Shown here piece by piece: positions 1 to 44,754 of a DNA stretch of 44,754 bases (position 1 is the first letter of the stretch; each line of letters begins with the position of its first letter). A model generated the notes under the pieces. That model made no database searches. It was given only the letters and a program-made list of their open reading frames with translations, and had not been told where the DNA came from. Made by a program: the position numbers and the translations under genes. This DNA is from Smithella sp. PtaU1.Bin162 (GTDB taxonomy: Bacteria > Desulfobacterota > Syntrophia > Syntrophales > Smithellaceae), in NCBI GenBank assembly GCA_002068015.1, contig MVRV01000179.1, positions 1 to 44,754 of the forward strand, read 5' to 3'.

Positions 1-75
1 GTATAGGCGAATAAATCTGTAAAGAAAATAATGAAACTGCCTGGTCCTGGTCACTTTTTTAAATTTGAAATCCAT
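1..75 (-). CDS. N-terminus of an unidentified protein, truncated by the window edge
   Basis: On the minus strand an ATG at 75-73 is preceded by a near-perfect ribosome binding site (GAAAGGAGG, about 79-87) at good spacing. The frame then stays open to base 1, giving 25 residues. The peptide begins MDFKFKKVTRTRQ and continues with aromatic and basic residues (FHYFLYRFIRLY). A basic N-terminus with an aromatic amphipathic stretch is seen in membrane-associated acyltransferases, but 25 residues cannot establish a family. The strong Shine-Dalgarno is the main reason to call it a gene. The product is unknown. Confidence 0.55.
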   Translation of the reverse strand, partial: MDFKFKKVTRTRQFHYFLYRFIRLY

Positions 76-460
76 GGTCCTCCTTTCTAATGTTTTGTAA
101 ATGTAATATTCCTAGACAAATTGACTCAAGCATTGATTTGGTCTTTATTGCTTATAGAGACCTCATATTCCGTATCAGGATTCACATTTTGCGAACCTTT
201 TGTACAATATGTAATAGTCTCGCATTTATGGATTTTTGGGGACAAGCTTAAGATAATCGGAGCTTGAAAGCGTTCAGCCCGGAGTTCCGCGAAAGACAGA
301 TCACAGTGCGAACTCGGGCGAACCGGACGCCCTGGATACTTATGGTGGGATCCCTCCAAGGGGGGGCGGGCGGATATCTGCAGAGCGTTATGGATTGCTT
401 TTCCGCGAAATAAGGTGGGAAGGGCGGGCCTGCCCCGCCCTTCCTTTTCAAATGATAAAT
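76..460. other. Intergenic region upstream of the left-edge gene
   Basis: About 385 bases lie between the left-edge minus-strand gene and the stop codon of the first flavoprotein. The region holds the leader of the left-edge gene and a strong GC-rich hairpin at 418-444. Short open frames here have no ribosome binding site or recognisable protein features. No convincing sigma-70 promoter could be picked by eye. Confidence 0.4.
418..449 (+). terminator. GC-rich perfect hairpin followed by TTTT
   Basis: GGAAGGGCGGG (418-428) pairs perfectly with CCCGCCCTTCC (434-444) across a five-base loop, followed by TTTT at 445-448 on the plus strand. It sits just past the stop codon of the minus-strand flavoprotein at 461, so it probably ends that transcript. 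The better U-run is on the plus strand; read on the minus strand the hairpin is followed only by a weak T-containing stretch. The stem is certain; its direction of action is not. Confidence 0.6.
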
Positions 461-1975
461 TTACTTGGTCCAGGGTTTCTCTTTAGCGGCGTTTTCACCG
501 GCAACCATGCCGAATGTTACAGCCCCGCCCACTCCGGTACCCATTGTCAGGACTTTTGAGCCTATATTGCCAAACATGATTTCTCCGGCTGCATAAAGGC
601 CGGGAATTGTCTTGTTGTCCCAATTAAGGGCCCGACAGCGGTCATCGGTCTTCAGGCCGCCTTTTGTCCAATAAGACTTAGCGAAAATCTGGATGCCGTA
701 AAACGGAGGCACCGCTATTTTGACGGGCTTGCCTTCCGTACCCGATAGGGTCGTCCTGCCGAAATCCGGATCGGCATTTTTATCAATGTTGCTGTTGTAC
801 TTGTTTACAGTCTCTTCGAACTGGTCCGGTTTTATATTCAATTTTGCGGCGAGCTCCCGCAGGCTGCCGGATTGGACCGGCCCGCCGCTCAGCGTCGCCT
901 CGCGGGCCAGTTTCCTGGAAGTGAGAGGTGATTTTTTCATGCTGCTGTCCCAGATAATAAAGGCGGTGCGGTCTGGCTGTAGAATGGTTTCGCCCCCCAT
1001 TTCGAAGCAGGCCCTGCTCTCCCGCATGAATCTTTTCCCATCCTTGTTGACCAGGATGCCGCCGTCCCAGACAACCTGGGGCAAAGTGACGTTTGCCGCG
1101 GAGGCGATTGCCAGGTTTTCATTAACGACGGAGCCGTACATGTTTTTGGTTGCTGCCCCCAAACGTAGAGCCACCAGCAAGCCGTCACCGACATTTCCCT
1201 TCCCGCCAAGGGTTTCAACTGCCCGGAACTCCGGGCCGCCGAATTCACCGCACAACGGCAGGTTTGCGGCAAAACCTCCGGAGGCCAGGATGACGGACTT
1301 TTTTGCCATGATGTTCATCTCTCCTTTTTTCGATTTTGCCCGGAGCCCGATTACCCGCCCCTTGTCGTTCACAAGCAAGTTTGTTGCAGCCGTATTCAGG
1401 TACAGCCCTACACCCTGTTTCCCCGCTTCTTTTTCCATGAGCTGCATTAATTGTGCGGCGTTTAGCCAATGCTCCCTGGCAACCGAATGGCTTTCCACAT
1501 GCTGAAGAAGAACGAGCGGCACGCCAAGGTCCATGAGCCATTCATAGGCCTTCAAGGATTGAGTAGAGTACATTTTAGCAACTGCCGGGTCGGCTTCATT
1601 GTTGGTGAAAGACATAATGTCTTTATAGAGGAGGTCCGAGGAGTCCTGCACATTTTCCTTTTTCTGGCTTCTTGTCCCGGCGGCGGCGAACCCTCCCGCG
1701 GACACGGCGGTACTTGATGCCATAGAAGTGGACGCCTTCTCCACGCAGATTACTTTGGCGCCGCTCTTCCTGGCCCAGATGGCTGCTGAAAGCCCGGCTC
1801 CCCCTCCACCTGCCACAACCACATCGGCCTTTTCATCCCATTTCTTTGGTGCAGGTAGGGCCACGGCGCTCTCGATTCCTACTCCCAGCAGCGCAAGTGA
1901 GCCGGCGCTGGCGGCAGCACCTTTTATGAAAGTTCGCCTGGATAACTGGTTCTCTCTTTTATCGCTCATAGTCAT
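461..1975 (-). CDS. Tat-exported FAD-dependent oxidoreductase (fumarate reductase / KstD-like flavoprotein)
   Basis: This 504-residue protein is predicted to act outside the cytoplasmic membrane as a flavin reductase or dehydrogenase. A twin-arginine signal, SRRTFIK at residues 12-18, is followed by an Ala/Gly/Leu-rich h-region. A Rossmann FAD-binding site, GGGGAG, lies at residues 56-61, and a C-terminal FAD segment reads IPGLYAAGEI. These fit the FAD_binding_2 family of fumarate reductase, urocanate reductase and 3-ketosteroid dehydrogenase-like enzymes. The SYWTKGGL segment near the C-terminus resembles KstD-type enzymes more than the HTMGG motif of true fumarate reductases. No CXXCH haem site is present, so electrons must come from a separate partner. 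The ATG at 1975 follows a GAGAG purine run; an upstream in-frame ATG at 2011 would precede the Tat signal unusually far. The substrate is unknown. Confidence 0.85.
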   Translation of the reverse strand: MTMSDKRENQLSRRTFIKGAAASAGSLALLGVGIESAVALPAPKKWDEKADVVVAGGGGAGLSAAIWARKSGAKVICVEKASTSMASSTAVSAGGFAAAGTRSQKKENVQDSSDLLYKDIMSFTNNEADPAVAKMYSTQSLKAYEWLMDLGVPLVLLQHVESHSVAREHWLNAAQLMQLMEKEAGKQGVGLYLNTAATNLLVNDKGRVIGLRAKSKKGEMNIMAKKSVILASGGFAANLPLCGEFGGPEFRAVETLGGKGNVGDGLLVALRLGAATKNMYGSVVNENLAIASAANVTLPQVVWDGGILVNKDGKRFMRESRACFEMGGETILQPDRTAFIIWDSSMKKSPLTSRKLAREATLSGGPVQSGSLRELAAKLNIKPDQFEETVNKYNSNIDKNADPDFGRTTLSGTEGKPVKIAVPPFYGIQIFAKSYWTKGGLKTDDRCRALNWDNKTIPGLYAAGEIMFGNIGSKVLTMGTGVGGAVTFGMVAGENAAKEKPWTK

Positions 1976-2189
1976 GCTCTCTTTCTCTCTGATGCCAGAG
2001 GTCCTGATCAATTAAGGTCAAATTAAGTCCCTGCTCAATGGTTGAACCGTACATCTTATGGCTTAATCTGTCAATTTTCATATGTTGAAAAGGGATAAGA
2101 ATCCGGAATATTAAATATCGAGATGTTATACTTGAAGGCTCTGCTAACATGTCAACTGCAAACAGCAAATTCATCGGTTCAAATAATAG

Positions 2190-2225
2190 AAAACCTCTCC
2201 GATCAAAGCGATTCAGAGAGGTTTT
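2190..2225 (-). terminator. Rho-independent terminator of the second flavoprotein gene
   Basis: AAAACCTCTC (2190-2199) and GAGAGGTTTT (2216-2225) form a perfect 10-base inverted repeat. It lies about 30 bases beyond the minus-strand stop codon at 2256. Read on the minus strand, the stem ends in TTTT and continues into a T-rich stretch, as expected for an intrinsic terminator. It implies that the two flavoprotein genes are transcribed largely separately. Confidence 0.75.
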
Positions 2226-2255
2226 CTGCAACACGAGGTTGTTGGTAAATTCAGG

Positions 2256-3794
2256 TCACATTTCGAGCGCTTCCAAGGCGGCATTCTTCCCAGCGATTCG
2301 CCCGAAAACGAAGCAAGGTGTCGCCCCCATTCCCGATGATGCATTGGCGCCGTTGAAACCTCCCACGATTTCGCCCGCTGCATATAACCCGGGAATCACC
2401 TCGCCCTCTTTGTTGACTACCTTGAGACTGTCGCGCCCGTCGACTTTGACAGTCAATCCCCCATGCCCGTACATGGCAATCGGCGTCAGCTCCAGGACGT
2501 AGAACGGAGGCTTCTCTATCTTTTCCTGCAACTCTTTTCTCCCGAAGTCGGGATCCTTTTTCTCTGCGACGAACTTATTGTATCTGATGATTGTTGCTTC
2601 GAGGCCGGCGGGATCAATTCCCGCTTTTTCAGCAACGCCCCTTACTGTATCTGCTTTCTTGATGAATTCCCCTCTCTCGGCCTCTTTAAAGACGCGGTTG
2701 CGGTCCCAACCCCCGATGAACCCGTAGGGACTGTTGATGCATTTCTCAATGATGACGGAATCAACAACCAGATAAAAAGTCATATTGGGGAGTTTTCTCG
2801 CGCCGTCTTCGGTATCGGCCTTCGATCCCATTTCGTTGACAAATCTCCTGCCTTTTTTATCGACCTGTATCGCGCCCTGGAATCTTGCCTCGGATCCTGC
2901 CGTGATTCCCCGGCGGTTACTCTTCAGATCGAGGCCCCAGGCATAAGACCGCAAGTATTTCATGTGCGTAAGGCCCGCCCCGACATCGGTCCCCAGCATG
3001 ATGCCGTCCCCCGTGGCCCAGGGAGCGGCTACGGTGATCCTGGTCTTGCGTTCCCGGCAATACTTTTCGATCATCTCAAAATTGTTGGCGAACCCTCCGG
3101 TAGTGAGCACAACCACCTTTGCGCGGATATTTACGTTGTCCCCTTTTTCGCCCTTGGCCTCAACTCCGATAACTCTCTTGCTTTTAGCGTCCTTGTAAAT
3201 CTTTACTACCCTTGTCTTTGTGATTACCGGTATCTCTCGCTTCCTGATTTCCCTGGTGATCACGTCGCGGCTGATCGTCCTGGGTTGGGAATAATATGAC
3301 CGGGCAACGCCCCTCCATTCGGGGTAGACCCAGGCCTTGTTGTCCCGGAAAGTAACCCCCATGTCCTGAAGCCAGTCTATCGTGGGTCCGGCGTTATCGC
3401 ATTCAAGCTTCAGAAGCGGAGCGTAGTTTTTGAAATCGCCGCCCCGCATGCAGTCCAGGAAATGGGCCTCGGGCGAATCAACTATCCCCTGGGCCTTCTG
3501 AATCCTGGTCCCCGCCCCGCTCAATATTCCACCGTAGATATTCAGGCATCCTCCCATGACGGGCTCCTTTTCCACGACAAGGACTTTGGCCTTTGTATCA
3601 TATGCAACAATAGCAGCCGTCAGCCCGCTCATCCCCCCCCCGACAATCAAGACATCTGTTTCACGATTCCATTTGAGCCTCGGTGCTGCAATCGCCTCTT
3701 TGAATCCCACTTCCGACAAGGCCAGACAACCGGCGCCGACAACGGCCCCCTTTAAAAACCCTCTTCTCGTTAAGCCCTTCTTCTCTTTTGACAT
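2256..3794 (-). CDS. Tat-exported FAD-dependent oxidoreductase (fumarate reductase-like flavoprotein)
   Basis: This 512-residue flavoprotein is a distant paralogue of its downstream neighbour. The start at 3794 is fixed by GGAGGAG seven bases upstream. A Tat motif, TRRGFLK, lies at residues 9-15. The FAD-binding GGGMSG is at 52-57, and the C-terminal FAD loop IPGLYAAGEIVGGFNGAN with FVFGRIAGKNAA closely matches the fumarate reductase flavoprotein family. Where genuine fumarate reductases carry HTMGG, this protein reads YGHGGL, so another double-bond substrate is likely. It has no haem motif or membrane anchor beyond the signal. The two genes face away from the polysaccharide locus across a long intergenic region and may reduce an alternative acceptor in an anaerobe. 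The substrate is not predictable from sequence alone. Confidence 0.87.
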   Translation of the reverse strand: MSKEKKGLTRRGFLKGAVVGAGCLALSEVGFKEAIAAPRLKWNRETDVLIVGGGMSGLTAAIVAYDTKAKVLVVEKEPVMGGCLNIYGGILSGAGTRIQKAQGIVDSPEAHFLDCMRGGDFKNYAPLLKLECDNAGPTIDWLQDMGVTFRDNKAWVYPEWRGVARSYYSQPRTISRDVITREIRKREIPVITKTRVVKIYKDAKSKRVIGVEAKGEKGDNVNIRAKVVVLTTGGFANNFEMIEKYCRERKTRITVAAPWATGDGIMLGTDVGAGLTHMKYLRSYAWGLDLKSNRRGITAGSEARFQGAIQVDKKGRRFVNEMGSKADTEDGARKLPNMTFYLVVDSVIIEKCINSPYGFIGGWDRNRVFKEAERGEFIKKADTVRGVAEKAGIDPAGLEATIIRYNKFVAEKKDPDFGRKELQEKIEKPPFYVLELTPIAMYGHGGLTVKVDGRDSLKVVNKEGEVIPGLYAAGEIVGGFNGANASSGMGATPCFVFGRIAGKNAALEALEM

Positions 3795-4117
3795 GACGAC
3801 TCCTCCTGAATTATTGGAGAGAAAATACTCTCCCGTATCCATAGACTCTTCGGTTTGAAAGAGATTTGAGCGCCCGGCCCTATATCCGGGCGAGCCCGTC
3901 CCTGCAGTTGGTACATATTGCTCATTAAAATTCCAATCCCTGCACGTTTTCCATACACCAATAAAAGAGATTTTTGAACAAATAATGGCATTATTATGAA
4001 TAGCTTAATAAAAAATTGATAAATGAAAATTTTTGATATATGTATTAGATGCTTGTAGGTGATGTAAGTTATATCTAACTAGGATATATGATTGCTCACT
4101 TGTCAGTTTTTCCGTAG

Positions 4118-4423
4118 ACCAAACCTAGGATTTTAGAGGATATTGATTCGATTATTCAAAACTGCCGCAATTCCTTCCGGCTGATCAAAGCTCAAGAAAA
4201 CAGATTTGCTCGGGAAGAAAATAATGGGACTTATTCCCAATGTAGAATGCTGCGTTTTTTACAAAAAACCGAATCAAACCGACAACAAATTCTTTGCATT
4301 CCCGATCGAAATCCAAAGAAAACGATGTTCGTCTCCAAGGGAGGAAAAGATGATTATACTAAGTTTTTCCTAGTTATTACTTGGGATATTATGAGTATTG
4401 TCCAAAGTCGGTTCATAAGATAA
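4118..4423 (+). other. Open frame of about 101 codons without a start codon, possible gene remnant
   Basis: One plus-strand frame stays open from after a TAG at 4115-4117 to a TAA at 4421-4423 in AT-rich DNA. The first ATG is at 4247, leaving only 58 residues, and there is no ribosome binding site there. The translation is polar and basic with several Cys and does not match a family I recognise. It could be the tail of a decayed gene or chance. It is listed because nothing else explains this stretch. Confidence 0.2.
4394..4406 (+). promoter_or_regulatory. Candidate operator, motif AGTATTGTYCAAA, copy 1
   Basis: AGTATTGTCCAAA lies about 142 bases upstream of the PAS-LuxR regulator start. It matches the copies at 6299 and 10159 at 11 or more of the first 12 positions and is in the same orientation relative to the downstream gene. 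Being upstream of a LuxR-type gene, it could be an autoregulatory site. The function is inferred. Confidence 0.35.
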
Positions 4424-4548
4424 TAGTTAGTTTCCCTAAAGATCGCCACTTAACTTGAGATCAAGCTCCATCGTAATATTGAATAACAATAAAAGAATAT
4501 CTCCTGATGGAAATAACAGGTGCGATAATTATCATTAAGAAAGGTGAT

Positions 4549-6267
4549 ATGAAATCCATGGAGGGGACCGAAGGAGGAGGTCGCTTCATCCCTGTTTTGA
4601 TAGAAGGAAATGTAGACGCCGGAATTCACAGAGAACAACAAGCCTATGCTAAAATATACAACATAAGGGATGATAATGCTCAGGACCTTATGAATATCAT
4701 CAATTCTGCTATTCAAAGCAAGGACAACTTTTTCAAAATCTTCTTCAACTCACCTGTCGCAATGGCGATGGCGACCCTAAGTGAGCATCGCATTTCGAAA
4801 GTAAATAAAGAATTTCTTCATTTGACGGAATTCTCATACGACGAATTGATCGATATTGATCTAACGGACACTGCATTATGGAGCAGCATCGAAAAAAATA
4901 TTCACATATTTGAAATCCTTATTGACAAAGGGATAGTAAAAAATATTCCGATGTCAATCAGAACGAAATCCGGGAAAAAGCGGGATATTATCATGTCTGC
5001 TGAGATTATTAACTATGATAATACGGATTACATTCTGACAAGTTCGATTGATATTACCGAACGAAACAATTTAAAGAAGGAATTGAGTTTTCAAAACGAA
5101 CTTCTTCGCAAAGTCCTGGATAGTATCCCCGTAATGACGCTGTGTAGAGATAAGGAGGGGAAATTTAAATGGGCAAATAAGGAATGGAGGCGTGTTCTTG
5201 GATTTTCAGATGATAAAATTAATGAATATGATGTACTTGAAAAACTGTATCCGGACACGAACAACCGAAAATGTTTCTTCAATTTTATCAACACAGCGGA
5301 AAATATTTGGGAGAATTTCAAAACATGCCGTAATGACGGGACATTTATAGATGCGGTCTGGTCGAGAATAATTTTGTCAGACGGATCAAATATAATAATC
5401 GGCATAGATAATACAACTATAAGTGAAACACAACGGGAACTAATAAATGCAAAAGAATATATGATACAAATCCTTAATTGCATAAATGACCCTATCATAA
5501 TCAAGAATGAACAGCGTAGCATTGTATTTGCAAACAAGGCGCAATGCAGCATAACGGGCAAGTCGAGGGAAGAAATCCTCGGGAAAACGGCATATGATAT
5601 TTTTTATGAGGAGGCGGAATCTTCACGGAAGCAGGATGATTTCGTTTTGAATACTGGCCAGGAGTGCATTGATGAAAAACAGCTCACTGATTCAGACGGA
5701 AACATTCGAATATACGAAGTAAGAAAAAAACTTTTTAAAGACAACTTTGGAAATAACCAAATATTTGAAATGCTGAGAGATATCACAGCAAAAAATAAAG
5801 TAATTGAGGCATTGGGAAAAATTGAGAAAGATCTAAAAGAAAAAACCGATTCGCTCGAAGAGCTCGACACTGCTCTGAAAGTATTACTTAAATACAAAAA
5901 TGATGAAAAGAAAGAGTTTGAAAACATAATTATAACGAATTTTAAAAAACTCGTTAAACCGTATCTCGAGAAATTGAAAAGGACTCATTTGAATTCCGAT
6001 CAAGTCTCTCTTTTAGGCATAATTGAATCGAACCTCGATGAGATAACTTCCCCATTTCTAAATGCATTGAACGTGAACAATTTCGATCTAACCCCACGCG
6101 AAATTCAGATTATGGATTTGATAAAGGACGGCCTAACCACAAAAGAGATATCAACAATTTTGAACACCTCAACAAAATCGGTAGATTTTCATAGATGCAA
6201 TATTCGAAAAAAATTCAATTTGCGGAAAAACATCAATCTAAGAGCATATCTTTCTAAATTGTCTTAG
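4549..6267 (+). CDS. PAS-PAS-PAS-LuxR transcriptional regulator
   Basis: This 572-residue protein is a one-component sensor and transcription factor. Three PAS-like domains lie at about residues 50-150, 185-290 and 300-410, the last two with typical WANKEWRRVLGF and FANKAQCSITGK cores. A predicted coiled coil follows at about 415-450, then a helical segment. The C-terminal LuxR helix-turn-helix starts at LTPREIQIMDLIKDGLTTKE and contains STKSVDFHRCNIRKKF. There is no receiver or kinase domain and no membrane segment, so it probably senses a cytoplasmic cue through PAS. This architecture is common in deltaproteobacteria. The ATG at 4549 is preceded by AAAGGTG; an earlier ATG at 4507 lacks a ribosome binding site. 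Its position next to a kinase and receivers, upstream of the polysaccharide genes, suggests control of that locus. Confidence 0.88.
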   Translation: MKSMEGTEGGGRFIPVLIEGNVDAGIHREQQAYAKIYNIRDDNAQDLMNIINSAIQSKDNFFKIFFNSPVAMAMATLSEHRISKVNKEFLHLTEFSYDELIDIDLTDTALWSSIEKNIHIFEILIDKGIVKNIPMSIRTKSGKKRDIIMSAEIINYDNTDYILTSSIDITERNNLKKELSFQNELLRKVLDSIPVMTLCRDKEGKFKWANKEWRRVLGFSDDKINEYDVLEKLYPDTNNRKCFFNFINTAENIWENFKTCRNDGTFIDAVWSRIILSDGSNIIIGIDNTTISETQRELINAKEYMIQILNCINDPIIIKNEQRSIVFANKAQCSITGKSREEILGKTAYDIFYEEAESSRKQDDFVLNTGQECIDEKQLTDSDGNIRIYEVRKKLFKDNFGNNQIFEMLRDITAKNKVIEALGKIEKDLKEKTDSLEELDTALKVLLKYKNDEKKEFENIIITNFKKLVKPYLEKLKRTHLNSDQVSLLGIIESNLDEITSPFLNALNVNNFDLTPREIQIMDLIKDGLTTKEISTILNTSTKSVDFHRCNIRKKFNLRKNINLRAYLSKLS

Positions 6268-6298
6268 AATTTCCCTTGGAGCACTTTAGGAATTTTTA

Positions 6299-6311
6299 AG
6301 TATTGTTCAAA
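6299..6311 (+). promoter_or_regulatory. Candidate operator, motif AGTATTGTYCAAA, copy 2
   Basis: AGTATTGTTCAAA lies 58 bases before the kinase gene start. Here the core sits inside a small inverted repeat, TATTG-TTCAAAG-CAATA. It agrees with the copies at 4394 and 10159, which favours a protein-binding site over chance. A role for the neighbouring LuxR regulator is a guess. Confidence 0.38.
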
Positions 6312-6369
6312 GCAATATGGCAATGTACAAGTGGATCCGGGGTTTCCCTGACCGTAAAAATATTACTGA

Positions 6370-7509
6370 ATGTTAAGTCGATTTTCAATGTCCATAGTGA
6401 AAAAACAAGCTGAGGATCATCTTTATCCGTTTAGACGTGGTCAGAGTAAAAAAAATGATTGGATTATTCTTGTCTGCTGCCATGGCGGGAGGATTATAAA
6501 GGCGAACAACAATGCTCTCAAAGCTTATGGTTATTCCAGAGATGAATTGTACTCGATGACCATTTTCAACATCGATTTGAATATAACATCCCAAACCTTC
6601 ACACATATGGAGCATATCGATTCGGGTGAGCATATTTACGAAACGATTCATAAGAGAAAAGACGGCGGTACGTTTCCGGCGGAGATTACATTTCTGAACT
6701 CCATGGTAGGCGGAGTAAAAATAGTATTATTTATAATTCATGACAATACGGTCGAAACAACCAACCGAAAAAAAATCGACAATAACGACCAAAGGGACAG
6801 GGAGACGCTCATTCAATATGAAAAGTATTCGGCCAGGACACAAATTGCATCGGAAGTTATTCATGAAATCCTCAATCCTTTGAATATCGTTCTTATGAGG
6901 GTGCAACTGCTTGAAATGTGTGATGGAGATATTTTGACACATGATGCAAAAAAAGAGTCATTGGCCATTTGTAAATCGCAAATTGAAAAGATATTCAGGA
7001 TATCGAAAGATTTCACCCGATATGCGCCTTTCTCTAAACGAGAGCTCAGCAACATTAACCCTGAAGAGCTCATTAATTCGATTCTTTCGTTGATTTCACC
7101 ACGTTTAAAAAGTGAACAGATACATATAGATGCACGATATGAGGAAGGACTTCCCGATGTGAAAGCCGATCAGGATCGGATAAGTCAGGTCATTTTAAAT
7201 ATAATAAACAACGCTATCGACGCCCTCTCCGGTAAATCTGAAAAGACGTTACGAATAATAATCAAGCATGTGAAAGTTGACAATAATGACACCATAAGAA
7301 TTGTTTTTATGGATAACGGAACGGGCATCAAAGAGGTAGATCTCGCTAGGATTTTTGATCCGGGCTTCACAACAAAAGATAGCGGAAAGGGAACGGGTCT
7401 GGGCCTATCCATTTCACGTGATATCATCCGCGATCATGAGGGTAGATTATGGGCCGAGAACAACGAAATGGGAGGGGCGTCATTTATTATCGAATTGCCA
7501 CTGATCTGA
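6370..7509 (+). CDS. Soluble PAS-domain sensor histidine kinase
   Basis: This 379-residue cytoplasmic histidine kinase has a PAS domain at about residues 30-127 (KANNNALKAYGYSRDEL). The dimerisation and phosphoacceptor region contains HEILNPLN, with the phosphoacceptor His at 165. The ATPase domain shows the N-box (LNIINNAIDAL, around 276-286), the G1 box DNGTGI (315-320), the F-box FTT (333-335) and the G2 box GTGLGL (341-346). All catalytic elements are intact. It has no receiver or transmembrane segment, so it needs a separate response regulator. The two single-domain receivers just downstream on the same strand are the obvious partners. The start is uncertain because neither ATG (6370 or 6388) has a good ribosome binding site. 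Confidence 0.88.
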   Translation: MLSRFSMSIVKKQAEDHLYPFRRGQSKKNDWIILVCCHGGRIIKANNNALKAYGYSRDELYSMTIFNIDLNITSQTFTHMEHIDSGEHIYETIHKRKDGGTFPAEITFLNSMVGGVKIVLFIIHDNTVETTNRKKIDNNDQRDRETLIQYEKYSARTQIASEVIHEILNPLNIVLMRVQLLEMCDGDILTHDAKKESLAICKSQIEKIFRISKDFTRYAPFSKRELSNINPEELINSILSLISPRLKSEQIHIDARYEEGLPDVKADQDRISQVILNIINNAIDALSGKSEKTLRIIIKHVKVDNNDTIRIVFMDNGTGIKEVDLARIFDPGFTTKDSGKGTGLGLSISRDIIRDHEGRLWAENNEMGGASFIIELPLI

Positions 7510-7641
7510 AATACTGAATGTTGGATCCAGCACCTGAAAAGAAAGGGCGAAGATAGAAGATAATTTGTTCATAAGCCCGTACGATCTGATTCTGATGTCT
7601 AAGAGACTGGTTCTACGTTAACAAAAGAATAAAAAATAATA

Positions 7642-8004
7642 ATGACTAAAATTCTCATTGTTGATGACGACGGGGAAGCGATATCCGGTTTTGACAAATA
7701 TGTGAGCCTCACAGTATTTACCGCCGGTAATGAAAAGGCAGCGATTAAGATAACGGAAGAGGAAAAACCGGCGATAATCATTATTAATGCAGGATTGAAC
7801 GAAAAAAGCGGTTTTGATACTTTGAGAAAGATTAAAAGGATAGATGGGACTGCCTTGGTTATAATGATGACCGATCGCATAAATAGGGATTTCGCAATGA
7901 GAAGCTTCAAGTCAGGCGCTTATGACTATATATCTACGCCTTTGGATTTCGAATATATTGAAAGGATTATAAAGACTGTTCGATGCAGCAAAAGTAACGA
8001 GTAA
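7642..8004 (+). CDS. Degenerate stand-alone receiver domain (pseudo-receiver)
   Basis: This 120-residue protein is a CheY-like receiver with no output domain. The acidic pocket is present (DDD at residues 8-10) and Thr77 is conserved. The phosphoacceptor Asp is replaced by Asn49 in KPAIIIINAG, and the invariant Lys before the final Pro is Thr99 in YISTP. Such a protein should not be phosphorylated in the usual way and would act constitutively or as a binding decoy. It follows the kinase gene by 132 bases and precedes a canonical receiver by 21 bases. The family is certain from fold motifs; the loss of phosphorylation is inferred from the two substitutions. Confidence 0.82.
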   Translation: MTKILIVDDDGEAISGFDKYVSLTVFTAGNEKAAIKITEEEKPAIIIINAGLNEKSGFDTLRKIKRIDGTALVIMMTDRINRDFAMRSFKSGAYDYISTPLDFEYIERIIKTVRCSKSNE

Positions 8005-8025
8005 AATATTTCGAGCGGAATTCTC

Positions 8026-8397
8026 ATGAATAAAATAAATGTTCTAGTAATTGATGATGAAGATGAATACTGCAAGGTGGTTAAACTTGGCCTCGAAGCG
8101 ACAAGGAAATTCCAAGTAATAACCTCAACCGATGCGAAGGAGGGGCTTCTGATAGCTGAGCGACAAAAACCTGATGTTATCCTTCTCGACATCATGATGC
8201 CAGAAATGACCGGCACAGAAATTGCGGAACAGTTGCTCGAGTCCGGTAGCAATAAGGACATTCCGATCATCTTCGTAACTGCCTTGCTAATCAAGGGAGA
8301 GGAAATTAATAATCAAAACAGATACCATATTATGGCGAAGCCTGTATCCATACCAGAACTTACCGAGCAAATTGAGTATGTTATCAAGTCAGAGTAA
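8026..8397 (+). CDS. Single-domain response regulator (CheY-like receiver)
   Basis: This 123-residue receiver has all canonical residues: the acidic pair D10-D11, phosphoacceptor D55 in ILLDIMMPEMTG, T85 in FVTA and K105 in MAKPVS. There is no DNA-binding or enzymatic output domain, so it must act by binding a partner or relaying phosphate. It lies 21 bases after the degenerate receiver and is probably co-transcribed with it and the kinase. It is the most likely phosphorylation target of the kinase at 6370. The start ATG follows GAGCGGAATTCTC, a modest ribosome binding site. Confidence 0.87.
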   Translation: MNKINVLVIDDEDEYCKVVKLGLEATRKFQVITSTDAKEGLLIAERQKPDVILLDIMMPEMTGTEIAEQLLESGSNKDIPIIFVTALLIKGEEINNQNRYHIMAKPVSIPELTEQIEYVIKSE

Positions 8398-8452
8398 TTT
8401 AGATGCAATTGTAATGTGTAACATTACTAAATCAGAAATTGAGATTGTTTAA

Positions 8453-9934
8453 ATGCAATATTTAGAAAATCAACACAAGGTGAAGGTATGCAGTAGATGC
8501 GGCGTGAAATACAAACTGGATAATTTTTATTACCAGTCTCGGGCTAACAATGTCTTGAGGTCTGAATGCAAAGACTGCAGCAAGGGGTACGTTACCAGAA
8601 GACGTCAGTTGAGAAAAATTAATTTAGCTGGAGACAGTAATGAGCATTGCCAGCAATTGCTCGACAAGATAAAATCCAAAAAAGCCATGCTGGGGATAAT
8701 AGGACTGGGGTATATCGGGTTGCCGCTCGTGGCCGAATTCTGCAAAGCAGGCTTTCATGTGACCGGATTTGACATATCTCGCGAGAAGGTGGAGTCATTG
8801 AATGCGGGGAAAAGCTGTATCCGGCAAATAGACATAAATCAAATCCCGATGGGCATGTTCAGGGCGACTGGGGATTTTAAGCTCCTCGGCAAAATGGATT
8901 GCATTCTGATAACAGTACCGACTCCCCTCGGCAAAAACAGGGAGCCGGATATGAGCTACATTTTTGAGACCGTAAGATCAATATCAAGGACTCTGAAAAA
9001 GGGGCAGCTCATCGTCCTGGAATCAACGACATGCCCCGGGACGACGAACGGAGAAGTTCGCGATATCCTTGAATCAGAAGGACTGAAAGCCGGCGAGGAT
9101 TTCTTTCTTGCCTATTCTCCCGCAAGGGGAGACCCAAGCAATAAGGATTACAATATCAGGACCACTCCGAAGGTGGTTGGCGGATTTACGAACAAATGCC
9201 TGGTTGCGGCAGATACTCTCTATAATAGCATAGTGGGAAGAACTATACCGGTCTCGAGTACCAGTGTGGCAGAGTCTTCCAAACTCTTGGAAAACACTTA
9301 CCAGGCTGTAAACATCGCCCTTGTAAACGAGATGAAAATGATATTCGACCGAATGGGGATAAATATCTGGGAAGTAATTGAGGCAGCAAGGACAAAGCCT
9401 TTCGGTTTTCAAGCGTTTTATCCGGGTCCAGGCCTTGGAGGTCACTGTATCCCAGTTGATCCTTATTACCTTGCGTGGAAGGCTCGTGAATACGGATATA
9501 CGACAAAATTTATAGAGCTGGCAGGCGATATCAATACATTGATGGATGAATATGTTGTCGATAAGGTTATAAAAGCTCTCAATGATCATGGCAAGCACGT
9601 AAAGGGATCAAAAATAATGATTCTCGGGTTAGCCTACAAAGCAAACGCGGATGATGACCAGGAATCGCCGTCTTACCGGCTAATGGAGAAGCTTGAAGAA
9701 CTGGGTGGGGTTGTTGATTACAACGATCCACATATATCGGTGATAAGATCAAATGGGGAATATTCAAAATTTTCAGGTCGCAAATCAGTGCCTTTAAGCA
9801 AAAATTATGATCTTATTTTGATCGCCACGGCACACGACGAATACAAGAAGATTGATCTCCGGAAGCTAAATATCCCCATTGTCGATACAAGGCGAATCAT
9901 TAAAGAAAATTATAGGAAGCTTTACCTGGCCTGA
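8453..9934 (+). CDS. Nucleotide-sugar 6-dehydrogenase (WecC/WbpA-like) with N-terminal zinc-ribbon-like extension
   Basis: This 493-residue protein should oxidise a UDP-hexose or UDP-HexNAc to the uronic acid with NAD. The NAD-binding GLGYIG is at residues 84-89, the central dimerisation helix NTYQAVNIALVNE near 281-293, and the catalytic Cys332 in GLGGHCIPVDP. A C-terminal UDP-binding domain follows. Two features are odd. About 75 extra residues precede the Rossmann fold, with C13-x2-C16 and C39-x2-C42 resembling a small zinc ribbon. The usual SPER motif reads SPAR (residues 222-225), replacing the Glu expected near the active site. UDP-ManNAc is a plausible substrate because WecB and WecG homologues are in the same locus; UDP-glucose or UDP-GlcNAc cannot be excluded. 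The gene stands apart, 580 bases before the next one. Confidence 0.85.
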   Translation: MQYLENQHKVKVCSRCGVKYKLDNFYYQSRANNVLRSECKDCSKGYVTRRRQLRKINLAGDSNEHCQQLLDKIKSKKAMLGIIGLGYIGLPLVAEFCKAGFHVTGFDISREKVESLNAGKSCIRQIDINQIPMGMFRATGDFKLLGKMDCILITVPTPLGKNREPDMSYIFETVRSISRTLKKGQLIVLESTTCPGTTNGEVRDILESEGLKAGEDFFLAYSPARGDPSNKDYNIRTTPKVVGGFTNKCLVAADTLYNSIVGRTIPVSSTSVAESSKLLENTYQAVNIALVNEMKMIFDRMGINIWEVIEAARTKPFGFQAFYPGPGLGGHCIPVDPYYLAWKAREYGYTTKFIELAGDINTLMDEYVVDKVIKALNDHGKHVKGSKIMILGLAYKANADDDQESPSYRLMEKLEELGGVVDYNDPHISVIRSNGEYSKFSGRKSVPLSKNYDLILIATAHDEYKKIDLRKLNIPIVDTRRIIKENYRKLYLA

Positions 9935-10515
9935 AGTCATGGATGCCGCTATGGCCCGGTCCTGGTGGGCGAGAAAGTGTAAACCCTGCCTCGCAACTCC
10001 CATCGCTGCTTAATTAAGCGGCAGGCCGCATGGCAGTCGGCTCATTCCTATTACTCTTAGGCTTTCATTCAGGCTATAGCCAGTCTCAGGGATTTCCCGT
10101 CATTATTAGCACAACCATACACCCCCTTTTTTGCTTAGTAAAATCCTAGATACATTTGAGTATTGTTCAACAAATATCAACAAGGTAAAAATCGCAACCG
10201 TTACCAAACACATTCATCTGGTGTTTCTGAATAAATTCCTTTGGATTTACCGGAATACCCAGTTCGTGGAAAGGCACTCTTGTAATCGAGAACGGCGGAG
10301 CTTTGCCCGATCACAAATTGCTGCCAGGTTTCTCAAGTTTTAAACAGGAAATTCGCCTGAATAAATCAGGCTGTGTGGTCGTATATTAATTAGACCATCT
10401 ATGGGTACTGGAGTTTTGAATAAAATAAAGTAGCTCATCGATACAGAATCAAATAGTTTTGATCTGAATCCAGAATCTGTTTCCCCCTCACAATCGTAAA
10501 CCTCAACTGAGACTG
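9935..10515. other. 581-base intergenic region upstream of the export and assembly genes
   Basis: No convincing gene is present; a 70-codon open frame at 10131-10343 has no ribosome binding site or recognisable protein features. Two overlapping palindromes occur, GCTTAATTAAGC (10008-10019) and GCGGC-AG-GCCGC (10018-10029). They could be a terminator for the dehydrogenase, although no U-run follows. A third copy of the AGTATTGTTCAA motif lies at 10159. The long leader before the first transferase gene is a sensible place for promoter and regulatory sites of the main operon. Confidence 0.5.
10159..10170 (+). promoter_or_regulatory. Candidate operator, motif AGTATTGTYCAA, copy 3
   Basis: AGTATTGTTCAA is identical over 12 bases to the copy at 6299 and one base different from that at 4394. 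The core extends to the palindrome TTGTT-C-AACAA. It lies about 345 bases upstream of the WecA-like gene that opens the main biosynthetic run. The shared motif suggests common control of regulator, kinase and polysaccharide genes. Confidence 0.38.
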
Positions 10516-12159
10516 ATGACTCCCACGAAACTTGTCCTCGCTTCTTTTTCGGCTTCGCTCCTGATGGCGCTTTTATTAACTCCATTGGCTCGTTCTTTTG
10601 GGATAAGGTTCGGATTCCTCGATATCCCCAAGGAAAGGAAAATTCACAGCATGCCCCTGCCAAGGTCGGGCGGGCTGGCTATTTTCATTTCCTCTATAGC
10701 AGCAGTATCTCTAACAGTTGCCCTGGCGCCCCCGGAGCAGACGTTCTTTTACAATCAGCAAAGAGCGATTTTTTTCTCCCTGGGAATGCTGGCAAGCTTC
10801 GGAACAGGACTTTTCGATGACTTCAAACGGCTGAATTACAGGATCAAGTTCCTGATGCAGATATTGGCGGCGACGGTGGCCTTTTATGGAGGCATCCGTA
10901 TCGATGAATTGATGGGCCTGCATCTCAATATTGCCTTCAGCTACCCTATCACCGTGTTCTGGTTCCTGCTCTTCGTAAACGCGGTGAACTTGATTGATGG
11001 ACTTGACGGGCTCGCAGCAGGTATTTGTTTCCTCGCCTCCTTAGTCATGATCTTCTTCTGTGTATCGGGGCAATCGTTCGCCTTCGCGTCGGCTTTTGCA
11101 GCATTGGCCGGCGGCCTCCTCGGCTTTCTGCGCTACAATTTTAATCCCGCCAAAATATTCATGGGAGATTCCGGCAGCTATTTCCTGGGGTACACGATAG
11201 CGGGACTCACAATACTGACTTCAGCAAAAAACGAGATCGGGGCCATCATGCTGATGCCGCTGCTCGCGCTGGGGGTGCCTGTCTTCGACACGCTACTCTC
11301 GCCGATACGCCGCTGGATGCTGGGAAAGGCCATGTTCAGGCCGGACGACGGCCACATCCACCATCAGCTCATAAGGAGAATCGGCCTTTCAACAAGAAAG
11401 GCCGTAATGATCCTTTATGGGGTATCGATGGTGCTTTGCATTTTATGTATCGTGCTGATTCAGATTCGCGATCAGAAAATCGGGGTCGTGTTCATTGTTG
11501 TCGGCATCGCAACCGCGTTCCTCGTCCGCAAACTGGGGTATTTCGAATATATCACGTACGATAAATTTTATGGATGGCTGAGAGATGTAACGGACGTGGC
11601 CGGCATCAACCCCGATCGCCGCAGTTTCTTGAGCCTCCAGGTCGAAGTCTCCCGTTCAAACAGCCTCGATGATTTATGGGAAAATGTCTGCATGATACTG
11701 GACAGGCTGAAATTCATGAAGGGCGAATTCCACCTGAGCGAATCGCCATCCGGGATTAATTCGAAAACGACAGGCAATTGCGAGAATCGGCTCGAATATC
11801 AGAAAAATCCTGAGAACAGAAACGGTTCCAAACGCAGACATATAAGTCGCGATGATGCTATCCATTATGCCTGGACCTGCCGCGACATTGACAGCAAGCA
11901 GGACACAGCCAGCCGGAACCTTTTCAAAGTCGAACTGCCGCTGCTCAATGACGGAAAAGCATATCACGGTAAACTGGTCCTAATTAAGGACTTGAAATCC
12001 GACCCCTTGACGCCATACACCCTCAGGCGTTTGGAATATCTCAGGCAATCAATGTCAGGCGCACTGGAAAAAATGCTGCGAGAATCCGCCTGGAAATTGA
12101 GCACTTATGAAACACCAGCTGCCTCAAGGACAGCGCCACGGAAAGTTGCCCTGCATTAA
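10516..12159 (+). CDS. WecA-family undecaprenyl-phosphate HexNAc-1-phosphate transferase with cytoplasmic C-terminal extension
   Basis: This 547-residue integral membrane enzyme starts repeat-unit synthesis by transferring a HexNAc-1-phosphate from UDP-HexNAc to undecaprenyl phosphate. MraY/WecA landmarks are in order: LDIPKERKIHSMPLPRSGG (35-53), the Mg-binding GLFDDFKRL (98-106), NLIDGLDGLAAG (158-169), FMGDSGSYFLG (215-225) and the DDGHIHHQL motif (277-285). About ten hydrophobic segments fill residues 1-340. Residues about 350-547 form a hydrophilic extension that classical WecA (about 360 residues) lacks. It may be regulatory; I do not recognise its fold. The stop codon overlaps the next start (TAATG), so translation is probably coupled to the YjbH-like gene. 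Confidence 0.88.
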   Translation: MTPTKLVLASFSASLLMALLLTPLARSFGIRFGFLDIPKERKIHSMPLPRSGGLAIFISSIAAVSLTVALAPPEQTFFYNQQRAIFFSLGMLASFGTGLFDDFKRLNYRIKFLMQILAATVAFYGGIRIDELMGLHLNIAFSYPITVFWFLLFVNAVNLIDGLDGLAAGICFLASLVMIFFCVSGQSFAFASAFAALAGGLLGFLRYNFNPAKIFMGDSGSYFLGYTIAGLTILTSAKNEIGAIMLMPLLALGVPVFDTLLSPIRRWMLGKAMFRPDDGHIHHQLIRRIGLSTRKAVMILYGVSMVLCILCIVLIQIRDQKIGVVFIVVGIATAFLVRKLGYFEYITYDKFYGWLRDVTDVAGINPDRRSFLSLQVEVSRSNSLDDLWENVCMILDRLKFMKGEFHLSESPSGINSKTTGNCENRLEYQKNPENRNGSKRRHISRDDAIHYAWTCRDIDSKQDTASRNLFKVELPLLNDGKAYHGKLVLIKDLKSDPLTPYTLRRLEYLRQSMSGALEKMLRESAWKLSTYETPAASRTAPRKVALH

Positions 12160-14327
12160 TGGGCACCAATGATTCAGCAAAAAAATGCCACTGTGAGCGA
12201 CCCGAAAAAGGCGAATCCCCGCGCCCTATCCACTTGACAAAGAACGCAGAGAGGCGCGATCAATTCATTCCCGGCGCCCTTTTTTTTATATTTTTTTTTC
12301 TAATCAGAATTTTGGTCCCCGGCATTTCGCAAGCCCATGATGAGCCCTTCACCGGCCCCACGAACTGGGGCAGCACCGGCCTTATCGAAACCCCCACGGC
12401 CAGGGTATTAAGCGAGGGCCGTTACCGGATAGGAGTGAGCCAGGCGGACCCGTACCGCTGGTTTTACGGAGCGGTGAGCCCTCTGAGGGGCCTGGAGATT
12501 AACGGAAGAGTTACGGAAATCTTCGACACCTCCGCCGATTACGGCGAGTGGGTGAATTACGGCAATTACAAGGACAAAGCCATTGATGTAAAATATCAGC
12601 TTATCAAGGAAGGGAAGTGGTGGCCGGCCATTGCGCTGGGGCTTATGGACCCACACGGCACCCGTAAATATTCGTCGCAGTACGTCGTCTTTACCAAGCA
12701 GCTCTATCCTTTCGATTTCACGATCGGCTTCGGAAACGGCCGTTTCGGCAAAATGCCCCTACCCGAGTCAGGAGACAGTTTCAAGGCGGAAATTTTTACA
12801 GATACCGAAGACTGGTTTTCGAATAGTCAATTCTTCGGCGGAATTGAGTTCGCGCCCTGCGACTGGCTCTCCCTCGTTGCTGAATACAGCCCGATCAGGT
12901 ACAACGAGCAGACAAACGACCCTGCCCAGCCGGTGCACTTCCAAAACCCGGCACCCTCAAAATTCAATTTCGGGGTGCGGCTCAAACCGGCAGATTGGGC
13001 GGAGTTGGACATCACCTGGCAAAGAGGAGATCAAATAGGAGCGAACCTGTCATTCGCCTTTGATATCGGCGTTCCGATCATTCCCATATACGACAGACCG
13101 TACATGGAAGACGACGAGGCCTTGAAGAGCCCGCTCGAAAAACGGATCATTCGCGCCCTGCACTATATCGGCTTCAGCAACATAGGAGTGAATGCGAATA
13201 TAGACGAGGTCCTGATAACGGCCCAGAATGATAAATATTACTACACCCCCCGCGCGATCGCCTTCGCCCTCAGGCAGCTCGAACCGATCATCCCTGTCGA
13301 GGTAAAGCAGATCAGCCTCATCCTGACCCAGAACGGCATCCCCAAGGTCCAATTCACAGCGCTGCGGAACAACATCTCGCTTTTCAACAGCGAAAAACTC
13401 ACCGCAGACAGATTCCTGGGCCTTTCGAAAACCATCACAGACTTGTACGAAAGTCCGCCGCTCCCGCTCAGCCGCCGCAAATGGCTCGGCTGGGGCATCA
13501 TGCCCTCGGCCAGCACGTACCTCAACGATCCCTCCGGGTTTTTCAAATACAGGCTGGGCGCCGAGGCGTGGGTCGCGTTTCTCCCCTGGAAGGGCGGTTC
13601 ATTAATCACGGGAATGGAGGCGTACCCTCTCAATAACATCAGCACCTCAAACGAACCGCTTTCCAAACCCGTGCGGTCAGATAAGGTAGATTACATTGAC
13701 GAGCCCGTCAGCTTGAGCAGACTGATGTTCGATCAGGTGAACAAGTTCGACAGGGAATTGTACACCCGCCTTTCCGGGGGCATTCTGGAGATCCAGTATG
13801 CGGGCGCAGACGCCGAGATCGCCAAACCCTTCCTTGACGGCCGCTTCATGATGGGACTGAGCGGGAGCGTAGTAAAAAAGCGCGAGCCGGGCAAGCCCCT
13901 CGGTTTCAAAGACAACGACTGGAAAGATTGGTACACGACGGCCTTCCTCAACGCGCGCCTCAATATCCCGGAGCAGGAGATCGCCATTGAGCTGAAAAGC
14001 GGTCAGTTCCTAGCGGGCGACAGGGGGACGAGGATAACCGTATCGAAATTCATCAACGGGGTGATCCTCTCGGCATGGTACAGCTTCACGAACACTTCAT
14101 CCACATTCGACGATCGCTATAACCGCGGCTATCACGACAAGGGCATCATGGTCACCATCCCCATGTTCCTCTTTGAGGGCTCGGACTCGAAAACTGCCTA
14201 CAGTTTCGCCCTGTCCCCCTGGACAAGGGACGTTGCCCAGGACATCGACCATTTCAACCCCCTGTTTGACTTCATAGGCCGCGACACCGGCATTTACCTG
14301 AACAAGGATGGGAGCCGGGCGAATTGA
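12159..14327 (+). CDS. YjbH/GfcD-like outer-membrane exopolysaccharide protein
   Basis: This 722-residue exported protein has an uncleaved-looking 32-residue lead followed by a hydrophobic signal segment (about 38-60). The mature start, NWGSTGLIETPTAR, then GRYRIGVSQADPYRW, is the signature of the YjbH domain family (GfcD in the E. coli group 4 capsule operon). The rest alternates aromatic and polar residues in beta-strand fashion, as in an outer-membrane barrel. YjbH proteins are thought to help move polysaccharide across the outer membrane. The annotated ATG overlaps the previous stop, but the signal peptide begins some 30 codons later, so an internal start is possible. SLBB, YjbE-like and Wza-like genes follow on the same strand. 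Confidence 0.85.
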   Translation: MGTNDSAKKCHCERPEKGESPRPIHLTKNAERRDQFIPGALFFIFFFLIRILVPGISQAHDEPFTGPTNWGSTGLIETPTARVLSEGRYRIGVSQADPYRWFYGAVSPLRGLEINGRVTEIFDTSADYGEWVNYGNYKDKAIDVKYQLIKEGKWWPAIALGLMDPHGTRKYSSQYVVFTKQLYPFDFTIGFGNGRFGKMPLPESGDSFKAEIFTDTEDWFSNSQFFGGIEFAPCDWLSLVAEYSPIRYNEQTNDPAQPVHFQNPAPSKFNFGVRLKPADWAELDITWQRGDQIGANLSFAFDIGVPIIPIYDRPYMEDDEALKSPLEKRIIRALHYIGFSNIGVNANIDEVLITAQNDKYYYTPRAIAFALRQLEPIIPVEVKQISLILTQNGIPKVQFTALRNNISLFNSEKLTADRFLGLSKTITDLYESPPLPLSRRKWLGWGIMPSASTYLNDPSGFFKYRLGAEAWVAFLPWKGGSLITGMEAYPLNNISTSNEPLSKPVRSDKVDYIDEPVSLSRLMFDQVNKFDRELYTRLSGGILEIQYAGADAEIAKPFLDGRFMMGLSGSVVKKREPGKPLGFKDNDWKDWYTTAFLNARLNIPEQEIAIELKSGQFLAGDRGTRITVSKFINGVILSAWYSFTNTSSTFDDRYNRGYHDKGIMVTIPMFLFEGSDSKTAYSFALSPWTRDVAQDIDHFNPLFDFIGRDTGIYLNKDGSRAN

Positions 14328-14376
14328 TGCGCTATTTTCATTTTAGGCGAATAACCTACTTTAAAAGAACACTGGA

Positions 14377-15327
14377 ATGAACCTGGCTGCAATAAACCAG
14401 CTTGTCTTAATGCGCGCAGCATCAGTCATTTTAATCCCGGTAATCTTGATCATGACCCTGTTGGCGACAGTCCCGGCCACCGCTGCCGTCCGGGTATCCT
14501 CTCTGGCGAATGCCGTAACGCCGGAGACCCCTCAACGCTTAATCGAAGTCACCATTTCCGGCGAAGTAAAAGTCCCCGGAAAATACGTCGTCAAAACAGG
14601 CGAGAAACTCTCTTCCGCCCTCGCCAAAGCCGGAGGATATACCGACACGGCCTACCTGCGGGGCGCCTGTTTAATAAGGGAACGGATACGTCGGGACCAG
14701 CAGAAAAGCCTCGATGATATGGCCCGCCGCCTCGAAGATGAACTCTTCTGGGAAGTGTCGGCGCCGCCGTCCGCTTCTTCTCCAGGCAAGGACTCTCGAA
14801 TCAATACAGTCGAACTCGAACAGAAAAGGAAGCTCATCGAAACCATAAAAAAACTAAAGGCCAAAGGGAGAGTGCCGATCCACCTCACCCATTTGCGCCT
14901 CCTCAAGGGCAGCGAGAACGACATCGAACTTGAAAACGGAGACATCCTGGTAATACCCGAAACAAACAACACCGTGAAGGTGGCCGGATCGGTGAAATCC
15001 CCCCGCAGATTCACTTATTGCGAAAAATGCGGTTATAAGTCCTACATAAAAGCCTCGGACGGCTATTCCGAGTACGCGGATACGGAAAACAGCTTTGTAA
15101 TGAAAATCGATGGCAGCGCCATGAAACTTACCGGCGATGCAATAATCTGGAATGCTTCAAAGTCAAGGTGGGAACTGACCTGCTTCACTCAGGATCAAAT
15201 AAAAATAGAAGCCGGCGACGTAATCCTGATCCCCGAAAGAATAGCGTGGCTGAAGGAAATAAAAGATTTCCCCCGAATCCTGATGACCATCGCAGAACTA
15301 ACCGGCGTAACCGTTTACCTTTTTTGA
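14377..15327 (+). CDS. Exported SLBB-domain protein (GfcC/YjbG-like)
   Basis: This 316-residue periplasmic protein has an N-terminal signal of about 37 residues ending near TAAVRV. It has two beta-grasp SLBB-type modules. The first is at about residues 56-100 (VTISGEVKVPGKYVVKTGE), the second at about 205-255 (VKVAGSVKSPRRF). A charged helical linker separates them. SLBB domains bind saccharide or partner domains in polysaccharide export proteins such as Wza and GfcC. The adjacent YjbH-like gene reproduces the GfcC-GfcD (YjbG-YjbH) pairing, although in reverse order. The gene lies 49 bases after its neighbour and is probably in the same operon. Assignment as GfcC-like is from domain and context, not close similarity. 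Confidence 0.78.
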   Translation: MNLAAINQLVLMRAASVILIPVILIMTLLATVPATAAVRVSSLANAVTPETPQRLIEVTISGEVKVPGKYVVKTGEKLSSALAKAGGYTDTAYLRGACLIRERIRRDQQKSLDDMARRLEDELFWEVSAPPSASSPGKDSRINTVELEQKRKLIETIKKLKAKGRVPIHLTHLRLLKGSENDIELENGDILVIPETNNTVKVAGSVKSPRRFTYCEKCGYKSYIKASDGYSEYADTENSFVMKIDGSAMKLTGDAIIWNASKSRWELTCFTQDQIKIEAGDVILIPERIAWLKEIKDFPRILMTIAELTGVTVYLF

Positions 15328-15492
15328 TTATCGGCTCCCCTCCGCCAGTCGATCCAGAGTCATACAGATTGTGCCAAATTTCAAATTCAGAAAGAGAGTA
15401 CAGATTTTAGGTGATTAGGAGAGAAAACCCGACCTCCTCTGAGCAGAGAGATTAAGGGCGGGGAATTAAAACCAAATTGAAAGGGGTGTAAA

Positions 15493-15996
15493 ATGAAAAA
15501 ACGAATCTCTTGCATCGTAACAGTGTTATTCCTTTTCTCATTCCCATTCCCGGTGAATGTCTTCGGTCAGACAGGCGTCCATGTAATGACGCTCGGCGAC
15601 GGCACAAAGGTCTTCATGACTAAGGACCAGTTAGCGGCCCTGGCAAAACAGCCAGGGGTAAAAATAACTTCCACCCTCGAAACCATAGCATCAGAAGAGA
15701 TGGCAATCCCCATTCCATCCGAACCTGGGGGGTACATCGTAGCTGATCCGGAAAGCCTTGCAGCCGCATTGAACTCAACCCAGATAACAACCGGCGCAAC
15801 TGCGAGCTCGGTAGCGGCAGCCACTTCGGCAGGGTCTTCCGCAATCCAAATAGGCGCATACGCGGCCGGCCTGGCAGCTAAGGGCGGCTTTACGGTCGGA
15901 ACCACAACATTAATCGTCATCGGCGGCGCAGCCCTGATTGGAGGAGCAATAGCAATAGGCAGCAGCGGCGGCGGATCCACCCCCGCCCATCACTAA
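15493..15996 (+). CDS. Small exported Ala/Gly-rich protein, YjbE/GfcA-like in position and composition
   Basis: This 167-residue protein has a clear signal peptide (KKRISCIVTVLFLFS, then VFGQ). Its start is supported by AAAGGGGTG just upstream. The first mature segment contains MTLGDGTKVFMTKDQLAALA; the rest is low-complexity Ala/Ser/Thr/Gly. A hydrophobic Gly/Ala/Ile helix follows at about 134-156, and the tail is SSGGGSTPAHH. Small exported proteins with an Ala-rich core and Gly/Thr tail are typical first genes of yjbEFGH and gfcABCDE operons. The function of this class is not established; it may be a secreted or membrane-associated cofactor of polymer export. Similarity is compositional, so the family call is tentative. 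Confidence 0.7.
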   Translation: MKKRISCIVTVLFLFSFPFPVNVFGQTGVHVMTLGDGTKVFMTKDQLAALAKQPGVKITSTLETIASEEMAIPIPSEPGGYIVADPESLAAALNSTQITTGATASSVAAATSAGSSAIQIGAYAAGLAAKGGFTVGTTTLIVIGGAALIGGAIAIGSSGGGSTPAHH

Positions 15997-16072
15997 AAAA
16001 TCCACACGTATCTTTCCCCTCTCTGGAAGGGAGGAAAGGATATATGCGCGCGATGACTTCTCTTTCTTATTA

Positions 16073-16642
16073 ATGTCCTCCAAATCGCCCCCGGCAGTCA
16101 TAACCAGCATTACAATTGCCCTGATTTTTTACTCGCTCTCCCCTCTCTTGGTGGACGAAGCAGGAAGATGGTGCCGAAATGGCTCAGCTTCGGCTCAAAC
16201 CGGTAAAACGGGAAACGAAAAAGAGATCGAAGCCATTCTCGCCTCAGCCGAAGATCTATTCAAGGCAATGAAAGAAAAAAATTACCCTGCACTCTGGAAT
16301 CTCCTCTCAAATAAATCCCAAGATTCGATAGTAGGGAACATCCAGAAAAATGCAGAAAAAGCAGGCGTTGGGTTTTCCCGCGATCAGATCAATTCGGATT
16401 TCTTGATCGGAGGCCTTATCTCTAGAACATACTGGAACAAATATCTTACAGTATTTGATCCCGACATTCCCTTAGAACAGAGCAAGTGGGATATGGATTT
16501 TCTGAAAGAGAACAAAGCACAAATCAGGCTGCAATACATTAAAGCGGGTAAACCGATCTTCCTGCAAATGTACAAAGAAAGCACCGGCTGGAAGGTAGGC
16601 CTGGAAGAAACATTCAGCGCGAGAGAATGGCTGCTCAGATAA
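16073..16642 (+). CDS. Exported hypothetical protein within the export module
   Basis: This 189-residue protein is of unknown function. Its N-terminus (about residues 8-25) is hydrophobic and probably a signal or anchor, though no clean cleavage site or lipobox is visible. The mature part begins near SASAQTG. It contains the helix ILASAEDLFKAMKEKNYPALWNLLS and ends with beta-rich sequence (FLQMYKESTGWKVGLEE). That pattern resembles small NTF2-like periplasmic domains (DUF4878-type), but I cannot confirm it. It sits between the YjbE-like and Wza-like genes, where a gfc operon has its lipoprotein gene gfcB. The ribosome binding site is weak and the start uncertain. Confidence 0.65.
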   Translation: MSSKSPPAVITSITIALIFYSLSPLLVDEAGRWCRNGSASAQTGKTGNEKEIEAILASAEDLFKAMKEKNYPALWNLLSNKSQDSIVGNIQKNAEKAGVGFSRDQINSDFLIGGLISRTYWNKYLTVFDPDIPLEQSKWDMDFLKENKAQIRLQYIKAGKPIFLQMYKESTGWKVGLEETFSAREWLLR

Positions 16643-16699
16643 TATACACCACAACAAATTGCCTTCAAAACGCCTCATTCAAAATACGTACAAGACTTC

Positions 16700-17764
16700 A
16701 TGCGTGTTTATACTAGAGATTTTGTCCTGATCGCCGCCATGGCGTGCATGATATCGGGTCTCCTTACCGCCTGTGCCCCCCGCTATAAACCCCTCCCGGC
16801 TGGCACGGTGCAGGAGATCGGAGGCCCATCCAGCACCGCGGTGGTGACCAAAGAATCCGTCAAGGTCTCGGGCAAGAAACCGGACACCCTTTCGACGCCC
16901 GATTATCTGATCGGTCCCGGGGATATCCTCCTGATCTACGTGTACGGTCATCCTGATATGACCTTGCCGGTCGGCAACAACACGACCGCCAAAGGAAGCC
17001 GGGTCGATTCCAGCGGTACAATCCAACTTCCGCTGATTGGTTCAATCGAAGTGGGCGGATTTACTCTTCAGCAGGCACGCGACCGGATACAGAATGCTTT
17101 TCAGGTCTATTTGCGGGAACCATCAGTAGTGGTGGAGATGGTCGAGTTCAAAAGCCATCCCCTTTACCTCCTCGGCCAGTTCAAGATGCCCGGTACCCAC
17201 TATATGGACCGTCCTCTTACCCTGCTCCAGGGGATCGCGTTGGGAAACGGCCTCGATGCCACCGCCAACCTGCGGGGGGCGCGCCTGCTGCGCGGCAAGA
17301 AAATCGCCCCGGTTGATATTTATGCCCTGCTGCATGAAGGCGATCAGCATCAGAACGTCTGGCTCGCTTCCGGTGACACTATCTATGTGCCGGATAGCTC
17401 CCTCCAGAATGTATTCGTGTTTGGGGCCGTGAAGAACCCCGGCACTATTCCTATGAAAACCGGTCAGCTTTATCTCCACCAGGCCGTGGCTGCGGCAGGG
17501 GGGCTCAGGGATAACAGTTATGACCGGAACACCCGGATTATCCGCTCCCTGTCCCCGACCCGCGGCGAACTGATAGTTGTGGACCTCGACAAGATACTGG
17601 CCGGCGAGGCGCGGCCCTTCCCGCTTATGGACGGGGATATCGTCTATGTGCCCAAAACGGCGCTTGCCAACTGGAACGACGCGATAAGCGAGATCCTGCC
17701 GACTCTCCAGGCAATCAGCGCCATTCTGAACCCGTTCGTACAGATAAAATACCTGTCCGACTAA
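16700..17764 (+). CDS. wza: Wza-type polysaccharide export lipoprotein
   Basis: This 354-residue outer-membrane lipoprotein forms the polysaccharide translocation channel in Wza-type systems. A lipobox LTAC places the lipidated Cys at residue 25, followed by Ala, which allows sorting to the outer membrane. The Poly_export domain begins near residue 72 (YLIGPGDILLIYVYGHPD). It continues through SGTIQLPLIGSIEVGGFTL and the end of the domain (VVVEMVEFKSHP). Two SLBB repeats follow, near 150-200 and 235-285 (VFGAVKNPGTIPM). Length matches the family (about 350-380). A Wzc-type gene follows 17 bases later, the usual partnership. The tail NAISAILNPFVQIKYL fits the amphipathic C-terminal helix of Wza. 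Confidence 0.92.
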   Translation: MRVYTRDFVLIAAMACMISGLLTACAPRYKPLPAGTVQEIGGPSSTAVVTKESVKVSGKKPDTLSTPDYLIGPGDILLIYVYGHPDMTLPVGNNTTAKGSRVDSSGTIQLPLIGSIEVGGFTLQQARDRIQNAFQVYLREPSVVVEMVEFKSHPLYLLGQFKMPGTHYMDRPLTLLQGIALGNGLDATANLRGARLLRGKKIAPVDIYALLHEGDQHQNVWLASGDTIYVPDSSLQNVFVFGAVKNPGTIPMKTGQLYLHQAVAAAGGLRDNSYDRNTRIIRSLSPTRGELIVVDLDKILAGEARPFPLMDGDIVYVPKTALANWNDAISEILPTLQAISAILNPFVQIKYLSD

Positions 17765-17781
17765 CCAACCCGGAATCAAAA

Positions 17782-18834
17782 ATGACATCAGAACTTAACG
17801 GCCGTGACCAAAGCCGAAATAGTGGAGATTCAGACGCATCATTTTTCCAACAATCGGATGAAGTCGACCTGCGCGAATATATTCGCGTGCTCATGAGACG
17901 GCGCCGGACGCTGGCCATGGCCTTCTGTGTAATTTTCATCGGCGCGGTAACCTACACCTTCACCATGAAGCCGGTATACGAAGCCTCGGCAACCCTTTAT
18001 CTCAGGCAGGAAAAGGGCCGAATGGACACCCTTTCCGGGACACTTGGCCTGACCCTGCAAAACCCCGTGGAGACCGAAGTCGAGATAATCAAGTCGCGTA
18101 CCAATGCCGAGCAGGTTGTCAAGCGCCTCCACCTCGATTGGAAGGTGACCAGGGTGTCAAGCGGGCTTACTTTCCGGATCGATGATTTTGCCGATAACTC
18201 TCCCGACCCCGATTCCGAGTACTATGTAACCTTGAATGGACCGGATAGCTACACTGTATCCGACCAGGATGACCGGGCACTCGCCAAGGGCCGCAGCGGT
18301 CAGCTCCTGCAGTCCGGCCCGTTGCGCCTTCTCCTCAGTGAGCTTCGCGGAAATCCGGGGGAGAGCTTTAACATATCTCTTATCCCCTTCCAGAGTGCTG
18401 TAAACTCGATCAGGAGCAGAATCGATGCCGCCGAGGTCAGGAAGATGACGAGCATTATCAAAATCACTTTCCAGGACACCGATCCGATAAAGGCGAGAGA
18501 TTTAGTCAATACCCTGTGCGCAGTCTACCTTGAGAACAGTCTGGCCCTCAAGACCCAGGAGGCGAGCAAGACCCTTGAATTCATTGAGCAAAACTTGGGA
18601 GGCGTACGCTCCGACCTGGATACGGCGGAGAAGAACCTGGAGGCATATAAATCCGAAACCCGGGTCGTGCAGCTCGATAAGGAAGCGCAAGAGCTGGTCC
18701 AAAAGATATCTGAAACCGAAAAGCTGCGGACCGGCTTGGCCCTGCAGCGCAAGCAGGCGGAGTTCGCCCTGGCGGCCCTGCCGTCGCCTCCAAGCTGGCC
18801 GAACTGGAGGTTCAGAAGCGGGCTCTCCTGGTAG
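17782..18834 (+). CDS. wzc: Wzc-type chain-length determinant / tyrosine kinase, N-terminal part (frameshifted)
   Basis: This frame encodes the first 350 residues of a polysaccharide co-polymerase/autokinase. A cytoplasmic lead is followed by the first transmembrane helix (about residues 43-60). Then comes the Wzz domain: KPVYEASATLYL after the helix, FQDTDPIKARDLVNTLC and a long coiled coil. Homology ends near base 18780, where the last 18 residues (PSPPSWPNWRFRSGLSW) are out of frame and run into a TAG. The correct continuation is in another frame from 18780. A single missing base around 18780 would restore a protein of about 786 residues, the normal size for Wzc. Either the gene is inactivated, or the base was lost in sequencing. 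Length regulation and export depend on this protein. Confidence 0.85.
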   Translation: MTSELNGRDQSRNSGDSDASFFQQSDEVDLREYIRVLMRRRRTLAMAFCVIFIGAVTYTFTMKPVYEASATLYLRQEKGRMDTLSGTLGLTLQNPVETEVEIIKSRTNAEQVVKRLHLDWKVTRVSSGLTFRIDDFADNSPDPDSEYYVTLNGPDSYTVSDQDDRALAKGRSGQLLQSGPLRLLLSELRGNPGESFNISLIPFQSAVNSIRSRIDAAEVRKMTSIIKITFQDTDPIKARDLVNTLCAVYLENSLALKTQEASKTLEFIEQNLGGVRSDLDTAEKNLEAYKSETRVVQLDKEAQELVQKISETEKLRTGLALQRKQAEFALAALPSPPSWPNWRFRSGLSW

Positions 18835-20141
18835 AAAGCACCGAGGCCCATCCGCAGGTCAAGGCTGTCCAGGCGCAGATAAACGAGATCCAGAAGAAAC
18901 TGGCCGCCATTTACGAGACCAGCCTCAAGAATCTTGCCAAGCAGGAGAACACTGTATCCCAGGATCTTGACCGATACAATGCTATGATGCAGCAGCTGCC
19001 AGTGGCCGAGCGGGAGTTGGCGCAGCTCATGCGCCACACCAAGGTAAACTCCGAACTCTACACCTTCCTCCTTCAGAAGCGTGAGGAGGCGCGCATTGCC
19101 AAAACCTCAACCATCAACAATATCAACATTATTGATCCGGCCATCACACCCCTAACTCCCGTGAAGCCCCAAAAAACCCAGTATCTGCTCCTCGGTCTTC
19201 TGGCAGGTATCATATTCGGAGGAGGACTCGCTTTTGTTCAGGAGTATCTAGACGACACTATTAAGGATGCCGAGGGAGCCCGCCGGGAACTCAACGCGCC
19301 GATCCTGGCGATCATTCCCCACATCCCGCGCAAGGAAGGTATATCGGATAGTGATCGAAGCATCTCACTGGTCACCGACCTGGAGCCGAGATCCTCGGCT
19401 TCCGAAGCCTTCCGTTCCCTGCGGACGAGCATTCATTTTTCCGTCATCAACCGCGAGAAGAAAATCATTCTTATGACCAGCACCTTTCCAGGTGAGGGGA
19501 AAACCACCATTCTTTCCAACCTGGCGGTTACCATGGCGCAGGCCGGGGCGCGGGTGTTGCTTATGGACTGCGATATGCGCCGCCCCAAACAGCATGAGAT
19601 TTTTAATAGTTTAAAGGCGCCGGGCATCACTGAGGTCCTGGCGGGCGATGCTTCTTTGGAAACAGCGCTTCGCGCTACGGGGATAGCCGGGCTCGACCTT
19701 GCCGCTGCCGGCACGACACCTCCGAATCCGGCCGAACTCCTGGGTTCGGACAAAATGGCTGATCTGCTCGAAACGCTTAAGGCGCGTTATGACAATATTC
19801 TGATCGACGCGCCGCCTATCCTGGCAGTTACGGACGCGCCGCTCCTGACCGCCCGCAGCGACCTCGTGATTGTCGTAATGGAAACCGAGCGGGTTCCCGT
19901 CAAGGCGGCCCAGCGCATGGCCGAGTTGCTTGGCAGTGTCCGGGCGCCCGTAGCCGGGCTCATTATCAATGACAAATCCGGCCGCACCCGGGAACGTTAC
20001 GGCTATTACGGCGGCAAGTACCACCGGCATGGCTATGGATATGGCTTTGGATATGGATATAGCTACTATTCCGATGATCGGAAGAAACCAAGGAAAAAAG
20101 CGCCCTGGTGGCGTAGAATCTTAAGACGTTTTTTCAATTGA
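18780..20141 (+). CDS. wzc: Wzc-type tyrosine autokinase, C-terminal part (frameshifted)
   Basis: This is the continuation of the preceding gene in the -1 frame; the first ATG in this frame is at 18984. From 18780 it reads the end of the periplasmic coiled coil and the second transmembrane helix (LLLGLLAGIIFGGGLAF). The BY-kinase domain follows with Walker A GEGKTT, Walker A' VLLMDCDMRRP and Walker B ILIDAPP. The C-terminus is a tyrosine cluster with ten Tyr in about 28 residues (from RERYGYYGG to YSYYSDD), then a basic tail. That cluster is the autophosphorylation site that controls polymer length in Wzc. All catalytic motifs are intact. The 4-base TTGA overlap with the phosphatase gene indicates coupled translation. 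Confidence 0.88.
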   Translation, partial: AVASKLAELEVQKRALLVESTEAHPQVKAVQAQINEIQKKLAAIYETSLKNLAKQENTVSQDLDRYNAMMQQLPVAERELAQLMRHTKVNSELYTFLLQKREEARIAKTSTINNINIIDPAITPLTPVKPQKTQYLLLGLLAGIIFGGGLAFVQEYLDDTIKDAEGARRELNAPILAIIPHIPRKEGISDSDRSISLVTDLEPRSSASEAFRSLRTSIHFSVINREKKIILMTSTFPGEGKTTILSNLAVTMAQAGARVLLMDCDMRRPKQHEIFNSLKAPGITEVLAGDASLETALRATGIAGLDLAAAGTTPPNPAELLGSDKMADLLETLKARYDNILIDAPPILAVTDAPLLTARSDLVIVVMETERVPVKAAQRMAELLGSVRAPVAGLIINDKSGRTRERYGYYGGKYHRHGYGYGFGYGYSYYSDDRKKPRKKAPWWRRILRRFFN

Positions 20142-20875
20142 TTGACTGGCACTGTCATCTGTTGCCCGGGATTGACGACGGGCCGGCCACCTTGGACGAA
20201 GCTGTTAACATGGCCAGGTTCCTCTACCAGGAGGGATACCGCATCGTTTACTGTACCCCCCACCTGGTCAAGGGAAGCTTCGAGGCAGACAATGCCGCTG
20301 TCCGTGCGGCCCTTGACGCACTTCGGGCAGAACTCGTCCGGAAATATATGCCATTGCAGCTGTTCCCAGGGCGGGAATATTGTGTTGACGAGTTCCTTCC
20401 CGAGTACCTTAAAGATCCTCTGCCTCTGGGGGAAACCCGTTTTCTCCTGCTGGAGATACCCGGTTACACTCCCCCGGCGTATGTCCGCGAGACCTGTTAC
20501 AGGATCAAACTCAGCGGTTATATACCGATGATCGCCCACCCGGAACGCTGCATCCACTTCGAAGCACCCGATCACAAACCGGCAAGGGGTATAAGAAGGC
20601 AATTGAGCATATTAAATTTCAAACTTCTAATTTCAAATTATTCAAATTCAGCTGATACATCCCTGCTCAGCTACCTTATAGATATCGGATGCATGTTTCA
20701 GGCGAATCTGGGAAGTTTTGCGGGAATGTACGGGGATCGTATAAAGAGGAACGCGGTCCGGCTTAAGCAGGCAGGACTCTATACTCATTCCGGCACCGAC
20801 CTCCATGCGGTGCCGGCGGAACTGCCATCCGAAAGTGCCTGCCTGAAGACCCTATATGCAGATTTAACGTCATGA
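20138..20875 (+). CDS. PHP-family protein-tyrosine phosphatase (CpsB/YwqE type)
   Basis: This 245-residue metal-dependent phosphatase should dephosphorylate the Wzc tyrosine tail. PHP motifs are HCHLLPGIDDG (residues 5-15), YCTPH (near 46-50), GREY (near 79-82), IAHPER and SGTDLH near the C-terminus. Translation appears to start at TTG 20138, overlapping the wzc stop. A stretch at about residues 151-172, encoded by AT-rich DNA, interrupts the protein between the HPER motif and LIDIGCMFQANLGS. It looks like an in-frame insertion absent from typical family members. The gene end overlaps the next ATG (ATGA). Many Gram-negative Wzc partners are low-molecular-weight phosphatases, so this PHP type is more Gram-positive or deltaproteobacterial in style. 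Confidence 0.87.
   Translation: MIDWHCHLLPGIDDGPATLDEAVNMARFLYQEGYRIVYCTPHLVKGSFEADNAAVRAALDALRAELVRKYMPLQLFPGREYCVDEFLPEYLKDPLPLGETRFLLLEIPGYTPPAYVRETCYRIKLSGYIPMIAHPERCIHFEAPDHKPARGIRRQLSILNFKLLISNYSNSADTSLLSYLIDIGCMFQANLGSFAGMYGDRIKRNAVRLKQAGLYTHSGTDLHAVPAELPSESACLKTLYADLTS
20611..20651 (+). repeat. AT-rich in-frame insert with AATTTCAAATT-type repeats inside the phosphatase gene
   Basis: Within otherwise GC-rich coding DNA, bases 20611-20651 contain repeated AAATTTCAAA, AATTTCAAATT and TTCAAATTCAG units. A similar element, AAATTTCAAATTCAG, occurs at 15376-15390 in the intergenic gap after the SLBB gene. The stretch encodes part of an unconserved loop and keeps the reading frame. A small repeat insertion is the simplest reading. 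Confidence 0.45.
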
Positions 20876-21242
20876 ATAAAACCGTATCGGTGATAGGCCT
20901 CGGGTATGCGGGCCTTCCGGTTGCCATAGCTTTCGGGCTACGGAAAAGGACCATCGGTTTCGATATCAACAAAAACACGTATTGCGGAACTGAGGCAGGG
21001 GATAGACCACACCGGCGAGGTCACTTCAGATGAACTTGCCCGATGTTTCCCTTATTGCTTTCAATCAGTTAAGTCCCGCTGAGGCCGTGATCGTGGCTGT
21101 TGCCCACCGGCACTACAGAGAGCTGAAGCCGGACCAACTGAAAGCGTTAACAAACGGCAATTCCCTGGTGATGGACGTTAAAGGAATTTATGAACGGCAG
21201 GCCCTGGAGCCGCCGGGATCAGTATCTGGCGGCTCTAAATGA
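20872..21242 (+). pseudogene. Deletion remnant of a nucleotide-sugar dehydrogenase (WbpA/TviB-like)
   Basis: The ATG at 20872 opens a normal dehydrogenase N-terminus (VSVIGLGYAGLPVAIAFG, then IGFDIN). A frameshift near 20970-20978 moves homology to another frame, which reads RIAELRQGIDHTGEVTSDEL before ending. From about 21030 a third frame gives the C-terminal domain only: AVIVAVAHRHYRELKP, then VMDVKGIYERQ. About 300 residues, including the catalytic Cys and central dimer domain, are missing. The remnant keeps ATGA-type junctions with both neighbours, so the ancestor was part of this operon. It cannot be functional as a dehydrogenase. The intact copy at 8453 may now supply the activity. Confidence 0.82.
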
Positions 21243-22264
21243 GAAAAATACTGGTCACCGGGGCCGCGGGGTTTATCGGATTTCATCTGTCCAGGCGATT
21301 GCTAGCGGAGGGATACTTGGTCATCGGCCTTGATAATATGAATGACTATTATGACGTGAGATTGAAGGAGGCGCGCTTGTCCCAATTGACGCCTTTTCCC
21401 AAATTCCGATTCGTCAGGCAGGGACTGGAAGAACGGGAGAAACTGCATCAGCTCTTCGCCGAAGAAAACTTCGAGGTTGTCGTCAACCTGGCAGCCCAGG
21501 CCGGAGTGCGTTATTCTATTACCAACCCCTATGCCTATATCGACAGCAACATCGTTGGGTTCATCAATATCCTCGAAGGGTGTCGCCATAACAAGGTCAG
21601 GCATCTGGTCTATGCCTCCTCCAGTTCAGTCTACGGCGCCAACACCCAGATGCCGTTTTCCGTGCATCACAATGTGGACCATCCCGTTTCTCTCTATGCG
21701 GCAACTAAAAAAGCCAACGAGCTCATGGCGCACACCTATTCCAGCCTCTATGGCCTGCCCACCACCGGACTGCGGTTCTTCACCGTCTATGGACCTTGGG
21801 GCCGCCCTGATATGGCTCTCTTTCTGTTTACCAAAGCCATTCTTGAAGGCCGGCCGATTGATGTGTTCAATCACGGCCAAATGAAGCGGGATTTCACCTT
21901 CATTGGCGATATTGTTGAAGGTCTGGTAAGGGTGATCGACAAAATACCAAAAGGCAGTCCAGCCTGGAGCGGCGGGAATCCCGACCCCGGAACCAGTTAC
22001 GCTTCTTTCAGAATCTTCAATATCGGTAATAATAATCCCGTTGAACTTCTGCACTTCATCGAGGTGCTGGAAGGCTATCTTGGGAAAAAGGCTGTGAAAA
22101 ATCTGCTGCCACTTCAGGCTGGCGATGTGCCGACCACTTATGCAGATGTGGACGACTTAATCCATGAAGTGGGATTTAGACCGGCAACTCCCATCGAAAT
22201 GGGAATCAGACATTTTGTAGATTGGTATCGGAAGTTTTATTTCCCCAATGAAAGTGAGTGCTGA
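21239..22264 (+). CDS. NAD-dependent nucleotide-sugar epimerase, probably UDP-glucuronate 4-epimerase
   Basis: This 341-residue short-chain dehydrogenase/reductase has the extended-SDR nucleotide site GAAGFIG at residues 7-13. The catalytic triad is S in YASSSSVYG and YxxxK in YAATKKANE. The segment [17 protein letters not shown], then [13 protein letters not shown], and later [16 protein letters not shown] are hallmarks of the UDP-glucuronate 4-epimerase group. That enzyme makes UDP-galacturonate from UDP-glucuronate. The start overlaps the dehydrogenase remnant, the enzyme class that would make its substrate. The high-GC composition ends here; the next gene is visibly more AT-rich. UDP-glucose 4-epimerase activity is less likely. 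Confidence 0.85.
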
Positions 22265-22340
22265 CAAAACAGGCTATTCAGAGGTATCCAGAAGCTCAAT
22301 TTGGCCGAATGCAAAATTGATTCATTGAAAGCGATAGATA

Positions 22341-23459
22341 ATGGAAGTTGGCATTATAACCATTCATAATCACCTTAATTACGGTGCTGTGCTTCAGGCA
22401 TATGCCTTGAATAAGGCTGTTCAAAAGATGGGGTATCAATGCCAAATCATTAACTGCAATTTTGAACCAGGGAAAGGACGGCAATTCTCAACATCAAAGC
22501 ACATGGGAGAACAGATCAAAAATCTTTATCTTGGATGGCATTGGGCAGCAAATAAAAGATATCGAGAAAAATTCCTCGATTTTGAACGACAACACATTCC
22601 CATAACAGATACGGCTTATAAAAACCTCGGACAGTTGACTAGTAAGCCACCGAGATTTGATGCATATATTGCTGGCAGCGATCAGGTCTGGCATCCGCTG
22701 CTGCTTGAACGTCAAATTGGCAAAGCATTCCATTTGTGTTTTGTTTCTCCTGAAAAATCTCGACTTATCGCATATGCACCCAGTTTCGGAGTAAATGAAA
22801 TTCCCGGAAGATATTTAGAAGAAATTAAAAAGTATCTTCTCCGGTATCACGCTTTATCAGCAAGAGAGAGAAAAGGACAGGAAATCATTTTTGCACTGAC
22901 AGGAATGAAGGCGGAGCATGTCGTAGATCCCACATTTTTGCTTTCCGCAGCAGAATACGAACCGGTGCTCCAATCCCCTTCTTATTCTGATGAATACATC
23001 CTGGTCTATCCTATGGAACTTGGAGAAGACGGAGTATTCTTAAGTTTGGTGAAAGAAGTTAAAAAGCAACTTTCCCTTCCCATTATTTGTGTTCTGCCGC
23101 GAAGTTTCAGTTACCGCTGGTTGCTCATTTCCGATAAGGTTGTTCTTGATGCAGGTCCTAAGGAATTTCTCGGTCTCTGTAAACATTCATCTCTCATCTG
23201 CACAAATTCTTTTCATGGCACAGCCTTCTCTCTTATCTATCAAAAGGATTTCCTAGGCGTTCCGCATACGCAGACAAATTCTCGAATTTACGGTATCTTG
23301 GAAAGATTAGATCTCTGCAGAAGGCAAATAACTAGTGTAAACTCAACCAGGATTAGAGAAATTTTGCAGGAACGTATCGATTATAGCCAGGTTACCCCGG
23401 TTCTTCAAGGCTGTATACAACAATCGCTAAAGTACCTGAAGAATGCGCTTGATTCATAG
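22341..23459 (+). CDS. Polysaccharide pyruvyl transferase family protein
   Basis: This 372-residue enzyme of the PS_pyruv_trans family (CsaB/WcaK type) is expected to add a pyruvate ketal from phosphoenolpyruvate to a sugar of the repeat unit. Family motifs are GIITIHNHLNYGAVLQAYAL at the N-terminus, AGSDQVWHP near residue 113-121, DPTFLL in the middle and the C-terminal CTNSFHGTAFSLIY containing the conserved His. No signal or membrane segment is present, so it acts in the cytoplasm on lipid-linked or nucleotide-activated sugar. It overlaps the following iron-sulfur gene by 17 bases. These two families are often neighbours in polysaccharide loci. Confidence 0.87.
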   Translation: MEVGIITIHNHLNYGAVLQAYALNKAVQKMGYQCQIINCNFEPGKGRQFSTSKHMGEQIKNLYLGWHWAANKRYREKFLDFERQHIPITDTAYKNLGQLTSKPPRFDAYIAGSDQVWHPLLLERQIGKAFHLCFVSPEKSRLIAYAPSFGVNEIPGRYLEEIKKYLLRYHALSARERKGQEIIFALTGMKAEHVVDPTFLLSAAEYEPVLQSPSYSDEYILVYPMELGEDGVFLSLVKEVKKQLSLPIICVLPRSFSYRWLLISDKVVLDAGPKEFLGLCKHSSLICTNSFHGTAFSLIYQKDFLGVPHTQTNSRIYGILERLDLCRRQITSVNSTRIREILQERIDYSQVTPVLQGCIQQSLKYLKNALDS

Positions 23460-24705
23460 ACTTTCAGCGGCAACGGTAAAAACTTATCCCCCTTGCTTCA
23501 TTCATATCGGCGATGGCCGATGTACAGGATGTTCTACATGTGCGAATTCTTGCTATAAAACAGCTATCGAAATTAAGCTGAACGAGGAAGGATTTTACAG
23601 GCCGACACTGCTGGAAGGACGATGTGACCACTGCATGCTGTGCTTGAAAAGCTGTCCGGTTCTAGTAGCATCAGGCCTCCGCGATGTGAACGGCAAACCA
23701 GCAGGTACATTCCAGATATATGCTGCATGGTCTACAGATCAGGAAGTTCATTATTCCAGTTCTTCTGGTGGTATATTCTCGGAACTGGCGCGTTTCGTTA
23801 TTGATAATTCGGGTTACGTATGTGGTTGTGAGTGGGGTGACGGTTTGAGACCACGTCATACTATAATTAGAAAGTGGACTGATGTCCCAAAGCTTCGCGG
23901 CTCGAAATATATACCCAGCTACATAGGTAACGATCTATTCCGTAATATAATCGCATTGGCAATGACGGGTAAAACGATCCTCTTTTGTGGAACGCCCTGT
24001 CAAGTTGCGGGACTCGCCCAGCTTGCTTCGCCAGAAGCAAGGAAAAATCTGATTCTTGTGGATTTAATCTGCCATGGAGTACCTTCGTTGACTTCTTTTT
24101 GGCTCTACTTGGACTGGAAATTCGGAGGGAAAGCTTTTTTAACGCACTTTTCTTTCCGGAACAAGGAAATATCCGTGCAAACAATATGTGCAAGGACCAA
24201 AAATGGCTTAAAATATCTCAACACATGCGGACAAGACCCATGGTTCAGAGCTGCCATGGTCTATCATTTATTCCTACAACGTAGTTGCTACAAGTGTTGC
24301 TTCGGGTCCTCGCTTCGTTATGGAGATATATCGTTGGGTGATTTTTGGGGAATCCCCGCGCAATGGCACAATCCTAGGGGGGATTCGCTCGTAATTGCTA
24401 ATACAAAAAAAGGGCAAGGTATATTGCAAAATTTGATTCTGACTAAACGTATTCACGCTCAATCTAGCGATTTAGAGACAGCAAGCCGGAAAATCGGAAG
24501 ACTTAAGGGAGTAGCATATCCCGTTCCGGCAAACAGAAATCTCTCATTCTGGTTGTTGAAAAGAGGCTGGTCTTTTTGTTGGTTTCATTACCTATGTTAC
24601 TATCCGATAAGCTTTAGAAAACGGCTAGCAGGTTATTTATATCGGCGTGTAATCCGGATTGTGCATATTTTACGACTAAATCAGCGACAAAGTCGCTATC
24701 TATAA
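23443..24705 (+). CDS. FrhB/FdhB-like iron-sulfur protein (coenzyme F420 hydrogenase beta-subunit family)
   Basis: This 420-residue protein has two 4Fe-4S ferredoxin clusters at the N-terminus (CTGCSTCANSC and CDHCMLCLKSCP). FrhB/FdhB family segments follow: SSSGGIFSELA, RGSKYIPSY, ILFCGTPCQVAGL and LICHGVPS. In methanogens the family moves electrons to F420. In polysaccharide clusters it commonly sits next to pyruvyl transferases with an unproven redox role, perhaps modifying a sugar or its acceptor. A further CYKC near residue 284 may bind metal. The gene overlaps the previous one, so the two probably work together. Reaction and substrate are unknown. Confidence 0.83.
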   Translation: MRLIHRLSAATVKTYPPCFIHIGDGRCTGCSTCANSCYKTAIEIKLNEEGFYRPTLLEGRCDHCMLCLKSCPVLVASGLRDVNGKPAGTFQIYAAWSTDQEVHYSSSSGGIFSELARFVIDNSGYVCGCEWGDGLRPRHTIIRKWTDVPKLRGSKYIPSYIGNDLFRNIIALAMTGKTILFCGTPCQVAGLAQLASPEARKNLILVDLICHGVPSLTSFWLYLDWKFGGKAFLTHFSFRNKEISVQTICARTKNGLKYLNTCGQDPWFRAAMVYHLFLQRSCYKCCFGSSLRYGDISLGDFWGIPAQWHNPRGDSLVIANTKKGQGILQNLILTKRIHAQSSDLETASRKIGRLKGVAYPVPANRNLSFWLLKRGWSFCWFHYLCYYPISFRKRLAGYLYRRVIRIVHILRLNQRQSRYL

Positions 24706-24712
24706 ATCAGTT

Positions 24713-26035
24713 TTGATATTTAAAATCCAATTGGTGTATTGGAAGGAATATCTGCGCACATTACTTGAGGGCAAGGCACGACGAAATCTGCTTATTTCGA
24801 TGTCCTCGCTTGCGGTGAGTGGCTTTGTTAGTACGGCTTTGCGATTTTTCGGAGGCATTATTCAGGGACGTTTTATCGGTCCGGAAACATTAGGATATTA
24901 CACAAAATTTACAATCCTCCCAGGATATCTTTTTTTTCTTCACTTGGGCGTTTTCACTTCTTTAGCCAGGCAATATCCCTACTTCATCGGCAAGGGGGAG
25001 AAAGAAACAGCATCATGCTATGCAGCTAACGCGCTGGGCTGGACGCATCTATTATGCATGATTCATACAGTCATATTCAGCATCCTGTGCATATGGACAG
25101 CAAGTCACGGGGATTTGTATGCTACCTTGGGTTGGGGTACGCAAATAATGGTTAGCATCTCATCTCTCTACATGTTTTATCTCGGGAGTACTTATCGAAA
25201 CAGCAATGAATTTGTTACATGGTCTAAAGCACTAGTGATTTCTTCAATCACATCGGTCTTGTTACTTCCTTTGGTGGCTTTGTATCATTTCGCTGGGGTA
25301 TGTGCGAGATATGCATGGCCCAATTTTGTATCTCTAATTTATGCTCATTTGCACAGACCTCTCAAAATCAAACCCCAATTTAATCAAGCTCTTTTGAAAA
25401 AAATGATCATCTTCGGGGCGCCGCTGATGGTTTTCGCATATATATCTACCAATCTTTGGGATGCGCTGACTCGTACATATATTTTGAGAATGGTTGATGA
25501 AAAGGCTCTTGGCATCTTCGCATTTTCAGGGATGCTTTGTACGGGCATAACGGTAGTGGCTACGTCAATAAGCCAGGTATTTCATCCACGAATTGCCATG
25601 CTGTACGGTTCATCACACAAAGATATGGCCATCAGCTTTCGGTATTGCACTAAATGTTGCATCTTTGGGGCCGCTTTGGTTCTTCCCTTTATTGGCCTGA
25701 CCTACTGGTTAATTGATCCCGTGATAAATTTATTTTTACCTAAGTACATCGAATGTATTCCGGTCACAAGATACCTTTGTTGGCTATCCTTAGTTCCTGT
25801 AATAGATCTTCCGAAACAGCTTCTGATTGTCGCAAAAAAGAAGAAAGAATTTGGAATATCCGTCGTAATTAGTTTTCTTTTATTCGTTTCTCTACTTTCT
25901 CTTTTTCCATTGTTAAGTGCGGACATAACTCTTGAAAAAATCGCAATAGCTACGACATTATGCAAACTATCATCTGTTTTCATTGCAAATGGCTTTGCAT
26001 GGCGTATGGCTTGGCTTGAATCGCGTTCCGTATAG
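24713..26035 (+). CDS. Wzx-type polysaccharide flippase
   Basis: This 440-residue integral membrane protein of the polysaccharide biosynthesis (MATE-like) superfamily should flip undecaprenyl-linked repeat units to the periplasm. About 12 hydrophobic helices span its length. The N-terminal part shows ALRFFGGIIQGRFIGPETLGYY, typical of Wzx start regions. Translation seems to start at TTG 24713, eight bases after the previous stop; a first ATG lies about 30 codons later inside helix 1, which makes TTG more likely. It is the only flippase in the locus and pairs with the polymerase candidate at 27024. Confidence 0.85.
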   Translation: MIFKIQLVYWKEYLRTLLEGKARRNLLISMSSLAVSGFVSTALRFFGGIIQGRFIGPETLGYYTKFTILPGYLFFLHLGVFTSLARQYPYFIGKGEKETASCYAANALGWTHLLCMIHTVIFSILCIWTASHGDLYATLGWGTQIMVSISSLYMFYLGSTYRNSNEFVTWSKALVISSITSVLLLPLVALYHFAGVCARYAWPNFVSLIYAHLHRPLKIKPQFNQALLKKMIIFGAPLMVFAYISTNLWDALTRTYILRMVDEKALGIFAFSGMLCTGITVVATSISQVFHPRIAMLYGSSHKDMAISFRYCTKCCIFGAALVLPFIGLTYWLIDPVINLFLPKYIECIPVTRYLCWLSLVPVIDLPKQLLIVAKKKKEFGISVVISFLLFVSLLSLFPLLSADITLEKIAIATTLCKLSSVFIANGFAWRMAWLESRSV

Positions 26036-26061
26036 GGATGTCTTAATATGGGGATAATTAG

Positions 26062-27018
26062 ATGGATAGACAAGTTCCTGTTCTGCTGATCATTTTCAAC
26101 CGTCCCGAAAAGACCCGCAGAGTTATAGAAGCCTTGCAAAAGGTTAAGCCAACCCGGTTATTCGTCGCGGCAGACGGCCCAAGACCCGGTCGACCCGAAG
26201 ATATTGATAAATGCCGTCTGGCAAGGAAGGTTTTACTATCAATCGATTGGTCTTGTGATTTGCAGACCCGCTTTCTCGAGGAGAATGTCGGCTGTGATCC
26301 ATCCGTTTCTTCTGCGATAAATTGGTTTTTTGAGAATATTTCCCAAGGAGTAATTCTGGAGGATGATTGCATTCCAACTCCAGCCTTCTTTCATTTTTGT
26401 TCTGATCTATTGGAGCGTTATAAGGATGACAGGCGAATAATGCAGATATCAGGATTTTCGCCCTACCCTGAGAGGAGTTATCCTTTCGATTACCATTTCA
26501 GCCGCTCGTTTAGATGTTGGGGATGGGGCACATGGCGGCGCGCGTGGTCCTTATATGCTGATTCGTTGAAACGATACGAGGACAATCAATTCATCTATCA
26601 TATCGTTAAATCGTATTATCCATATTATCCTAAATATATAGAGAGATTAAAATTATATAAAGAGTTCATGAAGGGAAGGAGAGACAATTGGGATTTCAAA
26701 TGGAATATAGCATGTTACGCGCAGAATGCGCTTTGTATTGTTCCTGAAAAAAATCTTGTCACCAATATCGGCTTTGATGAAGAGGGGACGCACACTAAAA
26801 GGGGGAATCATTTGTTTGCCCGTATTCCTACTGATTCATTGGTTTTTCCGCTCCGTCATCCTTCATATGTATTTGCGGACGAAAGACCGGAACGGTTTTT
26901 GGAAAAAAGACTTTATCACAGTCTCCCCTTTAAAAGCCGATGCGCTAAATGGGCGCGCCATATTCTAGGTTCACTTGCGGAGTTCCATCAAAATGGACCT
27001 AACGCGAAGGTCCTGTAA
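26062..27018 (+). CDS. GT-A-fold glycosyltransferase (GNT-I / HlpA-like)
   Basis: This 318-residue soluble protein begins with PVLLIIFNRPEKTRRVIEAL, a GT-A nucleotide-sugar-binding start. The probable metal-binding acidic motif EDDC is at about residues 99-102. Beyond it are SGFSPYP and the aromatic FRCWGWGTWRRAW segment found in bacterial proteins annotated HlpA-like, which resemble N-acetylglucosaminyltransferase I. It probably adds one sugar to the repeat unit; donor and linkage cannot be read from sequence. It lies 27 bases after the flippase and six bases before the polymerase candidate. Confidence 0.8.
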   Translation: MDRQVPVLLIIFNRPEKTRRVIEALQKVKPTRLFVAADGPRPGRPEDIDKCRLARKVLLSIDWSCDLQTRFLEENVGCDPSVSSAINWFFENISQGVILEDDCIPTPAFFHFCSDLLERYKDDRRIMQISGFSPYPERSYPFDYHFSRSFRCWGWGTWRRAWSLYADSLKRYEDNQFIYHIVKSYYPYYPKYIERLKLYKEFMKGRRDNWDFKWNIACYAQNALCIVPEKNLVTNIGFDEEGTHTKRGNHLFARIPTDSLVFPLRHPSYVFADERPERFLEKRLYHSLPFKSRCAKWARHILGSLAEFHQNGPNAKVL

Positions 27019-27023
27019 AGCTG

Positions 27024-28565
27024 ATGACATCTAATTCTTTCCGGAATGTTTTTCGTGCATTTGAAATGAATTCTCTTCTGCAGATTCGGAGAACATTTCG
27101 AATACAAAAGAGATATTCAACATCTGTTTGGAAAATATGCTTGTTAGCCGTTTTTTTCCTGGTATGGGCCCATTTATCCATTAAGGCGTATTTTCCCAAT
27201 CCGGCCTTCTGGATCATAGGAGCAGGAATCATTGTCTTCGCCGCATGTTGTTTTCTCCTTAAAAGTAAAGAACCTTTCGGCTTTTTTCTGGCAGTGTTTG
27301 CCTGCACACATTTCGCTTTTGCTGATAATCAGGGTGGTCTTTGGTCTTATGTGATTTGTGCCGTTTTATTGATCGCTGCAGTGCTCAAATGCCCGATTGA
27401 TCTTCGCAGTGCTTCTATACCGCGAGTGATTAATTGGTTGCTTTTATTGTTTGTGATTCACCAAGTCATTGGTTTGCTTCTCAACCCGTACTCTGGAATA
27501 TCCAATATCCAATCGGTAATCGTAACCTGTTCTCAATGTGTGGTATTTTATTTTTGTGCATCTCTGGAAATGTCAGAAACAAACCTCAGGCGAATTTTCT
27601 CGGTCTGGTTCTTGACCGCATTTTTTGTATTCTTAGTTGCTTTAAATCAGAAATATCCTTTGCTCATCACGTCCAGCCCGCTTTTGCCACAACGCCAAAG
27701 CTGGATGAATATTATTGCCGACACTCCCGCCGGAGCATTTGGCTGTAGCGAGCTTTTTGCAGAATATTTCTGCATGATTAGTGTGATGTCGCTGATTTTC
27801 ATCGTCTATTCAAAAAAAATGCGTCAGCTTAGAATAAAAAAATATATACCCTGCGCAATGCTGTTGTTAGCTGCAATATCACTTACAATGGGTGGCTCGC
27901 GTGCTGCCATTATTCTTGCCGGGGCTGCTGTTTCATACATGATGCTCGAAAATGTCATATTCATGCCGTCAATACGGAATATAGGTCGCGCAATCCTCCT
28001 TTCCGGTATCGTTTTCCTGAGCATTGTTTTTATTATGAATTTTGGATCCTACTTTTCTCTTGATAAAACGATCGATGATTTCAGCGCAATTGATATTTCA
28101 GGAATATCGCTGAATTCGATAATCAGTGGAGATTCCATAAATCGTAATGCTGTTTACGATCCCGGTTATAGGCGTCTGGCCGAGAAATCATGGTGGATCG
28201 GTTATGGGTATAATCTGCCTGAAAACAATAGAGAAAGCCTCGGCATTACCGGGGAATGGTTTAAAGATTTCCACAGTCTCTATTTATCACTGCCTATTTA
28301 TTATGGATGGGTGGGAGCGGGGGCTTATATAATGATATTACTATGTACAGTTTTCCGAGCTTATATATGCTATTTGAAAAATAGGCGAATAAATAATTAT
28401 TTAGTACCCGTAGCCCTCGGTTTTGCTCTGATCTGGGCTGTGTTCATACTGGATCAAATCAAAATCGGTATTACACGAAATCATAGCTATTTTTTACTTA
28501 CATGGTTTTTGCTTGGCTGGACGCATGCAGTGGCGAATTCAATTACTCAGTTAAAAAGGGCATGA
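27024..28565 (+). CDS. O-antigen polymerase/ligase family membrane protein (Wzy candidate)
   Basis: This 513-residue integral membrane protein has about 11-12 hydrophobic helices. It has the Wzy_C signature: a conserved TMGGSRAAIILAGA helix, a large periplasmic loop (about residues 330-420) and DFHSLYLSLPIYYGWVGAG after it. It probably polymerises flipped repeat units in the periplasm. Ligase function is formally possible because the families are homologous, but the Wza/Wzc context favours a polymerase. Sequence divergence is normal for Wzy, which adapts to each repeat unit. Confidence 0.82.
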   Translation: MTSNSFRNVFRAFEMNSLLQIRRTFRIQKRYSTSVWKICLLAVFFLVWAHLSIKAYFPNPAFWIIGAGIIVFAACCFLLKSKEPFGFFLAVFACTHFAFADNQGGLWSYVICAVLLIAAVLKCPIDLRSASIPRVINWLLLLFVIHQVIGLLLNPYSGISNIQSVIVTCSQCVVFYFCASLEMSETNLRRIFSVWFLTAFFVFLVALNQKYPLLITSSPLLPQRQSWMNIIADTPAGAFGCSELFAEYFCMISVMSLIFIVYSKKMRQLRIKKYIPCAMLLLAAISLTMGGSRAAIILAGAAVSYMMLENVIFMPSIRNIGRAILLSGIVFLSIVFIMNFGSYFSLDKTIDDFSAIDISGISLNSIISGDSINRNAVYDPGYRRLAEKSWWIGYGYNLPENNRESLGITGEWFKDFHSLYLSLPIYYGWVGAGAYIMILLCTVFRAYICYLKNRRINNYLVPVALGFALIWAVFILDQIKIGITRNHSYFLLTWFLLGWTHAVANSITQLKRA

Positions 28566-28571
28566 TTTAAA

Positions 28572-29831
28572 ATGCGAGTTTTCCATTTTACGAATAATCC
28601 ACTTAGCATAGATCAAATACAGACCTCCGGGAATAACGTCAATGGCGGCAGTGGTTGGACATCTGTGCTTTTGGGTCGAATGCTGCAGGTCACTGATATT
28701 AAATTTGCCTGTGTTGCCAGAGGTAATGTCAGTCGTACTGAGATCTCTCAGAATGGCCGGGTGGTGTGTTTCACTATTCCTGGGCAGAGGGAAAGATGTG
28801 AACTGGAATTGTGTCGAGACCTGATTAAAGATTGGCAACCAGATTTGATTCACATTCACGGTACTGAAAACCCTTATGGTCTGCTTACAGCTCGCCATAT
28901 GGTTTCTTGTCCGGCAGTTATCAGCATGCAAGGCCTTTTAGGTCCATGTTCCGAATGGTATCACTACTTTGGCAATAGAAGCCTTGTGGATATTTTTCGG
29001 ATGCATCGCTGGCTCGAGTTTCCGGCATTCCGCGGGCATTGGATGCGTTTTAGGAAAATCAGGAAGGCGGCGAAGAGAGAACAAGAAATAATCAGAGGCA
29101 ACAATTTCTATATGGGGAGAACGGAATGGGATAGGGCATACGTTTATGCACATAACCCCAGAGCTAATTATTTTATTGAGAACAGAATGATTCGAGAGGC
29201 GTTTTGGCAACAGCGATGGGATCTCGAACGAATGCAGCGGCATCGGATCATTTTTACTAATGCATACCACCCGAGAAAGGGAACTGAATTGTTGCTGGAT
29301 GCGGTTAAAATATTGCAACCTCGTTTTCCTGATATCAAGATGGGTATCGCTGGTGCAATCAGCTCGAGAAGCGGCTATGGCAGATACATTCGCCGGCGCA
29401 TTAATGAACTGGCACCTGCTGTATCCGAACTGGGGCAGTTGAACGCTCAACAGATGGCCGAAGAGTTGATCAAATCCCATGTGTTCGTTTCCCCATCCTT
29501 CATCGATAACAGCCCCAATGTTGTTTGTGAAGCACAGATAGTGGGTATGCCTGTTATCTCCACATACACAGGGGGTGTTCCCAGCCTGATTCAAGATAGA
29601 CGGAATGGTCTTTTTTTCCCAACCGGTGACGCACCGATGCTTGCGGCAAGGATCCGCGAAATATTTGAGGATGATGAACTAGCAGTTAATCTGGGTATCC
29701 AAAGTCGCAATATTGCCCGACAAAGGCATGATCCAGATTTGGTTCTTAAGCAAGTATTGTATGTCTATGATACTGTATTGAAAACATTCTCTATAAAGCA
29801 AGATTCTCACAGAGATCGTAGTTCAAGGTAA
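28572..29831 (+). CDS. GT4-family glycosyltransferase
   Basis: This 419-residue GT-B glycosyltransferase has the C-terminal Glycos_transf_1 domain: TNAYHPRKGTELLLDA near residues 231-246, FVSPSFIDNSPNVVCEAQ near 304-321 and VISTYTGGVPSLI after it. A donor-binding Glu is present in the family EX7E position. The N-terminal acceptor domain shows HIHGTENPYG. No membrane segments are present, so it acts at the cytoplasmic face on a lipid-linked acceptor. It lies six bases after the polymerase candidate. Sugar specificity is unknown. Confidence 0.85.
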   Translation: MRVFHFTNNPLSIDQIQTSGNNVNGGSGWTSVLLGRMLQVTDIKFACVARGNVSRTEISQNGRVVCFTIPGQRERCELELCRDLIKDWQPDLIHIHGTENPYGLLTARHMVSCPAVISMQGLLGPCSEWYHYFGNRSLVDIFRMHRWLEFPAFRGHWMRFRKIRKAAKREQEIIRGNNFYMGRTEWDRAYVYAHNPRANYFIENRMIREAFWQQRWDLERMQRHRIIFTNAYHPRKGTELLLDAVKILQPRFPDIKMGIAGAISSRSGYGRYIRRRINELAPAVSELGQLNAQQMAEELIKSHVFVSPSFIDNSPNVVCEAQIVGMPVISTYTGGVPSLIQDRRNGLFFPTGDAPMLAARIREIFEDDELAVNLGIQSRNIARQRHDPDLVLKQVLYVYDTVLKTFSIKQDSHRDRSSR

Positions 29832-29857
29832 GGATTTTCAGTCTTGAGCTAATCGCG

Positions 29858-30985
29858 ATGTTTAATTTCAAAACACTCCTCAGGGCGAACCGGAGCCGGA
29901 TAATTATGTCATTTGGCAATAATATTCCCTTAATTGGAACAGACAAAATAAAGCTAATGCTGAAGAACGCTTCAATGCGTCTTGAGCAAAAAATTGGATC
30001 TATCGATATTAAAACTCTTGAAATAGACGAAAGATATGCTGAAAGATATCTCCTGCCAAGAATAAGGAATCGTGAATATTGGTTGTCGAAATACGAACAA
30101 CATCTATTTTGGGCACTATCGTTAGATCCAATCAAAGGCATCCCCCTCAACAGACTTCGACTTATAGATCATGGTGCAGGCACCGGCTTCTTAGGTCTGT
30201 TAGCGAAGGAAGTAGGTATAGGAGAGGTTATTTGTAATGATATTGATGAAAAATTTTTGCAATTAACCCGTGAGATTGGAAGGGCAATCGGGGTAAGTCA
30301 TGACCACTACATTCTGAGTGATTATGGTGGCTTGATCGCATACCTTCGAAAAAATATGCAAGCTCCTACATTGTTTGTATCGGCCGATGTGTTGGAACAC
30401 ATATATGACATAGACGGATTTTTAAATTGTTTATCTTCATTATCTCATGAATCCATAGGTGTTGTAATGTCCTCTGGCGCGAATTATCTGAATATAAAAT
30501 ATCTGGTTAATGTTATCCCCAAACAAATAAAGGAAGAAAAGAAATGGCGGCTCTTGAGAAAGAATATCATTCTTGATGTTGTCCCCGCTATAGAGCATTC
30601 TGATCTTGAGTATCTCATTAAACGCACAAGAGGATTGATGAAAGATGAGATTGAGATTTTATGTGCAAATTGGGCTGGCGATGGCGAAGTCTATCGGAAA
30701 AAAAAGCGAGCGAACGATTTTGATCCTTATGGAACCAATACATGTGATCCTATGAATGGTTGGTGGGCAGAGCACTTTCTCAATCCTTCGGTGCTTGTGA
30801 CGATATTACGTGAGGCAGGATTTGATTCAAATATTATTTTCGGAGAATACAATACTCATCATAAATCCGCGGGGAAACGATTTCTTGCCAAGACCATCAA
30901 TAGGACTATCAATACAATCGGAAATTGTGCACTTCCATTTGCATCCTATTATGCCATGGTGGCATCTAAAAATGGACGGCAATAA
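29858..30985 (+). CDS. SAM-dependent methyltransferase family protein
   Basis: This 375-residue protein has a class I methyltransferase core in the middle: motif I reads LIDHGAGTGFLGLLA (near residues 100-114) and is followed by the acidic ICNDID end of strand 2. Residues 1-90 form an N-terminal helical extension. The segment SADVLEHIYDIDGFL matches the post-motif II/III region of Methyltransf_11/12 enzymes. It might O-methylate a sugar or a chain end. Its end overlaps alternative starts of the next glycosyltransferase. The target is unknown. Confidence 0.78.
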   Translation: MFNFKTLLRANRSRIIMSFGNNIPLIGTDKIKLMLKNASMRLEQKIGSIDIKTLEIDERYAERYLLPRIRNREYWLSKYEQHLFWALSLDPIKGIPLNRLRLIDHGAGTGFLGLLAKEVGIGEVICNDIDEKFLQLTREIGRAIGVSHDHYILSDYGGLIAYLRKNMQAPTLFVSADVLEHIYDIDGFLNCLSSLSHESIGVVMSSGANYLNIKYLVNVIPKQIKEEKKWRLLRKNIILDVVPAIEHSDLEYLIKRTRGLMKDEIEILCANWAGDGEVYRKKKRANDFDPYGTNTCDPMNGWWAEHFLNPSVLVTILREAGFDSNIIFGEYNTHHKSAGKRFLAKTINRTINTIGNCALPFASYYAMVASKNGRQ

Positions 30986-31028
30986 AATTTTTCAGATGGA
31001 ATACAATAGCGCTGGAAATGTCGAGAAG

Positions 31029-32201
31029 ATGAACATCATTTTCTTTGGTCAATATTCATATCCTCAAGGAATGGCGGGAACAAAGCGCATTCAACATGCC
31101 ATAAGCGCCCTGAAGAAATGCCAAGGTATCAGAATCAGCGTAGTTATTTTGACTCAATCCAGCCGAGACAATACATTGACCGGTTCTTATATGGGCATAA
31201 ATTATAAAACTATTTTAGGAGACCTGTATGGAATCAAAACGGTGCTGTTTTCGCCGATTCTTTGTCTTAAGACATGTCATGTACTAAAAGAATCATTTTG
31301 TCCAAATCAGAATAATATCATTTACAATTACGGACCTCCAGATTTGTTCAATATAGGTATTTTGTCCTATGCAAAGCAACTGGGCTATAAAATTGTTTTT
31401 GATATTGTGGAAGACTATGATACCGCCATGAGTATTTCGCATTCCTCCTCCCATAAGATAAAGACATTTAATATTCGATTCTTAGTGAGATATATTAAAT
31501 ATTGGGCTGCAGGCATCATAGTTATCAGCTCTCATCTCCAGAGAAAATATCAAGATCTATCAAGAAATCAAATTCCCGTACATTATCGCCCAATTTCGGT
31601 CGACTTTCGTCATTATTCCACATCTATATCTGATTTCGGTGATCCTGTAACATTGTTTTATTCAGGGAGTTTCGGCATAAAAGATGGTCTGCCACTTCTG
31701 TTATCGGCCTTTGATAATGTGGCTGCGCGCAATAGTAATGTTCGTTTGGTTTTGACGGGTAAGGGCAGCAGGGAGGCAATGGGTGCCACATTTTCACGAA
31801 TTGCGGGTTCGCCTTTCAAACAAAGAATAGAATATAAGGGCTATTTGAATGATGATGCTTACTATTCCACTCTAAACTCAATCGATATACCCTGCATGAC
31901 TCGAATAGATTCCGCTTATGCCAATGCCGGGTTTCCATTCAAATTAGGTGAGTATCTGGCCTCTGGAAAACCTGTTATAGCCTCGCATATATCAGATGTA
32001 AGCCGTTTTCTGGTCCATAAAAGAGATGCCATCCTGGTCAAGCCCGGAGACTGTATGGATATCGCAAATGCAGTGGAATACCTGCTAAATCATCCAGAGG
32101 AGGCTAGATTAATTGGTGAAAGCGGTAGAGAAAAGGCAAGAGTGCATTTTGATTACAATGAGCAAGGACAAAAATTGCTCAACTATTTAAGAAGTATTTG
32201 A
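31029..32201 (+). CDS. GT4-family glycosyltransferase
   Basis: This protein of about 390 residues begins MNIIFFGQYSYPQGMAGTKR, the first beta strand of a GT-B fold. The C-terminal domain contains LFYSGSFGIKDGLPLLLSAF, VLTGKGS and NAGFPFKLGEYLASGKPVIAS, typical of GT4 transferases. The start is uncertain: ATG codons also occur at 30972 and 30996, overlapping or just after the methyltransferase end. The ATG at 31029, preceded by GAGAAG, matches the expected start of the fold. It probably transfers one sugar of the repeat unit; specificity unknown. Confidence 0.82.
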   Translation: MNIIFFGQYSYPQGMAGTKRIQHAISALKKCQGIRISVVILTQSSRDNTLTGSYMGINYKTILGDLYGIKTVLFSPILCLKTCHVLKESFCPNQNNIIYNYGPPDLFNIGILSYAKQLGYKIVFDIVEDYDTAMSISHSSSHKIKTFNIRFLVRYIKYWAAGIIVISSHLQRKYQDLSRNQIPVHYRPISVDFRHYSTSISDFGDPVTLFYSGSFGIKDGLPLLLSAFDNVAARNSNVRLVLTGKGSREAMGATFSRIAGSPFKQRIEYKGYLNDDAYYSTLNSIDIPCMTRIDSAYANAGFPFKLGEYLASGKPVIASHISDVSRFLVHKRDAILVKPGDCMDIANAVEYLLNHPEEARLIGESGREKARVHFDYNEQGQKLLNYLRSI

Positions 32202-32461
32202 GATTACATGTTCAATATATCAAGGAGAGTTTTCCTACCATACCAACCGGTATTGCTGATGACCCGCGCATAAAATGAACTCCATATGACAAGAAGGCGA
32301 AAGAAACCTGCCAGAGTTTTTTACAAAACCTCCTTCTAAGACTTATCAGCGAAAAAAAATATATACGCACAGATTCAGAGGTGATGATTGGGTTTGGGAT
32401 CAGGGGGAACATTCATTCCGAGATCCGACAAAATAACCAGGCATCCTATTGGAGAATAATC

Positions 32462-33523
32462 GTGGAAACAATAGAGGAAGAACTTAGTCCAAATTTAAAG
32501 CTCTTGGCAATTGGTTTTCTTCCACCTCCTTTGGGCGGGGTGTCCGTTTCATTCGAGATCTTTTGTAATACTTTGGCGAGAGATAATAAAGTTGACCTGA
32601 CAGTTATAAACCTTTCCAATATACAAAAAGATACCTGTTTGCCGAAAGCATTATTTATTCTTATCAAGCAAATGTGGCTGCATATCGGAAAATGCGACGT
32701 CGTGAAGCTCTATTGTGCAACTCCTCAGCTTTCAACAATCGGGCTTGTGATTCTCATAGTATGTCGTTTTAGAAGAAAACTATTCATTTTAAGGAAGGCT
32801 GCGGGAACTGATCATCGAACTTTGGGGGGGGTGGCCGGTCGAATAGCTGATTTCGTGGTGAAGTGTTCTGATCTTTTTCTCGCTCAGACAAAGGTTCTTG
32901 TCGCTTTGTGTCGCAAGCGAGGCGTTGCCCACGCAAAATGGTACCCAACAAATCGCCCGCTTGGACCTCCAGCCGAATTGAGGAATAAATGTAAGCGATT
33001 AGTATTTATGGGGCAAATTCGACTTTCAAAAGGAATTTTTGAGCTCATCGAAGCCGCTGAAGGATTGCCCAATTCGGGGATTGTTGATGTTTACGGGCCT
33101 TTTTTTGACGATCTTGATGAGACTATATTCAAAGGCAAAACTCAAATAAATTATCGTGGAATTCTGAGACCTGATAAGGTTGCCGCAAAACTTCGTGAGT
33201 ATGATGCCTTCGTTTTACCAACTAAGGCTGTTACGGAAGGCTATCCGGGGTTTATTCTCGAAGCGCTATCGGTAGGATTACCAGGAATTTCCACCACGGT
33301 TGGGGGAATACCCGAAATTATAAATGATCATTGCGGCATACTTGTTTCTCCGGGAAATGTAGCAGAGTTAAGATCCGCAATGCATCGTTTGATACTTGAT
33401 GAGTCACTTTATGCAAGCTTATGTAAAGGTGCTCTCAGTACGAGAGAAGAATTCTCATCCGAATACTGGACGAATTGGTTAGTGGCTCAATGTAAACATA
33501 TGTTGAGTACCTTAGAAAGATGA
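32462..33523 (+). CDS. GT4-family glycosyltransferase
   Basis: This protein of about 353 residues is a GT-B transferase. The N-terminal strand and glycine loop read LLAIGFLPPPLGGVSVSFE. The donor domain holds LVFMGQIRLSKGIFELIEA, FVLPTKAVTEGYPGFILEAL and GISTTVGGIPEII, with the Glu pair typical of GT4. A GTG start at 32462 with TTGGAGA seven bases upstream fits best. An earlier ATG at 32381 or 32384 also has AGAGGTG upstream and would add 26-27 residues with no counterpart in the fold. The 260 bases before it hold no convincing gene. Confidence 0.8.
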   Translation: METIEEELSPNLKLLAIGFLPPPLGGVSVSFEIFCNTLARDNKVDLTVINLSNIQKDTCLPKALFILIKQMWLHIGKCDVVKLYCATPQLSTIGLVILIVCRFRRKLFILRKAAGTDHRTLGGVAGRIADFVVKCSDLFLAQTKVLVALCRKRGVAHAKWYPTNRPLGPPAELRNKCKRLVFMGQIRLSKGIFELIEAAEGLPNSGIVDVYGPFFDDLDETIFKGKTQINYRGILRPDKVAAKLREYDAFVLPTKAVTEGYPGFILEALSVGLPGISTTVGGIPEIINDHCGILVSPGNVAELRSAMHRLILDESLYASLCKGALSTREEFSSEYWTNWLVAQCKHMLSTLER

Positions 33524-33690
33524 TTGGCGGTGTGAAGCGAAACCAGTAATTTTGATCGCTGATCCCTTGAGTCTCCGCCTATTGTGGTTTTGGAAGAGAG
33601 AAAGTAATGCTTACCTGGACGGCCGCAGAGCCGGGAGTCAAAATCCTTTTCTTCAAGAGCAGAATGGTGATTCGGACAATTGTTTAACAC

Positions 33691-34917
33691 ATGAAAAAAA
33701 TTTTTTTTCAATATCTGTGCCGCTTAACCCCCACCTACTGGTTGACCACTGTATCTGAATCATATTCAGAAAATAAGTTAAACCATTTATTGCAAAACGC
33801 AGTTAGGACAACTTCATTTTATGCTGAGCTTTGTGAAACTAAGAAGAATTTATCATTAAGTGATTTCCCGATCGTTCGCAAAAAAGACATAGCTGGAAAA
33901 GAGGAAATGCTAATTCCTCGGCATTATAATCCTCGATTATTAAGGAAAGTATCTACCGGCGGAACTTCTGGATTATCGCTCAATATATATCGTTCGCCGT
34001 CAGACCCGATTAAGGAAAGTCGTTTTATAAACTACGCCCATGAACTTATTACTCCTTGGTACAATAGAAGAGTCGCTATACTGCGTGGGAATAAACCAAA
34101 CAATGGTATTTTCAGTTATTCCAATGGAACACTAACTCTCTCATCGTATGACCTGAACAAAAAAGTTATTACTACTTATTTGCAACTTCTTCGCCACTAT
34201 AAAATAACGACCCTCCATGTATACCCATCAGCAATTATGCTATTTTGCAAATACGTCGAAATCGGAACCGATTCAACACTTCCTCACCTAAAGGGAATTC
34301 TTTCCAGTTCCGAAGTGTTAACGAAATCTAATAAAACAACTCTTTTAAAAACATTTCCTGGAGTTGTCATCATTGACCTGTATGGGCAAAATGAACATGT
34401 TGCATTTGCTCTATCAAAGAATTTTGAACCGTATACATTTTATCAAAGTTACGGTGTAGTGGAGCTAATCGATACAGGAAAGAGACACGCAAATGATGCT
34501 GTCTGCGAAATAATAGCGACCGGCATGATTAATAGGGGAATGACTTTGATCCGCTATGCGACTGAAGATTATGTTACTGTATCCGACAAAGGTCAAATCA
34601 CTTCTATATTGGGACGGTCTCAAGATTATATAATAAATAGAGAGGGGGAAACAGCCATATGCATGCTGCACACACGTGATAAAACGCTTAAAAATGTTTT
34701 AGAATTTCAATTCTATCAGGATACCCCGGGTATCGTCGAATTCCATGTGGTGGTTAATAAAAAATTCAATGATACCGACAAGAAAATGATCGAAGAGGAC
34801 TTTTATACAACCTATTCTGATTTAATCAGAGGAAAAGTTGTGATTGTCGATAAAATCCCACGTACTTCATCAGGAAAGCTTAAGCGACTCATTCAAAAAT
34901 TATTCATCGAGGTGTAA
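33691..34917 (+). CDS. Adenylate-forming enzyme, CapK / phenylacetate-CoA ligase-like
   Basis: This 408-residue member of the acyl-adenylate superfamily resembles the CapK/PaaK branch found in capsule loci. The phosphate-binding loop STGGTSG is at residues 88-94 and an adenine-site segment IDLYGQNEHVAF is near 230. The C-terminal catalytic-lysine motif RTSSGKLKR is near 395-403. It should activate a carboxylate as an acyl-AMP and pass it to an amine, hydroxyl or thiol. One base separates it from the opine-dehydrogenase-like gene, so the pair is almost certainly co-translated. That suggests it activates or attaches the product of the partner, or activates a uronic acid for amide formation. The true substrate is unknown. 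Confidence 0.83.
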   Translation: MKKIFFQYLCRLTPTYWLTTVSESYSENKLNHLLQNAVRTTSFYAELCETKKNLSLSDFPIVRKKDIAGKEEMLIPRHYNPRLLRKVSTGGTSGLSLNIYRSPSDPIKESRFINYAHELITPWYNRRVAILRGNKPNNGIFSYSNGTLTLSSYDLNKKVITTYLQLLRHYKITTLHVYPSAIMLFCKYVEIGTDSTLPHLKGILSSSEVLTKSNKTTLLKTFPGVVIIDLYGQNEHVAFALSKNFEPYTFYQSYGVVELIDTGKRHANDAVCEIIATGMINRGMTLIRYATEDYVTVSDKGQITSILGRSQDYIINREGETAICMLHTRDKTLKNVLEFQFYQDTPGIVEFHVVVNKKFNDTDKKMIEEDFYTTYSDLIRGKVVIVDKIPRTSSGKLKRLIQKLFIEV

Positions 34918-34918
34918 T

Positions 34919-35923
34919 ATGAAGACGGTAGGCTATCCAATTTCTAAAAAGGAAAACGAAAAGCGTCGTGCGCTCCTTCCAAAAGATATTGTATGCATTA
35001 AAAACAAATCATGTATTTATATAGAGAAAGGATACGGAAATGTATTGAATATCCCGGATGAGGAGTACCTCATGGCGGGTATAAATGTCGAGGACCGGGA
35101 AGCTGTTCTTTCTATGGATATTATTTGTGATCCGAAAATCGGGGATGCGGAATATTTAAATGGACTTAGGAATCAGGCTATATTCGGCTGGATTCACGCT
35201 GTGCAAAACCAAAGAATCGCTGAAGCAATTCGAATCAATAATTTGCAAGCAATTGCTTGGGAGGAAATGTTCGTTAATGGGCGCCACACCTTCTGGCGTA
35301 ATAATGAAATTGCAGGTGAAGCAGCCATTTTGCACGCTTACTGTATACATGGTAGTTTCCCATATAATTCCAAGGTCGCAATTTTAGGTCGCGGTAATTG
35401 TGCCCGAGGCGCCATGAAAATACTTAATGCTTTGGGGGCCGATGTTACGGTGTACAATAAACATCAGGAGGGGCTTTTGCGTGAAGAGATCTCTCTCTAT
35501 GATGTTGTAGTAAATGCGATATTATGGGATACATCTCGCACAGACCACGTTATCTATAAGGATGATCTAAGGAGAATGAAGCGTGGGGCAATTATTATTG
35601 ACATTAGTTGTGATCGAAATGGGGCTATTGAAAGCTCAATACCAACGACAATACAAAGCCCGGTCTACGAAATAGAAAGCATAGTTCATTATGTGGTTGA
35701 CCATACTCCTACAATTTTTTATAAAGCCGCATCAGAAGTTTTAAGCCGCATAGTATCAGAACGGATGGATTTGCTTATAGAGGAAAAAATTTCGCATGAG
35801 TTACAGAATGCGATAATCATTAATCAGGGGAAAATATTGGACCAGAAGATTATTGAATATCAGAAGCGCGCGAATGATCGCCCGGAAAATAGAAGTAATC
35901 AATATACTCTATCAATCCAATAA
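34919..35923 (+). CDS. N5-(carboxyethyl)ornithine synthase-like dehydrogenase (alanine dehydrogenase/PNT superfamily)
   Basis: This 334-residue NAD(P)H-dependent enzyme shares the alanine dehydrogenase N- and C-terminal domains. Residues 5-22 (GYPISKKENEKRRALLPK) and DIICDPKIGDAEYL (67-80) are characteristic of N5-(carboxyethyl)ornithine synthase (CeoA type). So are IFGWIHAVQNQ (88-98) and AIAWEEMF with GRHTFWRNNEIAGEAA. The NADP-binding loop GRGNCARG is at 157-164. Lys73 and His93 match the pyruvate-binding and catalytic positions of alanine dehydrogenase. CeoA reductively condenses pyruvate with the side-chain amine of ornithine or lysine. In a polysaccharide locus, beside an acyl-activating enzyme, its product could be a glycan substituent. 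The family is well supported; the amino acid used is unknown. Confidence 0.82.
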   Translation: MKTVGYPISKKENEKRRALLPKDIVCIKNKSCIYIEKGYGNVLNIPDEEYLMAGINVEDREAVLSMDIICDPKIGDAEYLNGLRNQAIFGWIHAVQNQRIAEAIRINNLQAIAWEEMFVNGRHTFWRNNEIAGEAAILHAYCIHGSFPYNSKVAILGRGNCARGAMKILNALGADVTVYNKHQEGLLREEISLYDVVVNAILWDTSRTDHVIYKDDLRRMKRGAIIIDISCDRNGAIESSIPTTIQSPVYEIESIVHYVVDHTPTIFYKAASEVLSRIVSERMDLLIEEKISHELQNAIIINQGKILDQKIIEYQKRANDRPENRSNQYTLSIQ

Positions 35924-36039
35924 TAAATCCCTGTTTTCTGCCAAAGGATTCCGACCACCTTTCTTGCAAAGAAATTTTGTTATAAAACCGACCCCCAAGC
36001 TGATTCGGAGAATCTAAGTAATTCGGGCAAACAAATCGC

Positions 36040-37875
36040 ATGCTTCCCGGACGAAACTTTGTCTATTACTTTTCCAGGTTCAGAAATGCCTCTTTTAGGG
36101 AAATTGCATACAGGTGCAGGCAAATTCTACTCGTAAAGAGATTAAGACGGCGTTTCAATTCCAAGCAACCCATATTGTCCGTCCCGGATTTGGAGCGTTC
36201 TCTTCTGGAATCGCTGGACGTACCGGACTTCACAATAGAGATAAATGATGATCTGTTAAAATCTATTTCGGACGGAATGATATTTTCTTTATCGGGGGAT
36301 GAAAGAGAAATCGCCCGGTTTGAGGCGTCCAGCAGAGGAAAGTTCTTTTATGATATTCACAATCCGGAATCTCTCGATATCCGTAAAGTGTGGGAGTCGG
36401 CACGGCTTCAACATATCGCAATACTGCTGATTGCTTCGGAGCAAGGCGGCAGTGGAATTGATTCGGATCATCTCAAATATTGTGCCAAAGAGAAATTGTT
36501 GGATTGGATTGAAAATAATCCTTTCCTGGCAGGACCGCATTATATGTCAGCGATGGAATGCGGTTTGCGAATACCCGTTTTTTTTTACGGTCTCAAGATC
36601 CTCGATAATTTAACTCCTGCTGAATCCGACGTTTTTAGCAGAGCAATTTATGAACATGCATGGTGGATATCGCGGCGGCTTTCTCTCTATTCATCCCTCG
36701 GAAACCATACTGTATGCGAGTGCATTGGCCTTCTGTTTGCCGGGGCTATTTTCAGCAACACCCGGGAAGGGAAATCTTGGCTCTCTGAAGGAAGGAAATT
36801 ACTTGAGAGGGAATGCCATCACCAGATTCTCGAGGACGGTGGACCTGCGGAGCAGTCATTTTCATATCACAGGTTTGTTCTTGATCTTTACTGGCTGGCT
36901 ACAAGTTTCCTTCAAAAAAATGCTCTATATGATTGCTCAGCCTGGAAAAAAAGAATTGCTAAGGGAGAGTATTTTCTGGCGAGTTTCACAAATTCTTCCG
37001 GACGCATTCTCTCTGTAGGCGACAGCGACAATGGTCACGCTGTTGGTCCCTGCGTACATCCGGTAAAGAGGGTTAAGAATAGCGAAAAATCGCGAAGAGT
37101 CTTATTTGAAAATTCAGGATATACAGTTATCCGTTTCGGGGATGATGCAGAACTCACTTTCGATCACGGACCCCTTGGCATGCCCCCTCTGTATAATCAC
37201 GGGCATGCTGATGCCCTATCAATTACGCTCTCAGTTCGAGGCCGCCGTATTTTAGTTGACCCTGGTACTTACAGGTACAATGGCGTTCATCAATGGAGAA
37301 AGTATTTTAAGGGTACGCGCGCCCACAACACTGTAAGTATTGACGGATTGGATCAGGCTGTACAGGCGACTGGTTTTATCTGGACGCGCCCCTACAAAGC
37401 GGCGCTGAAAAGAATAGAGGAGTCAGGAAATAATATCATTCTTGAAGCCGTTCATGATGGGTATATGCGGCTTTCCAATCGCACTGAGCACACCAGGCGC
37501 ATACATCTTTTTGGCGAATCACAGATCTTAATTGTGGACTCGTTTTCCGGAAGAGGTGTCCATGATTTCGAGTTGAACTACCATTTACATCCTGAGTGCG
37601 CACTTAATAAACAGGATGGATGGTGGGTTGTTCTGAGAGAAAATGTGATTGTTTATGTCAGGATGATTGAGGATGCTGATTTCATTCTCAACTTTGGGCA
37701 AGAGGATCCGCCTTTTTGCTGGTATTCTCCGGAGTACGGCATCAAGGAGAAAAGTGCGGCGCTGAGTTGCCGAAAGCGAGGCAGGGCTTCAGAAGTCTCT
37801 TTCACGACAGCAATCAGTGTCGACAAGCATATACCCATTAACAGTTATCTGGAACAGATTTTCCTTCTGGGATGA
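36040..37875 (+). CDS. Heparinase II/III-family protein (alginate-lyase-like)
   Basis: This 611-residue protein has an alpha/alpha toroid N-terminal part (about residues 40-340, including MSAMECGLRIPVFFYGL and LGNHTVCECIGLLFAG). The C-terminal part is a beta-sandwich carrying NHGHADALSITLSVRG, VDPGTYRYNG and TRAHNTVSIDG. These are hallmarks of the heparinase II/III family of uronate-cleaving lyases, common in polysaccharide loci. No signal peptide is evident at the chosen start, so it may be cytoplasmic, or the N-terminus may be misplaced. It could trim or edit the polymer, or act as a non-lyase modifying enzyme. Its 3' end overlaps wecG (ATGA). Confidence 0.85.
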   Translation: MLPGRNFVYYFSRFRNASFREIAYRCRQILLVKRLRRRFNSKQPILSVPDLERSLLESLDVPDFTIEINDDLLKSISDGMIFSLSGDEREIARFEASSRGKFFYDIHNPESLDIRKVWESARLQHIAILLIASEQGGSGIDSDHLKYCAKEKLLDWIENNPFLAGPHYMSAMECGLRIPVFFYGLKILDNLTPAESDVFSRAIYEHAWWISRRLSLYSSLGNHTVCECIGLLFAGAIFSNTREGKSWLSEGRKLLERECHHQILEDGGPAEQSFSYHRFVLDLYWLATSFLQKNALYDCSAWKKRIAKGEYFLASFTNSSGRILSVGDSDNGHAVGPCVHPVKRVKNSEKSRRVLFENSGYTVIRFGDDAELTFDHGPLGMPPLYNHGHADALSITLSVRGRRILVDPGTYRYNGVHQWRKYFKGTRAHNTVSIDGLDQAVQATGFIWTRPYKAALKRIEESGNNIILEAVHDGYMRLSNRTEHTRRIHLFGESQILIVDSFSGRGVHDFELNYHLHPECALNKQDGWWVVLRENVIVYVRMIEDADFILNFGQEDPPFCWYSPEYGIKEKSAALSCRKRGRASEVSFTTAISVDKHIPINSYLEQIFLLG

Positions 37876-38618
37876 GCAGGCTGAAGATTCTGAATATCTG
37901 GGTGGACCCCCTGTCTCGCGAAGAGGCCATTGCGCGGGTTTCCGGTTATCTTAAGAATGGCAAGCGGCCGCATGCGATCTTTGCTTCCAACCCGGAAAAG
38001 AACTTTAGCGTTCCGGCCGACCCTGATCTCTATAAGGTATATAAGGAAGCGGATATTCTTTTGCCTGATGGAGTAGGGGTTGTTTATGCAGCCCGTCTCC
38101 TCCATAATCGGACTTTTTCCAGGATTCCCGGTTCAGAGTTCATCTTTAATGTTTGTCAGCTGGCGGCTAAAGAAGGGTACGGCGTCTTTGTGTATGGGGC
38201 AAGGGAGGATGTGAATGCCGGTGCCGTCAAGAGCCTCAGAAAACGCTTTCAGGGATTGAGAATTGTTGGGAGGGCAAATGGGTATGAGAATCATCTTGAT
38301 GCTCTTGAACGGATTAACGCATCTAAAGCAGAAATCCTTTTTATCGCGCTAGGATCCCCCAAGCAGGAAAAATGGTTTTCCGATTTCAGGTCCGAATTGA
38401 AATACGTGAAAGTTGTACAGGGCATCGGTGGGACACTGGATACAATTACGGGTGCGGTGAAGCGCGCTCCGCATTTCTGGTGCAGACACAATCTGGAATG
38501 GCTGTACCGACTGATAACTGATCCTCGACGCATTTCTCGTCAAAAAGTGCTGCCGATTTTTGCCGGCTTAGTTTTATTAGAGAAAAGTAAACAAATTCTC
38601 GGTTTAAAAAGAGCATAA
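37872..38618 (+). CDS. WecG/TagA/CpsF-family glycosyltransferase (GT26)
   Basis: This 248-residue transferase adds an N-acetylmannosamine-type residue to undecaprenyl-PP-GlcNAc in the best-known members (WecG with ManNAcA, TagA with ManNAc). Conserved segments are ASNPEKNF, LLPDGVGVVYAARLL, GSPKQEKWF, and GIGGTLDTITGAVKRAP followed by HNLEWLYRLITDPRR. Length matches the family. WecA-like, WecB-like and nucleotide-sugar dehydrogenase genes in the same window make a ManNAcA or ManNAc donor likely. It overlaps the heparinase gene by four bases and precedes wecB by 43 bases. Confidence 0.88.
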   Translation: MSRLKILNIWVDPLSREEAIARVSGYLKNGKRPHAIFASNPEKNFSVPADPDLYKVYKEADILLPDGVGVVYAARLLHNRTFSRIPGSEFIFNVCQLAAKEGYGVFVYGAREDVNAGAVKSLRKRFQGLRIVGRANGYENHLDALERINASKAEILFIALGSPKQEKWFSDFRSELKYVKVVQGIGGTLDTITGAVKRAPHFWCRHNLEWLYRLITDPRRISRQKVLPIFAGLVLLEKSKQILGLKRA

Positions 38619-38661
38619 CTGAAATTACTTTTCCCCAAGCACACTTCACCTGGAGTAAATA

Positions 38662-39768
38662 ATGATCAAAATTTTCCTTATAGCAGGTGCTCGTCCAAAC
38701 TTTATGAAGATAGCTCCGATAATCAGGGCTTGCAAGCGGTACGGCCAGGATATTTTAAATTATAAGCTTATTCATACGGGACAGCATTTCGACAAGGAGA
38801 TGTCCCAAGCTTTCTTTGATGACCTTGATATCCCCTCACCCGATTTTCACCTGAATGCGGGCTCAGGTACTCACGCTGTCCAGACAGCGAAGATTATGGT
38901 TGCCTTTGAGGATGTGTGCGAAAAAGAAAGGCCGGATTGCGTGCTGGTCGTTGGGGATGTGAATTCGACATTGGCGTGTAGCCTCGTTGCGAAGAAATTA
39001 AGGATAAAGGTCGCTCACGTTGAGGCGGGGCTTCGGAGTTTTGATATGGAGATGCCGGAAGAGATCAACCGCATGGTGACGGATTCCATTACGGACCTGT
39101 TCTTTGTGACGGAGGAGAGTGGGGTTGATAACCTTTTGAGGGAGGGCAAACCTCGCGAGAGGATTCATCTTGTCGGAAACGTCATGATAGATAACCTGTT
39201 TTACTCTGTGGAAAAACTACAGACAGAGCGGGGGCAGAATTTTCGTTTTTTCACCTGCAATGACGGTAACTATGCGTTTTTGACTCTGCATCGCCCTTCG
39301 AATGTGGACGATGCAGAGACTTTCCGGGAAATTGCCGGGGTAATGAATGAGATTGCAGATGAAATGCCCATTTATTTTCCTGTCCACCCCCGGACAAGAA
39401 AGATGATTGAGCATCATGGAATTTCTTTTTCCCCAAAGATTCACCGGCTTCCTCCTCTTGGATACGCAGAATCTCTTAAACTCTGGAAAGATGCTCGAAT
39501 TGTACTCACAGATAGTGGGGGGCTCCAAGAAGAAACGACTGCACTGGGGGTGCCATGTGTGACTCTAAGAGAGAATACGGAGCGCCCCATAACCGTGGAG
39601 GTAGGCACGAATATCCTAGCCGGGTCGAAACGTCAAGATATATTGTGTGCATACAGGGCCGCATTAGGCAGGAAGAAAGGATCGGTCCCGCCGCTTTGGG
39701 ATGGGAAAGCTGCCCAGAGAATAACGGAGTTATTGTTGGGGAATTTCAAGGATATTAGGCGCGTGTAA
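38662..39768 (+). CDS. wecB: UDP-N-acetylglucosamine 2-epimerase (non-hydrolysing)
   Basis: This 368-residue enzyme interconverts UDP-GlcNAc and UDP-ManNAc. Motifs are IAGARPNFMKIAPI at the N-terminus, HTGQHFDKEMSQAFFDDL, VVGDVNSTLACSLVA, HVEAGLRSFDMEMPEE and LTDSGGLQEETTALGVPCVTLRENTERP. All conserved acidic and His residues visible in these motifs are present. The start follows TGGAG with seven-base spacing. With WecG before it and a UDP-HexNAc dehydrogenase candidate at 8453, it would supply UDP-ManNAc for ManNAcA synthesis. Confidence 0.92.
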   Translation: MIKIFLIAGARPNFMKIAPIIRACKRYGQDILNYKLIHTGQHFDKEMSQAFFDDLDIPSPDFHLNAGSGTHAVQTAKIMVAFEDVCEKERPDCVLVVGDVNSTLACSLVAKKLRIKVAHVEAGLRSFDMEMPEEINRMVTDSITDLFFVTEESGVDNLLREGKPRERIHLVGNVMIDNLFYSVEKLQTERGQNFRFFTCNDGNYAFLTLHRPSNVDDAETFREIAGVMNEIADEMPIYFPVHPRTRKMIEHHGISFSPKIHRLPPLGYAESLKLWKDARIVLTDSGGLQEETTALGVPCVTLRENTERPITVEVGTNILAGSKRQDILCAYRAALGRKKGSVPPLWDGKAAQRITELLLGNFKDIRRV

Positions 39769-39798
39769 TTTTTTTCATCTCTTGCCGTTCTCCCTACC

Positions 39799-40821
39799 AT
39801 GATCGAAAAATCATCCCATATCCGCCAGCAACCCCAAATTTATGTCGCCGGCCACCGGGGCATGGTTGGTTCAGCAATCGTTCGCACCCTGCTGGCGCAG
39901 GGACTTAGTCCTCGGTCTCTGATTCTCAGAACACACCAGGAACTGGAACTCACCAATCAGTCTGCCGTCCGTTGTTTTTTCGAAGCGGAAAAACCCGATC
40001 AGGTTTATCTGGCAGCCGCCAAGGTCGGCGGCATTTATGCCAACAACGCCTATCCTGCGGAATTCATTTATCAAAACCTGATGATTGAGGCCAACATCAT
40101 CCATGAAGCCTGGAGGGTGGGCGTGAAAAAACTGCTGTTCCTTGGGTCTAGTTGCATCTATCCCAGATTGGCGCAACAGCCCATGCGGGAAAATGCTCTG
40201 CTCACCGGTCTGCTTGAGCCGACAAACGAGCCCTATGCTGTTGCCAAGATTGCCGGGATCAAACTCTGTGAAAGCTATAATCGCCAATACGGAAAAAGTC
40301 ATGGAATTGATTATAGGAGTGTAATGCCCACCAATCTCTATGGACCCGGCGACAACTACCATCCGGAAAACAGCCATGTGGTGCCAGCCCTGATCCGGCG
40401 CATTCACGAAGCCAAGATCAATGATGAATCTTCTATAACTGTCTGGGGTACGGGTACACCTTATCGTGAATTTCTCTATGTGGACGATATGGCGGAAGCC
40501 GGAGTGTATGTAATGAATCTGGAGAAAACAACTTACGACGCTCACACATTACCAATGCAAAGCCATATAAATATTGGTTCCGATGAAGAAATCACCATTA
40601 GGCAACTGGCGGAGACTATCAGTCAGGTAGTGGGGTACCGGGGCACAATCGAATTCGATCCCGGCGAACCTGACGGTCCGCCGCGCAAACTGCTGGATAG
40701 TTCCCGTATTCATGCGCTTGGTTGGCGAGCAAAGGTGAAACTGGCAGCCGGCCTCGCCCGGACATATGCCGATTATGTGAAGATTCAAAATAGAAGCCAG
40801 AAAGGAATTTTTAAGGAATGA
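39799..40821 (+). CDS. fcl: GDP-L-fucose synthase
   Basis: This 340-residue epimerase/reductase converts GDP-4-keto-6-deoxy-mannose to GDP-L-fucose. The NADP site is [11 protein letters not shown] (about residues 18-28), with KVGGIYANN and [10 protein letters not shown] downstream. The catalytic YxxxK lies in [16 protein letters not shown]. The start-proximal 15 residues vary from homologues, so the start could be internal. It overlaps the Gmd gene by four bases (ATGA), giving the standard gmd-fcl pair in reversed order. Confidence 0.92.
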
Positions 40822-41939
40822 TCTCTGTAAATCCAAAAGTCGCCCTGATCACCGGGATTACCGGCCAGGACGGCTCCTATCTCGCCGAATTCCTGCTTGA
40901 AAAGGGTTATATCGTTCACGGCATCAAGCGCCGGGCCAGTCTTTTCAATACTCAAAGAGTGGATCATCTGTACGAGGACCCGCATATTGAAGATTCCCGA
41001 TTCAGGATGCACTATGGAGACCTCACGGATACAAGCAATTTAGTGCGTATCATCCAGCAGACCCAGCCCGATGAGATCTACAATCTCGGCGCCCAGAGCC
41101 ATGTTGCTGTCAGTTTTGAAAGCCCCGAATACACGGCGGACGTCGATGCAATCGGCACCTTACGCCTTCTGGAAGCCATTCGCATTCTCGGCTTGGAAAA
41201 GAAGACCCGTTTCTACCAGGCCAGCACTAGCGAACTTTTCGGTTTGGTTCAGGAAATTCCTCAGAAAGAAACCACGCCGTTTTACCCCCGCAGCCCGTAT
41301 GCCGTCGCCAAGATGTACGCGTACTGGATCACCGTCAATTACCGCGAAGCCTACGGCCTATATGCCTGCAATGGCATTCTTTTTAACCATGAGAGTCCGC
41401 GCCGCGGCGAAACATTCGTAACCCGGAAAATAACGCGCGGCTTGGCCAACATCAGCGAGGGGCTGGAAGATTGCCTGTACATGGGCAATATAGACGCGCT
41501 ACGGGATTGGGGGCACGCGAAAGACTATGTGCGCATGCAATGGATGATGCTGCAGCAGAAGGAGCCTGACGATTTTGTAATTGCAACCGGCGTGCAGTAC
41601 AGTGTGCGCCAGTTCATTGAGAAGACGGCCGCCGCGCTGGGCATCAAGATACGTTGGCGGGGCAAGGGGGTGAACGAAACAGGATATTGGGGCAACAGAC
41701 CGATTATACGCATCGATTCCCGGTACTTCCGCCCGACTGAAGTTGAAACCCTGCTGGGCGACCCTAAGAAGGCCAGGGAGAAACTCGGCTGGGAACCGGA
41801 AATCTCCCTGGATCAGATGATTGGGGAAATGGTTGCCGCTGACCTTGCCCAGGCCAGGCAGCGTGCACTGCTGAAAGAAAACGGTTACAAGATAGCGGTA
41901 GGCGGTGAGCACCAACCGGGGAATTGGCGCCGAAAATGA
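40818..41939 (+). CDS. gmd: GDP-mannose 4,6-dehydratase
   Basis: This 373-residue SDR enzyme makes GDP-4-keto-6-deoxy-D-mannose from GDP-mannose. Characteristic segments are [61 protein letters not shown], and [22 protein letters not shown] with the Yxxx[22 protein letters not shown] follows near the C-terminus. It is a complete member of the family. Its product feeds the adjacent fucose synthase; its substrate comes from the guanylyltransferase that overlaps it. Confidence 0.94.
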
Positions 41940-43435
41940 ATGAAATAACAGATTGCAAATATCCTCTCATCCCCACGATCCTTTGCGGCGGAGCTGGCAC
42001 CCGTCTTTGGCCTCTATCGCGAGACGGGTATCCCAAACAATTTTTGCCTCTGTCGGGAGTGGCAGAGGAAACAATGCTTCAGGGGACAATTCGGCGCCTG
42101 GACGGCTTTGCCTTTCCGGATGCCGGCCCCCTCCTTTCGCCGATTGTGGTCTGCAATGAGGACCATCGTTTCCTTGTTGCTGAACAACTCCAAGAGACAG
42201 GCAGCGGAGGCTCCATCATCCTGGAGCCCGTCGGCCGTAATACGGCTCCTGCCCTGGCCATCGCGGCAATCAACGCGGTACGGACTAATCCTGATGCGGT
42301 TCTGCTGGTAATGCCTGCCGATCACATTGTGGAGGACAGGATAGCCTTTCAGCAGGCGGTCATGTGGGGCATTGCTCCCGCTCTGGCTGGGGACATAGTC
42401 ACTTTCGGCATTGTCCCTCACAGTCCCGAGACGGGCTACGGATATATTCAAGCTGATCGAAGCTCCCCTGTAGCCCACCGGACATTTCCGATACTCCGTT
42501 TTGTCGAGAAACCCAACCGGGCAACGGCAGACGCCTTTCTCGCTGCGGGAGATTACTGCTGGAACAGCGGCATGTTTCTCCTGAAAGCCGGAACATGGCT
42601 CAAGTCGCTGGAACTGCTCCGGCCAACCATGCTGTCTGCCTGCCGTGCTGCCTTTGAGCGCGGAAGCCGGGACCGGGACTTTTACCGGCTGGACGGGGAA
42701 TCGTTCTCAGCGTGCCCTGCAGATTCCATCGATTATGCCGTTATGGAAAAGCTCCGTGATTTAGGGAAAATCGGGATCCGGGGTGTCATGGTCCTTCTGA
42801 GCACAGGGTGGTCCGATGTAGGCACGTGGGATGCGGTCTGGCAAAGCAGAGAAAAAAATGAGCACGGCAATGTCATATCCGGGGATGTAATCACAGAAGA
42901 TACAAAAGAATCTCTGGTGATTTCGACATCCCGTCTTGTTTCCTGTCTGGGTCTTGACCGGCTTGCCATAATCGAAACCCCGGATGCGGTTCTCATAGCA
43001 GGCATGGACAAGGCCCAGGAGGTCAAAAGAATTGCCGCTGACCTCAAGGATAAGGGACGCCGGGAAGGGATTGTCCATCGAAAGGTCTTTTGTCCCTGGG
43101 GATGGTACGACACTTTGGCGCAGGGCGAATGCTTCCAGGTGAAACACCTTGTCGTCAGCCCTGGTGAAATTCTCAGCATGCAATTCCACCGCCAGCGCTC
43201 GGAACACTGGGTTGTTGTGAGTGGCGTCGCGCGCGTAACCAGAGGCGAACAATCATTTCCGCTCGAGGAGAATCAATCTATCTTCATTCCCGCTAATGAA
43301 AAGCACCGCCTCGAAAACCCCGGTAATGTCCCGATTGAAATTATCGAAGTCCAGTGGGGAACGTACCTCGGGGAGAACGATATAGTAAGATTGGAAGACC
43401 GGTACGGAAGGATCACAGCAATTCAAAAGAAATGA
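41936..43435 (+). CDS. manC: Mannose-1-phosphate guanylyltransferase / mannose-6-phosphate isomerase (type II, ManC/AlgA-like)
   Basis: This 499-residue bifunctional enzyme has an N-terminal nucleotidyltransferase domain with [20 protein letters not shown] (about residues 10-30) and [10 protein letters not shown]. The middle of this domain contains [12 protein letters not shown]. The C-terminal type II phosphomannose isomerase cupin carries [13 protein letters not shown] and [15 protein letters not shown]. It yields GDP-mannose from mannose-6-phosphate when paired with a phosphomannomutase, which is not in this window. The ATG at 41936 overlaps the gmd stop by four bases; a TTG at 41924 adds only four residues. 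It is the last gene of the rightward run. Confidence 0.92.
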
Positions 43436-43516
43436 AAACAATCTTATATAAGGCCTGACCGATACTTAACCAGGAGACTGTTAAAAACACAAACCCACCC
43501 ATGGTTGCCTGCTGTT

Positions 43517-44305
43517 TCATGGAATATGCGGAGGACTGGTCGACGGGAAAGCAGCTCTTTTCTTAATGTCAAAAAAGGGCTTCAAGGACATGGCAAACAT
43601 TATCGGGATTCCAAGTTCAAGTACTTCTTCTGCACTTTCCGCAACTCCAGTAATTACCGGATCTACATCTATATTGAATGCCAACATTTTCCGTGTCAGG
43701 CCGTCAAGGAAAAGGGAAATAAATATGAATGCCAACCCGGTTAGTATGCAAACAGCGGATGGTTCTAATTTTTTCACCGAGATAATGAAAGATCTGTAAT
43801 GATTTCTCAGGATACGAACTATGCAATAAAGAATCGGGAATCCGCAAAAGATCACGAAGATTTTCTGGGCAAGCGGGATTTGATTGCTTGTGAAAAAGCT
43901 GGTTTTAGTTACGCTCATACTGGTGAAACGATTATGGAAATCCAGCTCACGCATGGCCAGGAAAGACAGTAAAATCATAAAATCCCAAAACTTTTCCGCT
44001 TCACTTCCAAAAGCTCTAAAAATAAAGAAAACACAAGCGAAATACCCTATTACAGACAGGTTCTCAACAATGCCGTCCTCCTGAATAAAGAATTCCCGGA
44101 GGTTCTCATCAACAGAACCCAAGAAGATTATGAAAATCAACAGGGAGGCAATTATCAGGAAATATAACTTATAGAAAACACGACTTTTATTTAACGCGAT
44201 GCTTTCCAACATTGCTGAACAGAGACCGTTTCGATTCTTTGCAATGACCCCCGTCCCTTTTATGAGCCTTAGTTTGCTTTTATTACATTCAAAGTATCTT
44301 TTCAT
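43517..44305 (-). CDS. Integral membrane protein of unknown function
   Basis: This 262-residue protein has about six hydrophobic helices (for example YFLIIASLLIFIIFLGS and IFVIFCGFPILYCIVRI). Charged conserved-looking loops include EDGIVENLSVIGYF, RELDFHNRF and EVLELGIPIMFA. I have a general sense of a bacterial membrane-protein family with this arrangement but no named function. It is not an exosortase, since the expected Cys, Arg and His motifs are absent. It lies on the opposite strand from the polysaccharide genes and converges on manC, so it marks the right border. The ribosome binding site is poor; the start could be an internal ATG about 30 codons in. Confidence 0.7.
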   Translation of the reverse strand: MKRYFECNKSKLRLIKGTGVIAKNRNGLCSAMLESIALNKSRVFYKLYFLIIASLLIFIIFLGSVDENLREFFIQEDGIVENLSVIGYFACVFFIFRAFGSEAEKFWDFMILLSFLAMRELDFHNRFTSMSVTKTSFFTSNQIPLAQKIFVIFCGFPILYCIVRILRNHYRSFIISVKKLEPSAVCILTGLAFIFISLFLDGLTRKMLAFNIDVDPVITGVAESAEEVLELGIPIMFAMSLKPFFDIKKRAAFPSTSPPHIP

Positions 44306-44508
44306 TTAGGGCTCAGTCTCAAAGATGAAAAAAGATCGTGGGGTTACATTACATTGTAGTCATGAATATCTAGCGTTTGTTATACATTTCGAACTTAAAA
44401 AAGTCAATATGTCATCTCATTTTGAGGATGTCTGCTTATCACAAATTTATCATCGAGGTAATCTGCATATTTGATTACGCCAAAAATAAGCAAATGGGAA
44501 CGCGAAAA

Positions 44509-44754
44509 TCATCTCTTCATCCCGTCCCAGCAAGCCTCAACCACCTTGTCTATTATTTTGTCGTCGAGGGTGTTCAACCCTAGTACGTAATCACGAGCCA
44601 GTATATATAAAGGACCAAGTGCCAACGAGAAATGGATGAATAAGGGCAAGTCTTTTAGCTCTTCATGCTTTGCGCCCGATTTAAATATGTCTCTAAACAT
44701 ATCATTTCGTCTTAACCTCTCCATGAGACTTCCCAGCCTTAATGCTACCTCAGA
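44509..44754 (-). CDS. C-terminus of a probable TetR-family regulator, truncated by the window edge
   Basis: The frame is open from the right edge through residues SEVALRLGSLMERLRR to a stop at 44509, about 81 residues. The all-helical composition and the end VVEACWDGMKR match the ligand-binding C-terminal domain of TetR-type repressors, where a final AxWDG-like helix is common. The DNA-binding domain is outside the window. It is upstream on the same strand as the membrane protein gene, 203 bases away, and might regulate it. The family assignment is moderate because only the variable domain is seen. Confidence 0.55.
   Translation of the reverse strand, partial: SEVALRLGSLMERLRRNDMFRDIFKSGAKHEELKDLPLFIHFSLALGPLYILARDYVLGLNTLDDKIIDKVVEACWDGMKR

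Follow-up and report, generated by a model that had tools for sequence, protein, structure and literature searches.

A PaaK/CapK-like adenylate-forming enzyme and a CeoA-type dehydrogenase are encoded side by side in a polysaccharide locus of the window, that is, the whole 44,754-nt stretch of DNA analysed here. The close family to which the dehydrogenase belongs keeps company in polysaccharide loci, far beyond chance, with genes for amide ligases and for uronic acids. The substrates, the kind of uronic acid (ManNAcA-type or GlcA/GalA-type) and the activating role of the PaaK-like enzyme are inferred; we lean, with some reserve, towards a reading in which the CeoA-type enzyme makes an opine amino acid that is amide-linked to the uronic acid, with PaaK-like activation in the window. 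A few O-antigens contain N-(1-carboxyethyl) amino acids, to which the literature searched assigns no genes. Were the reading true, opine-type decorations would become predictable from genomes, and the replacement of an ATP-grasp ligase by an adenylate-forming enzyme would suggest a role for PaaK/CapK-like proteins, which are common in polysaccharide loci. The gene pair is defined and occurs in cultured and sequenced bacteria, which makes the pathway directly testable.

The gene pair and its setting

The PaaK-like reading frame begins with ATG and its last codons are GTG TAA. A single base (t, 34918) lies between this stop codon and the ATG of the dehydrogenase gene, exactly the one-base gap reported in an earlier note on this DNA. 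The ORF listing gives a longer dehydrogenase frame with a TTG start at 34844; the ATG at 34919 is taken as the start because the homologue consensus M-K-T-I-G-F-P-I-S begins at the equivalent position. The surrounding genes encode Wza, Wzz, a tyrosine kinase, a Wzy-like protein, a pyruvyl transferase, glycosyltransferases, WecB, WecG and GDP-mannose/fucose functions, which bears out the note's placing of both genes in a sugar-assembly block. The G+C content is 39-46% across 22-38 kb of the window, as against approximately 52% on parts of either side, and a CeoA-like gene was found in none of 154 other genomes sampled from the same order, from which we surmise that the block was probably acquired. 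The features under discussion are collected in Table 1.

Table 1. Window genes bearing on the proposed glycan modification
Feature	Position	Strand	Size and basis of assignment
PaaK/CapK-like adenylate-forming enzyme, candidate carboxylate-activating partner	33691..34917	+	408 aa; motifs, PaaK fold, neighbour order
CeoA-type (N-(1-carboxyethyl) amino acid synthase-like) dehydrogenase	34919..35923	+	334 aa; AlaDh_PNT domains, tree, fold, residues
Heparinase II/III-like protein, recurring near PaaK-like genes of polysaccharide loci	36040..37875	+	PF07940/PF16889
WecG/TagA/CpsF-family glycosyltransferase	37872..38618	+	TIGR00696 over cut-off
UDP-GlcNAc 2-epimerase (WecB type), possible UDP-ManNAc supply	38662..39768	+	TIGR00236 over cut-off
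Nucleotide-sugar 6-dehydrogenase, nearest UDP-ManNAc/GalNAc types, possible uronic-acid source	8453..9934	+	TIGR03026 over cut-off
SDR epimerase, possibly UDP-uronate 4-epimerase	21239..22264	+	nearest solved chains 5u4q, 6zl6

The CeoA-type dehydrogenase

The dehydrogenase possesses the N and C domains of the AlaDh_PNT family, both over their Pfam gathering scores, and scores 82 bits against the alanine dehydrogenase model TIGR00518, where the cut-off is 391.85. Relatives were gathered with a three-row profile by scanning one genome per species. At least 30 loci, spread over at least five phyla, hold relatives that are 46-58% identical to the window protein; a gap separates these from the next matches, which reach at most 31%. 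In a maximum-likelihood tree of 57 proteins the window dehydrogenase falls inside the 30-member close group, among its ligase-linked relatives. The close group, the NCBI-named CeoA proteins of Gram-positive plasmids and the 30%-identity group lie on one side of a branch with a support of 100 that has the alanine dehydrogenases on the other; the name CeoA-type is taken from the NCBI-named proteins, the assayed L. lactis enzyme being one that could not be placed in the tree. Matches from the window's own phylum (E ~1e-41; L010-L017) branch with AlaDH-like proteins, outside the CeoA-type group.

The AlphaFold2 model (mean pLDDT 92) finds its best match in an alanine dehydrogenase with NAD and pyruvate bound (2vhx; Z 33.4 over 312 residues, 2.3 A), and a lysine-forming saccharopine dehydrogenase matches too, at a lower score (Z 26.5). 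Arg16, Lys73, His93 and Asp232 fall on conserved AlaDH positions, which we take to be the pyruvate-binding and catalytic ones of that family. In contrast, Trp91, Asn128-Asn129, Asp204 and Asp261-His262-Thr263 are common to most CeoA-type proteins and different in AlaDH. As to NADPH specificity, basic residues follow beta-2 in most CeoA-type members (YxRK; YNKH in the window), yet several retain Asp there. The enzyme is CeoA-type: tree, residue pattern and TIGR00518 score rule out a plain alanine dehydrogenase, and the hallmarks of N5-(carboxyethyl)ornithine synthase noticed earlier hold, since the tree places the protein with CeoA-type proteins and not, as the earlier note had allowed for, with ordinary alanine dehydrogenases. 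It shares its AlaDH/PNT-type fold and catalytic residues with Lactococcus CeoA (N5-(carboxyethyl)ornithine synthase, EC 1.5.1.24) and groups with the NCBI-named CeoA proteins, but it is only about 30% identical to those so named on Lactococcus plasmids and sits in a separate clade largely tied to amide ligases.

The PaaK/CapK-like enzyme

By its core motifs and fold the upstream protein is a member of the PaaK/CapK adenylate-forming family. It carries STGGTSG (residues 88-94), YGQNE (231-235), GRSQDYI (308-314) and RTSSGK (391-396), the first and last of which had already been pointed out, and the key positions of these motifs are invariant in a five-row alignment. Foldseek places its model, a modest one with a mean pLDDT of 69, on PaaK enzymes. 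The match to Pfam AMP-binding is weak (27.0 bits, slightly below the gathering score of 29.9), and no NCBIfam PaaK (phenylacetate-CoA ligase) equivalog matches the protein. The viral collections searched yielded confirmed relatives of neither this protein nor its CeoA-type neighbour.

Amide ligases beside the close relatives

Genes neighbouring the 30 close relatives were called mechanically and clustered, and recurrent groups were named with Pfam; the relatives are those among the matches listed, and 29 of the 30 loci could be analysed. In 15 of these 29 the gene directly next to the CeoA-like gene on the same strand encodes an ATP-grasp ligase, whereas a random non-ligase gene drawn from the same loci is ligase-adjacent in a mean of 2.8, and none of 5000 draws reached 15. 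Where a locus carries at least three glycan labels the ligase is the immediate neighbour in 11 of 13 cases, and in the remaining two (L029 and L038) it lies at most three genes away. The corresponding figure for the 30%-identity group is 0 of 43 analysable loci. One further close locus, L042, was dropped at gene calling and is not counted; there a RimK-like ligase ends 30 bases upstream of the CeoA-like match.

The commonest neighbour is a TupA-like ATP-grasp protein (14 of 14 tested match PF14305), whose start and stop codons overlap with those of the CeoA-like gene in L022, L027 and L043; the others are ATP-grasp proteins of the sugar-transfer (PF14397) and RimK-like kinds, remote members of the latter being related to RimK/LysX by profile. 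Genes for CapA-like proteins, nucleotide-sugar dehydrogenases and SDR epimerases are also frequent nearby. On an E. coli capsule plasmid (L003) a RimK-like gene overlaps the CeoA-like gene in a locus that includes UDP-glucose dehydrogenase, and in a second strain the NCBI annotation of the same stretch includes an "ATP-grasp domain-containing protein." Three E. coli chromosomes carry a 71% identical CeoA-like gene; two of these copies were inspected and lie in insertion-sequence-rich islands, adjacent to a hypothetical gene and near a fragment of an "ATP-grasp fold amidoligase." One decayed island (L119:11000-17748) holds the CeoA-like gene, amidoligase and flippase fragments, and many insertion sequences.

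About ten of the 30 close relatives have neither ligase nor glycan neighbours, and those of Clostridium akagii, C. acidisoli, Lactococcus hodotermopsidis and the Clostridiaceae loci L040 and L041 stand outside glycan loci. In L040 and L041 the free-standing CeoA-like gene is preceded by a sodium/solute symporter-like gene, which hints at a free-opine role there.

A PaaK-like enzyme in the place of the ligase

Within the 44,754-nt window a search for a hidden ATP-grasp gene gave noise only, and a TupA search of the source genome found no match, but it found none for its control set either and so does not establish absence beyond the window. The position of the partner beside the CeoA-type gene is held by the PaaK-like enzyme. 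Among the matches listed, the order PaaK-like then CeoA-like, adjacent and on the same strand, occurs only in the window, in L046 (Krumholzibacteriota) and in L047 (Paludibacteraceae), and in L029 the PaaK-like gene lies two genes downstream of the CeoA-like gene. The adjacency described in the earlier note does recur, but it is an ATP-grasp ligase that usually takes the partner's place; outside the window its frequency of 2 in 29 was equalled or exceeded in 332 of 5000 random draws and is not significant alone. Beyond the window the pair turns up in just two loci, with a third holding both genes close together, and we therefore treat the activation step as an inference. A separate acceptor enzyme, such as an adenylating enzyme alone may need, was not identified within the window. 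The L047 genes (L047:7112-10957) form a short operon of two PaaK-like genes and one CeoA-like gene, with a feoB-like neighbour and no glycan genes.

Most other PaaK-like relatives are encoded in polysaccharide loci that lack a CeoA-like gene. Such loci often hold heparinase-like, WecB/WecG or nucleotide-sugar dehydrogenase genes, a Hepar homologue being found near the PaaK-like gene in L109, L111, L113, L114, L117 and L118. In L115 (9065-12331) the PaaK-like gene adjoins that of a glutamine amidotransferase of the asparagine-synthase type, and the two may be a further amide-forming pair. A relative in a VPS-like locus of Pseudoalteromonas (L116) has the motifs, fold and polysaccharide-locus setting in common with the window protein, but PaaK/CapK-like relatives, this one included, are just 20-30% identical to it and L116 has no CeoA-like gene. 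The vpsH gene of V. cholerae is, we believe, annotated as encoding a CapK protein, and offers a lead. In V. cholerae VPS, 2-acetamido-2-deoxyguluronic acid (GulNAcA) is amidated by glycine, and the authors suggest that it could derive from ManNAcA (PMC3901696). The presence of PaaK-like genes in polysaccharide and VPS-like loci, taken with this glycine-amidated uronate, makes activation of a uronate by the PaaK-like enzyme likely, though unproven.

Proposed pathway and alternatives

The R isomer of N-epsilon-(1-carboxyethyl)-lysine is assigned to Proteus O13. The R isomer of carboxyethyl-lysine is listed among the components of compared Proteus O-antigens (PMC11989651), and the O-antigen of Providencia rustigianii O14 contains N-epsilon-[(S)-1-carboxyethyl]-N-alpha-(D-galacturonoyl)-L-lysine (PMC10609480). 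In Campylobacter jejuni the TupA-like domain at the C-terminus of Cj1438 is proven to amidate glucuronic acid at its C6 carboxyl (PMC11800379). This domain, which makes GlcA amides, belongs to one family with the 14 TupA-type proteins encoded beside the close relatives but is without counterpart in the window, where the PaaK-like enzyme stands in that place. Our literature searches returned nothing direct on the genes for carboxyethyl-lysine O-antigens, on a CapK/PaaK role in glycan loci or on VpsH/VpsI.

An O14-type residue requires exactly an opine synthase and a uronate amidoligase, and the close family would accordingly be expected to provide N-(1-carboxyethyl) amino acids for uronate amides. 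By reductive condensation the CeoA-type enzyme would join the side-chain amine of Lys or Orn to a keto acid, pyruvate being the likeliest, and give an N-(1-carboxyethyl) amino acid with its alpha-amine left free; this amine would then form an amide bond with a uronic acid of the repeating unit, at the carboxyl of the latter. The adjoining ATP-grasp amidoligase would make the amide in most relatives; to the same end, the PaaK/CapK-like enzyme of the window would adenylate and so activate the carboxyl. The predicted product is of the type seen in P. rustigianii O14 and Proteus O13, where N-epsilon-(1-carboxyethyl)-lysine is amidated to GalA; those are other organisms, and the uronic acid of the window may be of the ManNAcA type. 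As first put forward, one gene made an opine-like amino acid and the other activated it or a uronate for attachment; the CeoA-type grouping and the relatives' tie to ligases and uronic-acid genes speak for this, while the adenylate-forming enzyme has turned out not to be the usual partner. The chances seem to us evenly balanced that there exists a widespread, horizontally moving module in which a CeoA-type synthase and an exchangeable activating enzyme (TupA-like, RimK-like, sugar-transfer ATP-grasp or PaaK/CapK-like) decorate surface glycans with opine-type amino acids in Bacteroidota, Clostridia, Fibrobacterota, Lentisphaerota and on E. coli plasmids.

The CeoA-like enzyme could make the glycan's opine amino acid while the PaaK-like enzyme serves some other step, such as the acylation of an amino sugar or the coupling of some other amine to the uronate by an amide bond. 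The prevalence of PaaK-like relatives in polysaccharide loci devoid of a CeoA-like gene, where heparinase-like, WecB/WecG or nucleotide-sugar dehydrogenase genes are frequent companions, and the L115 copy beside an amidotransferase fit such a division of labour; the one-base spacing in the window, the same order directly upstream of CeoA-like genes in two other lineages and the failure to find another amide ligase in the window tell against it, and we consider it unlikely, if a serious contender. A different substrate for the CeoA-like enzyme, be it the amine (such as that of an amino sugar) or the keto acid (such as 2-oxoglutarate), and hence a decoration other than carboxyethyl-Lys/Orn, strikes us as improbable: the counterparts of the AlaDH pyruvate and catalytic sites and the CeoA-type second shell are conserved, even if the literature searched gives no known substrate for any enzyme of the close clade and the fold is common to AlaDH, transhydrogenase and saccharopine dehydrogenase. 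Production of a free opine, as solute or small metabolite, with the glycan-locus position incidental, would suit the relatives that stand outside glycan loci, yet an amide ligase is the immediate neighbour in nearly all glycan-locus relatives (the 11 of 13 given above), and we hold this to be very improbable.

Candidate uronic-acid supply and other window genes

For the pathway that we favour, opine synthesis followed by amide formation on a uronic acid, several window genes could furnish the acceptor. A ManNAcA-type uronic acid may replace or accompany the GlcA/GalA type suggested by the epimerase, a possibility raised by the WecB and WecG genes together with the 6-dehydrogenase, whose nearest solved chains are 4r16, Cap5O and 3g79. 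The UDP-glucuronate 4-epimerase named in the earlier note is plausible from its nearest chains but unproven, as no NCBIfam equivalog model passes for the SDR epimerase.

Elsewhere in the window, two frames (24713-26035 and 26062-27018) have no Pfam match and a third (29858-30985) shows a weak methyltransferase match only. At 22341-24705 a polysaccharide pyruvyl transferase gene adjoins that of an FrhB-like iron-sulphur protein, and homologues of both are likewise adjacent in L038.
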